Part shown: positions 1-40,054 of the stretch, piece after piece | How positions within the stretch are numbered: the first letter of the stretch is position 1 | How the letters are laid out: each line of letters starts with the position of its first letter | DNA from: Clostridiales bacterium | Lineage (GTDB): Bacteria; Bacillota; Clostridia; Christensenellales; Borkfalkiaceae | DNA length: 40,054 nt | Reading direction: 5' to 3' | NCBI GenBank assembly: GCA_015069495.1 | Contig: SVIN01000016.1 | Coordinates: forward strand, 1 to 40,054 | Translations under genes and position numbers: made by a program | The notes under the pieces: generated by a model | The model's input: the letters and a program-made list of their open reading frames with translations, nothing else | The model's database searches: none | Told to the model about the DNA's origin: nothing

Positions 1-139
1 AAAATCCGCCGAATACGGCAAACCCGTGTCGTTGTAATATTTCATCGGGCAAGGCACGATCGTTTCCTGATCGTACACCAATTCACGGTACGGTTCGTCG
101 GAAATCAAGTAAACGGGTTTGCCGTATTCGGCGGATTTT
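1..139. repeat. 27-bp perfect inverted repeat at the contig edge (1-27 and 113-139)
   Basis: Bases 1-27 are the exact reverse complement of 113-139, with 85 bases between. The inner copy encodes sensible aminotransferase residues (KSAEYGKP). The outer copy, in the same frame, encodes residues that break the family pattern after 'YYNDT'. A foldback of a coding segment exactly at a sequence end is typical of an assembly or amplification chimera. Confidence 0.8.
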
Positions 140-738
140 ACCCGCAGAATCTCCCCAAGTCGTACCATCGTTTCCTCGCCGTAGACAACCCCCGACGGGT
201 TGTTGGGCGAGTTTATCAATACCCCTTTCACGTGGGGATTGAGGGCATTTTCCAACGCTGTAAAGTCGGGTAACATGGTTTCGGGGTCGGACGGCAATAC
301 CGTCAATTTCGCCCCCGCACCCTGCACAAACACAGCATATTCAGGGAAGAAGGGCGCAAAGACGATAAACTCGTCCCCTTCACAAGCCAACGCGCGCAAA
401 GTCACCGTCAAAGATGCTGCCGCCCCACAAGTCATATACAAATCATCCCCCGACAAGGGCACGCCGAAGCGTTTGGTATAGTTCGCCGCGATTTTGTCGC
501 GCACCCCTTTATCCCCCTGCGCGGAAGTATAACCGTGTAACGCCACGGACGGCGTTTCGTTGACGATGCGGACAATGGCTTCGTTAACCGCTTCGGGCGC
601 GGGCACAGACGGATTTCCGATGGAAAAGTCAAACACGTTTTCCTCGCCAATCTCCGCGCTGCGCTTCTTCGCGTATTCGAAAATTTCACGAATCGTCGAA
701 CGCTTACTGCCCAATTTGTACGCTCTTTCGTTATACAT
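1..738 (-). CDS. Class I/II PLP-dependent aminotransferase, 3' part missing
   Basis: The frame is open from an ATG at 738 to the window edge: 246 codons of a family usually near 390-400. The N-terminal part reads like clostridial aspartate/aromatic-type aminotransferases: 'FDFSIGNPSVPAP' near residue 45, a glycine-rich turn before 'ASLTVTLRAL', the substrate/cofactor motif 'INSPNNPSGVVYG', and 'LISDEPYRELVYD' with the Asp and Tyr that contact the PLP ring. The Schiff-base lysine would lie beyond the edge. An AGGAAAGG ribosome site precedes the ATG, and the gene follows the HARE-Mrr gene by 24 nt, so it is probably the last visible gene of that operon. The nine codons read from bases 1-27 do not look like the family and are the reverse complement of codons at 113-139, so they are probably not genuine. 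The substrate cannot be told from this part. Confidence 0.85.
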   Translation of the reverse strand, partial: MYNERAYKLGSKRSTIREIFEYAKKRSAEIGEENVFDFSIGNPSVPAPEAVNEAIVRIVNETPSVALHGYTSAQGDKGVRDKIAANYTKRFGVPLSGDDLYMTCGAAASLTVTLRALACEGDEFIVFAPFFPEYAVFVQGAGAKLTVLPSDPETMLPDFTALENALNPHVKGVLINSPNNPSGVVYGEETMVRLGEILRVKSAEYGKPVYLISDEPYRELVYDQETIVPCPMKYYNDTGLPYSADF

Positions 739-762
739 AAATACCTTTCCTAAAAATTCTCG

Positions 763-2409
763 TCAATACAAGTGAAAGAATGCTTTACTGCTGGAAAGCA
801 ACTTTTCATCCAACACCCAATTGCCGTTCTTTTCTACCAAACCAAACGAACACTCTTTCGCGGCTTCGTACAAATCATTGCCGTCGTATCCCACAATTTT
901 ATCCGACATCGTATCCAAAATACGCTTTGCCTCGGGGGTAAAACGCGACGTGGTAATAAAAATTCCTCGACAATGCTGTTTTCCGTCTTTCGCTTGACGG
1001 CAAGCACATGCGCCAATGAATTGTTGCAATAAGGTTTCACCCACTACCCACAGCTTTTCGTCACCCTTTTCAGGATTCCAATTTTTCGACTGTATGTAGA
1101 TAGTTTCCTTAAAGCCGAGTTTATCAGTCAGTTCAATTTCACCGTCGATACCGCCGTCACGGTCGCCGCCGTTTATTTTTAATCCCTCCAACCGTCTGCC
1201 GTTGCGCATGGAATATCTTTCCAACAGATACACCGAGTAATATTCGAAATAGTCCCCGCCCAACGAACGAAGTCGCTTGAGGAACGCCTCACGCAATTTC
1301 TCGTCCGCAGTCATAGGTTTTGTTTCGGGTTTTCGAATATTCTTTTCCGACAGTTTACGCACGTTTGCGGGTTTTTGCACCTTGATGGGTTCTGCTTTTA
1401 CAGCAGGTTTCGTCTGCGGTTTTTCCTCTGCCTTGGGTTCGGTTTTCACTTCCTTAACTTCGGGCTGTTTTTCCTGCTTCAGCTCGGGTTCTACCGTTTT
1501 CGTTTCAGGCTGTTTTTCCTGCTTGGGTTCAACTTTCAGTTCGGGTTTGGCATCAGGTTTTTTCTCCTCTTTCACCTGCGGTTTCGCGGGCGTTTTATCC
1601 CCGAATAAAAAGCTCATGTCCATGACGACGTTCTTTTTCGCTACTTCTGCCTTTTCTTTCACTACCAATTGCGTTTCCGCCTTGGGCGCAGGAATTTCTT
1701 CCTTGATTTCGGGGGAAATTTCTGCGGGAGCGGGTTGCTTTTCCGTCTCCGTTTTGGGTTGTTCCGCAGGAGCGGGCTTTACTTCTACCGCCACGGGTTC
1801 TTCCACAGCAGGCTGTTTACTCTCTTCCGCAACGGGTTGATTTTCCACCGCTTTCGCCTTTCTTCCTCGTTTTTTGGGAGCGGGTTGCTCCGCGGGAATG
1901 GGTTCGGGCGCAACTTCGGGAGTCACGGGCGCAACGGGCGCGATAGGCTGTATAGGCGCAGGGGGCAGGGGTTCTGCCTTTTTCTTTGCTTTCGTTGCCT
2001 TTTTAGCGGGTTTCTCTGTTTGCGCTTCTACCGTGGTAGCTTCTTCTTTTTTCTTGCGCGTTGTCTTTTTCGCGGGTTTTTCAGCAGGTTGTTCAGCGGG
2101 TTGAGGCGCGGGCATCATACGAGCTTTCAACGCATACATGCCCCCATCGTACATAACGTCGCTGTCTTTTTTCATAATGTCAAGTACCGAGCCAATCCGC
2201 CCCTTGACGTCGTTGATATTGTCCGAATCCTCACCGCCGAAACGTTCGACGTAGAGAGTTGCCACTGCATCCAACAGTTCGTTGTGTTTCATCGGTTTTA
2301 CCGCCAAGCATTCTTTAATCAAATTTTTCGTCGCGTCCTTCTTTTCAGCGCGGGTCACGACGGGCGCGCCCTCTTTCGCGGGCGCTTGTTTTTTGGTTGT
2401 TTTTGCCAT
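763..2409 (-). CDS. HARE-HTH / low-complexity linker / Mrr-type restriction endonuclease-like protein
   Basis: 548 residues in three parts. Residues ~28-95 ('NLIKECLAVKPMKHNELLDA' to 'DGGMYAL') resemble the HARE winged helix, a domain named for HB1, ASXL and restriction endonucleases and thought to read modified DNA. Residues ~96-365 are a Lys/Pro/Glu/Ala-rich linker with many KPE/PAEQP-like repeats, probably disordered. Residues ~366-548 form an Mrr-cat-like nuclease fold: 'FEYYSVYLLERY', then 'GGDRDGGIDGEI' (Asp ~418 and ~422), then 'IYIQSKNW' (Gln ~440, Lys ~442), the D...QxK arrangement of Mrr enzymes, then 'FITTSRFTPEAKR'. No methyltransferase or specificity gene is adjacent. It follows recO by 12 nt and precedes the aminotransferase by 24 nt, so it is likely co-transcribed. 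The role is inferred: cleavage of modified DNA, or a repair nuclease linked to RecO. Confidence 0.75.
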   Translation of the reverse strand: MAKTTKKQAPAKEGAPVVTRAEKKDATKNLIKECLAVKPMKHNELLDAVATLYVERFGGEDSDNINDVKGRIGSVLDIMKKDSDVMYDGGMYALKARMMPAPQPAEQPAEKPAKKTTRKKKEEATTVEAQTEKPAKKATKAKKKAEPLPPAPIQPIAPVAPVTPEVAPEPIPAEQPAPKKRGRKAKAVENQPVAEESKQPAVEEPVAVEVKPAPAEQPKTETEKQPAPAEISPEIKEEIPAPKAETQLVVKEKAEVAKKNVVMDMSFLFGDKTPAKPQVKEEKKPDAKPELKVEPKQEKQPETKTVEPELKQEKQPEVKEVKTEPKAEEKPQTKPAVKAEPIKVQKPANVRKLSEKNIRKPETKPMTADEKLREAFLKRLRSLGGDYFEYYSVYLLERYSMRNGRRLEGLKINGGDRDGGIDGEIELTDKLGFKETIYIQSKNWNPEKGDEKLWVVGETLLQQFIGACACRQAKDGKQHCRGIFITTSRFTPEAKRILDTMSDKIVGYDGNDLYEAAKECSFGLVEKNGNWVLDEKLLSSSKAFFHLY

Positions 2410-2421
2410 AATTCATTTTCC

Positions 2422-3147
2422 TTATTCTTCATATAACCGAATCAATTCGCCTAAGTTTTCTAATTTTGATTCGGTTTTATCGGCAAGGAATGCGCGCACC
2501 AGGCGCAAGGCGCGTTTTTTGCCCCCGCTAAGCGCATCTTCCCGATAGGTTAAACCCGCGCATTTGCGCAAGGTATGGTAGGTGGAAACGCTTGCGCGTT
2601 CACCTTGGGTACAGCGGTCGAACGTTGTGAACTTACCGTCCGCAAAGTCGAACCATAATTTTTCACCGATATCCCCATCGCATTCTTCTAAGAAACCCAG
2701 ATCGAGGGGGTATCCGCTTTCACGCAGGGCGGCAAGAGCAAAGGTGATGACCGCTTCCGCGGGATCGTCTTCGGTTAACGCGAGGGATTTCAAACCCTCA
2801 ATCAATGCCACAAACAGCCCTTCGTAGTCCTCGTTTTCATACAGAATGGTCATGCAGATTTCCGCCAAAGCGCACGCGGCATAAAAACGAACGATGTCAT
2901 AACGCAAAGAGAAAAAACTCTCGTGCAGGTAAGCGTTTGTAACCGTATACCTGCCCCCTTTTTCCGCGAGAATATATTCGGCAAAGCAAAAGGGCTGCGC
3001 AGAAAACGCCAACTTTGCAGTTGGTTTTTTCACACCCCTAATCCCTGCCGTAATTCTGCCCAAGGACGGAGAAAACAGCGTCAGCAATTTATCGTTGTCT
3101 TTATAGTCGATCGCTTGTAAAACGATTGCTTCCGTCTTAATCTCCAT
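2422..3147 (-). CDS. recO: DNA repair protein RecO
   Basis: 241 residues, normal for RecO, which loads RecA on SSB-coated DNA with RecR and anneals strands. The N-terminal OB-fold is clear ('TEAIVLQAIDYKDNDKLLTL' and 'GRITAGIRGVKKP'), followed by the helical domain. The usual C-terminal zinc site (CxxC ... CxxC) is half gone: only the first Cys ('LEECDGD') and the last ('FDRCTQ') remain, so zinc binding is doubtful. Start: ATG at 3147, 20 nt after the yqzL stop, with AGGA upstream. The era-yqzL-recO order is the standard Firmicutes arrangement. One GGGGCAGGTA word lies in codons for 'KGGRYTV'. Confidence 0.93.
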   Translation of the reverse strand: MEIKTEAIVLQAIDYKDNDKLLTLFSPSLGRITAGIRGVKKPTAKLAFSAQPFCFAEYILAEKGGRYTVTNAYLHESFFSLRYDIVRFYAACALAEICMTILYENEDYEGLFVALIEGLKSLALTEDDPAEAVITFALAALRESGYPLDLGFLEECDGDIGEKLWFDFADGKFTTFDRCTQGERASVSTYHTLRKCAGLTYREDALSGGKKRALRLVRAFLADKTESKLENLGELIRLYEE

Positions 3148-3167
3148 ACAGTTTTTTTCCTAAAGTG

Positions 3168-3281
3168 TTATTTTTTTCTTAAGATGTCGTAATAGAGCAT
3201 GTAATAACTGATACTGCCCGTTTTTTCAAAGAGTTCCCACGCCATTTGCGCGGCGCGGTTTTCGTCTTTTTTGTCATGCAT
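3168..3281 (-). CDS. yqzL: YqzL-like small protein
   Basis: A 37-residue ORF that length filters miss. It reads MHDKKDENRAAQMAWELF and continues through 'EKTGSISYYMLYYDILRKK'. The core W-x-L-F-x-x-T-G-[SN]-I-x-x-Y-x-L-[YF] matches the YqzL family of Bacillota, whose genes lie between era and recO, exactly as here. AAGGGGG sits 9 nt upstream of the ATG. The function of the family is not established to my knowledge. The identification rests on motif plus position; a chance ORF with both is unlikely. Confidence 0.8.
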   Translation of the reverse strand: MHDKKDENRAAQMAWELFEKTGSISYYMLYYDILRKK

Positions 3282-3723
3282 AAGGAAGAACCCCCTTAGG
3301 CATAGTGTGTGGAAAGAGCGCAGGGTTTATGCGAGTGAATTGCCCCTATGGCGTGAATTGGCTATGCCGTGAATTGCCTGACGGCGTGAATTGCGTTGCT
3401 TTGCAACGCGTTATTGAATAATTACCAAAACGCAAACCTGTGGTTTGCAATTCACGAAAACATAGTTTTCATTTCACGCGATAGATATCGCAATTCACGA
3501 TGGCTATGCCATCAATTCACCAAATGAAAGCACGAAGCAATATTTAAAGCGTGCGATAAGACACCTTACTGCCTCCAAGCTCAGCTTGGCCAGCGTTCCG
3601 CTGGACCATGTATAGAGTGTTTTCTCTCTTTCTTTATTTTTCTTCGCATATCACAGTGAATGCGCGAAGCAACCTTTCAAATGTGCGATAAGACACCTTA
3701 CTGCGCCCAGCGTCAGGCTGGTT
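3282..3723. repeat. Non-coding hairpin array and two dispersed-repeat units between era and yqzL
   Basis: 442 bp without a gene. From 3335 to 3520 the unit GTGAATTG occurs four times forward (3335, 3353, 3369, 3386) and CAATTCAC three times inverted (3448, 3491, 3513), plus the variant ATTTCAC at 3471. Between units lie perfect mini-hairpins with different stems, such as GATGGC-tat-GCCATC, GCGATA-ga-TATCGC, GAAAAC-ata-GTTTTC and GCGTTGC-ttt-GCAACGC. At 3531-3573 and 3662-3704 are two copies of a dispersed unit ending in AAGACACCTTACTGC, each followed by hairpins (CCAAGCT-c-AGCTTGG at ~3574; CCAGCG-ttc-CGCTGG at ~3590; CCAGC-gtca-GGCTGG at ~3707). Confidence 0.75.
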
Positions 3724-4614
3724 TTACTCTTTATAATCCTCGTAGCCGTATTCCTTAAGAAGATTCATCTTATCCCGCCAATCCTCTTTCACCTTGACGT
3801 AGGTAGTCAAGAAAACTTTCGCACCGAGGAATTTTTCCATGTCTTGACGTGCAAATGAAGATACCTCTTTGATGGCTTTTCCTTGCTTCCCAATCAAAAT
3901 CGCTTTGTGGTTTGCACGTTCGCATACAATGTCCAAATTCACGTCGTATACCCCGTTTTCCTGCAATTCGAAATTGTTGATAACAATGGCGATACCATGC
4001 GGAATTTCCTTGTCAAACTTCAACAAAATCTTCTCACGCATGATTTCGGAAATCATGAACTTCTCACTCTTATCCGACACGATATCCTCGTGGAATACTT
4101 TGTCCCCTTCAGGCATCTGCTTGACGAGGAATTCTTTCAATTGACGTACGTTTTTCCCCTTACGCGCCGAAACAGGGAAAACGTCCAAATCCATATCCGC
4201 GTCCGCAAATTTCGCCATATCCAAAGGAATGTTTTCCTTGGGCATGATATCGATTTTGGTGTAAGCAACCGCCATGGGTATATTGAGCGCCTTGTACTTT
4301 TTAATCAGTTCAAAGTCCTCGTCCTTTACCCCTTCGTGTCCGTCCAACACGAACAGAATATAATCCACCGACTTCGCACTCATATCCGTGGTACGCATCA
4401 TCATATCCGTCAATGCATTACGCGCCTTGTAAATACCAGGCGTATCCACAAACACGATTTGATAATCGTCTTCCGTCAATACCCCCAAAATTCGATCGCG
4501 CGTCGTTTGAGGTTTGGGTGAAACGATCGACACTTTCTCCCCGACCATGACGTTTATCAGCGTGCTTTTACCCGCGTTTGCTCTGCCAATTACCGCTATA
4601 TATCCGCTTCTCAT
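3724..4614 (-). CDS. era: GTPase Era
   Basis: 296 residues, the normal Era length. Era binds the 3' end of 16S rRNA and the 30S subunit and acts in ribosome maturation. G1 is 'GRANAGKST' (residues 9-17), the switch region ends 'PQTTRDRI', G3 is 'DTPG', and G4 is 'TKID'. The C-terminal KH domain includes 'HKAILIGKQGKAIKEVSSFA', the GxxG RNA-binding loop. The ATG at 4614 is 19 nt from the ybeY stop, so the two are co-transcribed. The dgkA and cdd genes often found between ybeY and era in Firmicutes are absent. Downstream is the hairpin mosaic, which may end or process the transcript before yqzL-recO. Confidence 0.97.
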   Translation of the reverse strand: MRSGYIAVIGRANAGKSTLINVMVGEKVSIVSPKPQTTRDRILGVLTEDDYQIVFVDTPGIYKARNALTDMMMRTTDMSAKSVDYILFVLDGHEGVKDEDFELIKKYKALNIPMAVAYTKIDIMPKENIPLDMAKFADADMDLDVFPVSARKGKNVRQLKEFLVKQMPEGDKVFHEDIVSDKSEKFMISEIMREKILLKFDKEIPHGIAIVINNFELQENGVYDVNLDIVCERANHKAILIGKQGKAIKEVSSFARQDMEKFLGAKVFLTTYVKVKEDWRDKMNLLKEYGYEDYKE

Positions 4615-4633
4615 TGTTTTTTCAACACTCCTT

Positions 4634-5116
4634 TTACTCTCTTGTGATTCCTAACTTAGAAAGGATATATTCTTCCTTTTTCCGCATCTCCGCCTTTTCT
4701 TCCTCGGTCATATGATCATAACCAAGACAGTGCATAATCCCATGTACCAACAAATAGTGCAATTCCCGCTTGTACGAGTGCCCGTATTCTTCCGCTTGTT
4801 CCTTCGCGCGGTCGCAACAAATGGCAATCGAACCAATCACAAGGTTGCCTTCTTCGTCGATTTCATACGGATAATCGTCACCATAAAGGGCTTGTCCTTT
4901 GATACCGTCTAAGGTAGGAAAACTAAGCACGTCCGTTACTTTGTCAATATTGCGCATTTCACGGTTTAAGCGTTGGATTTCCGCACCGTCCACAAAGGCA
5001 ACTTCCACACAAAGCGGAATATCCGTTTCCACAAAACCCTGCATTGCGTTTTCCAACGCACGCACGCTTTCTTCGGGTAATTCTTCCCCATCGCATACAA
5101 TGACAAACTCCGTCAT
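4634..5116 (-). CDS. ybeY: Endoribonuclease YbeY (16S rRNA maturation)
   Basis: 160 residues. The zinc-binding signature H-G-x-x-H-x-x-G-Y-D-H is intact as 'HGIMHCLGYDH' (His125, His129, His135), preceded by the family motifs 'NREMRNIDKVTDVLSFP' and 'GSIAIC'. YbeY acts in 16S 3'-end processing and 70S quality control, fitting its place beside era. Its ATG overlaps the pgpH stop by 4 bp (5113-5116), a typical translational coupling. Confidence 0.97.
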   Translation of the reverse strand: MTEFVIVCDGEELPEESVRALENAMQGFVETDIPLCVEVAFVDGAEIQRLNREMRNIDKVTDVLSFPTLDGIKGQALYGDDYPYEIDEEGNLVIGSIAICCDRAKEQAEEYGHSYKRELHYLLVHGIMHCLGYDHMTEEEKAEMRKKEEYILSKLGITRE

Positions 5117-6612
5117 ACGTTTTCTCCTTTCGTACCCTGTTCCGTACGCTTGTACTTGATGGAAGGGTATTTCACGCGGTGGTGATATACACCCGACAGC
5201 GAAGCCACCAACGCCATACGGATTTTGGTCAAATCCACCATCGTAATATCACATTCGGAGAACTGTTCCAAATCCATACGCTCTTCAAGAATGTTACGAA
5301 TGGCGCGTTCGATTTCCTCAGGTTTACGCGCATTCACAGCGCGAACCGCCGCCTCTGAAGCGTCCGCAATCATGATAATCGCCGCAAGCTTGGTTTGGGG
5401 TTTGGGCCCCATATACGAGAAATCTTCGATATTCAGTTCCCCATCCGTCATTTTCATCGCCTTTGCGTAGAAGTAACGGATAGGCATCGTGCCGTGGTGC
5501 TGTAAAGCGACGTCCGCCAAGAAATCGGGCAAGTGGTTCGCCTTAATCAAACTGTACCCATCGTGAGCGTGCGAACGAATGATATCCGCGGAAAGCTCGG
5601 GGGTCAATTCATCGTGCAAATTATACTCGCCTTGGTTTTCCGTGAAGTGTTCGGGATAATGCAATTTCCCAACGTCATGATACAAAGCCGCCGCGCGGGC
5701 ATAATCCACGTTTTCGCCAATCGCCGCCGCGCACGCTTCCGCAAGCTGCGCCACCGTCATGCAATGGTTGTACGTGCCAGGCGCTTCCGCTTTTAATTTT
5801 TGTAAAATTTTCGCGTCGGAACTGGTCAATTCGCGCAGTCTATACACCGTCAAGCAATTGAATATTACCTCGAAGATGGGCAGGATTGCCAAGAATATCA
5901 CGGTGGAAGTTACACCGCCAAACAAACCGTAACCCATGTGTTCCAAGATACGTTGCAGAGCTTTCAAGCCCCCTTCCGCATTGTTGATGAAGGTGGAAAC
6001 TTCCAATAAGAAAATGATGATTTCAATGGGGATAACGATTGCAATGCCAACCAATACCACGCGGAAACGGGTTTTGGCTTGTTCACAGAAGAAGATTGCA
6101 AGCATGCCTGCAGAGAAGGAAATTAACAAGGAAGAATAATACGCACTCTCTGCAGAAAAACCGCCCGCGAAGGTATCCGCAACAAATATCAACAATGCGC
6201 TGATGATATTCATAAACACCGCCGTACGGCGTCCCACCAACACGCAAATCATCAAGGCAACCAACGCCACGGGACGGGCGAAGATATCAATTTTTTCCCC
6301 AACAAACCAAGACAAAATAAAGGAAATGTCCAAGATTACAAACATAAGCGCGATGTTTTTACCCGTGGACAGCATCCGTCTGTCTTCAAACAGGAAATAC
6401 AGATACATAATCACAATCAGCAACAATACGCAGAACAACGCATACAGATAGGTTGCACCGTATTGTTCCATTTGTGTGTGCAAGTTTTTCACGTCTTGCC
6501 CTAACAGCAATCCCGCCATGATACCAATCAGTATGACGAAATGCAAAAAGAACAGCAAAATACTTGTAACGGTCTGCTTTCTCGACCAATCTTTAAATCG
6601 CAGTATTGCCAT
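5113..6612 (-). CDS. pgpH: PgpH/YqfF-type membrane HD phosphodiesterase lacking the extracellular domain
   Basis: 499 residues. Residues 1-255 hold about seven membrane segments (first ~15-38). The cytoplasmic HD domain follows: 'NHCMTVAQLAEA' near 282, 'YHDVGKLHYPEHF' (His312-Asp313), 'RSHAHDGYSL', and 'LQHHGTMPIRYFY'. In the family this domain hydrolyses cyclic di-AMP. Typical PgpH proteins are near 700 residues because a large extracellular 7TMR-HDED domain separates the first and second membrane helices. Here only about 18 residues lie between them, so that domain is missing. There is no frameshift or internal stop, and the gene sits tightly between phoH (6-nt gap) and ybeY (overlap), so it looks like a genuine short form. 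Its ability to sense an outside ligand would be lost. Confidence 0.92.
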   Translation of the reverse strand: MAILRFKDWSRKQTVTSILLFFLHFVILIGIMAGLLLGQDVKNLHTQMEQYGATYLYALFCVLLLIVIMYLYFLFEDRRMLSTGKNIALMFVILDISFILSWFVGEKIDIFARPVALVALMICVLVGRRTAVFMNIISALLIFVADTFAGGFSAESAYYSSLLISFSAGMLAIFFCEQAKTRFRVVLVGIAIVIPIEIIIFLLEVSTFINNAEGGLKALQRILEHMGYGLFGGVTSTVIFLAILPIFEVIFNCLTVYRLRELTSSDAKILQKLKAEAPGTYNHCMTVAQLAEACAAAIGENVDYARAAALYHDVGKLHYPEHFTENQGEYNLHDELTPELSADIIRSHAHDGYSLIKANHLPDFLADVALQHHGTMPIRYFYAKAMKMTDGELNIEDFSYMGPKPQTKLAAIIMIADASEAAVRAVNARKPEEIERAIRNILEERMDLEQFSECDITMVDLTKIRMALVASLSGVYHHRVKYPSIKYKRTEQGTKGENV

Positions 6613-6618
6613 CTTTCG

Positions 6619-7647
6619 TTACTCTCCTTTCGCGCTGTTTTCGCGCGTTTTCTCTTTATCTGCTTTCTGCGCGTTTTTCTTCGCTTCCGCCTTTTCAGCA
6701 TCCTGCTCGTACGCGCGGATAATCCGCATCACCATAGGATGTCTCACAACGTCCTTTGCCGTCAGTTTACATACCGACACACCCTCTACACCGTCCAAAA
6801 TCGAGGTCGCATGCACCAACCCGCTGGCTTTACCGTCAAGGTCAATCTGCGTGACGTCACCCGTCACCACCATTTTACTGCCCTCGCCCATACGGGTCAA
6901 AAACATCTTCATTTGTTCCTTGGTCGTATTTTGGGCTTCGTCCAAAATAATGTACGCGTTCGACAGCGTTCTGCCGCGCATATAAGCCAAAGGCGCCACC
7001 TCAATCGCACCGCGTTCCATCAATTTTGCATAGGTTTCCAACCCCAACAATTCCTGCAAGGCGTCATACAGCGGACGGAGATACGGGTCTACCTTTTCAT
7101 GCAAATCCCCTGGCAGGAAGCCAAGCTTTTCTCCCGCTTCTACCGCAGGGCGGGTGAGAATGATTTTCTCCACCTGTTTACTCTTAAACGCGGACACCGC
7201 CATGCAAACCGCGAGGTAGGTTTTCCCCGTACCCGCAGGCCCTACGCCAAACACCACCGTGTTTTTCTTGATTGCCTCCACGTATGCTTTCTGCCCGACC
7301 GTTTTACATTTGATTTGCTTCCCGCGCGCCGTAATCGCCACCACGCCGCTTTCCAACAGCGCGATATCTTCCACTTTACCCTCGCGGGCAAGTTCGATAC
7401 AGTACGCAATTTTCGCCCCGTCGATACGTTCGCCGCCGCGTACCGTCTGCGCAAGGGCTTGCACCACCGCTTCCCCCAAACGCACGTCTTCCGCGTTGCC
7501 TTCCAAACGGAGTTTCATTCCGTCCACGTAAGCGAGTAAATTGAGCTCCCTTGCGAGGTTGGTCAAGTTCTCGTCATACGTACCCAAAATCCCCGACAGC
7601 TCGTCCAAGGATTTTAATTCAATTGTTTTCTTAATTGTTTCTGCCAT
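6619..7647 (-). CDS. phoH: PhoH family ATPase (PhoH-like/YbeZ)
   Basis: 342 residues. An N-terminal KH-like part precedes the P-loop ATPase with Walker A 'GPAGTGKTYLA' (residues ~135-142), 'RPAVEAGEKLGFLPGDL', Walker B 'AYIILDEAQNTT', and the sensor segment 'KMVVTGDVTQIDL'. This is the form that accompanies ybeY in most bacteria and is thought to act with it in rRNA metabolism. The charged, repetitive C-terminal tail (from ~320) is variable in the family. The ATG at 7647 is 32 nt downstream of yqfD. Confidence 0.95.
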   Translation of the reverse strand: MAETIKKTIELKSLDELSGILGTYDENLTNLARELNLLAYVDGMKLRLEGNAEDVRLGEAVVQALAQTVRGGERIDGAKIAYCIELAREGKVEDIALLESGVVAITARGKQIKCKTVGQKAYVEAIKKNTVVFGVGPAGTGKTYLAVCMAVSAFKSKQVEKIILTRPAVEAGEKLGFLPGDLHEKVDPYLRPLYDALQELLGLETYAKLMERGAIEVAPLAYMRGRTLSNAYIILDEAQNTTKEQMKMFLTRMGEGSKMVVTGDVTQIDLDGKASGLVHATSILDGVEGVSVCKLTAKDVVRHPMVMRIIRAYEQDAEKAEAKKNAQKADKEKTRENSAKGE

Positions 7648-7679
7648 TGTGTTCCTTTATATGTTAAGTAATCGAAATT

Positions 7680-8582
7680 TCAAAGGTTAAATATTTCTAT
7701 CGCGTGAAATGAAATTTGCACTCTGTACAAGTCACCAACTCTTTCCACGCTGTATTGTTGAATGGTATCTTGGTCGGTGAAGCCCTGCGAAAGATACGCT
7801 TTTGCAAAGGCTGTTTCCTCATCCTCCGCCTCGACGTCTATCTCGTACGTACACGCTATGCATACGCGCGCGATAATTTCAACGCGTACCTGCCCCCCGC
7901 TTTCGGTAGAAAACCAATCCCCCGCAAGGATATCCCCCTCGCGTACGGTATCCCCGATTTTTACGAGCGGCGTTCCGCGTAATACCGCCATAGATACAAT
8001 TTCACCCGCGCATCTCGCGCGCATAACACCCGCTTGCGTTTCTTTTTTGGAAAAGGGCGACAGCCGTGTTTCTACCACGATACGGTGTCCGACTTTTTTT
8101 ACTGAACAGAACTCGACGTCCTCTATCGCAAGCAATTTTGCGCAAACACTGTCCTCTTGTCCTGGCTTGTACGGTGCAAACAATTTTACCCCCGCCTCGT
8201 CCAAGGCTTGGTAAGTTTCCCGCGCGTACACGCTTGTGCCGACAAATTCCACCGCCAACACCAACGGCTGGCTTGCCAAAATCATCGACAAACCGAGTAA
8301 TCCGCCAAGCAGTAACCCCACCCGCCGTTGCGCCGTTTCAATCCATTTGCCAAGACCAATCGCACCCAAGTCCTTGACTTGGTACGCCCGATAATTTTCC
8401 GCACCTGCCTTGGAGTAAATCGCAAAGATTTTTTCCGCGTCTTGTTTCCGTACTTGGAAAAGAATTTGATTCGGTTTCGGCTTCTCTATACGGTAAAGCG
8501 GGATTTGCGCGCGGCGCAATTTCAACAACGCGCGTTCAGGCATCACGCCTTCCAACAATATCCGTTTGCGGTAAAAGCTCAT
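7680..8582 (-). CDS. yqfD: Sporulation protein YqfD
   Basis: 300 residues, shorter than the ~400 of B. subtilis YqfD, but collinear. There is an N-terminal soluble part ('MPERALLKLRRAQIPLYRI'), one membrane helix near 87-110, and an extracytoplasmic part with 'ARCAGEIVSMAVLRGTPLVKIGDTVREGDILAGDW', the beta-barrel segment typical of the family. YqfD belongs to the sigma-E regulon in B. subtilis and is needed for normal sporulation. Its ATG overlaps the yqfC stop (8579-8582). A GGGGCAGGTA word lies in codons for 'GGQVR'. Confidence 0.92.
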   Translation of the reverse strand: MSFYRKRILLEGVMPERALLKLRRAQIPLYRIEKPKPNQILFQVRKQDAEKIFAIYSKAGAENYRAYQVKDLGAIGLGKWIETAQRRVGLLLGGLLGLSMILASQPLVLAVEFVGTSVYARETYQALDEAGVKLFAPYKPGQEDSVCAKLLAIEDVEFCSVKKVGHRIVVETRLSPFSKKETQAGVMRARCAGEIVSMAVLRGTPLVKIGDTVREGDILAGDWFSTESGGQVRVEIIARVCIACTYEIDVEAEDEETAFAKAYLSQGFTDQDTIQQYSVERVGDLYRVQISFHAIEIFNL

Positions 8583-8851
8583 ATCTCCTCACCGCCCGTT
8601 TGCAAATCTTCCACGTACAAGCGGGAAATTTGACCCGACAACTGCAAGTCACCGTCGTAATATTTCTTGATAGAAAGCCCCTTTCCTTCCACCGCTACGT
8701 TGCCGTGCGGAAAGCAAACCACTACCTTTTCGGGGGAGAAATCCCCCACCGATTTGACTCCCTCGAAATACCCGCCGCCGCCTGGGACCACAGTGCATCT
8801 CGAAAAGGAAAATCCGTCTGCATTTTTGAAAATTTCATCGTATAATCGCAT
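8579..8851 (-). CDS. yqfC: Sporulation protein YqfC (YabP/YqfC family)
   Basis: 90 residues, the normal size. The family features are 'CTVVPGGGGYFEGVKSV', 'VVVCFPHGNVAVEGKGLSIKKYYDGDLQLSGQI'. The start at 8851 is chosen because AGGGGGCAGG lies just upstream; that Shine-Dalgarno stretch is itself one of the eight GGGGCAGGTA words. A sigma-E-type promoter at 8870-8898 sits just upstream, so this operon has its own mother-cell promoter separate from the ClC operon. Confidence 0.92.
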   Translation of the reverse strand: MRLYDEIFKNADGFSFSRCTVVPGGGGYFEGVKSVGDFSPEKVVVCFPHGNVAVEGKGLSIKKYYDGDLQLSGQISRLYVEDLQTGGEEI

Positions 8852-8869
8852 ACCTGCCCCCTATATTTC

Positions 8870-8898
8870 AGTATATGAGGGGGATATGCTAAGTATGA
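8870..8898 (-). promoter_or_regulatory. Sigma-E-type sporulation promoter of yqfC-yqfD
   Basis: On the minus strand, TCATACT (8892-8898) and CATATACT (8870-8877) are separated by 14 nt. The B. subtilis sigma-E consensus is about KMATATT, 13-15 nt, CATACANT; these boxes match 6 of 7 and 7 of 8. It lies exactly in the 50-bp gap before yqfC, whose homologues are sigma-E controlled. Confidence 0.65.
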
Positions 8899-8901
8899 GT
8901 T

Positions 8902-10521
8902 TTACTGAACGATATTCATCAATTCTTCCTTAATCTTTTCAGGTTCGTCCGTTTTCACAACCACCGTCAAGATATCATCCGCATGCAATACCGTACCGCC
9001 TTCAGGCATGATATGTTCCTCTCCGCGCAAAATTTCTTTCACGCGCGCATTACCAGGCCACAGCACGTCGCGCACTTCGCGTTTGACCGCAATCGAATTG
9101 GGGGATACGTGCAAAGTGAATACAAGCTTTTCCGAACGTTCGGGGATACCCGTTTCCTCTTCGTATGCTTCCAACAACAACTCGTAAATCCCGTCCGTAC
9201 GCAACATTTCACCAATGATATAACCAAGGGCAACCGCGATAATCACGGGCAACAAAGCGGCGAAACTGCCGGTGAATTCACAAATCATGACGATGGACGT
9301 AATCGGCGCACGCACCACCGTGGTGAAAAACGCCGACATGCAAATCATGACAAGCAAATCGCAATAAGGCGCAATTTCAGGATTCACCGCCAACCATATA
9401 TTGTTCAGCATCGCACCGACGCACGCGCCGATGGCGATGATGGGGATAAAGATACCGCAAGGAATCCCCGACCCCACGTTGACTGACGTTACGAAAATCT
9501 TTAAGATGACCACAATCAACAACGCCCACAGCAAAGGTATACCGAACATACTGTTTCTGATATATTCGCTAAGACCGCCGTGCGTGCCGAGGGATTCAAT
9601 CAATTCATGTCCGCCGCCCATAACCAACTCACCAATCAGCGAAACAAACCCGCCGATTAACACCGCGGTCAGTATGCGGGAAGTATGCGTCCACCATTCG
9701 TTTTTTACGTGCATGGATTTGAACAATTTACGCATGAAAAAGCAAAGCTTCATAAATCCAAACCCTAAAAACCCGCAAATGATCCCGGCCAAAATTACGT
9801 AGCCGTAATAATCCATCGGGATATCATGGAACACGTACGAGTGGAAGGAGCTGACGATTTCCATATCCATCATATTGTAAATGACCCCGCGGGTCAGCAT
9901 CCCAAAGATAACGGATGAAAAGGAACAGATAAACACTTCGGGGGTGAAACGCTTGTGCGCTTCTTCAAAGGCGAATGCTATGCCTGTCAAAGGCGCGTTA
10001 GACGCCACCGCAAGCCCCGTGCATGCACCGCCCGTGATTTGGTATTTGCGAATCATTTGGTTACGGCGTAAGGTACTTGCCACTCCATCGCCCGCCGTCG
10101 CGCCAATCAATACGCTGGGACCTTCCGCTCCAATGGATAAACCCATGAAAATACTAAGCAAACTGGCGGTGAACATGGCAATCATATCTCTCCACCACGT
10201 AAAGCGTATCATTCCGCGGGTTGCGCCTTCCGCCTGCGGCACCCCGCAACCGCGGATAACGGACGAGATATTTACCAGCACGCCAATCACAAACGCACCC
10301 GCAATCAAGCCCAACAACAGTATGGGTAACAGCGCGGGATTTGCGCGTACGTATGCGTACACATCACGCGAGATATGCTCGCCTTCGTGCACAAGGATAT
10401 TAAACAGCGTAACAATCACACCGACTGCGATGCCCGTGATACAGCCCACCGCAACCAACTCGATGAAAATACGGTAAACGCTTGTTTTTTTCAATTCTTT
10501 GCGTTCATTTGTCTTTTGCAT
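8902..10521 (-). CDS. ClC-family chloride channel/exchanger with C-terminal TrkA-C-like domain
   Basis: 539 residues. The membrane part has the ClC signature with the gating glutamate ('GLSIGAEGPSVLIGA') and the central Cl-binding segment 'NVGSGIPCGIFIPIIAIGACVGAML'. The residue before the glutamate's Gly-Pro context is Ala (GAEGP) instead of the usual Arg/Lys. The last ~70 residues ('VLWPGNARVKEILRGEEHIMPEG' to 'VVVKTDEPEKIKEELM') form a TrkA-C (RCK-C) ligand-binding domain, found in some bacterial ClCs. It starts 1 nt after the stop of the ABC gene, so it is the third gene of that operon. Channel or H+/Cl- exchanger cannot be decided here. Confidence 0.92.
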   Translation of the reverse strand: MQKTNERKELKKTSVYRIFIELVAVGCITGIAVGVIVTLFNILVHEGEHISRDVYAYVRANPALLPILLLGLIAGAFVIGVLVNISSVIRGCGVPQAEGATRGMIRFTWWRDMIAMFTASLLSIFMGLSIGAEGPSVLIGATAGDGVASTLRRNQMIRKYQITGGACTGLAVASNAPLTGIAFAFEEAHKRFTPEVFICSFSSVIFGMLTRGVIYNMMDMEIVSSFHSYVFHDIPMDYYGYVILAGIICGFLGFGFMKLCFFMRKLFKSMHVKNEWWTHTSRILTAVLIGGFVSLIGELVMGGGHELIESLGTHGGLSEYIRNSMFGIPLLWALLIVVILKIFVTSVNVGSGIPCGIFIPIIAIGACVGAMLNNIWLAVNPEIAPYCDLLVMICMSAFFTTVVRAPITSIVMICEFTGSFAALLPVIIAVALGYIIGEMLRTDGIYELLLEAYEEETGIPERSEKLVFTLHVSPNSIAVKREVRDVLWPGNARVKEILRGEEHIMPEGGTVLHADDILTVVVKTDEPEKIKEELMNIVQ

Positions 10522-10522
10522 A

Positions 10523-12259
10523 TCAATCTAAGCCTCTGTACAATTCCGCATACACACCGTTTAAGCCAAGCAATTGCGCGTGCGTGCCTTGTTCTACCAC
10601 GTGACCGTTACTCATGACCAAAATACAATCGGAGTGTACAATGGTCGACAAACGGTGCGCCACCACAAACGAAGTTCTGCCTTCCATCAATTTCCCGAAC
10701 GCATCGCTGATTTTCAGTTCGGTGCGGGTATCAATGGACGAAGTTGCTTCGTCTAAAATCAGCATGGGCGGTTTGGTCAACATAATACGCGCGATACACA
10801 AGAGCTGTTTCTGCCCTTCGGACAATGCGCCGTTTTCGCCCAATACCGTGTCGTAACCCTTTTCCATGCGCTTGATGAAGCTGTGTGCGTGCGCCGCTTT
10901 CGCCGCGGCAATCATTTCTTCATCCGTCGCATCAGGCTTTCCCATCTTCAAATTTTCACGGACTGTGCCGTGCTTTAACCACGTTTCCTGCAATACCATA
11001 CCGTAATGCGAACGCAGGGATTTCCTGGTCAAATTGCGCAAATCGCGCCCTTCCACCAACACCGCCCCGCCGTTGACGTCGTAAAACCGCATCAATAGGT
11101 TGATAAGCGTGGTTTTGCCCGAACCCGTTTTCCCAACGATGGCAATGCGTTGTCCCGAATGCACCGTCAAGGACAGATTCTCTATCAATTTTTTCGTTTC
11201 CACGTAGGAGAAACTTACGTCGTCCAAACGCACGCTACCGTCTGTATCGACAAGTTCCTCACACCCCTCGTCTGAAACTTCTTCCGTTTCGTCAATGAGC
11301 TCAAAAATCCGCGCCGCGCAAACGAACGCGCCCTTTAACTCGGTCACCACCCCCGAAATTTCATTGAAGGGTTTGGTGTATTGGTTGGCGTAGGAAAGGA
11401 ACTTCGTCAGCCCCCCGACCGTAAACACACCGCCAATAACGTCAAACGCGCCAAGCAACGCCACCAAAGCGTAAACAAGGTTGTTGATAAAGCGAGTAGA
11501 AGGATTGACAAGGGAAGAATAGAACGTGGCGTTCATCGTCGCTTTTTCCAAACGATTGTTGATTTCATCAAAGCGTTGCGCGTTTTCATCTTCCTGCGCA
11601 AAGGCTTGCACCGTCTTCAAGCCACCGATGGCTTCTTCTGCAAACGCCGTTTGTTCCCCTCTGCATTTGGTTTGTTCTTTGAAATACTTGTGGGTATGGT
11701 TCGCCACAAACCGCGCAACGAACAAGGATGCGGGGGTCACGAATACGACCACCAAGCCGATTTTGTAATTGGTAATCAACATAAAGACAATCGTACCCAA
11801 AATGGTCAATACGCCCGTGAAAAATTGCGTAAAGCCCATCAACAAGCCGTCTGAAAATTGGTCGGCGTCCGCCACGATACGGCTGACCGTATCCCCGTGG
11901 GAATGGGTATCAATATATTGCAAGGGCAAACTGCCCAACTTATCAAAGGCATCCTTACGGATATCACGGACTACGTTGCAGGAAATGCGGTTGTTGCAAA
12001 GACTCATCAGCCATTGCGCAATCGCCGCCGCCCCGATGGCGATGAGGATTTTTACAAAGATGTCTTTCAGTTCGCTCCACAAAATCCCGCTTTCCACGAT
12101 ACAGTCAATGGCATCCCCGAAGAAGACGGGTACAACCAAAGTCGCAGCCACCGTAATCATCGCAAATACAATCGACCCGCACAAGGACAAGGGATATCTG
12201 CCTACGTAGCGCAGAATGCGTTTTAATGTACTTTCCTTTTTTATCACGGTAGGTTTCAT
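10523..12259 (-). CDS. Heterodimeric ABC exporter, subunit with canonical Walker B
   Basis: 578 residues: six membrane helices (residues ~1-320) followed by an ATPase domain with Walker A 'GKTGSGKTTL', signature 'LSEGQKQLLCIAR', Walker B 'MLILDEATSSID' with the catalytic Glu, and the switch His in 'VAHRLST'. The signature is altered (LSEGQ, not LSGGQ). In heterodimers such as TM287/288 or LmrCD, one ATP site combines good motifs from both chains and the other is degenerate. Here the good site would pair this Walker B with the partner's FSGGQ. The 4-bp overlap with the upstream gene (12256-12259) supports equal production. The substrate is unknown. Confidence 0.93.
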   Translation of the reverse strand: MKPTVIKKESTLKRILRYVGRYPLSLCGSIVFAMITVAATLVVPVFFGDAIDCIVESGILWSELKDIFVKILIAIGAAAIAQWLMSLCNNRISCNVVRDIRKDAFDKLGSLPLQYIDTHSHGDTVSRIVADADQFSDGLLMGFTQFFTGVLTILGTIVFMLITNYKIGLVVVFVTPASLFVARFVANHTHKYFKEQTKCRGEQTAFAEEAIGGLKTVQAFAQEDENAQRFDEINNRLEKATMNATFYSSLVNPSTRFINNLVYALVALLGAFDVIGGVFTVGGLTKFLSYANQYTKPFNEISGVVTELKGAFVCAARIFELIDETEEVSDEGCEELVDTDGSVRLDDVSFSYVETKKLIENLSLTVHSGQRIAIVGKTGSGKTTLINLLMRFYDVNGGAVLVEGRDLRNLTRKSLRSHYGMVLQETWLKHGTVRENLKMGKPDATDEEMIAAAKAAHAHSFIKRMEKGYDTVLGENGALSEGQKQLLCIARIMLTKPPMLILDEATSSIDTRTELKISDAFGKLMEGRTSFVVAHRLSTIVHSDCILVMSNGHVVEQGTHAQLLGLNGVYAELYRGLD

Positions 12260-14004
12260 GCGCTCACCTCCGTGTCTGCTTCATATTGCGAGAAATAGAT
12301 TTCGCGGTAGACTTCACAATTTTCCATCAACTGCGCGTGCGTGCCGATACCGACCGCTTTCCCATCGTCTAACACGATGATTTTGTCCGCATCGCGTACC
12401 GACGAAGCGCGCTGAGATACCACGAACACCGTCGTTTGCAAACCGCGGATTTCTTTGCGGAGCGCCGCATCCGTCGCATAGTCAAGCGCGGACGAGGAAT
12501 CGTCCAAAATCAAAATATCAGGGTTGCGCACCAATGCGCGGGCAACCGTCAAACGCTGTTTCTGACCGCCTGAAAAGTTTTTCCCGCCCTGTTCGACGGG
12601 GGCGTCCAAACCGCCTTTTTCCAAGATAAAATCTTCCGCCTGCGCAATCCGCAACGCCGCCATCAATTCTTCATCGCTCGCATCCGCTCTGCCCCACAGC
12701 AGGTTGTCGCGAACGGTGCCTTTGAACAGTTTCGCCTTTTGCGGAATCACACCGATACGTTCGCGTAAGAAAGTTTGCAAACTTTGACTGCGCACGTCTT
12801 TTCCGTCGATGGTCACTTGCCCCGACCGCACGTCATAGAAATGAGGAATGAGGTTGACGAGGGTGGTTTTGCCCGACCCCGTACCGCCGATAACCCCGAC
12901 AGTTTCCCCACGGTTGACGGTAAAGTTTATCTCGGACAAAGCGTCCTCGCCACCTTCCGTATACCGCGCGCATACGTTGTCAAAACGAATAAACGCGCCT
13001 GCGTTTTCCACCCTTTCATCCGCAACGATTTGTAAAGAGGGTTGCATCTTCAACACCGCTTCGATACGTTCCGCGCTCGCCGCCGCCTTCGTAACCGTTA
13101 CAATGAGATTGGCAAGTTTGATAAGCTCGATTAAAATTTGCCCCATGAGATTGTACAGGGCAATGACTTTACCTTGCGTAAGCGCGCCGCTTTCCACGCG
13201 GATTGCGCCCGTCCATAAGAGGATCATCGTCGCGATATTCACCAGCACGTAGGTCAAAGGATTGGTGATGGCGGCAATACCGCCGACAAATTTCTTTTCC
13301 TTGGTTAAATCCTCGTTGCGGGTTGCAAATAAGTTGCGTTCGTCCTCTTCTCGGCAGAACGCGCGAAGCACTCTTGCGCCCGTTAAATTTTCTCGGGTAG
13401 AAAGCAATACCTTATCAAGCTTGGCTTGAGCTTTTTTATACAAAGGCATACAGATAAACATGACGGCATATACCACGATGGCAAGCACGAGAATTGCCCC
13501 GCCGAATATCCCGAAGGAGTTCGGGTCAATGATACACGCGCAAACCAACGCCCCAAATACGATGAAAGGCGAACGGAGCAACAAGCGCAAAAATAGATTG
13601 ATACCCATTTGCATTTTATCCACGTCGCTGGTCATGCGGGTGAGCATGGTCGCTTGACCCATTTGGTCAACGTCTTTGTAGCTGAAGGATTGCAATTTTT
13701 TGAATAAATCACTGCGCACCCGCGCGGATACGCCCGTTGCCGCACGCGCGGAAAAATACTGCGCCGTCACGGAAAACGCCAAACCGACCACACCAAACCC
13801 CGCCAACAAAAGGCACATCCAAACGACGTAGCTTTTGTCTGCGTTAGGATATCGACCGTCCGCCAACTCGCCAAACCCCTTGTCCACGATTGCCGCCACG
13901 ACAAAAGGAACCAGAAGTTCGAAGGTGGCTTCCAGCAATTTGAACAACGGGCCTAAGAAGGCTTGCCGTTTATATGGTTTGAAGTAGGTCAAAATCTTTT
14001 TCAT
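12256..14004 (-). CDS. Heterodimeric ABC exporter, subunit with degenerate Walker B
   Basis: 582 residues: transmembrane domain then ATPase domain with Walker A 'GGTGSGKTTLV', signature 'FSGGQKQRLTVAR', and Walker B 'ILILDDSSSALD', where the catalytic Glu is Asp. The switch His is also replaced ('VVSQRAS'). This matches the non-hydrolysing half of heterodimeric multidrug-type exporters. It is first in the operon with the other subunit and the ClC gene. The -10 box of its promoter ends only 9 nt before the ATG, so the transcript should be nearly leaderless (see promoter entry). Confidence 0.93.
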   Translation of the reverse strand: MKKILTYFKPYKRQAFLGPLFKLLEATFELLVPFVVAAIVDKGFGELADGRYPNADKSYVVWMCLLLAGFGVVGLAFSVTAQYFSARAATGVSARVRSDLFKKLQSFSYKDVDQMGQATMLTRMTSDVDKMQMGINLFLRLLLRSPFIVFGALVCACIIDPNSFGIFGGAILVLAIVVYAVMFICMPLYKKAQAKLDKVLLSTRENLTGARVLRAFCREEDERNLFATRNEDLTKEKKFVGGIAAITNPLTYVLVNIATMILLWTGAIRVESGALTQGKVIALYNLMGQILIELIKLANLIVTVTKAAASAERIEAVLKMQPSLQIVADERVENAGAFIRFDNVCARYTEGGEDALSEINFTVNRGETVGVIGGTGSGKTTLVNLIPHFYDVRSGQVTIDGKDVRSQSLQTFLRERIGVIPQKAKLFKGTVRDNLLWGRADASDEELMAALRIAQAEDFILEKGGLDAPVEQGGKNFSGGQKQRLTVARALVRNPDILILDDSSSALDYATDAALRKEIRGLQTTVFVVSQRASSVRDADKIIVLDDGKAVGIGTHAQLMENCEVYREIYFSQYEADTEVSA

Positions 14005-14013
14005 AGCGTTCCT

Positions 14014-14047
14014 ATTATACCACGCCTTTCTTGCAAAAGCAAGAAAT
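14014..14047 (-). promoter_or_regulatory. Promoter of the ABC/ClC operon with an overlapping palindrome
   Basis: Minus strand: TTGCTT (14037-14042), 17 nt, TATAAT (14014-14019). The ATG at 14004 starts 9 nt after the -10 box, so a normal start site would leave about 3 nt of leader. The perfect palindrome TTTCTTGC-4 nt-GCAAGAAA (14028-14047) covers the -35 box, the place where a repressor would sit. No regulator gene is adjacent. Confidence 0.6.
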
Positions 14048-14072
14048 TATCACCCCTATATGCGTGCGCGCG

Positions 14073-14117
14073 AAAAAAAATAAGCGAAATTGAGATATTT
14101 TTTCCCAACTTCGCTTC
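14073..14117 (-). terminator. Intrinsic terminator of the 14127-15083 gene
   Basis: Minus strand: AAGCGAAGTTGGG pairs with CTCAATTTCGCTT around a 9-nt loop, and a run of eight T follows (complement of 14073-14080). It lies 10 nt past the stop codon. Confidence 0.7.
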
Positions 14118-14126
14118 ATTTTTCGA

Positions 14127-15083
14127 TTATTCTTCTTCCGTTTCCTCGTCTGTTTTTTCTACGGGCGCGGTCAATAAGGCTTCGTATAACTCCTTATAAT
14201 CCCTGATTTCCAACAAACGCAAACCGTCTTCAGTTGAGGACAAACGCTCGTTTTTACGATACATACGCCCTGCGTTGATGTACTTGTTTGTGACAATCAT
14301 AAACGCAATAAACAGCACAATGGATACGCCTGCCAACACGATGGTGGGCACCAAATAACGAGTATCGGGCGCACCGAAATTGGACAACCCTACCACAATT
14401 GCGGCAATGATTACCGCCACTGTGGGAATGGTGCAAAGGATAAATGCAATCCCCCAACGCAATTTTCTTGTGGATAAAATTTCACGGCGGGCTTCCTGCT
14501 TTTCTTCCACCTTTTTCGCCAAAGGCTTTTCTTCTTCCGTCAATTCTTGGATACGTTTTTCAAACGCGGAACGGTATTTTTGTTTGATGATGTCCGTCGC
14601 TTCGTAGCCAAGGTCGTATTCTAAACTCTCAATCCCAGCGTCCACGTATTCGCTTGCCAAGACGTCAGGTTTGGTGAAATCCGCGGTCTTCGCGCGCCAA
14701 TACCCCACGGATGCTTCCGTTGCCGTCTCATCCAATTGCAACGCCTTTTCATATTCCAATTCCGCCGCATGATAACTGCCGCTTTCCAACAATTTTTCAC
14801 CCTGCGCGCAGATACGCTGATAATCCGCTTGGCGGCGGACAATCGCCTCGGCTTTCTCCTTGCGTACGCGTTCGGCTTCCTCAGGCGAAAGATCTACCAA
14901 GTCTTCATCGTCTTGGTCAAAATTTTCCAGGGTCGGAAATTCAAACGCAATTTCTTCCCCTGCTTCTTCGCCTTCGGGGAGTTCGCCGTCCGTCAACTCG
15001 TCCGTGACGTCCACAAACCCGTCTTTCGTCTTTCTCAAACGCACCCCTCTGCCATATTCATCATCGATAATTCTTTCTTCCAT
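14127..15083 (-). CDS. Hypothetical membrane protein with TPR-like segment
   Basis: 318 residues, not recognised. Residues 1-70 are very acidic. A TPR-like helical pair follows at ~87-128 ('YQRICAQGEKLLESGSYHAA', then 'ELEYEKALQLDETATEA'). A charged, coiled-coil-prone stretch spans ~165-208. Two membrane helices lie at ~210-233 and ~244-265, then a short cytoplasmic tail ending in Glu/Thr. No signal peptide is seen, so both ends should be cytoplasmic. It starts 27 nt after ispE and has its own terminator, so it is the last gene of an ispE operon. A scaffold role at the membrane is only a guess from the TPR. Confidence 0.75.
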   Translation of the reverse strand: MEERIIDDEYGRGVRLRKTKDGFVDVTDELTDGELPEGEEAGEEIAFEFPTLENFDQDDEDLVDLSPEEAERVRKEKAEAIVRRQADYQRICAQGEKLLESGSYHAAELEYEKALQLDETATEASVGYWRAKTADFTKPDVLASEYVDAGIESLEYDLGYEATDIIKQKYRSAFEKRIQELTEEEKPLAKKVEEKQEARREILSTRKLRWGIAFILCTIPTVAVIIAAIVVGLSNFGAPDTRYLVPTIVLAGVSIVLFIAFMIVTNKYINAGRMYRKNERLSSTEDGLRLLEIRDYKELYEALLTAPVEKTDEETEEE

Positions 15084-15110
15084 GGTCTTATCTCCCTGTG
15101 ATTTTCCATA

Positions 15111-16043
15111 TTATTCCACGTCCAAGTCCGTCAATACAAACGGATTATTCCACCCGAACGCCTTTTTCGTTTTTGTGTAGTCGGGAACTACGGTCTGTAC
15201 CGCATAGGTACGAAATTTCCCTTTATAACGGCTCTTTGCCCAATCGCACAGTTCCTTGGTTTCAAACATCGCCAAAACCGTACTGCCCGAACCCGACATC
15301 GTTACGCCAAGCGGTGAAAATGATTTTGCTTCGTCGTACGCCTTTTCCACGTCGGCATTCAAGTGTAACGCAGGCACGTACAAGTCGTTCATCAAATACC
15401 TGCCCCCCTCGTTTACCTCGCCTTTACATAATGCATCGATACAGCCTTGGGTCGCACTTTCCTTCCATTGTAAGGTTTGCGGAAGCTGATCGTACTTGGT
15501 ATAACACGCCCCCGCCGATACCCCGCTTTCGGGACAAATCAGCAAAAGGTGTAACCTTTCCTTTATTGCAAGCGGAGTCACCAAATCTCCCCTGCCTTGC
15601 ATCCGCGCAAAACCGCCCGTCAGCATATACCCCGTATCACTGCCCAAACGATCGGCAAGCTCCTTCAACGCCCCACGGTCAGTGATACCGTACAAACGCG
15701 CCATGCCGTTCAATACCCCGACCACGTCCGCCGATGAACCGCCCAAACCACCGCCGATGGGGATATTTTTATATACGGTGATATCTGCACCGTGTGTTTG
15801 GAATACCTCGGAAAAAGTTTCCGCTGCCCTCAAAGCATTGTTTTTCTCGGGTGGAATTTCCTCACTGCCCATACCGTGCATCGTGATGGAAGAAAGGTTG
15901 TCCTTGCGCTTCTTTACAACGATGAGATCGTACAGATCAATGCTGGCAACCAACGAATCCAACATGTGAAATCCGTTTTCCACGCCCGTGATTTCCAAGG
16001 TAAGGTTGACCTTGGCGTACGATTTGATTTTGACCGTATTCAT
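15111..16043 (-). CDS. ispE: 4-diphosphocytidyl-2-C-methyl-D-erythritol kinase
   Basis: 310 residues. IspE phosphorylates CDP-methylerythritol in the non-mevalonate isoprenoid pathway. GHMP-kinase motifs are present: 'KSYAKVNLTLEITG' at the N terminus, the ATP loop 'IPIGGGLGGSSADVVGVL' near residue 95, and 'GVTMSGSGSTVLAMF' near 250. It lies beside veg and a SipL-like gene; veg-ispE linkage is common in Firmicutes, although veg is divergent here. A promoter and a leader hairpin precede it. A GGGGCAGGTA word lies in codons for 'EGGRYL', in a poorly conserved stretch. Confidence 0.95.
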   Translation of the reverse strand: MNTVKIKSYAKVNLTLEITGVENGFHMLDSLVASIDLYDLIVVKKRKDNLSSITMHGMGSEEIPPEKNNALRAAETFSEVFQTHGADITVYKNIPIGGGLGGSSADVVGVLNGMARLYGITDRGALKELADRLGSDTGYMLTGGFARMQGRGDLVTPLAIKERLHLLLICPESGVSAGACYTKYDQLPQTLQWKESATQGCIDALCKGEVNEGGRYLMNDLYVPALHLNADVEKAYDEAKSFSPLGVTMSGSGSTVLAMFETKELCDWAKSRYKGKFRTYAVQTVVPDYTKTKKAFGWNNPFVLTDLDVE

Positions 16044-16067
16044 ACCCGTCCCCCTCGCTTGAAAATT

Positions 16068-16134
16068 GCGGCGAGGAACCCCCGCCGCATCGATTGTTCT
16101 GTTCTATTTTACCATATTTTTTCTAAAAATACAA
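16068..16134 (-). promoter_or_regulatory. ispE promoter and leader hairpin
   Basis: Minus strand: TTGTAT (16129-16134), 17 nt, TAAAAT (16106-16111). The leader contains a 9-bp stem with a 3-nt loop (GCGGCGGGG / CCTCGCCGC, 16068-16088, one G-U pair) followed by AATTTT. That is too short a U-tract for a good terminator; it could shape mRNA stability or weak attenuation. Confidence 0.55.
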
Positions 16135-16172
16135 TGCTTTCTCGGTATTTTTTTATGAAAATTACCGCATTT

Positions 16173-17657
16173 TTACTTGATTTGTCGGTAAACAAAGATA
16201 CGCTGACGGTCTTTTAAGGGAAATTCCAAGTTCGGATTGCACTTTTTCAAATCCTCAGGCGGGCAAGCCAAACGCTTGGAAACCTGCCACAGTTCTTCCC
16301 CCGCATCCGTCATAAACACCGAAAAACCGCAATCCGCGTCCCCGTACGGTTCCCCCTCGTTCACCTCGGAAATATACCCCCACGAACGCTGCGTAAACGA
16401 CCGCACCGAAAGGCGCAATGTTGCCTCGGCTTCCACTTCACCGCTCTTTTTGCGGCGCACGTTTAACCCGCATACCGCGCAATCCGCTTCCGCATAATCC
16501 CCCTCGGCATCAATGGGAAAGATAAACGGTAAAGTCAAGGTTGCCGACCGATGTCCGCCGTCCGTACCGCGCAACAATACTTCCGCCAAAACCGCGCCCT
16601 CCGCCTCGAACCCGCGTTCGGTTTTCCTGCAAGAGATTTCCGCGCGCGGCAACACAGCGGCTTGCAAGGTGAAATCCCCCTCTGCCACAGGTGAAATCAC
16701 CCCTTCCCCGCCCACACGTTCGGTCATTTTAGAAAGGTTCGTCAAATACCTGCCCCCGTCCTTTTTAATTTTCAACTCGGTTTCCGCTTCCGTTGAAAAA
16801 GCGTCTTCAACCACGGAAATTTCATCCGCAACCGTCAAGAAACACTCCGCGGATAAAGTGTACGAAAGCAGGATATGGCTCGCCCCTTTCTCCTCATCCG
16901 TACCCGCTGACAAGTGCGCCGACTTCACGTCCACGTGCGCCCCTGCGGTCACATGCCCGAAGGCTTCTTCGCTGGACAGGGACATTTTGTAAGGAATCAA
17001 CCGCTCGTACGAACACACCTCATCGTCGCTTTTGAGTACGCAGATGTGGAGCGCAATTTCCCCCTCGACGTCGATTTGCCCACCGCTTGCGCTGACGCGG
17101 TTGACCACCGCCTTTTCACTGTGCAATAAAATATCACCGATGTGGTCGGTGTCAAATTCATCCTCCCCCTCGGTTTCACCGCTCACGCACACGGTTTTGT
17201 AGATGCGCGACACGTCCTTTTTCACAACCAACCCATCCCCGCCTGCGAGGTAGTCGATTTGTTTACTGCCGTATACACGGGTATCCGCATCCACCACCAC
17301 GGACACGTAGAGCCCCGAACCTTCCCTGCGCCAGGTCACGTTCGCACAAGAAAAAGCCGATTTCGCAAAACATGCGGGGGTGACTTCTGCACCCTCGGCT
17401 TTGTGGTAAAATTCCGCTCCGCGCTCCGCTCGGCAGACTTTTTTATCACCGTCCTCGTACACGATGCAAAGCAAAAGTTTCCCGCCGTATTGCACTTCAC
17501 CGTCCGCGCAAACGCTGTCGGCAGGGATTGCCTTGGCATGCACCGCCAAAATCCCGCTGATTTCACTGCCAGGCAATCGGCATTCGACAATCGATTGGCT
17601 GTTTAAACGGCAAATTTCCCCCACGTAACGATAATTTTCAAACTGTGGCTTAATCAT
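16173..17657 (-). CDS. sipL: DUF3794 (SPOCS) and LysM domain protein, SipL-like
   Basis: 494 residues. The body contains DUF3794-type modules (for example 'VKKDVSRIYKTVCVSGETEG', 'DILLHSEKAVVNRVSASGGQIDVEGEIALHICVL'). The C-terminal ~45 residues form a LysM domain ('AGEELWQVSKRLACPPEDLKKCNP'). In Clostridioides difficile the protein with this architecture, SipL, binds SpoIVA through its LysM domain and is needed for spore coat assembly. Start at 17657: GAGGAAAG lies ~8 nt upstream and a sigma-E-like -10 box ~40 nt upstream. The cysteines and much of the sequence are lineage-specific. A GGGGCAGGTA word encodes 'DGGRYL'. Confidence 0.85.
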   Translation of the reverse strand: MIKPQFENYRYVGEICRLNSQSIVECRLPGSEISGILAVHAKAIPADSVCADGEVQYGGKLLLCIVYEDGDKKVCRAERGAEFYHKAEGAEVTPACFAKSAFSCANVTWRREGSGLYVSVVVDADTRVYGSKQIDYLAGGDGLVVKKDVSRIYKTVCVSGETEGEDEFDTDHIGDILLHSEKAVVNRVSASGGQIDVEGEIALHICVLKSDDEVCSYERLIPYKMSLSSEEAFGHVTAGAHVDVKSAHLSAGTDEEKGASHILLSYTLSAECFLTVADEISVVEDAFSTEAETELKIKKDGGRYLTNLSKMTERVGGEGVISPVAEGDFTLQAAVLPRAEISCRKTERGFEAEGAVLAEVLLRGTDGGHRSATLTLPFIFPIDAEGDYAEADCAVCGLNVRRKKSGEVEAEATLRLSVRSFTQRSWGYISEVNEGEPYGDADCGFSVFMTDAGEELWQVSKRLACPPEDLKKCNPNLEFPLKDRQRIFVYRQIK

Positions 17658-17694
17658 ATTTTTCTTTCCTCGCTGTTTTATTTTCGCTTATTTA

Positions 17695-17702
17695 GGTGTA
17701 TG
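17695..17702 (-). promoter_or_regulatory. Possible sigma-E -10 box upstream of the SipL-like gene
   Basis: Minus strand CATACACC matches 7 of 8 positions of the sigma-E -10 consensus CATACANT and lies 37 nt before the ATG. No good -35 box is seen at 13-15 nt, so this is weak evidence resting mostly on the gene's sporulation role. Confidence 0.35.
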
Positions 17703-17798
17703 CGAGCGGGGCGGAATTTAGAACGCACCCACGCATTTTTACAGGAAAATTTTACCTTTTGAGGGATAAAAGGAAGCGCGCGGGGGTATACTGAATAT

Positions 17799-18038
17799 AT
17801 GATAAAGCCAACAAAAAACATCAAAGACGTCAAACAAATGGTAAAGGATTGCTCGGCGCAACGGGTTGCGGTGCGGGTGAATTTAGGCAGAAACAAATCC
17901 GTCAGCTTTTCAGGCGTGCTGTCAGGAGTGTATCCTGCGCTATTCACCGTAAAGCCCGACGACGAGGGATTTTTAGGGAAGACGGCGTATTCGTATTCGG
18001 ACGTGCTGTGCGGGAACGTAAAAATTAAAAGGATTTAG
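17799..18038 (+). CDS. veg: Veg family protein
   Basis: 79 residues, matching the Veg family (DUF1021): 'IKDVKQMVKDCSAQRVAVRVNLGRNKSVSFSGVLSGVYPALFTV' aligns with the B. subtilis Veg pattern '...GKRLTLKANGGRRKT...GIL..TYPSVFV', and 'YSYSDVL' near the end is the family's C-terminal motif. In B. subtilis Veg is a small, highly transcribed protein linked to biofilm gene control. It is transcribed away from the SipL-like gene. No Shine-Dalgarno site sits at the right distance. TATACT (17787-17792) ends 6 nt before the ATG, which would place a transcript start on the ATG itself; no clear -35 box was found. Confidence 0.88.
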   Translation: MIKPTKNIKDVKQMVKDCSAQRVAVRVNLGRNKSVSFSGVLSGVYPALFTVKPDDEGFLGKTAYSYSDVLCGNVKIKRI

Positions 18039-18533
18039 GGGGCGGTCGCAGTTGTAGAAACACCTCATCCACCGCTATCGCGGTCCCCCTTCTCCCACTG
18101 GAGAAGGCTCCCCCTATCCCCCTATAGGGGAATTCCATATCCCTTGCCTTCTCTTGCGAGAGAAGGTGTCCTGCGTGTGAAGCCTTGGCGAGCCAAAGGG
18201 CGGATGAGTAGTAAAAAGGCGGGCGAGTCTTAGCCTCCCCCTATTGTAGGGGGAGGGGGACCGCGTTAGCGGGGGAAGGGGTAAAAATCACTCTACCCCA
18301 CCAATCCCTCAGTCAACTTCGTTGACAGCTCCCTTTGTGAAAAGGGAGCCTAAATTATTGCACGTATAACAAAAGGCGGGCGGTCATTGACCGCCCGCAA
18401 ATTATTAATTTCTACCGCCAATTGTCATTCCGACCGAGTGAAACAAGTGGATTGTATCTCCAATGAGATACGCTCGACTCCGCAATAAATTGCTTCGCTC
18501 GGTATGACATGATTGCATGCAACGTCAGGTTGC
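18039..18533. repeat. Intergenic repeat block (foldback and hairpin elements)
   Basis: 495 bp without a gene. About 18060-18215: an element with CTCATCC...GGATGAG ends containing the hairpins CCTTCTCC-cact-GGAGAAGG and CCTTCTC-ttgc-GAGAGAAGG, the same pieces as the 154-bp foldbacks at 25909 and 27154 but in reverse order. About 18305-18355: a half-element with a GTCAACttcGTTGAC hairpin and an AGGGAGCC end. 18376-18398: a strong GGGCGGTC/GACCGCCC hairpin. About 18422-18512: a ~90-bp foldback from TGTCATTCCGACCGAG to CTCGGTATGACA. 18514-18529: the hairpin GCAAC-gtca-GGTTGC. Confidence 0.65.
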
Positions 18534-19286
18534 TCATCCTAAAAGCACGTCCATCGCCAACATAAAACAGAACCCCACCAATAACGCATACGTCGCACCG
18601 CGTTCACTGCCATGCGCATGCGTTTCAGGTATCATTTCATCACTGATAACGTACAACATCGTTCCGCCTGCAAATGCCAACGCAAACGGCAATATCGCCG
18701 TGGAGAAACTCACCGCCAAATACCCAATCAACGTACCGACAACTTCTACCACCCCCGTCATCATCGCGGCAATAAACGTCTTCTTTTTCGATATCCCCGC
18801 CGCCAGCATCGGCGCAATGATAACCATGCCCTCAGGTATATTCTGTAAAGCAATTCCCCCCGCAATAATCAACGCTTGCGCGGTATTTCCCGAACCGAAC
18901 CCTACCCCCGCGGCTATCCCTTCGGGCAGGTTGTGTATCGCAATCGCCAATAAAAATAACAACACTTTGTCAAGGTTTGCATTTGGATGGTTTTCTTCCT
19001 TTTCACCCATTAAGCCATGCAAGTGCGGGACAAGTTTATCAACAAAATTCAAACATACCGCACCCGCAAATATACCTATCACCGTGATAAGCAAACCCCA
19101 CTTTCCGCCGTATTCCATCGACGGTAAAATCAACCCCACAATCGCCGCCGCAAGCATTACCCCCGCAGCAAACGACAATACAATATCCGAAAATTTATGC
19201 GATATGTTTTTAAATAAAAAACCTATCACCGCACCAATCACCGTCGCTCCGCCTACGCCAAGCGCCGTCAATAATACCATGTCCAT
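18534..19286 (-). CDS. ZIP family divalent metal transporter (ZupT-like)
   Basis: 250 residues with about eight membrane helices. The metal-binding helices carry the ZIP signatures: 'LAIAIHNLPEGIAAGVGFG' (HNxPEG) and 'GGIALQNIPEGMVIIAP', where the usual His of the second motif is Gln. A short cytoplasmic loop contains 'HLHGLMGEKEENHP', a likely metal-binding patch, and 'PETHAHGSE' lies near the end. Zinc, iron or manganese uptake is expected; the metal is not decided by sequence. GGAGAGAAG precedes the ATG. A small palindrome, GTGTA-4 nt-TACAC (19359-19372), lies ~73 nt upstream and could be an operator. Confidence 0.92.
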   Translation of the reverse strand: MDMVLLTALGVGGATVIGAVIGFLFKNISHKFSDIVLSFAAGVMLAAAIVGLILPSMEYGGKWGLLITVIGIFAGAVCLNFVDKLVPHLHGLMGEKEENHPNANLDKVLLFLLAIAIHNLPEGIAAGVGFGSGNTAQALIIAGGIALQNIPEGMVIIAPMLAAGISKKKTFIAAMMTGVVEVVGTLIGYLAVSFSTAILPFALAFAGGTMLYVISDEMIPETHAHGSERGATYALLVGFCFMLAMDVLLG

Positions 19287-19358
19287 ATTCTTCTCTCCAT
19301 ATACGGATTATTTTCTAAAGTTATACCTCTTACAATATATGCATTCGCACGTAAAATC

Positions 19359-19372
19359 GTGTACAGTTACAC
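19359..19372. promoter_or_regulatory. Small palindrome upstream of the ZIP gene, possible operator
   Basis: GTGTA-cagt-TACAC is a perfect 5-bp inverted repeat in the 158-bp gap between the ZIP gene and the SbcC/YhaN-like gene. Position fits a metal-responsive operator, but the word matches no consensus I can name. Confidence 0.25.
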
Positions 19373-19444
19373 GTGAAACACAAACGTGCCTACCTACAAC
19401 TAGGAATATTTTTATTGGCTATGTCACAGAGCCTTTATATTTTA

Positions 19445-21991
19445 TTACTTCACCATACTGCGGCTTTCGTGACAGCAGAAATACACAATCTGCCGTCCGC
19501 TTGACAAAGTTTTCATCAAGTCCGCCACCCTGTGCAAGTGCAGTTCGTCCAAGTGCACGAAGGGATCGTCCATGATGATAAACGGCTGTTCTGATTCGTA
19601 CATATTGTCAATCAACGCCAAGCGCAAACACAAGGCGCATAAACTGCGCTCGCCCGCACTGAGGTGTTTATCGCTGCGTTCTTCCCCGCCGCGTTCAAAC
19701 TTCACACGATAATCGCTGTCCATGCTGATTTTCTCGTCCAAAACCCGTTCCAACGCCTCGGCATAGTAGGAAAAACGATCCTTAATGGGCGCAATATACC
19801 GATCCTTCAACGCCTTTTCCGCACCCTTTAAAGCCTCGATGGTATCCGTCAACAAGTCATAACGCGCTTTGTAACCTTTCAACGTTTCTTCCGCTTCTTC
19901 CAAATCGTTTTCCGCATCGGGGAGCTGTTCCACCATGCGTTCGATTTCCGCAATTTTATTGTTGCAAGCCAACAGCTGTTTCCGTAAAACGGACAAGCGC
20001 GCGTGCATATCGTCCGTGTTTTCCTCCAACACAAGCGGGCGCTCCGTCAAACCGTTTTTTGCTTTATAAGTGGTCAAATTTTCCTCTAAATCTGCCGTTT
20101 CCACAGCCAATTCCTGTATGTGTTTACAATCCACTTCCAAAGCGTTCAACGCAACCATGGTACCCTCGTATGCATGCAAAGCGTACTTTTGTACAATACT
20201 TTCAACCGAGGTTTTACACTGTAAAATTTTCACACGCACATCCTCTGTTTTCTTGTCTGCAGACGCCTTGTCTGCAAGCAAAGACTTGTACGCAGACACA
20301 GAGGAAAGCAATTGGTTTAACCCCTCGCGCAAATCCCCCTCTTCGCCGTAATCCGCAAGATACGCTTGGGTTTGCGTTTGAATTTCTTCCGCTTCTTTCA
20401 TCGCGGTCAAGTATCGTTGTTCGCCCTCTTCCCTTGTGTGGACTTGTGCCCGATAAGCGCGCGCCCCTTCTTCCAACGCAGTAAAATCATACACCGCGCC
20501 CGCCTCACTGTAATACCGATAAGGCACTGTGAAGGCACGCAATTTTTCTTCCAAAGTCTTCAACTGCGCCTGTGTTTCCGCAATTTTCACCGCGATACCG
20601 CCGTCCGTATTCGCTTTGCTTTGCAAGGTAAATCCAATCACCCCAAACGCCATACCTACCGCAAGCAAGGGCGCACCGACCAACCAATACTGCAAACCCG
20701 TCAACACACCCCCGATAAGCACCAACAATGCGGCAATCGCAAAACAAATCCATTTTCCCCCGCTCGGTTTTTTCTGCGTGGGGGTGGAATGCACCAACGC
20801 GTCGTGCAGAGCTTTCAGCTCCGCATCCTTGCGCTTGTACGCTTCCGCATCCGCGCGCTTTTCACGCAACGCTTCCTCGCTCGGCACACCGTTTGCAAAA
20901 CGTTGGTCAAGATCTTTTTCTCGTTCGGTCAACTGTCTATTTTCCCAAGCGTCCCTTTCTGCGATCAACGTCGCAAGCCGTGTCAAACCCTGCTGTTTTT
21001 CCGCAATCTCTTCGGGGGTAGGCACACCGCGGGTAAACTTTTGGGTCAGCGCGGTCAATCTTTCTTCCTTATCTTCCCCAAATGCCGCCGTTTGCAAAGC
21101 ACCCGCCAAGCGAGCAGTCTCTTCCATGCATACGCGCAAAGTTTTTCGCTCGTCATCCGTCGGCACACCCTGCGGGTATTTCTCGCGATATCCTTGCAAG
21201 GCATCGCATTTTTGTTGCGCTTGCACCGCCAAGCCGTCCAACGTTTCCCATTTTTGTAAAACCAAATTATGCTCGCCCGCGCGTTTGAGATCGGTTTCCA
21301 ATACCGCAATTTCTTTCGTCAAACGCTCGTATTCGAGATATTCGTCCGTCAACCCCTCGCTCATATCCTGTAAATTTTTAATGCGAGCGGTTAAGTCGAT
21401 AATTTCCGCCTTTTTGATACTGATTAAATCGTTATTTCCGCGCCCCGCTTTCAGGCTCTTTTTCGCCTTTTCCAAGGATTCCAAAGCCGACTCGTAATTA
21501 CTGTCGTCGCCGTCTACCACGTCGCGGTTTAATTTTTCATTGATAGCGTAGGTAGATTCCACCTCAATTTCATCCGCGGTGATAAACACCGTCTTTTTGA
21601 AGGATTCTTCATCCAAACCAAACACCTCTTTGCCGATATCCTCGCCAAAACCAGTGTACGGCATGCCGTCTTGATAGACTTTACATTCGTCCCCTTTCGC
21701 ACTCTTTTTATCGAAAAACCGTTCAATCTTATAGGTCCTACCCTGCATTTCAAAGGTCAAATTCCCGCCGAACTTTCCGCCCTCGAACGGGTAAAAATGC
21801 TGTCTGTCGTCAAAGGCTTTCGTCTTCGCCGTATAGGTCGGCAAACCGTAAAACATCGCGCGAAGAAAGGAAGCCATGGTGGTTTTGCCATAGCCGTTCT
21901 TCTCGCAAAACTCCGTCAACCCCTCGTCAAATTTCCCGTCAAGGTTGTGGATTTTACCGTAATTTTCAATATGGTAAGAAATGAGTTTCAC
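19445..21991 (-). CDS. SbcC/Rad50-like ATPase, YhaN type
   Basis: 848 residues. P-loop 'EKNGYGKTTM' (residues ~30-39), then 'FYGLPTYTAKTKAFDDRQHFYPFEGGKFGG', typical of the YhaN branch. Long coiled coils flank two membrane helices (~413-432, ~434-455), where Rad50 has its zinc hook. The C-terminal ABC motifs are signature 'LSAGERSLCALCLRLALID' and Walker B 'PFIIMDDPFVHLDE'. The N-terminal coiled coil carries three phrases 'GVP[TS]xxE' about 46 residues apart (~275, ~322, ~368). Its ATG overlaps the SbcD-like stop (21988-21991), so the pair is a two-subunit nuclease-ATPase complex acting on DNA ends, here probably tied to the membrane. Confidence 0.9.
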   Translation of the reverse strand: MKLISYHIENYGKIHNLDGKFDEGLTEFCEKNGYGKTTMASFLRAMFYGLPTYTAKTKAFDDRQHFYPFEGGKFGGNLTFEMQGRTYKIERFFDKKSAKGDECKVYQDGMPYTGFGEDIGKEVFGLDEESFKKTVFITADEIEVESTYAINEKLNRDVVDGDDSNYESALESLEKAKKSLKAGRGNNDLISIKKAEIIDLTARIKNLQDMSEGLTDEYLEYERLTKEIAVLETDLKRAGEHNLVLQKWETLDGLAVQAQQKCDALQGYREKYPQGVPTDDERKTLRVCMEETARLAGALQTAAFGEDKEERLTALTQKFTRGVPTPEEIAEKQQGLTRLATLIAERDAWENRQLTEREKDLDQRFANGVPSEEALREKRADAEAYKRKDAELKALHDALVHSTPTQKKPSGGKWICFAIAALLVLIGGVLTGLQYWLVGAPLLAVGMAFGVIGFTLQSKANTDGGIAVKIAETQAQLKTLEEKLRAFTVPYRYYSEAGAVYDFTALEEGARAYRAQVHTREEGEQRYLTAMKEAEEIQTQTQAYLADYGEEGDLREGLNQLLSSVSAYKSLLADKASADKKTEDVRVKILQCKTSVESIVQKYALHAYEGTMVALNALEVDCKHIQELAVETADLEENLTTYKAKNGLTERPLVLEENTDDMHARLSVLRKQLLACNNKIAEIERMVEQLPDAENDLEEAEETLKGYKARYDLLTDTIEALKGAEKALKDRYIAPIKDRFSYYAEALERVLDEKISMDSDYRVKFERGGEERSDKHLSAGERSLCALCLRLALIDNMYESEQPFIIMDDPFVHLDELHLHRVADLMKTLSSGRQIVYFCCHESRSMVK

Positions 21992-23055
21992 GCGTCCACC
22001 TCCTGCCCCGACAAGGCTTTCAAACCAAGCGTAATCATCTGGCGTTTTCGTTCTTCCGTCAAATCAGCATTGCCCATGACCGCTCGGATAAATTCACCGC
22101 GCAAGGACAAATCCCCCTCGTATTCCTTGGGGTCGATTTTTTTCAAAGTTCCGTTCTTCACCGATACGAAATAACACTCGCTCGCAAGCAAACGTTCCGT
22201 ATCCTCGGCAAGCGTTTCGCTTTCATACGCAATATCCCCGACCAAGTGAATTCGGTAAAGGTCGGCGGGGTTGAATTTTACCTGCGACTTCACCGCTTGA
22301 TACGCGCCATAAGCGTTTTCCGTACCGCTGACGTCCACCTCTATCTCGTCAATTTTACGCTGTGAAAATGGTACGAACGTGGATTTTACCCCCTCGTCAA
22401 TTTCCAATAACACGAAACCCTTTTCACCGATTTCGTCAAACCCACGGCCTTCCAAACAACCGCTAAACGCATACCTGCCCCTATCATCCAGCTTGTTTTC
22501 GCTGTAAGAATGGATATGCCCAAGCGCCAAATAATCGATATTTTTATCGGCTAACTTCGCGGGATTGATTTTGTCCATACCTGCCGTAGGCGCAATTTGA
22601 CCGTGCAAAGTGACCACGTTGATTTTGTTTTTGTCAAGTTTCAAAGTCGCGTACAAAGACGAAGCGTTTTCGCGCGACAACTCTAAACCGCACACGTACA
22701 CGTTGCCGTATTCATACCCCGACCATTCGCCAGAAAAGGTTTTGAGGTTGGCAATTCCCTCTTCCACGTACGATTCTTTACCGTCATGGTTTCCGCGCAG
22801 ATATAAAAAATCGATATCAGGATTCCCCTTGACCACCTCATAAAAAAAGGTTTTGTCCCGTTTCAAGGGGCGGTCGCTGTCGAACACGTCCCCTGCCAAT
22901 AAGATGACGCGCACGCCTTCATTTTTAGCATACTCAACCATACGGTGGAAGGTATTTCGCACTTCACCGCGCCGTTCGTCCGCCTTATGTTTGGGCAGTT
23001 TTGATTCCATTTTCGAACCGAGGTGTATATCGGCGCAATGGATCATCTTTAACAT
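21988..23055 (-). CDS. SbcD/Mre11-like metallophosphoesterase, YhaO type
   Basis: 355 residues with the full calcineurin-like set: 'IHCADIHLGSKM', 'LLAGDVFDSDRP', 'RGNHDGKES', 'TLHGQIA' and 'ALGHIHSYSENK'. Known relatives are DNA exonuclease/endonuclease subunits that work with SbcC/YhaN. GGAG 7 nt upstream fixes the ATG at 23055. It follows the helicase gene by 57 nt. One GGGGCAGGTA word lies in codons for 'RGRYA' and another in the upstream gap. Confidence 0.92.
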   Translation of the reverse strand: MLKMIHCADIHLGSKMESKLPKHKADERRGEVRNTFHRMVEYAKNEGVRVILLAGDVFDSDRPLKRDKTFFYEVVKGNPDIDFLYLRGNHDGKESYVEEGIANLKTFSGEWSGYEYGNVYVCGLELSRENASSLYATLKLDKNKINVVTLHGQIAPTAGMDKINPAKLADKNIDYLALGHIHSYSENKLDDRGRYAFSGCLEGRGFDEIGEKGFVLLEIDEGVKSTFVPFSQRKIDEIEVDVSGTENAYGAYQAVKSQVKFNPADLYRIHLVGDIAYESETLAEDTERLLASECYFVSVKNGTLKKIDPKEYEGDLSLRGEFIRAVMGNADLTEERKRQMITLGLKALSGQEVDA

Positions 23056-23096
23056 ATTTATCTCCTTTTTTACGGGAGTATACGTATTTCAACGCA

Positions 23097-23106
23097 TACC
23101 TGCCCC
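23097..23106 (-). other. Intergenic copy of the recurrent word GGGGCAGGTA
   Basis: Lies between the helicase stop and the SbcD-like ATG, so it codes for nothing. It is continued on the minus strand by TGCGTTG, the same continuation (GCG then A/T, T) seen at four of the copies inside or beside other genes. It shows that the word is not just a favoured codon string. Confidence 0.6.
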
Positions 23107-23112
23107 CTTCAT

Positions 23113-25800
23113 TTACTCATCCAAGCCATCCCAACGCTCATTTTTCCACAGATATTTTTGCGGAATTTTTTTCACGTACGGACTGGGTTTTAGGCGTTCC
23201 CGCCCATTATACAGCGCGCGGGTTAAAATCAATTTTTTCTTCGCGCGGGTGATTGCCACATAAAACACTTTTTCCTCGCCGTCCTCGTTATCGCCTTTGG
23301 CGTAGAAGTTTGGAAAGTTTCGCTCATCCGCGCCTGCCACGATTACGGTATCAAATTCGCACCCTTTTGCATGGTGAACGGTCAACAACGGAATGCGGTT
23401 TTCCTTGGCAACCAACAAATCCCCGCGGCTGCCTGAAAGGTCGGCATTTTCAATAAACGCGCGGAAAAAATTTTCGGTATCCTTTGCGGAAGTCTGACGA
23501 AAATAGGCAACTACTTCCCGCAGAGCCCGACGGTTGACGTCCGTTTTACAGTATTGTTCCATGCGCATCGTCTCTACGATGGCATTCACGATTTCGTAGG
23601 GCGTTTCACTTTTCATGCGCCGTTGTAAATCCGTGAAAAATAAATAGAATTTTTCAAATTTTTCCTTGTGCTTCGCACAAACGTTTTGCCGTTCCATGGC
23701 GGTGGGAATCACATCCTCAGCAATCATACGCGCCAACACTTTTCCCGTTGCCACGATATCACCGTAGGCATTGTGCGCCGCTTCGTTGATTATGCCATAT
23801 TTTTGACAAAGCGTAGACAAACGGAAATCGGGCAATTCTGCATGGAACTGTTTCGCAATCGTCAAGGTGTCGTATTCGGCTTGCACCTCTAATGGGGGCA
23901 AACCATTGTCTTTCAGTTGGCGTTTAACGAGCGGAGCATCAAAACGGAAGCTGTTATGCCCCACCAACACTCCACCCTTGACAAAGTCGGAAAAGTCAGC
24001 CAACGCCTCTTTTGCCGTCACCCCGCCGTGGGTGTGGATATAGTTCAAATCAAAACCATGGGTCGCGTATGCCCCCTCGCCAATTTCCACCGTGGGGATA
24101 ATCATACGTTCAAAGGTTTGTACAACGTTCCCGATGCTGTCAATACGGATTGCCGCCAACTGCACCATCTCATCCTTGTCCAAACCCAACCCCGTCGTTT
24201 CGGTATCATAGACGATGATATCCCCCTTGCGAGAAGCTTCCATCAATACATGGTATGGGTCTTGGTGGTCGTAGGTCTGCTTATCCAAGAAGGAAACGAT
24301 GGATGCGCCGATGCGATTTTGCAAGCGCAAATACTCGATCGTTTTCATACCAACCAATCGCACGTACTTTTCCGCGATGCGTTCCATGCTGATACGGTCG
24401 GTCTTGTTGAGGAGCAATTTGATGACCGCCACCACGTCTTTCACGATGGGATTGCGGTAAAATTTTTGATCCTCTTCCGCGGTAAAAAAGCGCAATCGCT
24501 CCGTTTCGGGGTAGCCATCGTTACATTCTTCAAACACCCGCGCGAGCATGGAAACGTAAAAATTCGACCGCGCAATCACGCAAATGGAAGTTATGCCTTG
24601 TTCAAGATTTTTACGGATATAGCGGTAAATTTGCCCCGCCTCTTCGCGGCGGTTGTCAAAACCCACGCAGAGAATTTTCTCCCCCGCGTCTTGGCTGTTC
24701 ACCACAATATCCTGCGGGCAGTATTTCCCCACCAAATCGGGATAAGTCGCCCGAAGATAACCAAAGGTCGCCCCCGTCAAGGTTTGGGTCGAACGGTAAT
24801 TTTGCGAAAACATATATACTTTCGCGCGGTAATTGCGGATAAAATCATCCAACACGTATTCGGGTTTCGCGCCCCGCCAAGCGTAAATGGATTGAAAGAA
24901 ATCCCCGCACATCATCACGCGATTGTTACCGAAGAGTTGCTTTAACACCGAGTATTCTAATAGGCTGGTATCCTGCATTTCATCCACGATAATATACGCA
25001 TAACGCGCCGACCAGCGCGCGCGGATTTCCTCGTTTTTCAAGCCTTGGCAAGCGAACAAAATCAGGTCGTCGTAATCCACGCGATTGCTTTGCCGAAGAT
25101 GGTCGCAATAAGCAAATACCAGCTTCCCCGCATGCTTTTGCATGGCGGTTTCAAAGGCTTCATCGCATACCTGGGTATGCCCTTTGCCTGCAATCGACAT
25201 GCTTTGCAGGTAAGCTTCCACGTGGTGTTTGGCATAAAAATCAAACGCGCGCTGAAAATCATCCGCCTCGTTTTCGGTGTAGAAATTCTCTTCCTCGCGC
25301 ACGTGTTTTAGTGCGCTGACGAAGTTACGAAGCTTACCGTTTTTGGCAAAAATTTCAAACTGTGTATCGGGTATATCCTCATCGAAAGAGGTTTCGGCAT
25401 CGCCGTTTTCCCACAAGCAGTATTGGGAAGAAAGAATGCTTTTGAGGATTTCCTCGGCATCCGATTCATCACATACAACAGCATCAAGGTAACGTGCGTC
25501 TTTACGGCGGGATTCTTCCCGCATCAGTTGGTAGCAAAAACCGTGAATGGTGCGAATTTCCACCTCGTCCGCGGATTGTCCAACGTAGCGCGCCACGTCC
25601 TCGCGCATCTCGTCACATGCTTTGACTGTAAAAGTCAAACAAAGAATTTCATTGGGATTCGCGCGGTTTGTTTGAATGATTTGACTGACGCGCTTTGCTA
25701 CGGTGAAAGTTTTACCCGTACCCGCACTGGCAAATAGAATGAGATTGTTGTCAAGGTCTTCAATAACCCGCAATTGTTCCGCGTTCGGTTGACGATCCAT
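23113..25800 (-). CDS. UvrD/PcrA-type helicase with an embedded DEDDh 3'-5' exonuclease domain
   Basis: 895 residues from the ATG at 25800. Helicase motifs: Walker A 'ASAGTGKT' (24-31), Ia 'LTFTVKACDEM', II 'IIVDEMQDTSL' (~270), III 'GDFFQSIYAWRGA' (~299), IV 'QNYRST', V 'LTVHHAKGCEFDTVIVAG' (~806) and VI 'FYVAITRAKKKL' (~846). Between IV and V, at ~526-690, sits a complete DEDDh exonuclease: 'VYDTETTGLG' (Asp532, Glu534), 'GHNSFRFDAP' (Asp621), 'HNAYGDIVATG' (His676, Asp681). Such a domain usually occurs as a separate DnaQ/PolC-like unit. An upstream in-frame ATG at 25857 is rejected because it lies at the -35 box of a consensus promoter; GGGGGAAAGG precedes 25800. It leads an operon with SbcD- and SbcC-like genes, so it should process DNA ends. 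Confidence 0.9.
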   Translation of the reverse strand: MDRQPNAEQLRVIEDLDNNLILFASAGTGKTFTVAKRVSQIIQTNRANPNEILCLTFTVKACDEMREDVARYVGQSADEVEIRTIHGFCYQLMREESRRKDARYLDAVVCDESDAEEILKSILSSQYCLWENGDAETSFDEDIPDTQFEIFAKNGKLRNFVSALKHVREEENFYTENEADDFQRAFDFYAKHHVEAYLQSMSIAGKGHTQVCDEAFETAMQKHAGKLVFAYCDHLRQSNRVDYDDLILFACQGLKNEEIRARWSARYAYIIVDEMQDTSLLEYSVLKQLFGNNRVMMCGDFFQSIYAWRGAKPEYVLDDFIRNYRAKVYMFSQNYRSTQTLTGATFGYLRATYPDLVGKYCPQDIVVNSQDAGEKILCVGFDNRREEAGQIYRYIRKNLEQGITSICVIARSNFYVSMLARVFEECNDGYPETERLRFFTAEEDQKFYRNPIVKDVVAVIKLLLNKTDRISMERIAEKYVRLVGMKTIEYLRLQNRIGASIVSFLDKQTYDHQDPYHVLMEASRKGDIIVYDTETTGLGLDKDEMVQLAAIRIDSIGNVVQTFERMIIPTVEIGEGAYATHGFDLNYIHTHGGVTAKEALADFSDFVKGGVLVGHNSFRFDAPLVKRQLKDNGLPPLEVQAEYDTLTIAKQFHAELPDFRLSTLCQKYGIINEAAHNAYGDIVATGKVLARMIAEDVIPTAMERQNVCAKHKEKFEKFYLFFTDLQRRMKSETPYEIVNAIVETMRMEQYCKTDVNRRALREVVAYFRQTSAKDTENFFRAFIENADLSGSRGDLLVAKENRIPLLTVHHAKGCEFDTVIVAGADERNFPNFYAKGDNEDGEEKVFYVAITRAKKKLILTRALYNGRERLKPSPYVKKIPQKYLWKNERWDGLDE

Positions 25801-25828
25801 TTGCCTTTCCCCCATTTTGTTTGGGGAT

Positions 25829-25857
25829 ATTATAGCATGGCTTATTTTTCTTGTCAA
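25829..25857 (-). promoter_or_regulatory. Promoter of the helicase/SbcCD-like operon
   Basis: Minus strand: TTGACA (25852-25857), exactly 17 nt, TATAAT (25829-25834), a perfect housekeeping promoter. The start site should fall near 25822, leaving ~22 nt of leader with the ribosome site. Confidence 0.85.
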
Positions 25858-25908
25858 TACTTTTATAAATAAAAATCATTCGTAGGAAGTTTTAATGCGC
25901 TCCTCTAT

Positions 25909-26062
25909 ATGGCTTCTCTTGCGAGAGAAGCTGTCCTGAGAGTGAAACGTAGTGAACCGAAGGGCTGATGAGTAGTCGTGCAAAGTCAGGTGCACACCTC
26001 ATCAGTCATTCAGCTCGTTAGCACTTCGCGTTCATGACAGCTTCTCCCACTGGAGAAGCCAT
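25909..26062. repeat. 154-bp foldback (MITE-like) element, copy 1
   Basis: Begins ATGGCTTCTC and ends GAGAAGCCAT. The two halves form an imperfect inverted repeat of ~65 bp with CTGATGAG / CTCATCAG near the centre. Each end contains its own small hairpin (CTTCTC-ttgc-GAGAGAAG; CTTCTCC-cact-GGAGAAG). The central loop holds GTGCA...TGCAC. Copy 2 at 27154-27307 has the same length and orientation. There is no transposase here. Confidence 0.75.
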
Positions 26063-26085
26063 CATTGCAGTATTCCCCCACCTCT

Positions 26086-26310
26086 TGCCGTTGGAAAATG
26101 TGAGGAAGACTAGCGGAAATCGAAGGAGTGTACAGAGAGGTACATGACTGAGATTGACGCGCCGTATTACGGGTTATACTCCTCCATCTTGCCGTGGGAA
26201 AATGCAAGTAAGACGAGGAGCGCGCGGATTTCTCGACGGGAGCGTACAGAGACGTACGTGACCAAGAGAAAACGCAAACGCGACAAAGTATGACGTAGCA
26301 TTTTATAGGC
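26086..26310. repeat. Two diverged copies of the GTAC-hairpin repeat
   Basis: Unit 1 (~26088-26180) and unit 2 (~26200-26310) match the triplicated repeat at 30031-30370. Both contain GGAAAATG, 'AGTAAGAC'-like and GGAG-[stem]-AGAGR-[stem]-TGAC blocks. In unit 2 the outer stem is TTTCTC/GAGAAA and the inner stem CGTAC/GTACG; in the other copies they are CGGAAATC/GATTTTCG and TGTAC/GTACA. The changed stems still pair. The right end, TTTTATAGGCAAAAA (26301 onward), abuts the T-run of the ncRNA terminator. Confidence 0.7.
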
Positions 26311-26344
26311 AAAAAAAATTAAACCCCTGTCTATTCGGCAGGGG
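26311..26344 (-). terminator. Intrinsic terminator of the candidate large RNA
   Basis: Minus strand: CCCCTG pairs with CAGGGG around a 9-nt loop, followed by TTTAATTTTTTTT (complement of 26311-26323). Confidence 0.85.
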
Positions 26345-26973
26345 CTTTATACACATATTCAGTTGTAAGAATGCAGTCACTTTTTACTATCCGTGTCTTT
26401 TCGAACTCAATTTCGGATTACGGTCTTATGCCGCGCTGTGGTATTTACGGATATTTTCCTATTTGCATTCCTCACATGTAAAGTTCATTGGACTGTTACC
26501 TCGCTTTATCTTCTTTGTTAAAGTACCTTTTTGACGTCGGGATATAAATCATCGCTCGCGTACCTCCTTTAACAAATTTTTCAACCGCTTCCGACCTCTC
26601 GTCGGTAGGCTTTACGTGTACGTCGGAGTATCCCCGTCCTTTTTAGTTTTCATTGAAGTTACAACAATCATCGTCGTATACCTCCTTTTCACCTATTTCC
26701 CGCTACTCTCGTTTTGCGGTTACGCCTTCGAAACATACACAAGATGGCTCTTGTTGCGCTTTCGCGCTGGGCTTAGGTTAATTCTATTTAGGCGTTAGCC
26801 TCCAAATGGGAAGGAATCATCGCTTTTCGTACCCTCCTTTTTCGTACTCTTTCGCCGTATCCCTACGGCACTTTGCCAACTCTCTCCTTGTTTGGCGAAT
26901 GTTTTATTTGTTCATTGGATTTTCCTCTTTTTTGAAAAGTTGAAACATTTTTTGTTTGTTTCTTTCTTTTTGT
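26311..26973 (-). ncRNA. Candidate ~660-nt structured RNA with embedded Shine-Dalgarno/AUG modules
   Basis: A minus-strand transcription unit between a consensus promoter (26980-27007) and an intrinsic terminator (26311-26344), with no ORF longer than 19 codons in sense. Hairpins visible directly: GCCGTA-GGGA-TACGGC, GCGC-GAAA-GCGC (both GNRA loops), CCGAC-5 nt-GTCGG, GCCAA...TTGGC, TATCCGT...ACGGATA, and TGTTAAA...TTTAACA, which encloses an AAAGGAGGTAC site. Five micro-ORFs each follow a Shine-Dalgarno-like site: 26904-26915 (MNK), 26788-26820 (MIPSHLEANA), 26612-26671 (19 aa, MIVVTSMKTKK...), 26496-26552 (18 aa, MIYIPTSKRYF...), 26459-26488 (MNFTCEECK). Modules 2-4 share AAAGGAGG...CGATGATT. 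It could be an ornate large RNA (the OLE, GOLLD, HEARO and ROOL classes exist; I cannot assign it) or a micro-peptide operon. Confidence 0.65.
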
Positions 26974-26979
26974 ACCTTT

Positions 26980-27007
26980 ATTATAGCAGAAAAAAATCAT
27001 TTGTCAA
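26980..27007 (-). promoter_or_regulatory. Consensus promoter of the candidate large RNA
   Basis: Minus strand: TTGACA (27002-27007), 16 nt, TATAAT (26980-26985), with a TGC extended -10. A/T-rich DNA with long A and T runs lies upstream (27010-27052), like an UP element. Among the strongest-looking promoters in the window. Start expected near 26973. Confidence 0.85.
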
Positions 27008-27153
27008 GGGGTTTTTGAAAAAAAGTTTGAATTTTTTTAAAATTTTTTTTCGCAGGGGGATTTTTGCGGTATATGTTATATTACTGTGTGCAACGTCAGG
27101 TTGTCCCCCCTGCTGTCACTCTGGAGCGTAGCGATAGAGTCTCTTCCCGCAAT

Positions 27154-27307
27154 ATGGCTTCCCTTGCGAGGGAAGCTGTCCTGAGAGTGAAACACAGTGA
27201 ACCGAAGGACTGATGAGTAGTCGCTCAACGTCACGTAAACGCCTCATCAGTCATTCAGCTCGTTATCACTTCGCATTCACGACAGCTTCTCCCGCTGGAG
27301 AAGCCAT
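27154..27307. repeat. 154-bp foldback (MITE-like) element, copy 2
   Basis: Same length, ends and orientation as copy 1 at 25909-26062. Most differences are in the central loop. The two copies flank the candidate RNA. Next to it, at 27333-27360, is a strong hairpin with GGGCGGTC/GACCGCCC stems, a type also found at 18376 and 37390. Confidence 0.75.
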
Positions 27308-27378
27308 AAGCACTGCATGAAGAAAGCAAAAAGCGGGCGGTCGAATTTTCGACCGCCCGCCAGTGTTCCGCTGGACCT

Positions 27379-27535
27379 TATATAGAGTGTTATGACTCTT
27401 TCTTTATTTTTCTTCGCATATCACAGTGAATGCACGAGGCTTTCTACAAACACGTAGGAAAAGACACCTTACTGCCTGCAAGCTCAGCTTGCCCACAACG
27501 CCCGCAGGGCATATCGCATTATGCAAAGCCCGTTG
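27379..27535. repeat. Dispersed repeat unit followed by mini-hairpins
   Basis: TATAGAGTGTT...CTTTCTTTATTTTTCTTCG (27379 on) and CAGTGAATGC are shared with 3611-3662. The unit at 27432-27476 ends in AAGACACCTTACTGC, as at 3531, 3662 and (with TAGC) 37427. Hairpins GCAAGCT-c-AGCTTGC and GCCC-gca-GGGC and the spacer ATATCGC follow, in the same order as at 37493-37532. Confidence 0.7.
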
Positions 27536-27538
27536 GTT

Positions 27539-28411
27539 TTATATGGACAGCAACGCAACCGCAGATGCTCCGAATGCAATCCCCAGCCATTGCCACCACT
27601 TTATCTTCTCGTGGAACGCAAACAGCGAAAAAAGCATTGTCACCATCAATCCTCCCACCGATAAAACAGGATAAACCAAGCTAGGCGACAGCGGAGAAAC
27701 AGCAAGCAACAAGACAAAAAAATTACTACACACGTTGCTCACACCCGAAAGAATGGGGAAATGCGCAGATGTTTTCAAAACCCTTTTCACATCCCCTTTT
27801 TCACCCCGCAAAAAACGAATGAAACACAGCACAAGCGCGAAGAACGTAGCAAAACACATCAACTGCGCACCGTGTTTACCATCGAACGCCAATTGCTGAT
27901 TCTTTTGAAAAATCGTACAACATGCGTTACCCAAAAACATCACCGTAACATACATCAGCCAAGCTTTGCTATTCTTTTGCTCCACCTTCTCCTTGCCGTT
28001 GTAAAGGCAAAGCACCAAGGCGACCGCCACCAAACCCAAACCGATTACAACGCTCGGCGTTACTTTCGACCCCCAAAAGAAGAATCCCCAAATCGTCGTG
28101 CCAATCAGCGAAAGCTGCATGATCAGTGAAGTGAGCGCAACGGAACCCGTATCCATCGCTTTGATCATGCCCACCATCGCCAAAGTATACCCAACACCGA
28201 AACCCAAGGAATAAGGCAACACCGCAACATCAAAGGAAAAATCGGTGAGATATAAAATCAACCAGCCTACAAACACACTGCAAATTTGCACAAAGCTATA
28301 CAGCGCAGACGCACTCTTATCCGTATTCTTACGGTTGTAGTATCCCCCCAAGATTCCCGTCATGGAAATACATATCGTCGCTACTACCAAATAAATATAA
28401 TCGTACATCAT
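27539..28411 (-). CDS. EamA/DMT-family membrane transporter
   Basis: 290 residues, about ten hydrophobic helices in two homologous halves, the plan of the drug/metabolite transporter superfamily. The second half ends with the typical EamA phrase ('SLVYPVLSVGGLMVTMLFSLFAFHEKIKWWQWLGIAFGASAVALL': helix 9, FHEK loop, helix 10). The substrate is unknown. The first two codons are both ATG, directly after GAGGG, so the exact start is uncertain by one codon. It follows the mreB-like gene by 13 nt, so it may be co-transcribed with maf and mreB. Confidence 0.85.
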   Translation of the reverse strand: MMYDYIYLVVATICISMTGILGGYYNRKNTDKSASALYSFVQICSVFVGWLILYLTDFSFDVAVLPYSLGFGVGYTLAMVGMIKAMDTGSVALTSLIMQLSLIGTTIWGFFFWGSKVTPSVVIGLGLVAVALVLCLYNGKEKVEQKNSKAWLMYVTVMFLGNACCTIFQKNQQLAFDGKHGAQLMCFATFFALVLCFIRFLRGEKGDVKRVLKTSAHFPILSGVSNVCSNFFVLLLAVSPLSPSLVYPVLSVGGLMVTMLFSLFAFHEKIKWWQWLGIAFGASAVALLSI

Positions 28412-28424
28412 CCCTCTATATTTT

Positions 28425-29435
28425 TTACATATCCACTTTTCTTGCGAAACGGTTCAACAGCACTTTATCCTGCAACAGCACACCACCGCCCAAAACCGTG
28501 GCGAATTGCGGTTCTTCACACACGTGGCAACGCATGTTCAATCGCCCGCCAATGTATTGCGGGGCTTGGGTCAGTTTCATTACTCCGCCCGATAAATACA
28601 CGCCGTTGTGGTGCACCGCCGCCGCGACTTCCGCAGGCAAATTCCACAGCACCCCCACAGCGTAATCTAATATTTGATTTACGCACGCGCGCACGCAATC
28701 GGTCAAGTCCGTCGCATGCACCGAAGTCGAACAAGGTTGATAATTTTGGGTAGAGCTTCCCTCTGCGACCATACTGCCCAAAGGACTCATTGACAGCGAA
28801 CCAATCTCGTTTTTGATACGTTCTGCACTCAACGCGCCTATCAACAGTTTGTTGTCGGTCGCCAATTTATTGATGATATGCTTGTCGATGTGACTGCCGC
28901 CCACGTTCAGTGCAATCCCCGCAATGATTCCGTTCGCGGAGATAACCGCCGCATTAGACATTCCGCCGCCGATATCCAAACAGAAAATGGGGTCGGTTTC
29001 ACTGAGCACCGCACCGCCGCCCAATGCCGCGAGATAGGGTTGCTCGACAAAACGCACTTTCTGTAAATCGCACTCTTCCATGAGCGCGGCGTATTCGGAG
29101 AGCTGTTCTTCCCCCAAACCGCAGGGGATACTGACCACGATTAAGGCATGGCGCAGGGCGGATTTTTTAATCCCGATACGAGACAAAAACTCGCTAAGCA
29201 TCTTCGCCGCAATCTGTCTATCGACAATCAACCCTTCCTTAATCGGGTTGACGATGCGGGTATATTCCGCGGTTTTACCAATTAAATTTTTCGCCGCTTT
29301 GCCTACTGCCTTGATTTCCTGCCCGTCGTCGTAAACAGCAACGCAGGAAGGTTCGGCAAGCACCACGCCGCTGTTGGTGTCCGCGCGGTAAATTTTCGTC
29401 ATTGACGAACCAAGATCGATTGCCAGTTTAATCAT
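28425..29435 (-). CDS. mreB: MreB-like actin homologue
   Basis: 336 residues from the ATG at 29435. That start is preferred to an in-frame GTG at 29444 because AAGGGG lies 8 nt before it. The actin-fold ATPase motifs are phosphate-1 'LAIDLGSSMTKIY' and phosphate-2 'FCLDIGGGMSNAAVI'. Classical MreB has DLGTANT and DIGGGT; the Thr of the second motif is Met here. 'YTRIVNPIKEGLIVDRQIAAKMLSEFL' is the typical MreB 'P..dGvI.d' region. It overlaps the end of maf, and maf-mreB linkage is widespread, but mreC and mreD do not follow. So it may be an Mbl/MreBH-type paralogue rather than the sole cell-shape MreB. Confidence 0.85.
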   Translation of the reverse strand: MIKLAIDLGSSMTKIYRADTNSGVVLAEPSCVAVYDDGQEIKAVGKAAKNLIGKTAEYTRIVNPIKEGLIVDRQIAAKMLSEFLSRIGIKKSALRHALIVVSIPCGLGEEQLSEYAALMEECDLQKVRFVEQPYLAALGGGAVLSETDPIFCLDIGGGMSNAAVISANGIIAGIALNVGGSHIDKHIINKLATDNKLLIGALSAERIKNEIGSLSMSPLGSMVAEGSSTQNYQPCSTSVHATDLTDCVRACVNQILDYAVGVLWNLPAEVAAAVHHNGVYLSGGVMKLTQAPQYIGGRLNMRCHVCEEPQFATVLGGGVLLQDKVLLNRFARKVDM

Positions 29436-30009
29436 GTTGTCCACCCCTTATCTTTTCTAACATTTCTTGTACCAATTCCAAGGGAAAGCCCACCACGTTG
29501 GTGTAACTGCCCTCTATCTTTTCCACCAAACCGCCGTCCTGAATCCCATACGCGCCCGCCTTATCCATCGGCGAACCGCCCGCGATATACGCGTGAATCC
29601 AATCATCCGACAACTCCACAAAATACACGTCCGTTTTTTCCGCGCGGGTTTCCTGGTAAAAATCTTCCCCCTGCTTACGCGCAAAGCACACGCCTGTATA
29701 GACGGCATGCTTTTTCCCCGACAGCATTTTCAACATACGGAAAGCATCCGCCTCATCCTTGGGTTTGCCAAGCACTTCCCCGTCAAACGCCACCACCGTG
29801 TCCGAGCCGATGACGATTTTCCCCTCATGTTCGGGACGAAGCGCGACTTCTTGGGCTTTTAAGGCGGCAAGCTGTAAAACCAAATCCTCAGGCGACGAAT
29901 ACGAAGCCACGTTTTCATCAGCGTTGGATGGGCAAATTTCAAAGGTTGTGATAAGCTCCGCCAATAATTCTTTGCGCCGCGGAGACGCGCTTGCTAAAAC
30001 GAATTTCAT
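29428..30009 (-). CDS. maf: Maf-like nucleoside triphosphate pyrophosphatase
   Basis: 193 residues. The family start 'MKFVLASASPRRKELLAEL' and the catalytic segment 'VIGSDTVVAFDGEVLGKPKDEADA' are intact, as is 'GGSPMDKAGAYGIQD'. Maf proteins hydrolyse non-canonical or pyrimidine dNTPs and influence septation. The last codons overlap the mreB-like start (29428-29435). The upstream region is the 110-bp tandem repeat, with no clear promoter and only a weak ribosome site. Confidence 0.95.
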   Translation of the reverse strand: MKFVLASASPRRKELLAELITTFEICPSNADENVASYSSPEDLVLQLAALKAQEVALRPEHEGKIVIGSDTVVAFDGEVLGKPKDEADAFRMLKMLSGKKHAVYTGVCFARKQGEDFYQETRAEKTDVYFVELSDDWIHAYIAGGSPMDKAGAYGIQDGGLVEKIEGSYTNVVGFPLELVQEMLEKIRGGQHD

Positions 30010-30030
30010 ATCTTTTTTCTTGTGAATTTC

Positions 30031-30370
30031 TCTTTCTATCTTTTCAGCGCGCCAGCCGTAGGAAAATGTGAGTAAGACTAGCGGAAATCGAAGGAGTGTA
30101 CAGAGAAGTACATGACTGAGATTTTCGCGACGTAAAATTTTCTTTCTATCTTTTCAGTGAGCCAGCCGTAGAAAAATGTGAGTAAGACTAGCGGAAATCG
30201 AAGGAGTGTACAGAAAAGTACATGACTGAAATTTTCGCGACGTAAAATTTTCTTTCTATCTTTTCAGCGCGCTAGCCGTAGGAAAATGTGAGTAAGACTA
30301 GCGGAAATCGAAGGAGTGTACAGAGAAGTACATGACTGAGATTTTCGCGACGTATTGCTTACATTTTATA
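30031..30370. repeat. Three tandem copies of a 110-bp GTAC-hairpin repeat
   Basis: Units begin at 30031, 30141 and 30251 (TCTTTCTATCTTTTCAG), period exactly 110 bp. They are nearly identical. Each contains an outer stem CGGAAATC/GATTTTCG, an internal loop GAAGGAG-like / TGACTGA, and an inner stem TGTAC/GTACA with loop AGAGAA. The last unit ends TTTTATAGGCAAAAA, abutting the ppx terminator. The block occupies most of the 395-bp gap between ppx and maf; no gene is seen in it. Confidence 0.85.
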
Positions 30371-30373
30371 GGC

Positions 30374-30400
30374 AAAAACGCCGCCGAACGGCGGCGTTTT
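30374..30400 (-). terminator. Intrinsic terminator of ppx/gppA
   Basis: Minus strand: CGCCGCCG-tt-CGGCGGCG stem (30379-30396) flanked by A-rich and T-rich arms, T-run complement of 30374-30378. It lies 8 nt past the stop codon. Confidence 0.8.
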
Positions 30401-30404
30401 ATTT

Positions 30405-31916
30405 TTACAGGATCTCCAAATTCTTTTTAAACGCCCTCTTAAATTCAGGGTTCGCCGCTTCCGCATCGCGGATTTCCAACGCCGCATCGCCCGTAACCAC
30501 CGTCTTCATAATCACGGAGTCACCCAACACGTCGCAATTCAATCCGGTCACCATACCGCAATGGGTACGGTCTAAGCTTTCCGCAATACGCAACAACACG
30601 CCCAACTTCTTCACTGCGTCAAGGTCCTCTTCCAAAACGATGCCTTTGTATTTCTGCCATTCAATCATAGGCACGTCTTCGTGGTTGTGACAGCCCGCAA
30701 CAAACGCCGCAAGGATAATTTCACGGTGGGTCGCGCCGTAAATTGCCGAATTCAAAATCGTATAACAGCTATGCTTTGCGTGTCCGTAATACTGTGTACT
30801 CATACCGCAATCGTGCAAGCTTGCCGCAATCTTCAACACTTTCAAGTATTGACGGGAGAACTTATGCAACACGCGGAGCTGTTTAAACAACTGCACCGAC
30901 AAAGACATAACGTGTTCGATATGCTTGGGGTCGCATTTGTAATATTTAATCAAACGATCCAACGAATAGGACAATACGTCGGAGATGGGTTTTTCCAAGG
31001 TAATAGGCAACGCCTGATTCACCATCAAACCTTCACGCAAACCGCAGCCGCCGATGGTGAAATTTTCAATACTCATGTGGCTGACAAAGGATTTGATGAT
31101 TGCCATTGCCGCAGGCATGATGTCTGCACGCGCAGGGGAAAGACCTTTGATTTTCTTTCTTCTGTCTACGTCCAACACCTTCAACATATCGTAGATGCCC
31201 GTAAAATCTTCCGTCGTCATCTTGTAATTGTGTGCGATATCCAAAGGATATTTTCTGACCAAACGGCTAATCTTGAACAAGTTTCTAAACGAACCGCCGA
31301 CACCGATCATCTGCGTTTCAGGGTCGATATCCTTGAGCCACTCTACCTTCTTCAACTGTTCAGTGAAGAATTCTTCCACGTGCAAAGCCGCTTCTTCAGG
31401 GGTTGCATCGTTGGCGAACAAGTCGGTCAGCGTTACCGCACCAAACGGCAAGGACGCAAAGCCCAAAACGTTTCTTCTGTTGTAATAAATAATCTTCGTG
31501 CTGCCGCCGCCGATTTCCAAAATCAAACCCTTAGGGATATCCATCGAGTTGATTACACCGCGGTATACAAGCAACGCTTCTTCTTCCTCGGACAATACAC
31601 GGATGGTGATATTGCAGCTAACCTGAATTTCATCCAAGAACGAGCGTTGGTTTTTCGCACGGCGCACCGCCGCCGTACCCACTGCAATGATACGTTCTAC
31701 CCCGCTTGCGTCGCAAAGACGTTTGAACATTTTCAAGGTTTTAATCGTTTCCGCGATACGCTGGGGTTTTAAAAATCCGTCTCTGTCCATGTCCTGACCG
31801 AGACGAACGCTTTCTTTCAGCTCGTCCACCACCATGTAATGTCCTTCCGTGAACATATCCACGATCAGCAAGCGCGCTGTATTGGATCCTAAATCAATGA
31901 TACCGATTCTTTCCAC
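30405..31916 (-). CDS. ppx: Exopolyphosphatase / pppGpp phosphohydrolase (Ppx/GppA)
   Basis: 503 residues, the usual length. The N-terminal ASKHA fold has 'IGIIDLGSNTARLLIVDM' and 'LILEIGGGSTKIIYYNRR'. The C-terminal HD-like helical domain carries 'ASLHDCGMSTQYYGHAKHSCYTILNS'. Members hydrolyse polyphosphate or pppGpp; which one cannot be told here. The start codon at 31916 is GTG, with GAGG ~8 nt upstream. A promoter at 32038-32066 gives a ~115-nt leader. Confidence 0.93.
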   Translation of the reverse strand: MERIGIIDLGSNTARLLIVDMFTEGHYMVVDELKESVRLGQDMDRDGFLKPQRIAETIKTLKMFKRLCDASGVERIIAVGTAAVRRAKNQRSFLDEIQVSCNITIRVLSEEEEALLVYRGVINSMDIPKGLILEIGGGSTKIIYYNRRNVLGFASLPFGAVTLTDLFANDATPEEAALHVEEFFTEQLKKVEWLKDIDPETQMIGVGGSFRNLFKISRLVRKYPLDIAHNYKMTTEDFTGIYDMLKVLDVDRRKKIKGLSPARADIMPAAMAIIKSFVSHMSIENFTIGGCGLREGLMVNQALPITLEKPISDVLSYSLDRLIKYYKCDPKHIEHVMSLSVQLFKQLRVLHKFSRQYLKVLKIAASLHDCGMSTQYYGHAKHSCYTILNSAIYGATHREIILAAFVAGCHNHEDVPMIEWQKYKGIVLEEDLDAVKKLGVLLRIAESLDRTHCGMVTGLNCDVLGDSVIMKTVVTGDAALEIRDAEAANPEFKRAFKKNLEIL

Positions 31917-32037
31917 TTCTTTACCTCTTTTCTATAATAAGCCCTCATCATAGGCTTGTGTTGATTTTTTGCATTTTTACGAGGCGTTTCGGTGTTTTGA
32001 CCGACTGCGCCCCTTTCCCCATTTTAATATTGTAGAT

Positions 32038-32066
32038 AGTTTACCACAGAAATTCCAATTTGTAAA
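32038..32066 (-). promoter_or_regulatory. Likely promoter of ppx/gppA
   Basis: Minus strand: TTTACA (32061-32066), 17 nt, TAAACT (32038-32043). The leader contains a weak AAGCC/GGCTT hairpin near the start codon. Nothing else is seen in the 31917-32170 gap. Confidence 0.5.
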
Positions 32067-32172
32067 TACCCTTTTGGAAAAAATTTCACACTTTTTTAAT
32101 TTTTCTTTTATTTTGTACAAAATAAGGCAAATTTTTCGTGCAATTTTATCTGCGACAGCCTTTTATCGAGCG

Positions 32173-32198
32173 AAAAAAATCCCCTTTTGCCAAAGGGG
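32173..32198 (-). terminator. Intrinsic terminator of the HAD phosphatase gene
   Basis: Minus strand: CCCCTTT-4 nt-AAAGGGG followed by ATTTTTTT, 7 nt after the stop codon. Confidence 0.8.
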
Positions 32199-32205
32199 TA
32201 CTGTT

Positions 32206-32856
32206 TTACAGTAAAAACGTTTGCAATTGTGCGAAGTCTTCCAACAAATATTTAGGCTGGGCAATCCGATATTCTTCCTCGTTTTCCGCATAGCCGACCT
32301 TTAACAAAACGCAATCCATACCATTCTCTTTCGCACCGTCCGCATCATGGTGTCTATCCCCAACCATCAAGCATTCGTCCGCGCGTACGTTCAGCCTTCT
32401 CATAACCTCGGCAATCACGGACGCCTTGGTGGGAAAACTGCCGTCGACCCCACTGCCGACTTCCACGTCGAAATATTTCGAAAACCCGAATTTTTCCGAA
32501 ATTTTCGATGCGTAAATCAAAGGTTTCGAGGTCGCCATCGCAAGCTTATACCCCGCTTGTTTCAAGGCTTTCAGCGTTTCCAACGCCCCTTCGATGGGCG
32601 CATTTTCCGCCCAGCCTTCCACCGCGTAGCGTTCGCGGTATTTTGCCGTGGCAAGGCGCGCAGTTTCCTCGTCAAAACCAAAGTAATTTTGGAAGGAATA
32701 CATCAACGACGGACCGATACATTTTCGCAATTGCTCCATCGTGGGCTCGCCCAAACCAAGCTGTTGCAAGGCATAACGAAAACACCCGTAAATCCCCGGG
32801 TGCGAATAGGTCAACGTGCCGTCTAAATCAAACAAAATACAAGTATATTTTTTCAT
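32206..32856 (-). CDS. HAD-superfamily phosphatase, phosphoglycolate phosphatase-like
   Basis: 216 residues. HAD motif I 'FDLDGTLTYSHPGI' (Asp10, Asp12), motif II 'MATSKP', Lys in 'FPTKASVIAEV', and motif IV 'MVGDRHHDADGAKENGMD'. The four-helix cap between motifs I and II is of the Gph/PGP type, so small phosphate esters are the likely substrates; some close relatives are nucleotidases. It is a single-gene unit with its own promoter and terminator. The -10 box ends 9 nt before the ATG, implying a leaderless or 3-nt-leader mRNA; GAAGG-like ribosome-site sequence is absent. Confidence 0.93.
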   Translation of the reverse strand: MKKYTCILFDLDGTLTYSHPGIYGCFRYALQQLGLGEPTMEQLRKCIGPSLMYSFQNYFGFDEETARLATAKYRERYAVEGWAENAPIEGALETLKALKQAGYKLAMATSKPLIYASKISEKFGFSKYFDVEVGSGVDGSFPTKASVIAEVMRRLNVRADECLMVGDRHHDADGAKENGMDCVLLKVGYAENEEEYRIAQPKYLLEDFAQLQTFLL

Positions 32857-32865
32857 AGCGGAAGG

Positions 32866-32894
32866 ATTATACCATATCCCTTTTCGTATGTCAA
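32866..32894 (-). promoter_or_regulatory. Perfect promoter immediately before the HAD ATG
   Basis: Minus strand: TTGACA (32889-32894), exactly 17 nt, TATAAT (32866-32871). Only 9 nt separate the -10 box from the ATG at 32856. The sequence CGCTATGAAAAA at the start is shared with the ABC exporter gene, which has the same geometry. Confidence 0.85.
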
Positions 32895-33256
32895 TCGTTT
32901 TTCAATGCGCCGTAACCGCCGACGATACCCAAAACGATTAAAAAGACCCCAAACCCTGCCCGTAAAAAATCCGCGGGCAACACCCCCGCAATCCACGCGC
33001 CAATCGCGGACAAAATCAAGGCGGGCGCAATAATCCACCCCACCCCTTCCGTACACAATAAACCGTTGTCCGCGTGCGTTTTTAACGCCCCTAAGCTCAT
33101 GGGTAAAAAGGCAAAAAGATTGGCACATTGCGCAATTTTTTGCTCCACACCCCCTACCAAAACCAATAAAGGAATGGTGACCGTTCCGCCTCCCATCCCC
33201 ATCCCCGCAGGGATACCGCCGAGAAACCCCAAAAGCAAATACAGATAAAAGCTCAT
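32891..33256 (-). CDS. TauE/SafE family transporter, C-terminal half-protein
   Basis: 121 residues from the ATG at 33256: 'MSFYLYLLLGFLGGIPAGMG' then 'MGGGTVTIPLLVLVGG', the glycine-rich TauE/SafE motif, and about four membrane helices. A full TauE/SafE (TSUP) transporter is about 250 residues with this motif in each half. The gene overlaps the preceding half-gene by 4 bp (33253-33256), so both halves should be made together and assemble. A longer reading of the same frame (to 33703) gives a cysteine/arginine-rich non-membrane extension and is rejected. Family members export sulfite or organosulfonates; the substrate here is unknown. The -35 box of the HAD promoter overlaps its last bases. 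Confidence 0.85.
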   Translation of the reverse strand: MSFYLYLLLGFLGGIPAGMGMGGGTVTIPLLVLVGGVEQKIAQCANLFAFLPMSLGALKTHADNGLLCTEGVGWIIAPALILSAIGAWIAGVLPADFLRAGFGVFLIVLGIVGGYGALKND

Positions 33257-33618
33257 ACCAGCAAAAATACCCCCGCCAAAACTTGCAAAAACGCAAACAG
33301 TAAATTGACCGTTTTTACGGGCATTTTTCCCAATAATTTCGCACCCAAAAAACCGCCCGCCGCCACCCCCAACGAAGTAGGTATCAAAACCGACGGATGG
33401 TAAAATCCCTGCCATACGTACAGAAGAAAGGACAGCAACGATACGGGTAAAATCACCAAAATCGCCGTGGCGTGCGCGCTCTTTTCCGACATGCCCGTTT
33501 TCTGCAACAACGGCACGGCTATCATTCCGCCGCCCCCGCCGAATACACTGTTCGCTATACCCACCGCCCCGCCGCAGGCAACCCGCTGTACGTTTAAAAA
33601 ACGCTTTTCTTCCATCAT
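33253..33618 (-). CDS. TauE/SafE family transporter, N-terminal half-protein
   Basis: 121 residues, exactly as long as its partner. Motif 'GGAVGIANSVFGGGGGMIAV' followed by 'PLLQKTG', and about four membrane helices. The pattern GG..xG.....GGG..xxPLL....G recurs in the partner, so the two are homologous halves encoded separately. Two ATGs in a row begin the frame; the second has better spacing from GGGGG. The ATGA overlap with the partner is intact, with no sign of a broken gene. Confidence 0.85.
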   Translation of the reverse strand: MMEEKRFLNVQRVACGGAVGIANSVFGGGGGMIAVPLLQKTGMSEKSAHATAILVILPVSLLSFLLYVWQGFYHPSVLIPTSLGVAAGGFLGAKLLGKMPVKTVNLLFAFLQVLAGVFLLV

Positions 33619-33696
33619 TTCCCCCTATATACATTATATATTGCGTAAATTTTTCAAAATTATCAAACTTTTTCTTTGTTTTGACGTCATAAACGC

Positions 33697-33725
33697 TTGC
33701 CAAGTACGCGATTTTGTATTAAAAT
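33697..33725 (+). promoter_or_regulatory. Promoter of the large surface protein gene
   Basis: Plus strand: TTGCCA (33697-33702), 17 nt, TAAAAT (33720-33725). Leader ~113 nt; AAAGGTGG 5 nt before the ATG. Confidence 0.6.
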
Positions 33726-33844
33726 AGTATAGTGCAAAATAGCGAAAGCTGAGAATGTATCTTTTTTCCGCTGAGCTATTTACACAAATAACAGAAACAA
33801 TGGCTTTGCAAAAAGCAAAATCAAATTAAACCAAAGGTGGTTAC

Positions 33845-36800
33845 ATGAAAACAACACACAACAACCGCAAGAGTAAGTTTCTTGCATTCCTTTTATCGGT
33901 GATGATGGTTTCTACCGCTGGCGCAATGTTTGCGTCTTGCGCTGACGGTGACGATTCCTCCTCTTCTACGTCCAGTTCGGAAGAAACGAAAGAAGAGGAA
34001 GAAACCAGAACGGATGACGGCGTCATCAAAAATGCAAACTTTGATTTCACCAAAATCAACACCAAAACTGTCATCGGCACTTCCGTTACGGGTTGGAGCC
34101 GTTCGGTAAATTCGTCTCGTAACGCTTCCAACTCGGCAAGCGGTGTCATCGATACCGCTAAGTGGGATTATATGACGACAACCACAAAGACGAAAGAACA
34201 ATTGGAAGCAATGTCCGAAGCAGACGTTATTGCTATTTGGGATGATTTAACCGCGCAAGATAAATTGACCTACTATGACGTATGGAAAGCGAAAGAAGAA
34301 AACAAGGGTAAAACCTTGTCCACTTCTACGTTTGAAAAATATGAATCGTTGAACGTAGACGCGGAAGATTTGAAACTTCCCGCAAACCCTGGCACGCACA
34401 CAGTTGCTGAAGGTGAAACGTTGGATTCTAACGTCTTGATGATTCACAACAATTACTACTACAGCAGTACCTCGAAAGACAAGCCTATCGGTACCGCGCA
34501 GAAGTGGACTTCCTCTTCTACCGTAAACGTACCCGCAGGTACTTCTGCGAAAGTTTCCGTTTGGGTGAAGACGGCGGATTTGAAAATGTCCGCGACGGGT
34601 ACCCCTTCCGAACACGGCACGCAAGACGCTGTCGGTAAGGGCGCGTATATCAGCCTTACCCACTCGGTTGGCGGTAAGTCGTTGGATGCATACGAAGTAA
34701 AGAACATTGACGTAGACGATTGGACGCAATACACCTTCTACATCAGAGGTTCGAACTATGCGGAAACCACCTATTCGTTGGTGCTTGGTTTGGGTCAGGG
34801 TGACGAATCCAACCGTTTCGAATACGTAAACGGCTTTGCATTCTTCGATGATATTCAATGCGAAATCATTGAAAATTCTGAATTTGAAACCGCAACCAAA
34901 GACAACGAAACCATCAAAGGTTTGACAGACGACAAAATCCAAAAATCCTTCGACGCATACGAAATGCCTGACGCAAAGGTATTCGGTATGGATTTTGCTA
35001 CTGCAGATTGGGGAAAAGCTGAACTTACCTCGCTTACCGTAAAAACTACGGAACAAGAAGACAATGTAAGCAAAAACCCTACGGCAAGTGATAAAGACGT
35101 TATCAAGGTTGGCAAGAAAGCAGATTTCAATGATGCAAACAACAGCAACCTTAAAATCGTATACGACAAGTTCCTTGAAGCAGAGGGCGACAATGATTTC
35201 GTTACCGCTGACGATGAAATCTTCTTGATGCTCAGCAACAACGGTACGGCTTACACCGTAGACAACGTGCTTTCCAACGACAAGATTACCTTGGCAAAAG
35301 GTAAAGACTACATGGCAATCTCCTTCTACGTGAAGACGTCGGATATGAACGGCGGTGTCGGCGCAGGCGTTACCCTTACGGATGCTTTGAACAAGACTTC
35401 GTTCTCCTCGATTGATACCACGGATATCGCAAAGGTAAAAATCGGTGACGACGAAGACGCTTACGATGGTTGGCAGAGAGTATTCTTCTTCATCGAACGC
35501 GGTGAAGATGCAACGGAAGAAGACATTCCCCTCTCCTTGACCTTCAACTACGGCCCTACCGATATCCTCAGCAGTACGTCGGCTGACAGCTTCCAACAAG
35601 GTTTTGCAGCATTCACCAAATTCGAAGTATATTATGATATGTCGGAATTGGAATACGAAGCGGCAACGACCGGCACGTACGCAAAGAAAGTAACCGTTTT
35701 CGGTGAAAAAGCGGAAGAAGCAGCTGGCAACGGTGGTTTCGATACGGCAGTAACCGTACCCAGCGACGCTTTGGAAAACGGCGGTTATGCAAACCTTCAA
35801 AATTATAAGGGCGTTTACAACGACAGCTACCGCGTGTCCTTGCCTACGGCAAACGAAAGCGCAGCCGATAAAGAAGCAAAACGCGCATACAATAACTATT
35901 TTGATAAAGACGGTAAAGCATTGGCAGGTCTTTTGAATAGAGAAAATGTAAAAGAGGGTGAAACCTGGGCATACGGCAACGCAACCCAACCCCTCGTTAT
36001 CGACAACTCTGGTTTGACGACCAAATCCTACGGTTTCATCGGCAACACCAAATCGTTGTCCGAAGAATATACGGCAATTTCCCTTCGCGTTATGACGACC
36101 GAAGGTGCAAAAGCTTCCGTATACCTCATGGATATGAGCGACGAAACCCGTCAAACGGTATTGTCTGTAGGCAGATCCCTCACCTACTGGTACGATGCAG
36201 ACGGTAACCTTTGCACCGATGACAATGGTGAAATGGGCGCGATTGCATTCAACCTTGATAAGAGCGGTTTGTACAAGGCAAACAAGAACTGGGTAAACTA
36301 CAGCAAGCTTAATAACTTGAAAGATGCTTACTTTGCAAACCTTAACGCTTACACGGAAAAAGACGGCATCCTTTACGCAAACGAAAACAGTGCAAACCAC
36401 TACTATGCGGCATACAACTGGGAACGTGAAGTATTCTACAAGCACGAAAACGCTTGGTACACCGAACCCAACGGACAAGGCGTTCGCGTATACAACCTTG
36501 CAGACATCACCGAAAAAATGGGAAGTTCCTCGTTGTTGAAAGCACGTTACTTGCCCACTACCGCTCAGGAATTGAAGATTGAAAACATCTCTTCTGACAA
36601 TAAGTGGACAACCGTTACCTTCTACATCCGTAAGGGTGAAAGTGCGAAGGATTACCGCTTGGAAGTTTGGAGCGGTACGCGCGACGGTAAGACGGTCAAC
36701 ACGAAAGGTATTGTTGCATTCGACACAAACAACCCCGGTACGGCATCCAGCAACTTCGACACGTTGATTGAAGAATTTGAAGATACCGCAACCTCGAAAT

Positions 36801-37276
36801 TCGACGGCGTATTCTCCTACTTCGATACCGATATGCACGTAAGATTCGATGCAGAAAAGGATACCGAAAAGAGAGGCAACGCATACGAAGACAATGCAAA
36901 GGCTACCCTCGCTTCGGAAGCAAGCACCGCTTACTTGAAACATTACAGCGATGCAACGGGTTACAACGTATTTGCTGATTACAGCTTGTCCGACAAGACG
37001 GTTGCAGCAAGCGAACAGACGGATGACGATCATGACCACGAAGACAGCTCGGATGAAGAAACCACCGCAAGCGCAGCAGACGGTTGGTTGCTTGCAAGCT
37101 CGATTGCAGTTGCAGCTGTACTTGTCTTGGCAGTAGCAAGCGTAGCCGCTCGTAAGATTCTGGACAAAGTTCGCAGAAACCGCGGTAAGAAAGTTCGCAA
37201 AGAAAAGGCAGAAAAAGCGCCTAAGCAGAAGAAAGTTGAAAAGACTGTTGACGAAGACAGCCCTTACAATGACTAA
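33845..37276 (+). CDS. Large secreted, membrane-anchored protein with jelly-roll-like repeats
   Basis: 1143 residues; family not recognised. Residues 1-31 form a signal peptide ending 'AGAMFA-SC'; Cys32 followed by an Asp/Ser-rich stretch suggests a lipoprotein, though Phe at -3 is unusual. Three regions share a phrase of the form '[YW]..[IV]S[FVL].V.T......V....' followed ~50 residues later by 'W..[YV].F[YF]I..G' and an acidic 'F..F...': ~210-335 ('VSVWVKTADLK', 'WTQYTFYIRGSN'), ~480-600 ('ISFYVKTSDMN', 'WQRVFFFIERGED'), and ~750-960 ('ISLRVMTTEGA', 'WTTVTFYIRKGES'). These look like carbohydrate-binding-type beta-sandwiches. A His/Asp-rich linker precedes a membrane helix (~1080-1103) and a 40-residue Lys/Arg-rich tail. 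Codon use avoids TTA, CTA and TCA, hinting at high expression. It has its own promoter and terminator. Confidence 0.85.
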   Translation: MKTTHNNRKSKFLAFLLSVMMVSTAGAMFASCADGDDSSSSTSSSEETKEEEETRTDDGVIKNANFDFTKINTKTVIGTSVTGWSRSVNSSRNASNSASGVIDTAKWDYMTTTTKTKEQLEAMSEADVIAIWDDLTAQDKLTYYDVWKAKEENKGKTLSTSTFEKYESLNVDAEDLKLPANPGTHTVAEGETLDSNVLMIHNNYYYSSTSKDKPIGTAQKWTSSSTVNVPAGTSAKVSVWVKTADLKMSATGTPSEHGTQDAVGKGAYISLTHSVGGKSLDAYEVKNIDVDDWTQYTFYIRGSNYAETTYSLVLGLGQGDESNRFEYVNGFAFFDDIQCEIIENSEFETATKDNETIKGLTDDKIQKSFDAYEMPDAKVFGMDFATADWGKAELTSLTVKTTEQEDNVSKNPTASDKDVIKVGKKADFNDANNSNLKIVYDKFLEAEGDNDFVTADDEIFLMLSNNGTAYTVDNVLSNDKITLAKGKDYMAISFYVKTSDMNGGVGAGVTLTDALNKTSFSSIDTTDIAKVKIGDDEDAYDGWQRVFFFIERGEDATEEDIPLSLTFNYGPTDILSSTSADSFQQGFAAFTKFEVYYDMSELEYEAATTGTYAKKVTVFGEKAEEAAGNGGFDTAVTVPSDALENGGYANLQNYKGVYNDSYRVSLPTANESAADKEAKRAYNNYFDKDGKALAGLLNRENVKEGETWAYGNATQPLVIDNSGLTTKSYGFIGNTKSLSEEYTAISLRVMTTEGAKASVYLMDMSDETRQTVLSVGRSLTYWYDADGNLCTDDNGEMGAIAFNLDKSGLYKANKNWVNYSKLNNLKDAYFANLNAYTEKDGILYANENSANHYYAAYNWEREVFYKHENAWYTEPNGQGVRVYNLADITEKMGSSSLLKARYLPTTAQELKIENISSDNKWTTVTFYIRKGESAKDYRLEVWSGTRDGKTVNTKGIVAFDTNNPGTASSNFDTLIEEFEDTATSKFDGVFSYFDTDMHVRFDAEKDTEKRGNAYEDNAKATLASEASTAYLKHYSDATGYNVFADYSLSDKTVAASEQTDDDHDHEDSSDEETTASAADGWLLASSIAVAAVLVLAVASVAARKILDKVRRNRGKKVRKEKAEKAPKQKKVEKTVDEDSPYND

Positions 37277-37286
37277 TCTTTAACAC

Positions 37287-37318
37287 AAAACACCTCGCTC
37301 CATCAGCGAGGTGTTTTT
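37287..37318 (+). terminator. Intrinsic terminator of the large surface protein gene
   Basis: AACACCTCGCT (37289-37299) pairs perfectly with AGCGAGGTGTT (37305-37315) around a 5-nt loop, followed by TTTTT. It begins 12 nt after the stop codon. Confidence 0.9.
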
Positions 37319-37326
37319 ATATCCAT

Positions 37327-37420
37327 ATTATATCTTGAGCGTGAAGTGCAACGAACCGAAAGACAGATGCGTAGTTTTTCGTAAAAACCAAAGGGCGGTC
37401 ATCGACCGCCCTTTTTTTCA
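37327..37420. repeat. Degenerate half-foldback and GGGCGGTC hairpin
   Basis: 37333-37375 resembles one half of the 154-bp foldback (GTGAAGTGCAACGAACCGAA, then a diverged GATGAGTAG). 37390-37413 is AAAGGGCGGTC-atc-GACCGCCCTTT followed by T7, a strong terminator-like hairpin usable in either direction. Confidence 0.6.
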
Positions 37421-37426
37421 GTGAAT

Positions 37427-37617
37427 GCACGCAGCTAACTATAAACACGCGTAATAAGACACCTTACTAGCTGCAAGATTATCTTGCCTGCCTGCAAGCT
37501 CAGCTTGCCACAACGCCCGTAGGGCATATCGTACACCATAGGTGTATATCGTACGCGCAAGCGTATATCGCGCACCGCAGGTGCATATCGCGTTTGCGAC
37601 AGCAAACATTCTATACT
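37427..37617. repeat. Dispersed repeat unit and a seven-hairpin array
   Basis: 37427-37471 is the dispersed unit ending AAGACACCTTACTAGC. It is followed by perfect mini-hairpins: GCAAGAT-t-ATCTTGC, GCAAGCT-c-AGCTTGC, GCCC-gta-GGGC, then ACACC-ata-GGTGT, ACGC-gcaa-GCGT, GCACC-gca-GGTGC and GTTTGC-gaca-GCAAAC. The last four are each preceded by the 7-nt spacer ATATCGT or ATATCGC. Stems vary while the spacer stays constant. Confidence 0.8.
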
Positions 37618-38909
37618 CTTCTCAATCCCTTCGGATAATGATTCTTCACCGTACCGTTGACCGCTTTGCCAAGCCCCAACGCGTACCCATGCACACACAA
37701 CAGACACCATCCGTTTTCCGTGTCCGCATCCACCGTTTCTCCGCGCAGATATTTTTCCACGCTATCTTCGTCTAATTCCACCGTGTTACGGCATTCAGAT
37801 TTTTTCACGCACATGGCAAGCGAATGCGAGGGTTCAAACCGTCCGTTTTTCACTTCGCCCAAGCGCACGCCCACGCGCAATACCTGCACGCCTTTCCAAT
37901 CAAACACCCCTTGCGGTAAATCGTACAAAATCCCATTTACCTCATACAAACGGGTGGCAAATTTTTCCTTGAAGAACTTCTTCTCAAAATCCCGATACGC
38001 CTTTTCAGCATCGCGGGTGCACCATGGTTTCGCCTCTTTCAAGCGAGTATCCCATTCCCCCGTCTTCGCCGTTTTTTCAAACAGTGCGGCAAAATGCCCC
38101 TCACCGTCCACCCTATGCGGGTATAATTTCTCCTCGGAAATCAAGCGCATTTCGGGGTGTTTTTCCAAATAATCGCGTACCTGCCCCTCGTCTTCCGCGA
38201 TGGCAAACGTGCAGGTGGAATACACCAAACGCCCGCCCTCGCGCAACATTTTGGTCGCTTCATCCAAGATTCTCGCTTGCCGTTCGGCACAGAGCGTTAC
38301 GTTTTCCTCACTCCACTCACCAAGGGCTTCTTCCGCGTTTTTACGGAACATCCCCTCGCCCGAACAAGGCGCGTCCACCAATATCTTGTCGAAGTACCCC
38401 GCGAATTTCGCGGATAAGTTTTCGGGCAGTTCGCTGATAACCACCGCATTTTTCACACCCATGCGTTCCACGTTTTGGGATAAAATCTTCGCGCGCGACC
38501 CCACGGGTTCGTTCAAAACAATCAACCCCTGCCCGTCCATTTTACAAGCAAGCTGTGTGCCCTTGCCCCCTGGTGCGGAACAAAGGTCAAGCACTCTTTC
38601 CCCAGGCTGTACGTCCAACAAGGGCGCGGCGCACATTGCCGACGGTTCCTGCGAGTAAAACAACCCTGCCGCGTGGAATGGGGACCCGCCAAGTTTTTCC
38701 TGCGCGGTATAATATCCGTTTTCTTCCCAAGCAACAGGCTCGCCCAAGAATGGCAACAATCCTTTGATTTCCGCCAAATCCCCCTTTAAGGGGTTGAGCC
38801 TTACACCCTTAAACGGCGGCTTTTCATATACGGCGAAAAAGGCTTCCCATTCGGTTTCGGGAAGCTGTTTTTTCATGTTTTCTATAAATTTTTCGGGTAA
38901 TTTCGTCAT
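37611..38909 (-). CDS. rsmF: rRNA cytosine-C5 methyltransferase, RsmF/NSUN type
   Basis: 432 residues from the ATG at 38909, chosen over an in-frame GTG at 38918 because AAAGGG lies ~8 nt before it. SAM motif I 'VLDLCSAPGGKGTQLA', motif IV 'ILVDAPCSGEGMFRK' with the Pro-Cys catalytic pair, and motif VI 'LVYSTCTFAIAEDEGQ' with the second Cys. The C-terminal third ('HSLAMCVKKSECRNTVELDEDSVEKYLRGETVD') is the RNA-binding PUA-like part seen in RsmF/YebU. The target is a specific 16S cytosine. It follows the exonuclease gene by 12 nt. A GGGGCAGGTA word encodes 'EGQVR'. Confidence 0.92.
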   Translation of the reverse strand: MTKLPEKFIENMKKQLPETEWEAFFAVYEKPPFKGVRLNPLKGDLAEIKGLLPFLGEPVAWEENGYYTAQEKLGGSPFHAAGLFYSQEPSAMCAAPLLDVQPGERVLDLCSAPGGKGTQLACKMDGQGLIVLNEPVGSRAKILSQNVERMGVKNAVVISELPENLSAKFAGYFDKILVDAPCSGEGMFRKNAEEALGEWSEENVTLCAERQARILDEATKMLREGGRLVYSTCTFAIAEDEGQVRDYLEKHPEMRLISEEKLYPHRVDGEGHFAALFEKTAKTGEWDTRLKEAKPWCTRDAEKAYRDFEKKFFKEKFATRLYEVNGILYDLPQGVFDWKGVQVLRVGVRLGEVKNGRFEPSHSLAMCVKKSECRNTVELDEDSVEKYLRGETVDADTENGWCLLCVHGYALGLGKAVNGTVKNHYPKGLRRV

Positions 38910-38921
38910 AAAGTCCACCCT

Positions 38922-39878
38922 TTATTCCACCCCAAGATATTCGGAAAATTCATTCACGGTCAACACTCTACCCTTGACCGACTTCAACCGAGGCCCGCCC
39001 TCGCCGTCAAAGCACACGTACACGTCGCAAGTTTCGGCATGGGAAGTGAAAAACGCGCCCTGCGCAAACGCCGCAGACAGTAATTTTTTCGATAAGGGCA
39101 ATTCCAGCTCCAGCGGATGCGAGAAACACACGTTTTGATTTTTCAATAAACCCTCTTTCGCGCGCTTGCGTTTTTCCTTGTCCGCGAAGCGGTAAAATTC
39201 CACCTTCGCCCTTTCTTTCGCCTCTTTGCGTTTTTCCTGCTCGATGCGGTAAAGTTCTAACCCCTTCGAATTGGTTTGAGTGATTTCGTAATTTTCAATA
39301 TACCCCGTGGTGATTTCGTACTTTGCAATCAAATCATGTAAAGTCACGCCCTCGCCCTCGGCTTTGCACATCGCTTCCGCAATACGCATGGTCGCGTAAG
39401 CATCGTCCACAGCGCGGTGCGCCACGAACTCTACCCCCAACTGCTCGGCAATCACACCCAAGCCGAACTGGCGGGAAAATTCCCCGATGCGGTTCATGTA
39501 TAAAAATTGCGTGTCCGCAAAACGGAAACAGAACGAGGGAAGCTGAAAACGCTTGCTTTCAAGGTTGAGATATTTCACGTCGTTCATCGTAGCATGACCG
39601 ACCACCAAAGTGTCTTCGTCCTGCAACAATCCGTAAATTTTCTCCGCGTACTGTAAAAAAGTCGGGTAGTTTTTGAATTTGGCATATTCGTACGGCAAAA
39701 CAAGCCCCTGCGTCCCCTTGCGGTCGGTCAAGTGAAAACCGCCCTGCGGGTTGATGAGGAGATCCTCTTTTTCCAAAATATGAAATTTTTCATCTGTCAA
39801 GCAATACCCGAACGCGCAAATTTTCGCCGCGTTTTTGGATACTACCGAACATTCAATGTCGAAAAATAAATATTTCAT
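38922..39878 (-). CDS. DEDDh 3'-5' exonuclease (DnaQ-like)
   Basis: 318 residues from the ATG at 39878. Motif I 'LFFDIECSVVS' begins 3 residues in (D-x-E), motif II 'VVGHATMNDVKYL', motif III 'FVAHRAVDDAYATMRIAEAM' (His and Asp). The C-terminal half ('EKRKEAKERAKVEFYRFADKEKRKRAKEGLL' plus a beta-rich end) is not a domain I can name. An in-frame TTG at 39998 is rejected: it would lie upstream of the promoter's -35 box, and the extra residues are not exonuclease-like. It may act in repair or RNA trimming; the linkage to rsmF hints at RNA but proves nothing. Confidence 0.85.
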   Translation of the reverse strand: MKYLFFDIECSVVSKNAAKICAFGYCLTDEKFHILEKEDLLINPQGGFHLTDRKGTQGLVLPYEYAKFKNYPTFLQYAEKIYGLLQDEDTLVVGHATMNDVKYLNLESKRFQLPSFCFRFADTQFLYMNRIGEFSRQFGLGVIAEQLGVEFVAHRAVDDAYATMRIAEAMCKAEGEGVTLHDLIAKYEITTGYIENYEITQTNSKGLELYRIEQEKRKEAKERAKVEFYRFADKEKRKRAKEGLLKNQNVCFSHPLELELPLSKKLLSAAFAQGAFFTSHAETCDVYVCFDGEGGPRLKSVKGRVLTVNEFSEYLGVE

Positions 39879-39925
39879 ACCGTTGCCATATATATAATAA
39901 TGTAGGGATTCTTTACAACATTCCT

Positions 39926-39977
39926 GGGCGCTGTCACAGTGCCCTTTTATTATACCACACAGTGAGAAAAAACGCAA
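39926..39977 (-). promoter_or_regulatory. Promoter and leader hairpin of the exonuclease/rsmF operon
   Basis: Minus strand: TTGCGT (39972-39977), 17 nt, TATAAT (39949-39954). The transcript would begin near 39942, inside or at the base of a GC-rich hairpin (GGGCACTG-tga-CAGCGCCC, 39926-39944). Confidence 0.55.
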
Positions 39978-40054
39978 TGGGTTTTCGCCCTTTTTCAACG
40001 GCTTGAAAAAATTTTCAATTTTTTTGATTTTTTTCTAAAAAAAATACCCCCCCC

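Follow-up and report, generated by a model that had tools for sequence, protein, structure and literature searches.

The question raised by this locus is what a strongly promoted RNA of about 660 nucleotides might do when it holds no conventional gene. The window is the whole stretch of DNA that was analysed, 40,054 nucleotides of contig SVIN01000016.1 from a Clostridiales bacterium. A preliminary description of the window had claimed a consensus promoter (TTGACA-16-TATAAT with a TG extension) and an intrinsic terminator. Both are present. The promoter matches the consensus at 12/12 positions, 27007-26980 on the minus strand, and the terminator arms CCCCUGCCGAAUAGACAGGGG-UUUAAUUUUUUUU are seen in the sequence at about 26344-26311 and are paired in the predicted fold. 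This terminator is absent from the list produced by a simple terminator scan. Together with an excess of structure, these signals delimit one transcription unit on the minus strand, 26973-26312.

26312 to 26974, minus strand: the entire RNA of about 660 nt, with its start near 26974 and its end within the U run, placed from the sequence, the fold and homologues of like outline.
26980 to 27007, minus strand: promoter TTGACA-16-TGCTATAAT with an extended -10 element, 12/12 consensus.
26311 to 26344, minus strand: intrinsic terminator CCCCTGCCGAATAGACAGGGG followed by a U run, seen in the sequence and paired in the predicted fold.

The RNA was also said to be highly structured. This is borne out by a folding energy below that of dinucleotide shuffles (z -4.6, 20 shuffles) and by four covarying helices. 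Ten of 34 related members were examined in the same way and gave z values of -4.3 to -11.3 (20 shuffles each), one of them, L014, being folded beyond its own end. The statement that no sense ORF exceeds 19 codons is correct for ATG starts, while one TTG ORF has 20 codons. The sole sense ATG ORF of at least 20 codons starts at 27000, ahead of the transcript.

The RNA fits no Rfam 15 family, in line with the failure of the preliminary description to match it to a known class. The 4227 Rfam 15 models gave 0 matches in the window at the gathering score, and at E<=10 all matches in 25800-27500 were far below the cut-offs. On nine related loci, Rfam gave one neighbouring tRNA, one sub-threshold match and nothing else. 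ARAGORN found no tRNA or tmRNA in the window. tmRNA is likewise a structured RNA with a tiny ORF, but the tmRNA match of this genome lies elsewhere (G000:C10), and tmRNA was rejected as an identity for the RNA.

For comparison we used 34 members, which remained after 19 near-duplicates were removed from 53 extracted loci. L006, L022, L034 and L036 had been dropped, as the script found no promoter in them. This set was extracted by requiring the promoter and so gives no independent proof of promoter conservation. A 5' covariance model that begins after the promoter returned 30 loci, 27 of which have the 12/12 promoter with TG; of the remaining three, one is truncated by the contig end and two are without a script anchor.

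Five conserved short ORFs of 3-19 codons lie between the promoter and the terminator, three of them with exceptional Shine-Dalgarno (SD) sequences. SD strength is expressed against a reference of 137 long ORFs, taken from 27 related loci and the window itself. Some of these ORFs may be spurious, and the start with the best SD was chosen for each, a choice in favour of the reference.

26904 to 26915, minus strand: ORF0, ATGAACAAATAA (MNK, stop), in the motif CC[A/G]ATGNAC, an ORF of 2-4 codons in most members.
26788 to 26820, minus strand: ORF1, MIPSHLEANA, stop, with the SD AAGGAGGG at 26839-26832, among the strongest 3.6% of 137.
26612 to 26671, minus strand: ORF2, MIVVTSMKTKKDGDTPTYT, stop, with an SD at 26688-26680, among the strongest 2.2%, which could pair with GATACTCC at 26632-26625.
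26496 to 26552, minus strand: ORF3, MIYIPTSKRYFNKEDKAR, stop, with an SD at 26570-26562 inside GTTAAAGGAGGTAC (26573-26560), among the strongest 2.2%.
26459 to 26488, minus strand: ORF4, MNFTCEECK, stop, with the SD GAGGT (26502-26498) within the last codons and stop of ORF3.

The SD of ORF4 is among the strongest 20% of the 137, and that of ORF0 is ordinary, with 61% of the reference ORFs at least as strong. ORF4 is present in all 34 members. Its SD lies inside the last codons of ORF3 (GCG AGG TAA), a layout that recurs in other genera (GGAAGGTAA, GTGAGGTAA). Modules made of an SD, an ATG and a short ORF number 3.4 per RNA on average (34 members, range 1-6) against 0.23 in dinucleotide shuffles; the window RNA has three, against 0.18. 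In these counts nested starts are separate, and L014 and L015 were counted beyond their ends. The second codon is NAC (AAC, CAC or GAC), as part of CC[A/G]ATGNAC, in 27/33 ORF0 and 34/34 ORF4 sequences, compared with 3/24 window genes, and TAC takes this position in ORF4 of other genera. We take these to be queuosine-type codons.

Several of the strong SDs can pair nearby. The SD of ORF1, AAGGAGGG, is complementary to TCCTTCCC within ORF1 (26815-26808), and the arm GTTAAAGGAGGTAC that contains the ORF3 SD pairs with GGTACTTTAAC (26527-26517). The mean unpaired probability of the SD is 0.27 for ORF1 (32 members) and 0.29 for ORF2, against 0.45 in 94 long ORFs that were folded in a different, shorter context. 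For ORF3 and ORF4 the values, 0.42 and 0.43, come close to the 0.45 of the ordinary long ORFs.

The helices and the tail motif are as follows.

26932 to 26966, minus strand: 5' hairpin GAAAGAAAC..ACAAAAAAUGUU, conserved and covarying (z -6.3, 0/20000).
26875 to 26896, minus strand: hairpin A, GCCAA...UUGGC, from the sequence and the 5' alignment A1.
26854 to 26869, minus strand: hairpin B, GCCGU-AGGGAU-ACGGC, covarying (z -5.8, 0/20000) with compensatory pairs.
26367 to 26473, minus strand: helix P1, GAGGAATGCA (26473-26464, the last codons of ORF4) with TGCATTCTT (26375-26367), the strongest covariation (z -8.3, 0/20000).
26389 to 26452, minus strand: 3' junction-closing helix, ATCCGT (26452-26447) with ACGGAT (26394-26389) (z -5.4, 0/20000).
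26356 to 26365, minus strand: tail motif CAACTGAATA, which separates P1 from the terminator, nearly invariant in alignment A2.

In the 5' alignment, RNAalifold finds 6/18 pairs with compensatory changes. Consensus folding of the 3' alignment gave no pairs, in our opinion because MAFFT misaligns two sequence classes, and we therefore turned to an alignment-free permutation test. For six helices, which were proposed from the same sequences as were tested, the duplex energy of each member's own arms was compared with that of arms swapped among species in 20,000 permutations. The ORF3 SD hairpin scored z -3.4 (9/20000; 28/34 members), and the ORF2 SD pairing was not significant (z -1.7, 948/20000; 24/34 members). 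The pairing of the ORF1 SD lies beyond covariation testing because the start region is nearly invariant. The ORF3 hairpin is the only one of the SD pairings backed by covariation. A column scan for covariation was too noisy for use. Alignment A2 has 33 rows, without L009, and for the permutation test the tails in L009 and L027 were placed manually. The tail motif, also written CAACUGAAUA, was found by script in 32/34 members, and as AAYTNAATA in 28/30 loci returned by the 5' model. Variants of one or two bases occur in some other genera, and most of the relatives printed have a GC-rich hairpin after the motif.

The preliminary description had expected an RNA of this kind to have homologues that preserve the helices. 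Four helices covary, as given above, and homologues are found both in the genus and in related genera. A DNA search matched 32/61 genomes, comprising 31/37 in the genus and one weak match elsewhere. The exact ORF1-start pattern occurs in 27 contigs, all titled as Clostridia or Clostridiales metagenome-assembled genomes, the animal-titled ones being from deer, sheep and goat gut. The same pattern occurs in 0 viral contigs, in a search that may omit records very near the window. Phage cargo was considered and rejected on this result, on the lack of a match to a phage record and on the conserved chromosomal place of the RNA.

The 5' covariance model finds the RNA in 51/57 genomes of the genus and in 12/12 near-complete ones; in the three weakest of these twelve (G001, G029, G080), ORF0, an SD-ORF, ORF4 and the tail were all read. 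The host belongs to an order that we take to be Christensenellales. Applied to 396 genomes of the order, the model matched 11, all of the same family, four being of this genus and seven of two other genera. These seven loci (L091, L092, L094-L098) have the promoter, an SD-ORF, ORF4 (partly by our reading) and, behind the tail, a GC-rich hairpin. The tail reads AAYTNAATA in L095-L098 and differs from this by one or two bases in L091, L092 and L094. The hairpin of L095 is without a T run, the T run of L091 is short and L096 is without a clear ORF0.

A model of the promoter and leader, R2, was derived from 29 sequences out of those available. It matched 139/151 genomes of the family at E<=0.05, but plain promoters matched too. 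Among its best 30 places, 11 are new and outside the genus, all with promoter, ORF3 and ORF4, and the script found the tail in eight; ORF4 of L113 and L116 was read by eye from the sequence. Twenty further stretches indicated by R2 were fetched and read. The RNA is present in genera g145 (L135-L137, L142), g29 (L138, L140), g26 and g28 (L143-L146) and, in divergent form, g1 (L147, L148). The ORF3 ATG is absent from L135 of g145. Among the 20 stretches, five from g30 (L130-L134) hold a variant, L139 and L141 hold no such RNA and L129 holds an ORF0-like site only.

A pattern search of the order matched 8/396 genomes, six in the family together with G152 and G044. By our estimate less than one match in 396 genomes is expected by chance, and a reversed-pattern control gave 0 among the matches listed. 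We read the match in G152 as an ordinary protein gene, and that in G044 as a real-looking relative. The G044 locus, L158, is the sole relative outside the family and has a promoter-like TTGACA..TAAAAT, an ORF4 with an SD (MYHSINKSEEFVN, stop), the tail AAATTGAATA and a terminator. A strict family pattern matched 0/151 genomes, and a class pattern matched 0/391, but the latter misses the window itself and so says little. The RNA ranges over five genera of one family (g1, g26, g28, g29, g145), with a variant in g30, and occurs once in another family of the order. Across the divergent relatives the promoter and SD-ORFs are kept, and the tail motif and terminator are mostly kept.

The number of modules varies within this range. 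In the short members L014, L020 and L023 the ORFs are limited to ORF0, ORF4 and a single fusion of ORF1 with ORF3, L025 has ORF2 in two copies, and L120 of g26 has three repeats (MTFK, MTYT and MTYT, each followed by a stop). The g30 loci L130-L134 contain arrays of mini-ORFs, mostly of 2-6 codons (MIA, MFA, MTA, MKA, MV and MYRNRS, each followed by a stop), with one ORF of 24 codons in L133. Most of the g30 mini-ORFs are followed by CCCTCCAACG..GAACGG..GGAGGTAAAATAAGTTC. The anti-SD-like CCTCC of this element could pair with the SD, or could form an H-type pseudoknot with GAAC/GTTC. In our reading of the sequences, pairing with the downstream strand is favoured by one copy in L132, which reads CCATCC..GGATG. 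The g30 RNAs contain neither ORF3 nor ORF4 nor the tail, and only the promoter, the 5' leader and the mini-ORFs speak for their homology. Lineages would tune the RNA by gaining or losing modules, of which the script counts 1-6 in the genus.

What is kept within the ORFs can be seen from spacing and codon changes. The spacing from the ORF3 ATG to the pairing arm is measurable in 31/34 members. It is 21, 24, 27 or 30 nt in 25/31 when the first start is taken automatically, and five more are in frame by our reading when the SD-spaced ATG replaces an earlier ATG or GTG; L027 is without the arm. Codons with a single change show a synonymous excess in ORF1 (187 to 219, 0.46 vs 0.24 expected), ORF2 (43 to 63, 0.41 vs 0.25) and ORF4 (65 to 164, 0.28 vs 0.18). 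In ORF3, 34 synonymous changes stand against 122 non-synonymous ones (0.22 vs 0.21 expected), counted in 27 members from equal-length pairs within 35% difference, which are not independent. The excess may be compatible with a peptide function of ORF1, ORF2 and ORF4, and RNA structure overlapping the codons could cause part of it. The ORF0 peptide varies (MNK, MHK, MDN, MKYK, MTYT). Judged by these comparisons, the predicted peptides drift while starts and stops are kept, and amino-acid conservation is uneven among the ORFs.

The defining conserved elements of this RNA are predicted translation starts, that is an SD, an AUG and an in-frame stop after 2-20 codons, together with the ORF3/ORF4 coupling and the multiple-of-three spacing of ORF3. 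The preliminary description was right that the RNA is real, structured, strongly promoted, conserved and unmatched in Rfam, and its assignment to the non-coding style of OLE, GOLLD, HEARO and ROOL fails on the conserved translation starts. Our best reading of the sequences is that this may be a new class of RNA whose function would depend on translation. We propose that this free-standing, strongly promoted, structured RNA may have to be translated in order to work, its likely role being that of a ribosome-loaded decoy or a free-ribosome sensor, and we give this reading a probability of roughly 0.4. Comparison among relatives supports the predicted transcription signals, SD-ORFs, ORF3 frame, coupling geometry and covarying helices, and a wide conservation with variable module number. 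We infer the abundance of the RNA, its occupancy by ribosomes, its switching and its output as decoy or sensor.

In the mechanism that we envisage, the near-perfect promoter would give one terminated transcript bearing several very strong translation starts. Each of these would open a mini-ORF with between a few and 20 codons. Nearby stretches, often in the ORF itself, could pair with the strong SDs. Ribosomes would enter when free 30S subunits are plentiful, and translation of a mini-ORF would melt its own hairpin. A ribosome ending ORF3 would land on the SD of ORF4, and one ending ORF4 would have to open P1, the closing helix of the 3' domain. Ribosomes would thereby be held by the RNA, and its shape would shift with translation capacity. 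Masked SDs would be superfluous in a plain ribosome sink, a point against this reading. A more specific form, an array of start modules with ribosome availability as input, in which partly masked SDs load only when subunits are in excess and the traffic changes the shape of the RNA, is tentative and we consider it less probable than the general reading.

The strongest competing explanation places the function in the peptides themselves. The RNA would then be a polycistronic mRNA for micropeptides whose structure only tunes translation; we regard this as a possible explanation, somewhat less probable than the array of start modules. The chief candidates are the peptide of ORF3, which is basic-aromatic (..RYFNKE.. 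in this genus, ..YFAR../..LFCR.. in g26), and that of ORF4 (MN.../MY...). Conservation of frame and stops agrees with such an mRNA, as do the synonymous excess in ORF1, ORF2 and ORF4 and a Y-F/S/Y..K motif that is kept where the SD3 pairing is weak (L010, L026). It fits poorly with ORF3, which has no synonymous excess, and with ORF0, which has 2-5 codons of changing sequence. The ORFs marked in the five g30 loci, 2-6 codons long bar the one of 24, are too short for a likely peptide function, and the number of modules varies freely. The nearest precedent for an RNA that acts by way of a strong-SD mini-ORF is CreT, the RNA toxin of CreTA (PMC8501985). As outlined in that source, CreT has one efficiently translated mini-ORF of 4-6 codons, two of them rare, with a stem-loop behind it, and CRISPR-Cas represses it. 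The likeness is that the RNA described here is also proposed to be a small RNA acting through efficient mini-ORF translation and a stem-loop. A strong SD, an efficient start codon, a mini-ORF and a downstream stem-loop are among the needs of CreT that PMC8501985 lists, and ORF1-3 indeed combine an AUG with SDs among the strongest 2-4%. Sequestration of particular tRNAs as peptidyl-tRNA would also accommodate the near-constant second codon NAC of ORF0 (27/33) and ORF4 (34/34). The codons at that position are however common (per 1000: AAC 22, CAC 10, GAC 29, TAC 21), the several mini-ORFs of the window contain no consecutive pair of the rare codons AGA, AGG, ATA, CGA or CCA, no cas family was found among the 10 window proteins scanned, and the RNA is in nearly all genomes of the genus and not patchy. 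A CreT-type action is unlikely on these grounds.

No better placed is a leader acting in cis, in which translation of an upstream ORF would control terminator read-through into the next gene. Upstream ORF, helix and terminator make the outline of a classic attenuator, and the ilvB and fthC motifs, as presented in PMC11109978, likewise join a short ORF with an SD, helices and a terminator in one unit, placed ahead of a main gene that is constant. The gene that follows in the window is on the same strand and encodes a UvrD-type helicase. This gene has its own extended promoter, 12/12, at 25857-25829 on the minus strand, and the gene after the RNA is not constant among the loci compared. A UvrD-like helicase follows in L004 and L005 only, an MreB-like gene on the opposite strand in L014 and L015, and, in our reading, SbcD in L006; short flanks limit this comparison. 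An attenuator of the next gene is rejected for this variation, and from the changing neighbour and the helicase's own promoter, action in trans is likelier than control of a neighbour. The upstream side is more uniform, with an MreB-like gene on the same strand in 34/52 locus rows, some rows being two copies of one place, and behind it often Maf and Ppx (Pfam names). A stand-in for the lost ribosome hibernation factor HPF/RaiA was suggested by the distribution of PF02482, which was not found in 16/16 genomes of the genus nor in 10/18 genera of the family, while it was found in 9/9 genomes of other families of the order. HPF occurs in 51/151 genomes of the family (f1), in 8/18 genera, with no match from g1, g26, g28, g30 or g145, where the RNA or its g30 variant is present. 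The g29 genomes G465 and G486 carry HPF together with an RNA that has ORF3, ORF4 and the tail (L138, L140), which refutes a strict replacement, and some genera without HPF have no clear RNA match. HPF loss may have been a single event, and a hibernation RNA is improbable. We think the same of an untranslated ornate RNA in the style of OLE, GOLLD, ROOL or HEARO with incidental SD-like motifs. That style would suit the RNA in size and structure and in the absence of a conventional gene; the module counts against shuffles, the frame-kept spacing, the coupling of ORFs across genera and the absence of an Rfam match speak against it. The least probable proposal, to the point of being negligible, is a sponge that titrates CsrA through repeated GGA motifs. 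Such motifs are numerous in the RNA and in part lie in hairpin loops, as does AGGGA in hairpin B, but PF02599 was found in 0/37 genomes drawn from the genus and the order (15 are at least 90% complete), in a search whose control detected it in 3/14 genomes, E. coli and B. subtilis included. The sponge is rejected for these genomes, as far as the PF02599 model detects CsrA.

The RNA that we read as working through its translation also differs from other known systems. The dual-function small RNAs RNAIII and SR1 are structured RNAs with a small ORF, usually one, whose peptide is conserved, whereas here there are several modules, changing peptides and helices that include codons. Structured bacterial RNAs are sought mainly as non-coding. 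A pipeline that separates coding from non-coding sequence could miss this RNA because it is both structured with covariation and built of conserved starts. In its size, structure and free-standing nature, and in having no conventional gene, it resembles OLE, GOLLD and ROOL as they are presented in PMC12286853, but it has no Rfam match and has conserved translation starts. No description of such an RNA was found in the open-licence literature on ribosome sponges, ornate RNAs, minigenes, mini-ORFs and dual-function RNAs. If it works as proposed, it would naturally gauge or buffer the supply of ribosomes, and the number of modules would offer a simple handle on how a cell senses its translation capacity. 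The family of gut Clostridia that carries it is known here from metagenome-assembled genomes.

Three further features of the window were noted. The UvrD-type helicase (23113-25857, minus strand, 914 aa) has an RNase_T exonuclease domain (548-708) nested in UvrD_C (348-880). At 33845-37276 on the plus strand a protein of 1143 aa has, in our reading, a signal-like stretch at its N-terminus and a hydrophobic segment at its C-terminus, with no Pfam match at E<=1e-5. A direct repeat of 161 nt, 89% identical, lies on both sides of the RNA gene, at 25902-26062 and 27147-27307, and looks like a dispersed repeat.
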